Below are positions 1-32,149 of a stretch of 32,149 nt of DNA, in pieces (the first letter of the stretch is position 1; every line of letters begins with the position of its first letter). Source of the stretch: a virus. The notes under the pieces are model-generated. The model was given only the letters and a program-made list of their open reading frames with translations, had not been told where the DNA came from and searched no databases. Both the position numbers and the translations under genes were made by a program. The DNA is taken from IMG/VR virus record IMGVR_UViG_3300006128_000032, positions 1 to 32,149 of that record, one strand, 5' to 3'.

Positions 1-131
1 CCGCCTCTATACTTAGCCACAACTTCACCCATTGACCAGGCAACACTGTTAGTTGCGTGGTAACTAATTGCGTCATCGTATGAGATCCACTGCCGGGGAA
101 CTCCTGAAATATCTAGTGCTAATACTGACAC
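1..131 (-). CDS. HNH homing endonuclease-like protein, N-terminal fragment
   Basis: Only the first 43 codons lie in the window; the gene continues past base 1. A GTG start at 131 follows a strong ribosome site (AAAGGAG, 6 nt spacing, 138-144). The visible protein begins MSVLALDISGVPRQWISYDD and continues through VAWSMGEVVAKYRGG. I recognise this N-terminal module from HNH endonucleases common in tailed phages, where the nuclease domain lies further downstream; that domain is not visible here. The family assignment is from memory of the pattern. It sits just downstream of tRNA-Arg, as mobile endonuclease genes often do in phage tRNA arrays. Confidence 0.55.
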   Translation of the reverse strand, partial: MSVLALDISGVPRQWISYDDAISYHATNSVAWSMGEVVAKYRG

Positions 132-175
132 GACAAACTCCTTTGTGTTACTGTCTACATTATTTAATGCCTTGT

Positions 176-251
176 TGGTGGGTCGTAGAGGATTTGAACC
201 CCTGACTCCTTGGTTCGAAGCCAAGTACTCTGTCCACTGAGTTAACGACCC
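176..251 (-). tRNA. tRNA-Arg(TCG)
   Basis: Cloverleaf with acceptor GGGTCGT/ACGACCC, anticodon arm CTTGG-CTTCGAA-CCAAG (anticodon TCG), a canonical T-loop and encoded CCA. It lies 8 nt below a near-perfect sigma70 promoter, so the predicted transcript starts at about the mature 5' end. Confidence 0.93.
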
Positions 252-258
252 GTTGTTT

Positions 259-287
259 ATTATATGTTAAAAATGTTTAATTGTCAA
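259..287 (-). promoter_or_regulatory. sigma70-type promoter for tRNA-Arg
   Basis: Minus strand reads TTGACA, a 17-nt spacer, then TATAAT: both hexamers match consensus and the spacing is optimal. The expected start is around 251-253, at the tRNA 5' end. Confidence 0.85.
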
Positions 288-334
288 ATAGTGAATTTGT
301 ACCAGTGTATTTAATGTACATCATCTTTGGATAC

Positions 335-342
335 GATAAATA
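335..342 (+). promoter_or_regulatory. T4-late-type promoter box (GATAAATA)
   Basis: GATAAATA, then five T residues, then ATG at 348. By T4 late-promoter geometry the transcript would begin at or next to the start codon. No Shine-Dalgarno sequence is present. Confidence 0.6.
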
Positions 343-347
343 TTTTT

Positions 348-1229
348 ATGAACATTACTGATATAAATGAAACATGGGGTGCAAAGATTGAATTTGAAGA
401 CCCAATGGATTTCTTCAAACAGGATAAGTCACATATGCGTGAGTTATTGTATGAAAAAAAATTATTAGTTTTTAAAAAAATGACCTTTACTGAATTAGAC
501 TATGCAAAATTTGCGTATTATTTTGGTAAACCTTGGGAACAAAAAAACTATGCTTATAGTCATGAACGCAGTGATATATTAACTGAAAACAATAAAAAAT
601 TTGTAATAACCTCATTTAGCAATATCATAATTAGCACTAAAAAGATTCCATCTGACATAATGCCATGGCATGCTGATATTCCTAATGCTGATATAGACCA
701 TTGCTTCCCACATAGAGCATTATGGATTGTTAAAAACCCTAATGCATCTAACTCAGGACATACATTTTGGCTCAATATTGAGGACGGAATTGATTACCTT
801 AGTGATGAACTAAAAGATTTATCACATCGTATCACTGTGTTACAACAAAGTTGGTATTCACCTGGTACTGATGAAAAATTATTTGATTTTATTAAAGTAC
901 ATCCAGTTACTAGGAAAAAATCTTTAAGACTCAATTATTATGTAAGACCAGGACACTCTGGTGCTTGGATTAAAAAAGTATATATCGATGGAGTTGAACA
1001 AGCTGATTGCAGTTTAATACAAACATACATCGATTACTTGTTACAATTCCCTGAACTGTATATAGAACATGTTTGGGAGACATATGATATAGCAATTTAT
1101 GATAACTATTCATTCATTCACGGACGCACTGCATTACAATTCAATGAAGAAGAAGGCAATGAACGAAAATTTCATAGAATTAATATAGATCATATGTCTG
1201 ATGAAAATTTCATTAATCAAAATATCTGA
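348..1229 (+). CDS. TauD/TfdA-like Fe(II)/2-oxoglutarate dioxygenase
   Basis: 293-aa protein with the facial-triad pattern of Fe(II)/2OG dioxygenases: His108-x-Asp110 in PWHADIP, a Gly-x-Thr-x-Trp strand about 30 residues later (SGHTFW), and a distal His258 in FIHGRTAL with Arg260 and a further Arg near the C terminus. Length fits the TauD/TfdA clan. Such enzymes hydroxylate or cleave small molecules or side chains using 2OG and O2; the substrate cannot be told. I chose ATG 348 over TTG 327 because a late-type box ends 5 nt before 348. It is on the plus strand, unlike most neighbours, and its 3' end overlaps the convergent gene at 1217-1786 by 13 nt. Confidence 0.8.
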   Translation: MNITDINETWGAKIEFEDPMDFFKQDKSHMRELLYEKKLLVFKKMTFTELDYAKFAYYFGKPWEQKNYAYSHERSDILTENNKKFVITSFSNIIISTKKIPSDIMPWHADIPNADIDHCFPHRALWIVKNPNASNSGHTFWLNIEDGIDYLSDELKDLSHRITVLQQSWYSPGTDEKLFDFIKVHPVTRKKSLRLNYYVRPGHSGAWIKKVYIDGVEQADCSLIQTYIDYLLQFPELYIEHVWETYDIAIYDNYSFIHGRTALQFNEEEGNERKFHRINIDHMSDENFINQNI

Positions 1230-1786
1230 TTTTGACCTTCAATTTCAACATCAACTATTAAGTGAATTCTATACTCAGTACCATTATTTTCTAACATATG
1301 CGGCTTTCTGTTGTTCAGTCTGCTTAACATTTTGTAGGGCATATGTTCATACACATGATCTCCACCACTAAACAATACCTGTTCATTGGTTTTTAAAGGT
1401 ACATGAAATCTTGAATATACTTCAAAGTATTCAAAAGGATCAATGTGTAAACCTATAGTACTCTTTTCCTCTAACCTCACTATCATAATCCTACCCATTC
1501 GCTTGCCGTTTACTTTTTCAAATATCCATTTAGCTAAATTATACGATGATGGGAACGCAGATACTTGCTTATCTACGCAATCTATTATTTTACAATAATC
1601 TTTTAGTTCTTTAGGTGGGTTATTAATATCTATTTTATGACTACGAAGGTGTATTGATGTACTAGTATTAAATACTTTACTATTTCTCGACAGATCATTT
1701 ATACTTGACCAATCTATCGTTGATATTTCATTTAGTGCCGGCATGAAAATTTCGTCTGGCACCTCTCCTAGAATTTGTACTAACAT
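1217..1786 (-). CDS. Aspartyl/asparaginyl beta-hydroxylase-like 2OG oxygenase
   Basis: 189 aa. The C-terminal half carries GLHIDPFEYFEVYSRFHVPL: His114-x-Asp116 metal ligands and Arg126 on the following strand. This is followed by KPHMLENNGTEYRIHL with distal His163 and Arg173, probably the 2OG-binding arginine. This order (HxD, RxHxPL, then H with R about ten residues later) is typical of the Asp/Asn beta-hydroxylase family. The substrate is unknown. ATG 1786 lies 5 nt after a CATAAATA box, again with no Shine-Dalgarno sequence. It converges with the TauD-like gene. A second family member is encoded at 11183-11686. Confidence 0.75.
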   Translation of the reverse strand: MLVQILGEVPDEIFMPALNEISTIDWSSINDLSRNSKVFNTSTSIHLRSHKIDINNPPKELKDYCKIIDCVDKQVSAFPSSYNLAKWIFEKVNGKRMGRIMIVRLEEKSTIGLHIDPFEYFEVYSRFHVPLKTNEQVLFSGGDHVYEHMPYKMLSRLNNRKPHMLENNGTEYRIHLIVDVEIEGQNQIF

Positions 1787-1791
1787 GCGAA

Positions 1792-1799
1792 TATTTATG
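1792..1799 (-). promoter_or_regulatory. T4-late-type promoter box (CATAAATA)
   Basis: Minus strand reads CATAAATA-TTCGC-ATG: 5 nt to the start codon at 1786 and no Shine-Dalgarno sequence. Confidence 0.6.
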
Positions 1800-1872
1800 C
1801 GAGTTATTTTTAGCTTGTTCTTTTATAGATTAAATACTGAATGACTCCGTTAGACATATTATATACCCCATT

Positions 1873-1912
1873 AGATGTTCCACCCGTTCCAAAATGCATT
1901 ATACTGGACATC
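1873..1912 (-). other. Hairpin downstream of tRNA-Val
   Basis: Minus strand has AGATGTCCA and, about 22 nt on, TGGAACATCT, forming a 9-bp stem with one bulge. It lies some 28 nt past the tRNA-Val CCA. There is no U-run at its 3' side, so it is not a classic terminator. The rest of 1800-1939 shows no gene. Confidence 0.4.
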
Positions 1913-1939
1913 TGAAAAAATTAGACTATTTAAATAATC

Positions 1940-2014
1940 TGGTGGATGATGCAAGGATCGAACTTGCGACCTACTCCATGTCACGGAGTTATTCTACCGC
2001 TGAAATAATCATCC
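1940..2014 (-). tRNA. tRNA-Val(GAC)
   Basis: Acceptor GGATGAT/ATCATCC, anticodon arm ACTCC-GTGACAT-GGAGT (anticodon GAC), T-loop TTCGATC and encoded CCA. Confidence 0.88.
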
Positions 2015-2022
2015 GAATTATT

Positions 2023-2140
2023 TGGTGCCGCTGCTTGGATTCGAACCAAGATAACTTCCTTAGAATGGAGTTTGATGTTGCTGACTGTATCCTTTACAGG
2101 ATAACCTTTTATAAGCGTCCTACCATTAGACGACAGCGGC
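2023..2140 (-). tRNA. tRNA-like gene with the anticodon arm replaced by a long conserved helix
   Basis: Acceptor (GCCGCTG/CAGCGGC plus ACCA), D arm (GTC, loop with GG, GAC) and T arm (CTTGG-TTCGAAT-CCAAG) are all good. However, the D and T arms are about 65 nt apart instead of about 22-25. The extra part contains TATCC-TGTAAA-GGATA, then the bulge motif CAGCAA, then CTAAG that could pair with CTTA beside the D arm. The ATCC/GGAT helix and CAGCAA bulge recur in the RNAs at 2151-2237, 3743-3802 and 6822-6921, but here their order is reversed and closed by a hexaloop. No ordinary anticodon is certain; the loop contains GTA. It could be an intron-bearing tRNA or a tRNA mimic. Confidence 0.6.
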
Positions 2141-2150
2141 ATATATAACA

Positions 2151-2237
2151 GGATAGCAAGTTTACGGATTCGAACCGTTAAGTTTCTTTTTCAGAGAAAT
2201 TGTGAACCAATCACATTATTGTTTGCTGTGGCTATCC
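2151..2237 (-). ncRNA. Helix-closed tRNA-Phe-like RNA without acceptor stem (element P1)
   Basis: An outer helix GGATAGC/GCTATCC encloses, on the 5' side, an unpaired CACAGCAAACA. A D-arm-like hairpin (GTG-ATTGGTT-CAC), an anticodon arm TTTCT-CTGAAAA-AGAAA (GAA, the standard Phe loop) and a T arm with loop TTCGAAT follow in normal order. Nothing can act as an acceptor stem, and there is no CCA after the outer helix. It starts six nt after the tRNA-Gln CCA (linker GTTTTA) and is followed by TGTTATATAT and the next tRNA-like gene. Confidence 0.6.
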
Positions 2238-2243
2238 TAAAAC

Positions 2244-2317
2244 TGGCAGAGGGTATAGGAATCGAACCTATGACAGCGGAATCAAAATCCGCGGTTATAC
2301 CATTTAACTAACCCCCA
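2244..2317 (-). tRNA. tRNA-Gln(TTG)
   Basis: Anticodon arm GCGGA-TTTTGAT-TCCGC (anticodon TTG), T-loop TTCGATT, G73 and encoded CCA. Acceptor TGGGGGT/ACCCTCT has the weak 1-72 position typical of tRNA-Gln, here T-T. Confidence 0.88.
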
Positions 2318-2393
2318 ACAAATTTGGCTGCGTGTTTTTGTCATTCTCATTGAGGCTTGAACGCAAGTTCCTCAAATCAGTTGCAACACAACT
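2318..2393 (-). other. Structured spacer ending in a CCA-like sequence
   Basis: Minus strand carries a hairpin TTGAGG-AA-CTTG-CGTT-CAAG-CCTCAA and weak outer pairing GTGTT/AACAC, and ends GCAGCCA just before tRNA-Gln. It may be a decayed tRNA, since a CCA-like end remains but D and T arms are not recognisable. Confidence 0.35.
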
Positions 2394-2467
2394 TGGTGCC
2401 TTCGACAAGAATCGAACTTGTGATAACCGCTTATCAAGCGGACGTTATACCGTTTAACTACAAAGGC
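2394..2467 (-). tRNA. tRNA-Ile(GAT)
   Basis: Acceptor GCCTTTG/CGAAGGC, anticodon loop TTGATAA (GAT) on a CCGC/GCGG stem, T arm ACAAG-TTCGATT-CTTGT and CCA encoded. Its 5' 14 nt overlap the 3' end of the endonuclease gene at 2454-3086. Confidence 0.88.
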
Positions 2468-3086
2468 TTTTTATGAATTCATGTGTCAATTCATGTTCCA
2501 ATAAAACAATGACTCTGACTGTGTTTTGTTCTTTTACTTTTTCTATCTTGGTCGTATCAAGTTTTGCTTTGTACGAATTTTTTGGATCTAGATACAAGTC
2601 GTATTCCGGAAGATAAAAATCTGCGAAATAATTCCTACCATCATACTTTAATGCTGGCGGTCTAATCCACTGTATTCCTAACTCATTCAGTAATACACTA
2701 CATTTTAATTCAAATGTACTTTGTAGACAAACTTCCTTACCAAACGAATCTAATACATGAAACTTCTTGCTTCTTCCTGCATTTGGCTGATATCCACCCA
2801 GACCTTTATCTTTAGCAATCACTGATAGATGAGCCTTTTGTTCATCAGTGAGATACCTCGGGTTGGAGGTCGCAGTCTTTGATATTGATTTAGCCATAAC
2901 ACTAACTCTAGTATCAGCTTCGGCAGTTAAACCTTTATTCCAAGCTGTTCTTCCGAAGTTGCCAGGAAATTGCACTTGTGTCTTTATCCCGGGACATTTT
3001 TCTCCATGACTTCTGGATAGTTGACTTGTTGTTGTTTCTTGTTTACACTTGATACAAGAGCACATTATTTGATATTTGGAAGACAT
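2454..3086 (-). CDS. Putative homing endonuclease, zinc-finger plus PD-(D/E)XK-like domain
   Basis: 210 aa. The N terminus has a CSCIKCK pair and downstream H/C residues suggesting a small zinc finger, then AWNKGLT, a NUMOD3-like DNA-binding motif. The C-terminal part has FELKCSVLLNELGIQWIRPP, then YFADFYLPEYDLYLDPKN, an Asp followed by D-x-K as in PD-(D/E)XK/Vsr-like nucleases. It is related to the product of 5848-6519, which has the same DFYLPE-DLY-DPKN block. Start ATG 3086 has ribosome site AGAGG 6 nt upstream and a late-type AGATAAATA box at 3104. The stop lies inside the tRNA-Ile gene, consistent with a mobile gene inserted in the tRNA array. Confidence 0.7.
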   Translation of the reverse strand: MSSKYQIMCSCIKCKQETTTSQLSRSHGEKCPGIKTQVQFPGNFGRTAWNKGLTAEADTRVSVMAKSISKTATSNPRYLTDEQKAHLSVIAKDKGLGGYQPNAGRSKKFHVLDSFGKEVCLQSTFELKCSVLLNELGIQWIRPPALKYDGRNYFADFYLPEYDLYLDPKNSYKAKLDTTKIEKVKEQNTVRVIVLLEHELTHEFIKSLCS

Positions 3087-3103
3087 ACAATACCTCTTTG
3101 TAT

Positions 3104-3111
3104 TATTTATC
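3104..3111 (-). promoter_or_regulatory. T4-late-type promoter box (GATAAATA)
   Basis: GATAAATA on the minus strand, upstream of the AGAGG ribosome site of the endonuclease gene starting at 3086. Confidence 0.55.
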
Positions 3112-3151
3112 TTACAGATCAAGAAAGTGCTTATTTTCTGAGTTATTTATT

Positions 3152-3226
3152 TGGTGGATGTAAGTAGATTCGAACTACTGACCTGCTCCGTATGAAGGAG
3201 ATGCACTACCGCTGTGCTATACATCC
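3152..3226 (-). tRNA. tRNA with CAT anticodon (elongator Met, or Ile2 if lysidine-modified)
   Basis: Acceptor GGATGTA/TACATCC, D stem GCAC/GTGC, anticodon loop TTCATAC (CAT), T arm AGTAG-TTCGAAT-CTACT and CCA encoded. The paired 1-72 position argues against initiator tRNA. Confidence 0.88.
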
Positions 3227-3233
3227 ATATGCT

Positions 3234-3309
3234 TGGGGTGTCACACGGGGAACGATCCCGTACTACCAGTTTCACAGACTAGGGTGCGAACCTCTACACT
3301 AGTGACACC
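3234..3309 (-). tRNA. tRNA-His(GTG)
   Basis: Anticodon arm CTAGT-CTGTGAA-ACTGG (GTG). An extra G(-1) opposite C73, the His identity pair, precedes acceptor GTGTCAC/GTGACAC. CCA is encoded. The T-loop is ATCGTTC rather than TTCGANN, a variant shared with several tRNAs in this array. Confidence 0.88.
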
Positions 3310-3320
3310 ATAAAATTGTT

Positions 3321-3415
3321 TGGAGGAAAGCAGAGGAGTCGAACCCCATCCCATTCTTCATGAGAACCTAGTTTTCAAGACTAGTCGCCGGACCATCCCG
3401 ACTGCATTACTTTCC
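3321..3415 (-). tRNA. tRNA-Ser(TGA)
   Basis: Class II tRNA with a long variable arm. Anticodon arm CTAGT-CTTGAAA-ACTAG (TGA), acceptor GGAAAGT/GCTTTCC, CCA encoded. Position 73 reads T rather than the usual G. Confidence 0.85.
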
Positions 3416-3422
3416 ATTTGTT

Positions 3423-3498
3423 TGGTGCAACCTCCAGGGATCGAACCTGGTTCACCGGTGCTTCAAACCGGCGCTATGACCACATCAGCTAAAGTTGC
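3423..3498 (-). tRNA. tRNA-Phe(GAA)
   Basis: Acceptor GCAACTT/AGGTTGC, D stem GCTG/TAGC, anticodon arm CCGGT-TTGAAGC-ACCGG (GAA with unusual G37 and C38), T arm CCAGG-TTCGATC-CCTGG and CCA encoded. Confidence 0.78.
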
Positions 3499-3658
3499 AT
3501 TATAAGGCGGGAGCCTAACTATCTTGTTGTTAGCAAGCCTCACTAGATTGTCTCGAATAAGAGAGTTTATACTACCTTGTAATCGTGTGCGGTGTCACAC
3601 AGCCGACCAAAACTGTGCTAGATTACTGGGGACTCAATCTTACCGTCTATCCCAAAAC
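3499..3658 (-). other. 160-nt structured non-coding spacer
   Basis: It lies between tRNA-Ile and tRNA-Phe and has no gene. It starts right after the tRNA-Ile CCA with GTTTTGGGATAG, very like the GTTTTAGGATAG that opens element P1. It contains several hairpins (AGATT/AATCT, GTGTG-ACACCG-CACAC and a GCTAAC/GTTAG pair near 3520-3535). It may be a diverged relative of the P elements, but the CAGCAA bulge is missing. Confidence 0.4.
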
Positions 3659-3732
3659 TGGTTCCTCCACCAGGTTACGATCCTGGGTCTTTCGATTATC
3701 GGTCAAATGCTCTACCATTGAGCTATAGAGGA
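3659..3732 (-). tRNA. tRNA-Ile(GAT), unusual C33
   Basis: Acceptor TCCTCTA/TGGAGGA, D arm GCTC/GAGC, anticodon arm TTTGA-CCGATAA-TCGAA, T arm CCAGG-ATCGTAA-CCTGG and CCA. The anticodon GAT follows C33 instead of the nearly invariant T33, so efficient decoding is doubtful. It is a second Ile(GAT) in the array. Confidence 0.75.
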
Positions 3733-3742
3733 ATATAAAACA

Positions 3743-3802
3743 GGATGCATTTTTACGGTTTTGATTAAAAGTCAAATGTATAAAAATTTGCTGTTAGCAT
3801 CC
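3743..3802 (-). ncRNA. Helix-closed tRNA-Lys anticodon-arm mimic (element P2)
   Basis: An outer helix GGATGC/GCATCC is followed on the 5' side by unpaired AACAGCAA, then ATTTTTA/TAAAAAT, then TTTGA-CTTTTAA-TCAAA, a perfect tRNA-Lys(TTT) anticodon arm. There are no D, T or acceptor arms. The flanks match P1 and P3: CCA-GCTTTA before and TGTTTTATAT plus a tRNA 5' end after. Confidence 0.6.
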
Positions 3803-3808
3803 TAAAGC

Positions 3809-3890
3809 TGGTACCCCCGGTCAGATTTGAACTGACATATCATACTCCTCTGTTTGAGAGAGGCGACTTTACCAATTTGTCCACAGGGGC
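3809..3890 (-). tRNA. tRNA-Leu(CAA)
   Basis: Acceptor GCCCCTG/CGGGGGT, anticodon arm CCTCT-CTCAAAC-AGAGG (CAA), extended variable region, T arm GTCAG-TTCAAAT-CTGAC, A73 and CCA. Confidence 0.85.
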
Positions 3891-3892
3891 AA

Positions 3893-4081
3893 TTATATTT
3901 TTGTATCTACATGACGACCTTTAGTATTAGTGGGTTCTACTTTCCCAGTCTCATCATAAAGGTATTGTACGACCTCTGTAACTTTTTTGTGAGAAACAGG
4001 ATCTTCAAGTGTTGTATACACAGTGGTGCGATGCTTGTGATTAACCGCATCTATTGTATTGTGTATTGATTGAACTATCAT
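3893..4081 (-). CDS. 62-aa protein of unknown function
   Basis: ATG 4081 lies 4 nt after a TCATAAATA late-type box and has no Shine-Dalgarno sequence. The product starts MIVQSIHNTIDAVNHKHRTT and is hydrophilic, with no membrane segment or motif I recognise. The stop is 3 nt from the tRNA-Leu 5' end. The promoter-like box and placement support it as real; function is unknown. Confidence 0.55.
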   Translation of the reverse strand: MIVQSIHNTIDAVNHKHRTTVYTTLEDPVSHKKVTEVVQYLYDETGKVEPTNTKGRHVDTKI

Positions 4082-4085
4082 GTAG

Positions 4086-4093
4086 TATTTATG
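4086..4093 (-). promoter_or_regulatory. T4-late-type promoter box (CATAAATA)
   Basis: CATAAATA-CTAC-ATG on the minus strand, 4 nt from the start codon of the 62-aa gene. Confidence 0.6.
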
Positions 4094-4095
4094 AT

Positions 4096-4178
4096 ACCAT
4101 ATAGAAACACACTCAATATTCTTATACGCCCGTGCCTTGCAAGCCGTTAAAATATAAGCGAATGTGTTTTTATATGGT
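4096..4178. repeat. Long inverted-repeat hairpin, copy E1
   Basis: 18-nt arms ACCATATAGAAACACACT and AATGTGTTTTTATATGGT pair at 16 of 18 positions and enclose 47 nt that pair further (CTTATA/TATAAG on the minus strand). E2 and E3 have identical arms but unrelated loops. Interval 4179-4262 has other pairings (CCCGGT/GCCGGG, CTGC/GCAG) and no convincing tRNA or gene. Confidence 0.85.
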
Positions 4179-4262
4179 TCTGCCGACCAAGCAGTAGAGC
4201 GGTAATGATTCCAGCGATCACCCGGCAGTCTAGACCGGGCACCAACAGCACACCTTGCTCTT

Positions 4263-4336
4263 ACCATATAGAAACACACTACTTGAACCTATGTTTCTCA
4301 TCGTGTCCACACAGGCGGAATGTGTTTTTATATGGT
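4263..4336. repeat. Long inverted-repeat hairpin, copy E2
   Basis: Same 18-nt arms as E1 with a different 38-nt loop. The interval 4337-4412 to E3 is closed by TGTAATG/CATTACA and has no gene. Confidence 0.85.
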
Positions 4337-4412
4337 TTGTAATGTTGACTACCTTAGTGGCCCACAGTCACGTTTGTCCACTCGCTTCTAGGTCGCATTT
4401 CTGCCATTACAT

Positions 4413-4492
4413 ACCATATAGAAACACACTCCCGGAGACGCATTACCTCCCCGTACCGAAGTATTATGAATTCGAATGTGTTTTTATATGGT
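4413..4492. repeat. Long inverted-repeat hairpin, copy E3
   Basis: Same 18-nt arms with a different 44-nt loop, which contains GGAG/CTCC pairing. The three copies start 167 and 150 nt apart within the gene-free stretch 4094-4525. Confidence 0.85.
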
Positions 4493-4512
4493 AGGGGTTT
4501 TATGAGTTGATG

Positions 4513-4520
4513 CATAAATA
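4513..4520 (+). promoter_or_regulatory. T4-late-type promoter box (CATAAATA)
   Basis: CATAAATA-AGTGT-ATG: exactly 5 nt to the start at 4526, no Shine-Dalgarno sequence. Confidence 0.6.
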
Positions 4521-4525
4521 AGTGT

Positions 4526-5434
4526 ATGCCTAATTATACAACATTTACATGTTCTTGCATAGTCTGCAAACAACCAAAAACCTCAAAAGGTATTCATTCT
4601 CATTATCTCATTTCTCATACAGAAGAAGGACGAGTAAGAAATCGTAAAAATCGTCTTGCTGGTGGATTATTAGGTTCTGAAATTGCTAAACAAAATGCAC
4701 AGCAAATTCAAAATCAATATTTAGAAAATCCTAACAAATGCAAACAGTGCGATGTCTCTCTTACATACGATCAGCGTCATAATAAATTCTGTTCAACATC
4801 CTGTTCGGCAAGTTTTTACAACAAGGATCGAAAAGGTGTTGCTCTAGATGCTACTGTGAAACAAAAGATTTCAGATAGTGTTAAAAAGTTTAATCTAGAA
4901 AATCCTTACACCAAATCAAAACAGATGTTTAGCAGACTATCGTATTGTTGTATATGCAACTCTGTCATACAAAACAAAATTGTTAAAACTTGTTCTTCTA
5001 AATGCAAGTCAGTGCTGTTATCAAACAACATGTCCGATAGAATCAAACAAAACAGAAGAAGTAATTATCGCAGAGATAAAAGATCTTATCTCGAAGAATC
5101 ATTTGAAACTTGGTTGTTGGATAATAACATTTCTCTAAAATATGAAACTGAATACACTATTAAAAATCATATTACACAGAAATGGTATTTCGTGGATTTC
5201 TACTTTCCCGAAATAAATCTTATAGTTGAACTTGACGGGAAACAGCACGAAAAACCTAAACACAAAGAAGCAGACAAACTTCGTGATGAATACATCGCTA
5301 CTAATCTAAACTTAAATGTTTTTAGAATTTCTTATGATGAATATCAAGCTGGTTCTAAAATAAACGAATTACTAAAATTATTGGTGAGGCAGGTGGGGTT
5401 CGAACCCACAAGGAGATTTCTCTCGCCAGATTAA
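4526..5434 (+). CDS. Putative homing endonuclease, zinc fingers plus Vsr/PD-(D/E)XK-like domain
   Basis: 302 aa. Cysteine pairs (CSCIVCK, CKQC with CSTSC, CCIC with CSSKC) suggest three treble-clef-like zinc modules in the first 175 residues. The C-terminal part has SYLEESFETWLLDNN, then YFVDFYFPEINLIVELDGKQH (Asp, then E-x-D-G-K) and NVFRISYDE, the layout of Vsr-like/DUF559-type PD-(D/E)XK nucleases. The last 16 residues are translated from the opposite strand of the tRNA at 5382-5469, so the reading frame runs 53 nt into that tRNA gene head-on. This fits a mobile endonuclease gene that landed beside a tRNA. Confidence 0.72.
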   Translation: MPNYTTFTCSCIVCKQPKTSKGIHSHYLISHTEEGRVRNRKNRLAGGLLGSEIAKQNAQQIQNQYLENPNKCKQCDVSLTYDQRHNKFCSTSCSASFYNKDRKGVALDATVKQKISDSVKKFNLENPYTKSKQMFSRLSYCCICNSVIQNKIVKTCSSKCKSVLLSNNMSDRIKQNRRSNYRRDKRSYLEESFETWLLDNNISLKYETEYTIKNHITQKWYFVDFYFPEINLIVELDGKQHEKPKHKEADKLRDEYIATNLNLNVFRISYDEYQAGSKINELLKLLVRQVGFEPTRRFLSPD

Positions 5435-5469
5435 AAGTCTGGTACCGCAGCCACTTCGGTGTCTGCCCC
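5382..5469 (-). tRNA. Class II tRNA with TTT (Lys) anticodon
   Basis: Acceptor GGGGCAG/CTGCCTC, anticodon arm CCAGA-CTTTTAA-TCTGG (anticodon TTT), T arm GTGGG-TTCGAAC-CCCAC, A73 and CCA. The variable arm is 16 nt with its own hairpin GAGA-GAAA-TCTC, and the D region (ACCGAAGTGGC) resembles tRNA-Leu. Bacterial tRNA-Lys is class I, so body and anticodon disagree. Charging by Lys or Leu enzymes cannot be decided here. Confidence 0.8.
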
Positions 5470-5475
5470 ATAATA

Positions 5476-5549
5476 TGGTCCCACACCACGGTAACGATCC
5501 GTGTTTTACCGGTTAAGAGCCGGTTACATCACCTTAATGTTTGTGAGGG
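5476..5549 (-). tRNA. tRNA-Lys(CTT)
   Basis: Acceptor CCCTCAC/GTGTGGG (one mismatch), D stem ACAT/ATGT, anticodon arm ACCGG-CTCTTAA-CCGGT (CTT), T arm CACGG-ATCGTTA-CCGTG and CCA. Confidence 0.78.
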
Positions 5550-5657
5550 ATAAGCAGTATTAGAATTTTCTTTTACGTGCCATCCCTAGACCAATACGGG
5601 ATCTAGAGCGACACTATCGTTTACCTGTCGGTTTCATGTCGTTTCCTTTTCGTTAAG
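5550..5657 (-). other. Structured leader of the tRNA-Lys transcript
   Basis: It lies between the sigma70 promoter at 5663 and tRNA-Lys(CTT). GGGAT near 5589-5593 can pair with ATCCC either upstream or downstream, giving mutually exclusive hairpins; the downstream ATCCC touches the tRNA 5' end. CTAGA/TCTAG also pair. A seven-codon mini-ORF (MKPTGKR) has a good ribosome site AAAAGGA. No terminator U-run is seen. Confidence 0.4.
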
Positions 5658-5662
5658 TTTGT

Positions 5663-5691
5663 AGTGTAACACCACTACGATTTATTGTCAA
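5663..5691 (-). promoter_or_regulatory. sigma70-type promoter
   Basis: Minus strand TTGACA, 17-nt spacer, TACACT. It drives the structured leader and the tRNAs below it. The -35 box overlaps the stop codon of the 59-aa gene. Confidence 0.7.
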
Positions 5692-11186: not shown

Positions 11187-11686
11187 ATCACTCCCATAAA
11201 ATGTAATCTATGGTAGTTTGAACAATTCATAAAAGTATGTTCTTCCTTTGTGTTTACTAGATAAACACCACCACATGGTAGATGTTCTATTATGCCCTTT
11301 TTAAATACAAAATAACAGTTAACATTAGTGATTAACGGTATGTGAATTCTATATTCCATATCTCTATGCATACTATAACATGAGTATGGTGGAACCCACA
11401 TTAATCTTGTTCTTGTCAATTGATACTTGTTAATCAATTCTTCAAATATGGTATCTTTAAAATAGGGATTGATGTTATTGTATAATTTTTCATTACCACG
11501 CAATTTGCCAACTGCACTACTCCAAGGATCTTCGTCATCCTTATACTGCAAGCTTGTTTGTCTTTTTAAATTGTCATTTATTTTTACTTGCTTATCCATG
11601 GTTTCATACCATACGATATCTTTTTCCAATTCTTGATATTTAGATAGTATATCGGTTATGTCAATAGTGTCAATTTCTTTTATCAT
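11183..11686 (-). CDS. Aspartyl/asparaginyl beta-hydroxylase-like 2OG oxygenase
   Basis: 167 aa from ATG 11686, chosen because it follows the upstream methyltransferase stop by 4 nt; earlier in-frame starts would overlap that gene deeply. SMHRDMEYRIHIPLIT gives His107-x-Asp109 and Arg113, and EEHTFMNCSNYHRLHF gives His150 and Arg160. The order matches the protein at 1217-1786, with the shared H-x-D-x-x-x-R-x-H-x-P-L signature. Probably a hydroxylase of a protein side chain or small molecule. Confidence 0.72.
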   Translation of the reverse strand: MIKEIDTIDITDILSKYQELEKDIVWYETMDKQVKINDNLKRQTSLQYKDDEDPWSSAVGKLRGNEKLYNNINPYFKDTIFEELINKYQLTRTRLMWVPPYSCYSMHRDMEYRIHIPLITNVNCYFVFKKGIIEHLPCGGVYLVNTKEEHTFMNCSNYHRLHFMGVI

Positions 11687-11690
11687 AGCA

Positions 11691-12233
11691 CTATTTAATG
11701 CCAATAACCATGTATCTAGTGAATCCCCATGTATCATACTGAAAATCTTTCTTACCAGTATAATTAATTTTAGACAATGGATATGTTGCCATGAACTCAC
11801 TCAATGATTTTGAATGTACATGATGATCATCATGTGGCATGTTATTACCCTGCAATATAACTCTAGTACCATTTGGGATAAAATTAAACCAATCTAGTGT
11901 TTCAAAGTGTTCAGTTGATGTATTGATGATTAGGTCATAATCACCATCGAATGGTGTATTACAATCTTTGGTATATGCTTTAAATTTCCAATTTTGAAAC
12001 ACCCAGTTGTTGTTAATCATATCTGCGATTGATTCACATTCTGGATCAATGTCAAAACTTTTAATGTTGTTGACTTGAAACTTACCTCTAGATAGTAACA
12101 AGAATGCGGTAATGCCATACCACCCACCGTAAATATGAGTGATATGGCTTGACCAATTTAGATTTTCTAATTCTTCACATAACCATAATTTACTAGCAAT
12201 CTGACCATTAGAAAATGCATCATGATTTATCAT
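11691..12233 (-). CDS. SAM-dependent methyltransferase-like protein
   Basis: 180 aa. IYGGWYGITAFLL (34-46) is a glycine-rich SAM loop, followed by an acidic strand end SFDIDPE (59-65), a DYDLIINTSTEH strand at the motif-IV position and GTRVILQGNN at the motif-V position: a class I Rossmann methyltransferase layout, short for the fold. Target unknown. It starts the modification cassette, three nt after the rubredoxin stop. Confidence 0.68.
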   Translation of the reverse strand: MINHDAFSNGQIASKLWLCEELENLNWSSHITHIYGGWYGITAFLLLSRGKFQVNNIKSFDIDPECESIADMINNNWVFQNWKFKAYTKDCNTPFDGDYDLIINTSTEHFETLDWFNFIPNGTRVILQGNNMPHDDHHVHSKSLSEFMATYPLSKINYTGKKDFQYDTWGFTRYMVIGIK

Positions 12234-12236
12234 GCT

Positions 12237-12368
12237 TTATGCCATTGCTTCGTAATCTTCTTTTCCGCAACCGCATTCAGGGCATTCAAAATTCTCTGGC
12301 AATTCGTCCCACTTGCCTTCTGTTTCTTCGTCATGTACATGACCACATACGATACAAATATAATCCAT
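12237..12368 (-). CDS. Rubredoxin
   Basis: 43 aa, a minimal rubredoxin: starts MDYICIVCGHVHDE with C-x-x-C-G and continues ENFECPECGCGKEDYEA with the second C-x-x-C. The four cysteines bind one iron and transfer single electrons. The start ATG shares bases with the rubrerythrin stop (TAATG), so the two are co-translated. Rubrerythrin normally carries this domain as its own C terminus. Confidence 0.92.
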   Translation of the reverse strand: MDYICIVCGHVHDEETEGKWDELPENFECPECGCGKEDYEAMA

Positions 12369-12835
12369 TATCGTGCCTCCACTTGGTTTAGTTCATCCAA
12401 CTTACTTTGATATGCTTCTGCATGGCGCTTTTCTATTTTAGATAGTGCAGAGAATCGTTTTTCAGCTTTGGTTAATAGTTCTTTGAACTGAGATGCATGT
12501 TCTTTGCTTTCTGCAATTTGCATATTAGCTTCGTTAGCAAAAACCAAATTACCTTCAAATTCTGCTGTTTGTTTGAAGTTTGGATACATGGTAGTGAACT
12601 CGTATGTTTCACCATCAATTGCCATTTGCAAGCATTCTTGTGTTGTTGGCTTTTTTATCATTAGCTCTAAGTGACCCCAAGAATGTAGTAACTCTTGGTC
12701 TGCGGTATGTTCAAAATGTTTTGCAATTTCTTCATACCCTTCTTCTCTAGCAATTTTAGCAAAATAGCGATACTTGGTATGTGCTTGACTCTCACCGGCG
12801 AACGCATCTTGCAAGTTTTGCATTGTTTGTGACAT
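12368..12835 (-). CDS. Rubrerythrin (diiron domain only)
   Basis: 155 aa. AFAGESQAHTKY (Glu15), DQELLHSWGH (Glu48-x-x-His51), GETYEFTTMYP (Glu76, Glu79) and KIEKRHAEAY (Glu135-x-x-His138) are the ligand motifs of the rubrerythrin diiron four-helix bundle. It reduces H2O2 with electrons from rubredoxin, whose gene follows with a TAATG overlap. The usual C-terminal rubredoxin domain is absent because it is this separate gene. Start chosen at MSQTMQ, just after ribosome site AAGGAG; a GATAAATA late-type box lies about 45 nt upstream. Confidence 0.9.
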   Translation of the reverse strand: MSQTMQNLQDAFAGESQAHTKYRYFAKIAREEGYEEIAKHFEHTADQELLHSWGHLELMIKKPTTQECLQMAIDGETYEFTTMYPNFKQTAEFEGNLVFANEANMQIAESKEHASQFKELLTKAEKRFSALSKIEKRHAEAYQSKLDELNQVEAR

Positions 12836-12877
12836 AATTTTCTCCTTGTGTGTCTGTGAGTATATACTACTCAATCA

Positions 12878-12885
12878 TATTTATC
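12878..12885 (-). promoter_or_regulatory. T4-late-type promoter box (GATAAATA)
   Basis: GATAAATATGA on the minus strand upstream of rubrerythrin. Confidence 0.55.
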
Positions 12886-12897
12886 TATATGTTTTGG

Positions 12898-13203
12898 TCA
12901 ATCTTCCTGTGTGCCTAGTCCATTACTGTGTCTATCAGAAAGCTTTTCTGTATCTTGGAATATTCTTTTTTCCTGTGCAGTTAATTTATCTTTATGAGTC
13001 TTACGAGGATTACCGCATAGATAACATTCTGGATTACCACAATCCATAGCATGATGCTTTGCTAGTCTATGTGGTTCTTTTTCATCACGACTTTTGTATC
13101 CAGGAATGTTGTGTTGTTTAGCAATCTTTAATTGCTTTTTAATAGCATTTTCATCCTGCTGTAGTCGCTTACTATGTTTAAATTTGTCTTGATCAGTACT
13201 CAC
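12898..13203 (-). CDS. Conserved small protein with a C4-type zinc-binding motif
   Basis: 101 aa, very basic N-terminal half, then HHAMDCGNPECYLCGNPRKT: Cys-x4-Cys-x2-Cys with flanking histidines, a likely zinc knuckle. I remember this KHHAMDCGNP block from uncharacterised proteins of large phages and bacteria. GTG start at 13203 follows TAAGG, which overlaps the stop of the 57-aa gene. Confidence 0.68.
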   Translation of the reverse strand: MSTDQDKFKHSKRLQQDENAIKKQLKIAKQHNIPGYKSRDEKEPHRLAKHHAMDCGNPECYLCGNPRKTHKDKLTAQEKRIFQDTEKLSDRHSNGLGTQED

Positions 13204-13212
13204 TTTGATACC

Positions 13213-13386
13213 TTATTTGTTTTGTTTAGGAATAATGTTCTTTGATGGTGAAGCAGATGTAGGATTTTGTAGTTGTGATGTTCTGGTGTTTTCTGGTCTA
13301 TTCCAAGTTGTTAATTTTGAACCATTCTTTTCTACAAATTGTTCAAGCAATTTTCTTCCAGTTCCTATATGTTTTAAGTTTGCCAT
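13213..13386 (-). CDS. 57-aa basic protein of unknown function
   Basis: Starts MANLKHIGTGRKLLEQFVEK and ends IIPKQNK; the second half is rich in Asn, Thr, Ser and Pro. It fits exactly between the FkbM gene (3-nt gap) and the zinc-knuckle gene, whose ribosome site overlaps its stop. Context and composition support a real gene; function unknown. Confidence 0.65.
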   Translation of the reverse strand: MANLKHIGTGRKLLEQFVEKNGSKLTTWNRPENTRTSQLQNPTSASPSKNIIPKQNK

Positions 13387-13389
13387 ATA

Positions 13390-14271
13390 TTAAAATATCA
13401 ATCTATAATTTTTATACCGTTCTATACACTCAATTGCATACTCTCCCTCAACCACAGGTACTAGATTTTTAGGTTGAGTAACTTCTTCAGGAATGCATAA
13501 TACATTTGGTACTGATGAATCGCCAAACGGTTTTATCTCTGTCCTTGGTTTAAATGTATCAGTCAATGGATCAGTTTTACTAATAACCCAATATTGCTTA
13601 TAACCCTTTTGCTTCATGAAACTAACACATTCAGCCCATACATCTACATCCATTGCTTCATAAAGTATGACGGGTTTAAATTTGTCAATTGTCTTTTCAG
13701 CACCACGCAGTACTCTCATCTCATTACCCTCTACATCAATCTTAATCAATGTGCATCCGGATAAACTAAGATTATCTAATACAATAGAAGGAGTTGTTAT
13801 AGTTGGTAGTTCATCATTGTCTGGAATTTTTACTTCACCGTAATTTTGTATTACAGTTTCATCAAAGTCTGTTAGTGTAATATCATCAGAGGTATCACTT
13901 ATGGCAGCATTAATTAATGCAATATCATTGTAGTTTTGACAATTATATGATGCTACTGCAAAATGCTTTGGGTGCGGTTCAAAACCCAAACATTTACAAT
14001 TCGTATTCTTGTGTACACCTAATATATGATAACCAATATTTGTACCAACATCAATATAAAGAGAATCTTTGTCTAAAAAATTAGACATGATTTCTACTTC
14101 AGCATGGCAATATTCACCATATAAGCGTAATGCATAACTAATTACAACATCGTTTTTGTATACTGCTAATGTACCTACTCTAGTTTCCGTGCCAACTAAA
14201 TTTGGTTTTAATTTTTCAAATAAATTAGATAATTGTACTGTTTTGTCTTCGGTGATAGTTGGTTCACTCAT
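13390..14271 (-). CDS. FkbM family methyltransferase
   Basis: 293 aa. LYIDVGTNIGYH (71-82) is the SAM loop, GFEPHP (96-101) the acidic strand end, INAAISDTSDDITL and LIKIDVEGNEMRVLRGAE the later FkbM signatures. These enzymes O-methylate sugars or natural products. In phages they often accompany glycan-modifying genes, so surface-polysaccharide or virion-glycan methylation is plausible. The ATG overlaps the upstream stop (TAATG). Confidence 0.85.
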   Translation of the reverse strand: MSEPTITEDKTVQLSNLFEKLKPNLVGTETRVGTLAVYKNDVVISYALRLYGEYCHAEVEIMSNFLDKDSLYIDVGTNIGYHILGVHKNTNCKCLGFEPHPKHFAVASYNCQNYNDIALINAAISDTSDDITLTDFDETVIQNYGEVKIPDNDELPTITTPSIVLDNLSLSGCTLIKIDVEGNEMRVLRGAEKTIDKFKPVILYEAMDVDVWAECVSFMKQKGYKQYWVISKTDPLTDTFKPRTEIKPFGDSSVPNVLCIPEEVTQPKNLVPVVEGEYAIECIERYKNYRLIF

Positions 14272-14846
14272 TATATTAGGTCCTCTGAATTACTTATCAC
14301 TATCCATCCTAATCTTAACAAATCTTGTTTTATTTCTTCAGTTACATGACTCTCACCTACATATGATTTTATTTTCAAATAATGTTCCTGATCTTCTTTG
14401 GTCAGTTGATGGAATTGTTCGTCTTCCATGTCTTCACTATTCTTGATACCACTGCAATACCAATCTATGTAGTCACCTTGTTCACGCATATCAGCGATGA
14501 TACCACCGGCATGACGCCAACTACAGCTCCATCGTTTCTCGGTTAGTAATGGCCAAACATCATTCTTAGTAAAGTCATTATTGCACAATGCCGCATACAA
14601 GTGCTGTGCATAAGTATCGTCACCTTTTACTTTATCAAGAATCCACTGAGTGGATCGCAAATCGTACTCCATGTTGTCGGTCTGCCATTCGATTGATGCT
14701 TCTAACTCTGCTTTCTGTTGGGCATGACTTTTGTAAAAATCAATCATATCCTCAGCCTCTTCGGCGGTTTTTCTACCCTCTTCAACTGCCTTGAGTTGAT
14801 TTTCAATACTAAACGATCCTCGTTCTGGACTTTTACTAAGTAACAT
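14271..14846 (-). CDS. Conserved phage protein of unknown function
   Basis: 191 aa from ATG 14846, which follows the SleB stop with ribosome site AAGG inside that gene. An acidic helical N-terminal half precedes LYAALCNNDFTKNDVWPLLT and WSCSWRHAGGIIADMREQGD, then YIDWYCSG. I recall the W-SCSWRHAGG block from uncharacterised proteins of large phages. Soluble; no catalytic motif recognised. Confidence 0.68.
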   Translation of the reverse strand: MLLSKSPERGSFSIENQLKAVEEGRKTAEEAEDMIDFYKSHAQQKAELEASIEWQTDNMEYDLRSTQWILDKVKGDDTYAQHLYAALCNNDFTKNDVWPLLTEKRWSCSWRHAGGIIADMREQGDYIDWYCSGIKNSEDMEDEQFHQLTKEDQEHYLKIKSYVGESHVTEEIKQDLLRLGWIVISNSEDLI

Positions 14847-14847
14847 A

Positions 14848-15381
14848 TTATTTTGACCTTGTATTAGAATAGAAAACATGGTTACCAATTTTAGCTACTT
14901 GCTTATATGGCCATAATGGATCAATGTATATTGAGTGGAAGAACAATGCTGTCTTTGGAATAACATTCTTATACATTCCCATAATCATAACTTCATATGC
15001 CACAGCTTCAGCTTGCTTATACTTTAAACTGTCTTTATTTGGATCAATTGCATTAGCACATACCCAACTAAACTGACATACTGTATTTTGTTTTACCAGT
15101 GTTTTTTGATAGATAACTTTGCACGGGGTTTCAGCAAAACCTTGGTTGACTCTATTCAATACAACTCTTGCAATTGCCGCTTGTCCAGAACGAATTTCTG
15201 AACCAGCTTCATAATATATATTCTTTGCCATGCATGCCAATTGTCTTAACTGAGATTTTGTTAAGTTAATGGCGGTAGGTAATACATTAGTATTCATTGG
15301 TTGAGTTGGCAAAGGAAAAGCCATGATTGTAAAAAACATCATGGAGAATAGTATTATTTTATTTTTTAACGATAAAATCAT
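14848..15381 (-). CDS. SleB-type cell wall hydrolase
   Basis: 177 aa. Residues 9-25 form a hydrophobic signal or anchor segment (ILFSMMFFTIMAF). The Hydrolase_2/SleB domain follows: MAKNIYYEAGSEIRSGQ with probable catalytic Glu58, IARVVLNRVNQ, CQFSWVC, a TALFFHS strand and IGNHVFY. This family are peptidoglycan lytic transglycosylases/amidases. With an export segment it could act as an endolysin or a virion-associated muralytic enzyme. Ribosome site AAGGAAATT-ATG. It lies directly after structural genes. Confidence 0.85.
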   Translation of the reverse strand: MILSLKNKIILFSMMFFTIMAFPLPTQPMNTNVLPTAINLTKSQLRQLACMAKNIYYEAGSEIRSGQAAIARVVLNRVNQGFAETPCKVIYQKTLVKQNTVCQFSWVCANAIDPNKDSLKYKQAEAVAYEVMIMGMYKNVIPKTALFFHSIYIDPLWPYKQVAKIGNHVFYSNTRSK

Positions 15382-15438
15382 AATTTCCTTTCTTCGTAGC
15401 AGTATACTACAAAGTTAATTTGTGACCAACAGTTTTGG

Positions 15439-17679
15439 TCACTGTACCCAACAGTCACAATTACATAGTACTACATTGTCAATAGCTTGTGGTACTGTAT
15501 ATTGTGAAGTTGGTAATGTACTTGATGCAACAACCGGAATTAGTTGTTTTGGTATCAAGTTTTGATAAGGTGATCCCGCTAGACTTCCGGGTACAACTGA
15601 CATGCCTGTACTCATTGGTTGATTATTTATAATATACTTTTGAGTAGTAGTGTTAACATAACCCAATGCATTATTGGGGTATGCAGGTGCAGAATTTGCT
15701 AGTACACCATTACCAATCCATTCAAATTGTTGTTCGGGTGGTATAGTAGCTGATATGTTGTCATCCAATGGTATGCCTGCAATATTCAATCTTGTTTGAT
15801 TTCTTGAGGATCTCATTAGTCCTATAATACTTTGTCCAGTAACATTGGATACATCACTTATAGCTTCCAATGTTTGTGCTGCCATATTTGGGAATGTGTC
15901 GGCTGCAAACTTAGAAGTAATAGTATCTACAAAACTATATATGACATTTGGATATGAATTAATAGTAAGTCTAGGTGAGGGTAATGTGTTATATCCCATA
16001 ACTCTAGCCTGTTGTTCTATGCCTAATTGTGTTCCTGTGTTAGACCATAGTGTGTTTAAATCTGCCGACTGTGTTGGATACTTTGAAAGTATATTGGCTA
16101 TCTCACTATTAGCAAAATCAATCTGTGCTTGTATTTGAACATCGCCACCTGTCTGTGTGGCAGTATATAAATTATCATATATAGTAGCTAGTGCAGATGT
16201 TTGTAACTGTTGTATGCTAGTTTGTATTTGCATCCAAGGATAAGGTAAACCTGACATACATCCAAAGAAATTACTATAAGTATATGTACCATATGGCCCA
16301 CTACCTATAGCAATCATAGAAAGACCATTTTGTGCTTGGTCAGTATTGGTAGGCAGATTAGTACCATTGATTAGATTTAAGTTTTGCGTAGTCTCAATTG
16401 AATTGACTACTTGTGCAAACTTCTCTATAGGAACATTACTAATATTCTTTATCTGTTGCATAGACATACTAAATGCACCGCTAGCAGTAGCTATGTCTGA
16501 TGGTAGTATATTATACAAATAGCTACCAAATCCTTTAGGTAAAGCTTGTATAGTTGTAGTTGTACTAGCACTAGTACTTGGTGTACCAGGTGGAATGATA
16601 GTTCCAATCTGATCCATTATTGCAGGACTAGTCAGTGCCGCAGTAACAGAATTGTCTGTGTATATCGTGTAATATGTTTTGCTATTAGTTGGCAAATTTA
16701 ATACAGCGTTATAAACTGGAACAGTGATTGACTGATAACTATTAGGGAACAGTTTCTTTACATTTAATAAATCAGCTAATGTGTTAAGTCCAACAGTATT
16801 ACAATTTAATGGTATTAATATCTGTGCTAAGTCAACACCAGTGATTATTAAAAATGCAGCATAGATTTTCTGTTGCTGGCTAGTAGTAACACGAACATTG
16901 TTTGAAACCTGATCAATATCAACATTAGTCAATCCAGTTGCTAATAATGCTAATGTTAGTGATGGTGTTATAGCATTATACCTTTTTAATGTTGCTAATA
17001 GATTAGAGGGAAAACCAAATGTACTAATTGTAGATAGGTCTAATGCTTTGCCTAAATTAATTAAATCTTGACCAAATTCAAATGTTGATAAACTTACACC
17101 TGATACATCACTAGATATCAAGTCATCCATGTTACTGTATGTACCTTGCAAGAATGACAATGAATTCTGCATACTCATAATAGCACTATTTGAAGTGTCT
17201 ATGAATGCTGATGCTGATATAAAGCTACCTAAGAAGTCAGTATATTTACCATCAATACTTAAAGTACTATTGTAATTAAATTCGTCATATGCTTGCCATG
17301 GGAATAATCTAACATATCCATAACTTGCAATTTGACCTGTGTAACTAGCTCCGCCCCAACCAGGACTACCTGTATAAGTATAGCTAGGTGGTATCGTATT
17401 TCCAAGTGCAGGAATAGTTGTTCTACCTATACTAATCAAATTACTATAAGTTGTACTTGTGATATCACCATTGTTAAATAATACCCATCCTGCACGAATA
17501 GCGGAGGTTAATTTATTTAAAACAGTTTCTGATATTAGACTACCATATGTATAATTGTCTATTGCTGTACTTGAGCCAACATAGCCAGCAGTAGTTTGGT
17601 TAATAGCTAAACCTTGTGTTGCTAATAATCCACTAAGTGCATTAACACCTAATGGACTTTGTTTTCCAGTATTACTCAT
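15439..17679 (-). CDS. Putative virion structural protein (baseplate-associated)
   Basis: 746 aa, starting MSNTGKQSPLGVNALSGLLA and ending NCDCWVQ; rich in Ser, Thr, Asn, Leu and Ile with few charges, as in baseplate or tail proteins. The block TTIPALGNTIPPSYTYTG near 88-105 and the overall look match large structural proteins I recall from T4-like marine phages, without a named function. The ATG overlaps the PAAR stop by 4 nt, so it may be a partner of the spike tip. Confidence 0.6.
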   Translation of the reverse strand: MSNTGKQSPLGVNALSGLLATQGLAINQTTAGYVGSSTAIDNYTYGSLISETVLNKLTSAIRAGWVLFNNGDITSTTYSNLISIGRTTIPALGNTIPPSYTYTGSPGWGGASYTGQIASYGYVRLFPWQAYDEFNYNSTLSIDGKYTDFLGSFISASAFIDTSNSAIMSMQNSLSFLQGTYSNMDDLISSDVSGVSLSTFEFGQDLINLGKALDLSTISTFGFPSNLLATLKRYNAITPSLTLALLATGLTNVDIDQVSNNVRVTTSQQQKIYAAFLIITGVDLAQILIPLNCNTVGLNTLADLLNVKKLFPNSYQSITVPVYNAVLNLPTNSKTYYTIYTDNSVTAALTSPAIMDQIGTIIPPGTPSTSASTTTTIQALPKGFGSYLYNILPSDIATASGAFSMSMQQIKNISNVPIEKFAQVVNSIETTQNLNLINGTNLPTNTDQAQNGLSMIAIGSGPYGTYTYSNFFGCMSGLPYPWMQIQTSIQQLQTSALATIYDNLYTATQTGGDVQIQAQIDFANSEIANILSKYPTQSADLNTLWSNTGTQLGIEQQARVMGYNTLPSPRLTINSYPNVIYSFVDTITSKFAADTFPNMAAQTLEAISDVSNVTGQSIIGLMRSSRNQTRLNIAGIPLDDNISATIPPEQQFEWIGNGVLANSAPAYPNNALGYVNTTTQKYIINNQPMSTGMSVVPGSLAGSPYQNLIPKQLIPVVASSTLPTSQYTVPQAIDNVVLCNCDCWVQ

Positions 17680-17960
17680 GGTACGAACACATCCTCACTA
17701 CCTTGTACAATAGAATGACCGCAGCTATTACCTGACCCCACTCTAAGAACTTGACTACCTTCAGCAAATACTGTTGGACTTGCATCAGTTGTATGTGCTG
17801 CTTGGTGCGGTGGATGACTACTACGGTTCCAGGGTGCATGCGGAGTCATTTGACTATCATGTAAGCCGACTGGGATTCCGTTACAAAAAACCGTTGCGGC
17901 ACCACGCATAATTGCGCCACCTTCTTGATTTGTATCACCCAATCTGCTTAGTCCTGCCAT
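17676..17960 (-). CDS. PAAR-motif spike-tip protein
   Basis: 94 aa. GLSRLGDTNQEGGAIMRGAA, NGIPVGLHDSQ, SPTVFAEGSQVLRVGSGNSC and GSEDVFVP are the spaced PAAR repeats that fold into a small cone with a metal site (His/Cys residues near 40-85). In contractile tails it caps the central spike. It lies between the Sm-like gene and the 746-aa structural gene with 1-nt and 4-nt junctions. Confidence 0.88.
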   Translation of the reverse strand: MAGLSRLGDTNQEGGAIMRGAATVFCNGIPVGLHDSQMTPHAPWNRSSHPPHQAAHTTDASPTVFAEGSQVLRVGSGNSCGHSIVQGSEDVFVP

Positions 17961-17961
17961 A

Positions 17962-18261
17962 TTATCCCAAGATTAGTTTTTTATCCGGTACCTTAATACC
18001 AGTTGTTGCTTCTAAATACTTCATTCTGATGCTATCATCAGTTTCAGCATAAATGGCAATACTATTAGTATTTAGCTTAAATGTACCCTTCGGATCTGCT
18101 GTAAATACGCTAGGAATCATTTGCATGCCTTGCTGAGAAGGAGCAATAGATACAGGTTCTTCAATTTGAATGTAATCGTTTGTTGTTTCAATTACCTTTG
18201 TAATTAGTTCTTCACCTGAGTTAAGTTTAAGTGTATATACTGTATTTGGTTCTAATTGCAT
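17962..18261 (-). CDS. Sm-like fold phage protein
   Basis: 99 aa. VYTLKLNSGEELITKVIETT followed by YIQIEEPVSIAP resembles the Sm1 strand pattern (L-x-x-G-x-x-L/I-x-x-x-V). Such small proteins occur in many T4-like cyanophages without known function. RNA binding or a structural role is possible; neither is shown. The start overlaps the glutaredoxin stop (TAATG). Confidence 0.62.
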   Translation of the reverse strand: MQLEPNTVYTLKLNSGEELITKVIETTNDYIQIEEPVSIAPSQQGMQMIPSVFTADPKGTFKLNTNSIAIYAETDDSIRMKYLEATTGIKVPDKKLILG

Positions 18262-18491
18262 TATGCGCTTTCTGTTAATTTTTGTTTGAGTTCATTAAAC
18301 CCACCCACAAGTTCTCCGTCTAAAAAGATTTGTGGAACTGTTCTGGCTGTTGGTACAGCTTCTAATAATTCTTCTTTAGTGTATCCATCACCGATTTTCT
18401 TTTCTTCAAATGGAATACCTTTTTGAGTTAGTAGTGCCTTTGCTTGTTCGCAATAAGGACAGTGGTAGCGTGACCAAATAATTGCTTTCAT
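18261..18491 (-). CDS. Glutaredoxin
   Basis: 76 aa. IIWSRYHCPYCEQAKALL has the C-P-Y-C redox centre. TARTVPQIFLDGELVGGF has the cis-proline TVP and glycine-rich GG-F glutathione site. It is the likely electron donor for the ribonucleotide reductase encoded nearby. ATG 18491 follows GGAG by 6 nt. A sigma70-type promoter precedes it, so the operon glutaredoxin, Sm-like, PAAR may also be read early. Confidence 0.92.
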   Translation of the reverse strand: MKAIIWSRYHCPYCEQAKALLTQKGIPFEEKKIGDGYTKEELLEAVPTARTVPQIFLDGELVGGFNELKQKLTESA

Positions 18492-18508
18492 ATTTTTCTC
18501 CTTCAATA

Positions 18509-18537
18509 ATTGTAACATGAAAATCCATATTTGTTAA
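18509..18537 (-). promoter_or_regulatory. sigma70-type promoter for glutaredoxin
   Basis: Minus strand TTAACA, 17-nt spacer, TACAAT; one mismatch in each hexamer. Confidence 0.6.
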
Positions 18538-18546
18538 CATATATGG

Positions 18547-18592
18547 ACTAAATAGTAGTGTAGTTCGCGGAACTGGAATTCCCAACTACTCT
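18547..18592 (+). promoter_or_regulatory. Late-type box and hairpin leader of the GIY-YIG gene
   Basis: ACTAAATAG at 18547 is a late-type box. It is followed by a hairpin GTAGTT/AACTAC with inner GGAA/TTCC, ending about 20 nt before ribosome site AAAGGAG. T4 homing endonuclease genes also combine late promoters and structured leaders. Confidence 0.5.
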
Positions 18593-18615
18593 AACGCTTT
18601 AAAGGAGCAATCAGC

Positions 18616-19173
18616 ATGTCTATTTATTACGTATACGCCTATCTACGAAAAGATGGCACCCCTTATTACATTGGCAAAGGCTCAGGAAGACGAGCATTTC
18701 AGCCTCACCGCACAAAAGAAGGTGGAATTCACACCCCGATAGATAAATCTAGAATCATATTTTTAGAACAAAATTTAACTGAAATTGGTGCGTTCGCTTT
18801 GGAAAGACGTTACATTGAGTGGTATGGTCGAAAAGACCTGAACACTGGAATACTACACAACCGAACAGACGGTGGTGAGGGCGGTAGTGGGGCAGTCAGA
18901 TCAATTGAGTTCCGCCAAAATGCCAGTAAATCTTTAAAGGGTAAGAAGAAAACTCCCGAACACATATCTAATGTAGTGGCTGCAAGATTAGCTAGTCCTA
19001 AGGCAAGAGGATATACTGCGTGGAATAAAGGTTTGCCCAACAAGATGAAGGGCAAACAACTGGGTCCTAAATACAAAGTAATATGTCCGCATTGCGGGTT
19101 AGAAGGTGGTTTCAATGCAATGAAAAGATATCACTTTGATAACTGCCGTCATATATTAGGCAATTCATTATAA
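18616..19173 (+). CDS. GIY-YIG homing endonuclease
   Basis: 185 aa. The GIY-YIG core is [20 protein letters not shown], with GRRAFQPHR and later [14 protein letters not shown] carrying the catalytic Arg/Glu region, then [15 protein letters not shown]3-like motif ([16 protein letters not shown]) and [13 protein letters not shown] give DNA binding, and CPHC-x18-H-x3-C is a C-terminal zinc finger. Ribosome site AAAGGAG. It is convergent with nrdB and overlaps its 3' end by 25 nt, so it may target an nrdB-proximal site. Confidence 0.88.
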
Positions 19174-20258
19174 TCTAATGAGTCAGACATAACTCCTATC
19201 ACGTAATTGGTACTCTCCGTTTCCTGAAGAGCAGATTGTTTCTTGCTAGTATCACTATGCTTGTTGAACCAAGGTATAGGTGTACTCTTTGGCGCAGTTG
19301 CTTGATACTTAATACCAATGTCTGCTAATGCGCCTTTTGCCGTATAGTCAACAAAGTCTTTCAGAACAGTTGCGTTCAATCCAATAACAGGACCCATCTT
19401 GAATAGATAGTCTGCCCATGCTTTTTCTTCACGGATAACATCCATGTAAAGTTGATAGACTTCCTGCTCACACTCATTTTTGATTGCTGCAAATCTTGGA
19501 TCTTCTTTTACAACTTGATTGATAAGATAGGCTGTCCAACCCTTATGCAATAGTTCGTCTTGTAAAATTAAACTGATAATGTTACCATTACCAATAAAGA
19601 TTTTGTTCTCAACCATTGCTAGGCTTGTAGCAAAACTTACCATGAATCTAAATGCTTCTAATGCATAACTTGCATGTAGCGCCATGTAGATTGCTTTGAT
19701 GTGATCTTTTTCATCTACTGCATAACCATTGTCATTCAATTCTTTGCGGCAGTTTAGTCTATGTAAATAATCATAATATTTACCTACACTACTTGCCATA
19801 TTAACAATCTCTTGTGTGTCGTGGATAGTATTGAATACATCTTTAGGCACATTGTAGATGTTGCGAATGATGTGACTGTAACTACGACTGTGAATGTTAG
19901 TTTCAAAGAATGTCCAGTTATAAACAAGTGCTTCTAGTTCAGGCAAACTAATAACAGGTGCAAACACTTGACTTGGACCACGACCTTGCAAACTGTCTAA
20001 TGCAGTTTGACGCAATAGGTTGCTAGTGAAGATATGTTTAACTGCATCACTTGCTTCTTTGAAATCATTAGCATCTTTAGTAAGACTTACTTCTTCCGGT
20101 ACCCAGAAGAAACCACGTGCTGTAGTTTCAAAGTTTGCAATCTTTTGATATTTGACTTCTTCAAACCGTTGAATGGTTACTGGACCTGCTGGGTCTAGAA
20201 ACATCTTGCGATTAAGATAGTCGGTAGGTGTGTTTAGGTTATATTGTTGTTGGCTCAT
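19149..20258 (-). CDS. nrdB: Ribonucleotide reductase class Ia, beta subunit
   Basis: 369 aa. Diiron ligands and radical tyrosine: Asp88 (ALDSLQGR), Glu119 and His123 with Tyr127 ([11 protein letters not shown]), Glu in YALEAFRF, and E-x-x-H in LQDELLHKG. It supplies the tyrosyl radical for NrdA. Odd point: the first helix reads E-T-N-I-H, one residue longer between Glu and His than the E-x-x-H I recall for E. coli NrdB. The C terminus [12 protein letters not shown] carries the Tyr tail that docks to NrdA. A GIY-YIG endonuclease gene overlaps its end. Confidence 0.93.
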
Positions 20259-20261
20259 TGT

Positions 20262-20522
20262 TTATTTCTCATATAAATTTGATATATCTTCATGTGTTAA
20301 CAAATGTTCGTTCCACACATTTCTATTTTGTACTACTGACTCTTTCAATAGTCTCCATGTCTTTTCTTGCTCAGTTTCTGTCCATTCAAAATGCAAACTG
20401 TTTAATGGCGGCCTGCCAGTTGACTCATCATATAAACTGCGATGCTGTATATATGATCTTAACCATATACGCTTTCCACTAGTTACTCTAATGGGCCACC
20501 ATGCAAACTTAATATTTTCCAC
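20262..20522 (-). CDS. 86-aa conserved phage protein
   Basis: Starts MENIKFAWWPIRVTSGKRIW from a GTG codon inside the end of the aldolase-like gene (14-nt overlap), so it is probably translationally coupled. Trp- and Arg-rich and hydrophilic, no known motif. It occupies the 3-nt-tight space before nrdB. Confidence 0.6.
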   Translation of the reverse strand: MENIKFAWWPIRVTSGKRIWLRSYIQHRSLYDESTGRPPLNSLHFEWTETEQEKTWRLLKESVVQNRNVWNEHLLTHEDISNLYEK

Positions 20523-21165
20523 TGGCCAGTACTATCTTGCAAATATGCTCTAAGCGTTCAATGTGTTCGTAGGCACGCCATGGACTTGTATCAATAGCAA
20601 CTACCCCATGCCCTTTGATACCCACAATATCATAAGCAATATTACCTCGAGCATCCAACTGCAAATTTTTATGACACTCATCGGCTAACTCTTGGCTAAT
20701 AGGAGCAACATCGCCCACATTGGGTGCCACTTTAGTATAACGATTGAGTTCTGGAAAAGCATCGCTAATAGTACTAAGATCAATACCGGCATGCATGGCC
20801 GCAATACAATAAGTGGGATGCACATGAACAACCACACGAACTTCATCTTCGTGTTGTCCCATTTCTTTCTGTAGACCAAAGTGCAGAGGAATTTCTCCGC
20901 TGGGTTTTAAATTTCTACTGATATCGGTATACTCTAATTCTTTCCATGCGTATCCGTATACACCTGTACTATACCCACTATTGATCCATTTATCAATTTT
21001 TATCTTTTTAAATTGATCAGGTTGCATTGTTTGTTTACGCACACCGCTGGGTGTAATGTAAAAGTGATCACGGTCGTGATGACGAATACTTACATTGCCA
21101 TCACGACTGGTAATCCAATTACGCTTGTATGCATCAACTAATATATCGCAAATAGTTTCTAGCAT
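20509..21165 (-). CDS. Class II aldolase/adducin-like protein
   Basis: 218 aa. N terminus AYKRNWITSRDGNVSIRHHD, phosphate-loop region ITPSGV, Glu in KPSGEIPLH, metal ligands VVHVHPTYC and a third histidine in IKGHGVVAI: all signatures of zinc-dependent class II aldolase/adducin proteins (fuculose-phosphate aldolase type). The substrate is unknown; in phages these proteins sit near nucleotide or sugar genes. It ends in overlap with the 86-aa gene and starts after the 56-aa gene. Confidence 0.85.
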   Translation of the reverse strand: MLETICDILVDAYKRNWITSRDGNVSIRHHDRDHFYITPSGVRKQTMQPDQFKKIKIDKWINSGYSTGVYGYAWKELEYTDISRNLKPSGEIPLHFGLQKEMGQHEDEVRVVVHVHPTYCIAAMHAGIDLSTISDAFPELNRYTKVAPNVGDVAPISQELADECHKNLQLDARGNIAYDIVGIKGHGVVAIDTSPWRAYEHIERLEHICKIVLASGKY

Positions 21166-21336
21166 TTACTTCCCTATAATCCATGTTTTATTTTTTTTAC
21201 TGTAACGGAACCAAAATACTTTTGATTCCAAATTCTTACCGTAATGTAATAGAAATCCAAAACTACTTTTATCTGTTAGTGGATAAAAGTTGAATCCGTT
21301 ACGTACTTTCTCACCTTCTCGTCTGATGTATATCAT
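21166..21336 (-). CDS. 56-aa protein of unknown function
   Basis: Starts MIYIRREGEKVRNGFNFYPL and is basic and aromatic-rich. ATG 21336 overlaps the HNH gene stop (ATGA) and has GGAT upstream; a longer start at 21348 is possible. The stop abuts the aldolase-like start. Confidence 0.55.
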   Translation of the reverse strand: MIYIRREGEKVRNGFNFYPLTDKSSFGFLLHYGKNLESKVFWFRYSKKNKTWIIGK

Positions 21337-22016
21337 AATTTCATCCATTCTTGGTCTTGTGTTGGAACCCAACCACTTCTAAAATACTTTACCATATTCA
21401 TATATGGACCCACTTCTTTGCCATTTGTTTTCCAATCATATTTCTTATTCATTGTCAATCCATATAACTTACAGTATGATGGCTTTTCATTTGCTAACCA
21501 TATTTCATAAATCTCATCGGCTCTTTTCCATAGTGCTAATGTAACATCAGTTGTTCTTGGATGTTTCCACGGTTTAACGCCAGCACACGGATTATTGCTT
21601 TTCATTCTCTCAGACATTGATTTTATTGTTTTATCTGAGAAATTTACTTTATTCTTATAACCTGTTTTTCCTTTATTCCACGTACCGTTTAGAGTTGACG
21701 GATTATTTGGACCACTCATATACTCGCTAAATCTTCTCTTTAACCATCCATACATTTTGTTGCCTTGGCGTTTAGGACCTACTCCGCTTGCGGTCATAAA
21801 CATTGCAGCCCTTACTAATCCTATTTCATCTGGATATATTTTTACTAATAATTGATGACACACATAATGTTCTTCTGCTGTTAAATTGACTAAGTTAGAT
21901 GAATCGTCAGTTCCACCCATACATCGCGGAATAATATGATGGCTTTCGGTGTATCCTTCAAATATTCTGTTTTTTCCTCGTTTAACGATACTGTCGTATA
22001 TTTTTCGATAATCCAT
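21333..22016 (-). CDS. HNH homing endonuclease
   Basis: 227 aa. YTESHHIIPRCMGG with NLVNLTAEEHYVCHQLLV is the H-H-x14-N-x8-H core of HNH nucleases. GTWNKGKTGYKNK and NNPCAGVKPWKHP are NUMOD-type DNA-binding motifs. ATG 22016 has ribosome site GCAGGAG and a GATAAATA late-type box at 22035. It follows the NrdA C-terminal gene and probably targets that region. The mid-protein differs from the HNH protein at 23156-24091. Confidence 0.85.
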   Translation of the reverse strand: MDYRKIYDSIVKRGKNRIFEGYTESHHIIPRCMGGTDDSSNLVNLTAEEHYVCHQLLVKIYPDEIGLVRAAMFMTASGVGPKRQGNKMYGWLKRRFSEYMSGPNNPSTLNGTWNKGKTGYKNKVNFSDKTIKSMSERMKSNNPCAGVKPWKHPRTTDVTLALWKRADEIYEIWLANEKPSYCKLYGLTMNKKYDWKTNGKEVGPYMNMVKYFRSGWVPTQDQEWMKL

Positions 22017-22034
22017 ATAAGTCTCCTGCAAGTT

Positions 22035-22042
22035 TATTTATC
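22035..22042 (-). promoter_or_regulatory. T4-late-type promoter box (GATAAATA)
   Basis: GATAAATAAACT on the minus strand, 19 nt before the HNH gene start. Confidence 0.55.
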
Positions 22043-22073
22043 ACAACTTACAGAAAACTTATAATTTACAAGA

Positions 22074-23159
22074 CTAGAGCTTGCAGGCAATACAATCCTC
22101 TTCGTCGTCAAAGTCAATTGGCTCCAACATTGTAGGAGCGTCTTCTGCCACTTGTTTGCTACCAGCTTTATTTATGAGTGAGTAATATAGTGTCTTTCCT
22201 CCCCAATAGTAGAAGTTCATCAAGTTCTTAGCAATCAATGTTGTAGGAACTTTTCTGTCAGGGAAGTGTGCAGGATTGTAGAATGTGTTAGTGCTGATAC
22301 TTTGATCCACATATGCTTGAATGACAGCACTGGTCTTTAAGTATGCTTCACAATCAGTTTGATCCCACATTAGTTGATACTTGTTCTTTAGTTTGTGATA
22401 CTCAGGAACAACTTGAACAAAACTACCTGCTTTACTTTCCTTGACACTAATTAAACTCATTGGCATTTCAATACCATTTGTAGAATTAATTACTACACTA
22501 CTAGATTCTACAGGAGCTACAGCCATTTGTGTAGCGTTACGGACACCATAACTACGCATCAATGCTCGTAGACCTTCCCAGTTTAATTCTGGAGTGAAGT
22601 CTGCTAATTCATTGACACCATTTGCTCTGCGTTCCCAAGGGAAGATAGCTTGACCATAATATGTCTTATCACTGTGTTCGCAACGACCACGCTCTTGTGC
22701 CAATTCAACACTAGATTCAGTCAAATAGTATGCTTGATGTTCCATCCAGGCTTTGACATCTTGTAATGCATCTGGTGTGCCATATTTGTAACCACGCTTT
22801 GCATGCCAGTATGCTAAGTTAGTGATACCGATACCAATTGGACGAATCTCGTCATTACTTAATTTAGATTGAATGGATAAGAAGTCTTGGTAATCGAGTA
22901 TATTGTTAAGACTGCGATGTAAAATGCGGCAGGCGCGGCGCATATCTTCTGGGTGCCTAAAACTCCCCCAATTGATCGAACCAAGAGTACAAAGAGAGAT
23001 GCGTCCATCAGCATCATCAAGGCGCTTAAAAGATTTTGTGGGAAGAAGGATTTCGCAATTATGGACTAGTATATTGTCTGCAAAAAAACATTCAGTTTCT
23101 GGGACTGATAAATCGTATACATCTGTGGGTTTTACTTTAATTTTTTTAATTTTAATCAT
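22074..23159 (-). CDS. nrdA: Split NrdA: C-intein plus C-terminal part of RNR alpha subunit
   Basis: 361 aa. Residues 1-34 are a C-intein (VYDLSVPETECFFADNILVHN ends in the intein's His-Asn), then Cys+1 and CEILLPTKSF, the NrdA sequence that follows the active-site cysteine. The remaining ~327 residues carry the alpha-barrel second half (CTLGSINWGSF, MAVAPVESSS-type finger loop, tail DCIACKL with the redox Cys pair). It must trans-splice with the product of 24125-25780. The ATG overlaps the HNH gene stop by 4 nt (ATGA), so translation is coupled to the endonuclease. Confidence 0.92.
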   Translation of the reverse strand: MIKIKKIKVKPTDVYDLSVPETECFFADNILVHNCEILLPTKSFKRLDDADGRISLCTLGSINWGSFRHPEDMRRACRILHRSLNNILDYQDFLSIQSKLSNDEIRPIGIGITNLAYWHAKRGYKYGTPDALQDVKAWMEHQAYYLTESSVELAQERGRCEHSDKTYYGQAIFPWERRANGVNELADFTPELNWEGLRALMRSYGVRNATQMAVAPVESSSVVINSTNGIEMPMSLISVKESKAGSFVQVVPEYHKLKNKYQLMWDQTDCEAYLKTSAVIQAYVDQSISTNTFYNPAHFPDRKVPTTLIAKNLMNFYYWGGKTLYYSLINKAGSKQVAEDAPTMLEPIDFDDEEDCIACKL

Positions 23160-24091
23160 ACTTTTATTCTTCCTAACACATATTCTGTATTGTGTTTACA
23201 AAATTCTTCTTCATTGATAACTCTTACATTTTGTACACCGTTGTTGTACCAACGATGTTTTGCTGAATGTTCTGCTGCAATTTTTCGCTGTTCGGGACTT
23301 CTATGATATGGATCATATTTTACAGTTAGATTCAAGTTTTCATTTGTTTCATTTATTAAGTTTTCTAGCGATCCAAATTTATTACCTATCCACGCTAATG
23401 ATATTTTATTGAATTCTACAAATTCTTTTTTCATTGCGTCCTGCAATAAATGCAATTTTAGATAACCTTCTTGACAAGATTCAGAAACACATTTCCACAT
23501 TCTTTCCCTTCGGTCTTGTGTCAGCTCCTTAAAGTTTGTATTTTTGGAACCTGACATATCTCTGGCAGATTTTCCCGGTAACCCTTTACTGTGGTGTATC
23601 CATTCTCCTGATATCACCTTAGGATGATCTACTGGAACAGAGCCTTGCTTTTCTCTAGAAACAGCATCAACCACTGGCATCATTCCAGTTCTTGCTTTAC
23701 TAATACATTGGTTGCCTAGCAGTCTAAGATGTTCCATTTCTTTGAGAAACTTTTCATCAACTTCTGATAGATTGATCTGTCGTTTATGATTGCCGGTCGC
23801 TTTTACAAAAAAGAATTGCAGGGCAGACCCCGCAGAATATTCATACCGAGTTCCTTTATAAATCTCATACAAGTAGTAATGAGCCATTAAATGCTCGGAA
23901 AAAGTCAATAAAATTAAATTTTCTGCACTATCTGGATTACCATCTAGATGTCCTTTTGGTCCGGTTCTCTTTCTGTTCTTGTATAAGAAATCAGGAACGA
24001 TATGGTGTCGTTCATAGTAGGTTCCTTGATTTTTCATTCTATTTTCTTTTCTTGCATTATCAATTATATTCTTATAAAGTTCTTTATACAT
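23156..24091 (-). CDS. HNH endonuclease gene between the split-intein halves
   Basis: 311 aa. TYYERHHIVPDFLYKN and NLILLTFSEHLMAHYYLYEI form the H-H-x-N-H core. The C-terminal part HRSPEQRKIAAEHSAKHRWYNNGVQN has the helical W-Y-N-N-G motif common in phage HNH proteins. It is free-standing with its own late-type GAATAAATAC box (24109) and ribosome site GGAG, between the two NrdA halves. This matches the fractured-gene arrangement described for split inteins from environmental phage DNA. Confidence 0.88.
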   Translation of the reverse strand: MYKELYKNIIDNARKENRMKNQGTYYERHHIVPDFLYKNRKRTGPKGHLDGNPDSAENLILLTFSEHLMAHYYLYEIYKGTRYEYSAGSALQFFFVKATGNHKRQINLSEVDEKFLKEMEHLRLLGNQCISKARTGMMPVVDAVSREKQGSVPVDHPKVISGEWIHHSKGLPGKSARDMSGSKNTNFKELTQDRRERMWKCVSESCQEGYLKLHLLQDAMKKEFVEFNKISLAWIGNKFGSLENLINETNENLNLTVKYDPYHRSPEQRKIAAEHSAKHRWYNNGVQNVRVINEEEFCKHNTEYVLGRIKV

Positions 24092-24108
24092 ATGAATTTC
24101 TCCATAAG

Positions 24109-24116
24109 TATTTATT
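24109..24116 (-). promoter_or_regulatory. T4-late-type promoter box (AATAAATA)
   Basis: GAATAAATACTT on the minus strand, between the N-half stop and the HNH start. It could also transcribe the NrdA C-half independently of the N-half. Confidence 0.55.
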
Positions 24117-24124
24117 CTTGGTAA

Positions 24125-25780
24125 TCAAATTTCAACACATAACTCGTCAGATTCTACTAATTCGTCGGCCCTTACATAACCTCTGTTCTTAGTAAAAACA
24201 CGATGATCTCCTGTACATTTCAGAACATTACCGTTTTCATCTTCAATCTCATATAGTTCAGTAACCGTTTTAGTTTTAATTGCAGCCGAAATATTCTCCC
24301 AAGAAACTTCACCATTCTTGAAACTTTTAATCTTAGCGTTACCAAGTCCACCGAGTTCAAATCTTTCCACAGCACTGGCAACAGACAGTTGTTCTATGTT
24401 TCCATTTTCGTGTAGGAAAGTCACCTGAGTATCTCCTGTAACACAGCAAAGATTACTCTGGTAAATTGTATGATACTCAGCGTCAAATGGACCTTGATTC
24501 ATTACATTGTCTATGAATACCAAATAGATACGACCTGTATCTGTTCGTTCTTTTAATATGCCACCTTTGAACACATCTTCTGCGTTCATTGTCTTTTTGC
24601 GTAGATCCTTGCGTTTCTCATATTTGACATACAATTCTTCAAATAGTTGAGTATTTGAGTAGAACGCTTCATACAAATCAGGCACTTCATTTGGATCAAA
24701 GAATGTAATATTTTCTTTGTTCTTAAATCGTCTCCAAAAGAATGCACTCAACACAACACCATAGTCCATAAAACGAACACGAGTTTCATCTGTACCTTGA
24801 TTGTTCTTTAATACGATTAAGTCATCAAACTGATGATGCCATATTGGATAAAAGACAGTGGCGGAAGCATTGCGTATTCCACCCTGACTGCAACTACGTA
24901 GGTCGCCAAACCATTTCTTTAAAAACGGAATCATACCTGTATGCATGATTTCACCACCACGAATAGGACTACCTAATGATCGTAGACGACCAATCTCTAG
25001 TCCAATGCCAGCTCGTTTGCTAGCATACTTTGCCATCATTTCTCCAGAAGCAAATATACTGTCCAGATCATCATCACTGCGGATAAGAACGCAACTACTA
25101 AATTGTTTTGTTGGAGTCCCAAGCCCAGCAAGGACAGGTGTAGCGAGAGTAAAAAGGCCGTCACTAGCTGCATTATAGTATTCTTTGATGTAGCGCATTC
25201 TTGCGCTGTTTGGTTCTTCACTGTGAAAAATCGTTGCAGAAGCAACCATGTAGCGGATTTGCGGTGTTTCATATGTTTGTTTAGTACTACGGTTCTTAAC
25301 CAAGTACTTCTCTATAAGTTGTTCAATGGCGGCATAACTGTATTGTTCATCCTTAGAGTGATCGATGAATGTATCCATTTTATTCCAGTCATCTTCACTA
25401 TACCATTCTAATAGTTCACTGGTGTATAAACCTGTAGCTACATTCTTTTTAACGATTTCATAAAGACTGGGAGGTTCATATTGCCCATAAACATCTTTAC
25501 GCAACATGCTTACACGCTGTTTACCTGCTACATATTGGTAGTTAGTGTGGCCAACATCTGGGTTTGATTCTACATCAATAAGATCAACAATAGCCCGTAA
25601 TGTAATACTATCAATTTCCTGTGTAGTAATTCCGTCATAAAAGTGTGGGTTGCTACGAATTTCAATCATGCTCGGGCTTACATCTGCAATCCCTGCACAA
25701 ATCTTTGCTACTTGTGCTTGCCACTTTTCTAAATTGAGTGGCTCTTTCTTACCTGATCTCTTGGTAACATTAATAATCAT
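24125..25780 (-). CDS. nrdA: Split NrdA: N-terminal part of RNR alpha subunit plus N-intein
   Basis: 551 aa. Residues 1-445 are NrdA: ATP-cone-like start (VTKRSGKKEPLNLEKW), first redox cysteine in TKQFSSCVLI, GIGLEIGRLRS, SQGGIRNASATVFYP and YQSNLC, ending with the cysteine equivalent to E. coli Cys439, which carries the thiyl radical. Residues 446-551 are an N-intein: CVTGDTQVTF (block A, Cys1) and LKCTGDHRVFTKNRGYVRAD (block B). The stop codon is at 24125. The downstream half begins after a 311-aa endonuclease gene. Ribosome site AGGTGA. Confidence 0.93.
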   Translation of the reverse strand: MIINVTKRSGKKEPLNLEKWQAQVAKICAGIADVSPSMIEIRSNPHFYDGITTQEIDSITLRAIVDLIDVESNPDVGHTNYQYVAGKQRVSMLRKDVYGQYEPPSLYEIVKKNVATGLYTSELLEWYSEDDWNKMDTFIDHSKDEQYSYAAIEQLIEKYLVKNRSTKQTYETPQIRYMVASATIFHSEEPNSARMRYIKEYYNAASDGLFTLATPVLAGLGTPTKQFSSCVLIRSDDDLDSIFASGEMMAKYASKRAGIGLEIGRLRSLGSPIRGGEIMHTGMIPFLKKWFGDLRSCSQGGIRNASATVFYPIWHHQFDDLIVLKNNQGTDETRVRFMDYGVVLSAFFWRRFKNKENITFFDPNEVPDLYEAFYSNTQLFEELYVKYEKRKDLRKKTMNAEDVFKGGILKERTDTGRIYLVFIDNVMNQGPFDAEYHTIYQSNLCCVTGDTQVTFLHENGNIEQLSVASAVERFELGGLGNAKIKSFKNGEVSWENISAAIKTKTVTELYEIEDENGNVLKCTGDHRVFTKNRGYVRADELVESDELCVEI

Positions 25781-25790
25781 TCTTCACCTA

Positions 25791-26228
25791 TTATAGTTTT
25801 TGTTTTATCATGTCCAAATCTATCTTTTGGACTATCTTAAATTGCTGTTGAGTTATATTTAGAACCGAATTGGGCCAGTAATTCAATACATATTTTGCGT
25901 TGTCAACCAGGACTATTACAACTTCTTCACTATTATCGTCAGTTGCGACACAAAAGTCAATGCATGTTACTCCCATTAATAGTAGTGTATATACCATACC
26001 TAAGCCACGGGCAAAGTAGCAATATTCATTATCATTGAGTAAATCCCATGGTCCTGGCCATGTTGATACTTCATATGGGTGAAGGTAATGATTGACTAAC
26101 GGCGCATGTTGCCACCATTTGTCTATTTCTACACATACGGTTTCAACATCCGCGTTTTTTAGAGAGTTTCTTAGATCATACCAGTTCTGTAGTCTGGTTT
26201 CATAATTTAATTGGAATACATTCATCAT
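25791..26228 (-). CDS. Conserved phage protein of unknown function
   Basis: 145 aa. VEIDKWWQHAPLVNHYLHPY, WPGPWDLLNDNEYCYFARGL and MVYTLLLMGV are blocks I recall from uncharacterised proteins of T4-like cyanophages, often in the same neighbourhood as structural or RNR genes. No catalytic motif is recognised. A TATAAATG box about 15 nt upstream is a weak late-type match. It lies 10 nt before nrdA. Confidence 0.65.
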   Translation of the reverse strand: MMNVFQLNYETRLQNWYDLRNSLKNADVETVCVEIDKWWQHAPLVNHYLHPYEVSTWPGPWDLLNDNEYCYFARGLGMVYTLLLMGVTCIDFCVATDDNSEEVVIVLVDNAKYVLNYWPNSVLNITQQQFKIVQKIDLDMIKQKL

Positions 26229-26270
26229 ATATACTTATCATTTATAAAAAATGATAAAAAATATGATTAC

Positions 26271-26630
26271 TTAACTAGGTAGTTGTTGAGAAACCCAGCT
26301 TACTGTAGCTTCATCCCATGTATAGTATGTACCTTCAATTGGGTCTGGCATTGGAATAGGTGCTTCCCATAAACATGTATCTTCGTTTAGTATCCAACTA
26401 GGGAAAGGCTGTGGTGCATAAAATGCATCTCTTACACTATCGTATGTATAACCAATACCTGCATAGTTTTTGCGTAGTGGTCTACCTTCTGGGTGTTGTC
26501 CACCGTGTGTGTTATAACTGGTCTGTACCCACTGTGATGGATCACCCCATAGTCCTGTATTAAGAACATTTTGTTCAATAACGATTACCTGAGTAACGAT
26601 ACCGTTTTCTACTTTTGCGAAATGACTCAT
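26271..26630 (-). CDS. Small conserved virion or tail-fibre-associated protein
   Basis: 119 aa, starting MSHFAKVENGIVTQVIVIEQ and containing GGQHPEGRPLRKNYAGIGYTY, then LWEAPIPMPD and WDEATVSWV. This type is common in cyanophages and pelagiphages beside tail-fibre genes; its exact role is unknown. Ribosome site AAAGGA and a double late-type box at 26659-26672 precede it. It follows the 1470-aa fibre gene. Confidence 0.65.
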   Translation of the reverse strand: MSHFAKVENGIVTQVIVIEQNVLNTGLWGDPSQWVQTSYNTHGGQHPEGRPLRKNYAGIGYTYDSVRDAFYAPQPFPSWILNEDTCLWEAPIPMPDPIEGTYYTWDEATVSWVSQQLPS

Positions 26631-26658
26631 TTTTGTTTTCCTTTGAAAAATTAATTGA

Positions 26659-26672
26659 TATTTATATTTATA
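26659..26672 (-). promoter_or_regulatory. Tandem T4-late-type promoter boxes
   Basis: Minus strand TATAAATATAAATA: two overlapping TATAAATA boxes before the gene starting at 26630. Confidence 0.6.
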
Positions 26673-26705
26673 TGCTTAGATACAAATTAAAAAGTTATAT
26701 CCATA

Positions 26706-29700
26706 TTAGAATGTAATTGTCCCTGAACTGGTCCATGCATATATGTAATATCCATTAAGTATGGTATAACTTGGACTACCTGTTATTGATGACGGTAAAG
26801 GATAAGTAGTTGGATAACGAATGATTACAATACCGCTACCACCACTACCAGTAGTGTTAGAACCACTACCTCCACCACCTCCACCGCCTCCACCACCACC
26901 GGTGTTAGCTGTACCAGCAGTACCTGCAGCATTGGTTGAAGCAGTTCCAGCGCCACCTCCACCTAATCCACCTATACCCGGAGTAGTTGAAGAATATGCA
27001 CCACCTCCACCACCGCCTGCGTATGCTATACTATAAAATGGATTGTATGGTAATGAAACAGCAGCACCGTTATTGGTTATAGTAAAGTTATTAATTGACG
27101 CATCAGTTAAATAACTACTGCCATATACAGTATTCAATAATAATGCTGTATATCCAAATGGCTGTATACTATTAGTTATGGTTACTGATCCGTTATTGGT
27201 AATAGAAAATGCATAAGGACCATTATCAACTATAGTAGAACTTTGTGCAGTTAGTAATACTGTTACAGGGAATGGCTGAGTAGTATTGGTTGTAGTTACT
27301 GTTCCGTTATTTGTAATAGAAAATGCATAAGAGCTATTATCAACAATCGTAGAACTTTGTGCAGTTAATAAACTAGTTTGTGTTCCTGTTATAGCAGCTA
27401 TATTAGTTCCAGCACTTTGTGTTGCTGTTAATGGACTTGTTGGTGGTGTGAAGTTACCTGTATATACTGCTGTGCCTTTAACATATCTAAAGTTACTGAT
27501 ATATCCAGAGTATGGTCCTGATGGGGTATATCCGTTTGTAAGGTTGCCAATTGCAGCAAATGTTTGTGTTCCATCAAGTGCCGAAAAACCAGTAGCATTT
27601 AATACGCTAGTGGCTACACCATTTATAAAAATAGTTAAGCTATTGCTGTTAATTACTAATGCAACATGCGACCAGGTGTTTAGAGTAAGTGTTTGTGTGG
27701 TAGTGAAACTATAGTTAGTTCCACCGGTACTAGCTCTTATTTGGTATTGAATTTGACCAGTTGTACTTAATTGCCAAAGTAGTCCACCCCAGTTAACTGT
27801 TGCTGTGTTTGTAACTTGATATACAATTGGCGTACCGCTGAATGAGGTTGGGTACAGCCATGCTTCAAACGTGTATGTTGCCCCGGGGCTAACAATTGCA
27901 GCATTTATTGGAAGGGTCAAATATTGACTACTACCATTAAAACTATCACTATATGTTGGTGTACTATTTGGTAGTGCAGCTATATTAGTTCCAGCACCTT
28001 GTGCTACTGTTAGTGGACTTGTTGGTGGTGTGAAGTTACCTGTATATACTGCTGTACCGTTTACAATTCTTAAATTAGAAATATATCCAGGAAAATATAA
28101 AGTAGGTGTGTACTGAGAACCTATGTGAACAATAGGAGAAGTTACATTATAGTTAGAGTTATCTGTACCGGTTGCTACTTGTACCCCGTTAACAAATAAA
28201 TAACCAGTAGTACCAGAACGACAATATGCAATATGATACCAAGATCCAGCTGTAATCCTTGATGTAGTTGTATCATAAACACTGATGGATCCAGTATATC
28301 CTGCCCAACAAAGTTGACCAGAAGAAGCACTGCCAGTACCCCAACCTAATGCCCAAGTATTAGTAGTACTGGAATTCCTAGCATCCAATAGAATCGGAGT
28401 AGTCGGAGTGGTTGTTGGATAAATCCACATTTCTACGGTGAAGTTGCTCGTACCGAATGATACACTTGTACCAGGAGTATATGTCAAATACTGACTAGTA
28501 CCATTAAAACTATCACTATATGTTGGTGTTGTATTTATTATGGCATTTATGTTAGTACTAGCATTTTGTGTGCTTGACAGAGGTCCTGTTGGTACTGTAA
28601 AGTTTCCAGTATATACTGCAATACCGTTCACTATTCGTAGATTACTGATATATCCGTTAAAGTATCCAGCAGGTGCAGAATATTGATATCTACCAATTGC
28701 TAAATTATATGTTGGGGCAGATGCACTGTACGCAAAAGATGGTTGAGCAGATGATGCTACATTGATACCGTTGACATACCAAGTTCCAGTTTTAGTAGAA
28801 CTGACGAAAGTAAATGCTATGTGTGTCCAAACTTGAGCTGATATTTTGCCAGTAGCTGTTGCAAAAGTAATTGATTGTCCGGTGACCCCTTTGTATATAG
28901 ACATTTCAATTGTTCCAGCTCCAGAATTATTAACAGCTACATTGACACCAATTGACGCTGACGCCGCATCAGTAGAAAGAATAGTATATGCTGTAGCAGT
29001 ATCATTAACCCATATCCATGCTTCTACAGTATAATCTGATAAACCGTTGTGTAAGAATGTCCAATTGGTATTAGTGCCGGCAGTTAAATAGCTACTGCTA
29101 CCATTAAAACTTATACCACCAAGGTTGCTACCATAGAATGTAGTTACTGACCCAGCACCACCGTTACCAGGTGTTGATGTACTAGTAACAGTAGTACCTG
29201 CAGCACCTGCACCTCCACCACCACCACCAGAAATATAACCACTGCCAGATGCACTGCCACCACTATTACCTTGACCACTAGTACCGGCACCACCGCTACT
29301 TGTACCATATCCACTGCCACCACCACCTGAACCACCTAATAGACCTGTCACAACTCCTCCTGCAGAAGTGCCGCCTCCACCTCCGCCAATAGCAGCAATA
29401 GTGAATGGATTACTAGTAGATGAAGTTGCAGTACCGTTATTTGTAACAGTAAAATTGTTAGTTGATGAATCAACTAAGAAATTAGTACCAGGTACAGTAT
29501 TCAATAATAGACTAGTACTTGTTATACTTGTAATAGCTGCTATGTTAGTACCAGCATTTTGTGTAATCGTTAATGGATTAATTGGTGGTGTAAATGCTCC
29601 TGTATATACTGCTGTACCGTTAACAATTCTAAAATTAGAAATATATCCAGTAAACCACTGTCCACCTGCACTTTTACCAATGTATAATGTGGCTCCGGAT

Positions 29701-32149: not shown

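Follow-up and report, generated by a model that had tools for sequence, protein, structure and literature searches.

Three hairpins embedded in a phage tRNA array are probably small structured RNA modules that are co-transcribed with the tRNAs and whose variable parts are swapped by recombination through their constant stems. They lie in the window, by which is meant the whole stretch of DNA that was analysed, a virus fragment from IMG/VR that is 32,149 bases long. Each module would combine a constant "handle", an 18-bp helix that reads CCAUAUAAAAACACAUU/AGUGUGUUUCUAUAUGG in the RNA sense, with a variable "head" of about 25-75 nt that forms small helices of its own. The first bases of the handle coincide with the CCA encoded at the end of the upstream tRNA, and its last bases, UGG, could pair with that CCA. 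The modules would be transcribed as part of the polycistronic tRNA transcript and may be released by the enzymes that mature the tRNAs, through cuts at the CCA and at the 5' end of the next tRNA, and the near-identical handles would supply the homology through which phages exchange heads.

All 19 tRNA genes of the window are on the minus strand, so that the hairpins are probably read in that direction as well. The elements around them are listed here in the order of that strand.

8060 to 8073, minus strand: small hairpin GTGTA-ATAA-TACAC, directly before the leader-type hairpin
7989 to 8057, minus strand: leader-type hairpin that precedes the first tRNA of the array, with handle GGCATTCTAAAACATACT/AGTGTGTTTTAGAATGTA and a 37-nt head
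4413 to 4492, minus strand: handle-head hairpin 3, with an 18-bp handle and the 44-nt head CGAATTCATAATACTTCGGTACGGGGAGGTAATGCGTCTCCGGG; the first transcribed of the three
4337 to 4412, minus strand: tRNA-like segment between hairpins 2 and 3, with a 7-bp acceptor-like stem TGTAATG/CATTACA followed by ACCA
4263 to 4336, minus strand: handle-head hairpin 2, with an 18-bp handle and a 38-nt head, within a 158-bp unit that contig L023 is without
4179 to 4262, minus strand: structured segment between hairpins 1 and 2 that ends in ...CGGCAGA-ACCA and, together with hairpin 2, makes up the unit absent from L023
4096 to 4178, minus strand: handle-head hairpin 1, with an 18-bp handle and a 47-nt head

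The arms of the three hairpins are exactly at 4096-4113/4161-4178, 4263-4280/4319-4336 and 4413-4430/4475-4492. The original prediction, that the three share identical 18-nt arms around loops of 47, 38 and 44 nt, was borne out in full: the arm matches six times in the window, as compared to 0.09 matches expected, and none of 100 shuffles reached six. The fourth stem that it placed at 7989-8055 is real, but the proposed ends were slightly short, as the arms occupy 7989-8004 and 8042-8057. The stem shared by the three hairpins reads CCATATAAAAACACATT / AGTGTGTTTCTATATGG on the minus strand, with an A before it and a T after it. It is imperfect: on the plus strand, position 9 is a G·T and position 17 a C·A, which correspond to A·C and U·G on the minus strand. 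On that strand, the outer ACCA of each stem takes the position of a tRNA 3' end, that is, the discriminator base and CCA.

The heads of the window hairpins are themselves structured, and their types recur in other contigs. The head type of hairpin 3 is found after tRNA-Leu(UAG) and beside tRNA-Phe, a close variant of the hairpin 2 head lies between tRNA-Lys and tRNA-His in L081, and the head type of hairpin 1 occurs between tRNA-Lys and tRNA-Tyr or tRNA-Asp. The head type of the leader hairpin recurs on an inter-tRNA handle of another phage. Segments related to that at 4337-4412 are present in L023, L045 and L071; the window segment has no recognisable T-arm and was not called as a tRNA by ARAGORN or Rfam.

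The presence of a related leader hairpin before the first tRNA, both in the window and in relatives, could suggest that the hairpins control transcription of the long tRNA operon as anti-terminator, pause or terminator elements, as could the GNRA-type loop of the small hairpin in tandem with it. By inspection of the sequence, homologues of this small hairpin have either the same stem with a GCAA loop or an altered stem, CTTTC-GCAA-GAAAG. Control of transcription is nonetheless a very improbable role for the modules: the heads are large and varied, the sequence after the stem has no U-tract, and the copies are found beside particular tRNAs within the array, not where it begins.

The exact stem, with a loop of 20-50 nt, was found in 96 IMG/VR contigs of up to 525 kb, always in tRNA arrays, and a looser scan for viral handles gave at least 120 matches. 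The carriers of fixed-stem hairpins are many uncultured phages, mostly from lake water. Neither the exact stem nor a relaxed handle pattern has a match in about 85,000 bacterial and archaeal species genomes, and a bacterial origin of the handle was rejected on that basis. Across 184 loci including the window, which are metagenomic contigs that are partly fragments and are not independent when drawn from the same samples, 381 good handle-type hairpins contain 282 distinct loops in 186 similarity families. Single members make up 109 of the 186 families. When all 396 candidate hairpins are counted, 68 loci have one copy and the others have two to eight. Fixed loops with a constant copy number, which the original prediction had named as speaking against mobile or cassette elements, are not what is seen, given that both loops and copy number vary.

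The position of the hairpins relative to the tRNAs is nearly invariant. All 126 exact handles are in the tRNA sense and none is inverted, with 106 of them within 10 nt of a tRNA and all within 1 kb. The 5' arm begins at the CCA of the upstream tRNA; in 111 of the 118 cases where the two adjoin, they share exactly 4 nt (NCCA). The other arm of the handle often reaches into the 5' end of the next tRNA. Such a conserved stem, set exactly between the CCA and the next tRNA, might be a processing or insulating hairpin of which the stem alone matters, as a spacer or RNase substrate for tRNA folding or maturation, with the loop as filler. Some loops do hold pieces of tRNA, such as a T-arm, and most spacers in the same arrays are free of hairpins but very short. 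However, the same tRNA pairs are elsewhere joined by ordinary spacers of 5-8 nt (for example, ACCA-ATTTT-ggt as opposed to ACCA-[hairpin]-ggt), suggesting that the hairpin is dispensable for processing. Filler should also drift, whereas heads of intermediate identity (65-85%) are absent at matched sites, and within head families the internal helices covary and the loops stay invariant from one phage to another. A role restricted to processing is therefore unlikely.

The empty and filled sites bear as well on a DNA mobile element that targets tRNA 3' ends, whether MITE-like, a single-strand transposon hairpin or an attC-like site. Such an element would account for discrete presence or absence at the same junction, for the specific target, for the same head at many sites and for the gain or loss of the 158-bp unit. 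It would not readily account for the single orientation (126:0), for covariation that is biased toward G·U or for the lack of target-site duplications at empty and filled pairs such as L071/L076 and L111/L010. The exact set has no copies outside of arrays, and among the window array ORFs that were checked in Pfam, the matches are to DUF559/PvuRts1I-like and HNH endonuclease domains and none is to a recombinase or transposase. This explanation is accordingly held to be quite improbable, and the miniature mobile elements offered in the original prediction were set aside for want of target-site duplications, for the uniform orientation and for the confinement of exact-stem copies to tRNA arrays.

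The preferred reading, of modules that function as RNA, draws on the pattern of base changes in handles and heads. At handle positions 9-16 from the CCA, 112 G·U pairs were counted versus 15 A·C pairs in stems selected on Watson-Crick pairs only, and at positions 12-17 the ratio is 185:0, in a set that is partly biased. Because G·U is far above A·C, selection probably acts on the RNA in the tRNA sense. Not every mismatch fits an RNA reading, since position 9 of the commonest handle (18-nt arm numbering) is frequently A·C in the tRNA sense and G·U on the other strand.

Compensatory changes extend into the heads. In an alignment of 20 sequences of head family C, 98.7% of cells are paired and 10 pairs have changed on both sides; the whole structure is matched by none of 500 shuffles on all five measures and is far above slid controls. 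Three of the four pairs of its helix 3 have changed on both sides, including U-A to G-C and C-G to A-U, and helix 2 with its loop GUUCAU is invariant. Head family E (11 sequences) has 24 cells changed on both sides, again reached by none of 500 shuffles, with both-sided changes in four of the eight pairs of helix 2. In the two alignments, A1 and A2, compensatory base changes thus exceed both shuffles and slid controls, as is expected of small structured RNAs. Against the RNA reading, the predicted folding of heads surpasses that of mononucleotide shuffles by only a small margin (mean z -0.51, n=185). Two head families contain short self-complementary elements that change yet stay palindromic (CUUGCAAG/CCUGCAGG; GGCC/GUAC/GCGC), and these might be dimer contacts, although this is only suggestive. 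Heads as antisense to tRNAs were rejected, as matches were not above those of shuffles, and heads as anticodon-arm mimics were considered, with no consistent match seen by eye. RNA scaffolds that present variable loops, the best of the four ideas in the original prediction, are supported by the strand asymmetry, by covariation in stem and head and by the fixed position at tRNA 3' ends.

Exchange of heads is most evident at matched sites, defined as pairs in which both 100-nt flanks are at least 90% identical. There are 82 such pairs, of which 76 have the same head, six have unrelated heads (36-44% identity) and none lies in between. For L138 and L165, the 100-nt flanks are 100% identical on both sides and the heads only 39%, within a stretch of 1.27 kb that is 95.6% identical. 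The window and L084 are 97.3% identical over 1,181 nt, through an endonuclease gene and as far as the first arm of hairpin 3, beyond which the heads differ. Two stretches of 6,567 and 2,665 nt in L023 match the window without a difference, and all that L023 lacks is one 158-bp arm-to-arm unit; misassembly at 20-bp repeats could account for this. The same heads recur beside different tRNAs, and 53 of the 77 multi-member head families occur on more than one handle sequence. These comparisons indicate that heads are replaced by recombination in or around the handle and not by gradual change. The suggestions of gene conversion and of cassette boundaries hold up in the form of whole-head exchange between identical flanks and of the presence or absence of the 158-bp unit.

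The hairpins belong to a wider class of inserts, in which a stem of 14 or more positions, whatever its sequence, begins at an encoded CCA. Stems scoring at least 12 number 250, as compared to none in the shuffled set, and the 250 CCA-anchored inserts (about 60–250 nt) fall into 112 head families. The class includes long inserts of 120-250 nt on quite different handles, and its members prefer sites after tRNA-Lys(UUU), Glu(UUC), Gln(UUG) and Leu(UAG). Since loci were gathered by handle sequence, that handle and tRNA-Lys are overrepresented. Among 80 de-duplicated inserts that were not selected by pattern, 29 follow tRNA-Glu(UUC) (4.0 expected), 11 follow Leu(UAG) (2.3), nine follow Lys(UUU) (4.0) and seven follow Gln(UUG) (3.2), with phylogeny ignored.

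A family of structured RNAs of 210-250 nt follows tRNA-Glu(UUC) in L008, L071, L076, L111, L146, L152 and others, closed by a long helix that starts at the CCA of the tRNA-Glu; the L071 copy has no Rfam overlap, and cultured phages have nothing that matches the L008 copy. A second kind of insert lies between tRNAs at 3735-3806 and 6822-6915 of the window (minus strand), with flanks AGGATN.../...NATCCTGTTTT and, close to the 5' side, a conserved motif (U)NACAGCAA or UUCAGCAA. Its part at about 6840-6891 is like a permuted tRNA, and the similar inserts at 1818-1871 of L060 and 279-333 of L066 have sub-threshold matches to the Dictyostelium Class I RNA model.

The preference for certain tRNAs raises the possibility of a role in defence, because the first of the favoured tRNAs, tRNA-Lys(UUU), is an anticodon nuclease target. 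It is the target of PrrC, and the tRNAs that phages carry are believed to counteract such host nucleases (PMC10264068). Speculatively, heads could serve in trans as RNA decoys or inhibitors that are rapidly exchanged in a conflict over tRNAs. We tentatively raise as a possibility that the modules are exchangeable RNA cassettes, with a constant handle on the CCA ends of particular tRNAs, that are matured together with the tRNAs and whose heads are swapped against host defences. If so, the cassette system would be an RNA counterpart of the swappable islands of anti-defence genes. Phage tRNA arrays are usually read as tRNA suppliers; in addition, they appear to carry a large and seemingly unrecorded stock of small structured RNAs, with 112-186 head families in the loci examined. 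If the heads act in trans, they would add a new layer to the conflict between phage and host. Should the modules do no more than help tRNA processing, their CCA-anchored handle would represent a maturation signal of a new type.

RNAs among phage tRNAs are already known: GOLLD and ROOL, which are large structured RNAs of phages and prophages, lie near tRNA islands (PMC12286853). The handle-head modules are likewise structured and presumably noncoding RNAs among phage tRNAs, and all 126 exact handles have this location trait, at no more than 1 kb from a tRNA. However, GOLLD and ROOL run to hundreds of nucleotides and adopt one defined fold, whereas the modules are mostly 65-100 nt with a shared handle and many unrelated heads. 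Rfam gave no non-tRNA match over the window hairpins, nor over the inserts that were located in L060, L066, L071 and L113, and the best 150 matches of an Rfam gathering scan of 14 loci were only to tRNA, tmRNA and one group I intron. Membership in a known Rfam family was rejected, since none, including the GOLLD and ROOL covariance models, lies over the modules examined.

Other systems share some of these traits. The tRNA cluster of phage T4 reportedly yields stable small RNAs that are not tRNAs, a likeness in that they are cut from a tRNA precursor; they are not known to have a shared handle or a repertoire of heads that are exchanged. Integron attC sites are folded, with conserved arms and a variable middle, and cassettes are gained and lost as units, as in the modules. 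The modules differ in that strand bias and covariation point to RNA and in that the variable part is inside the hairpin, and no integrase was found in the few window array ORFs scanned. Bacterial Y RNAs (YrlA), bound by Rsr/Ro, resemble the modules in having an end-pairing stem and a variable effector domain, which is sometimes tRNA-like. Identity with Ro/Y RNAs was rejected, as the YrlA covariance model does not match the handle-head hairpins, its sole sub-threshold match (30.5 bits) being to the unrelated window segment 6840-6891, and as Ro/Rsr (TROVE) protein is absent from all seven large relative contigs (221-525 kb, possibly incomplete). No description of constant-handle, variable-head RNAs in tRNA arrays was found in a literature search that covered subscription papers poorly, and the modules are apparently an undescribed group of phage RNAs.

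In cultured phages, the window region, one hairpin and two long inserts match only tRNAs or chance pieces. A 21-nt match in Phage NCTB was dismissed, as the stretch has neither a tRNA nor such a stem. The closest NrdB (62%) is that of Xanthomonas phage X1, in which a large tRNA array adjoins the ribonucleotide reductase genes; a strong CCA-anchored stem follows none of the 38 predicted tRNAs of this phage. Therefore, the handle-head feature is not generic to phage tRNA arrays. Two contigs carry permuted tmRNA genes of the betaproteobacterial type (L002, 13913-14302, and L092, 5904-6273; 137 and 133 bits to Rfam beta_tmRNA), a hint that the hosts of the hairpin-bearing phages may be betaproteobacterial.

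Several endonuclease genes lie in and after the tRNA array. The gene at 4526-5434 of the window, on the plus strand, encodes a DUF559/PvuRts1I-like endonuclease of the PD-(D/E)xK type and lies between hairpin 3, which retains a Lys-like remnant CCCCT-ACCA, and the tRNA-Lys(ttt) at 5382-5469, which the gene overlaps. L084 has the same gene at the same site, with a different hairpin head, and also has a group I intron match (61 bits) inside its tRNA array at 3787-3974 on the minus strand. Likely free-standing endonuclease genes are found in the window at 2454-3122, 5848-6519, 21333-22031 and 23156-24091; that at 21333-22031 has a weak HNH match, and the other three are without a significant Pfam match. 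The gene at 23156-24091 separates two parts of a ribonucleotide reductase large subunit, the ends of which look like intein pieces. Very glycine-rich, repetitive proteins of about 1470 and 297 amino acids with LamG-like repeats are encoded at 26706-32118 on the minus strand, in an ORF that runs nearly to the contig end, and are likely tail or fibre proteins.
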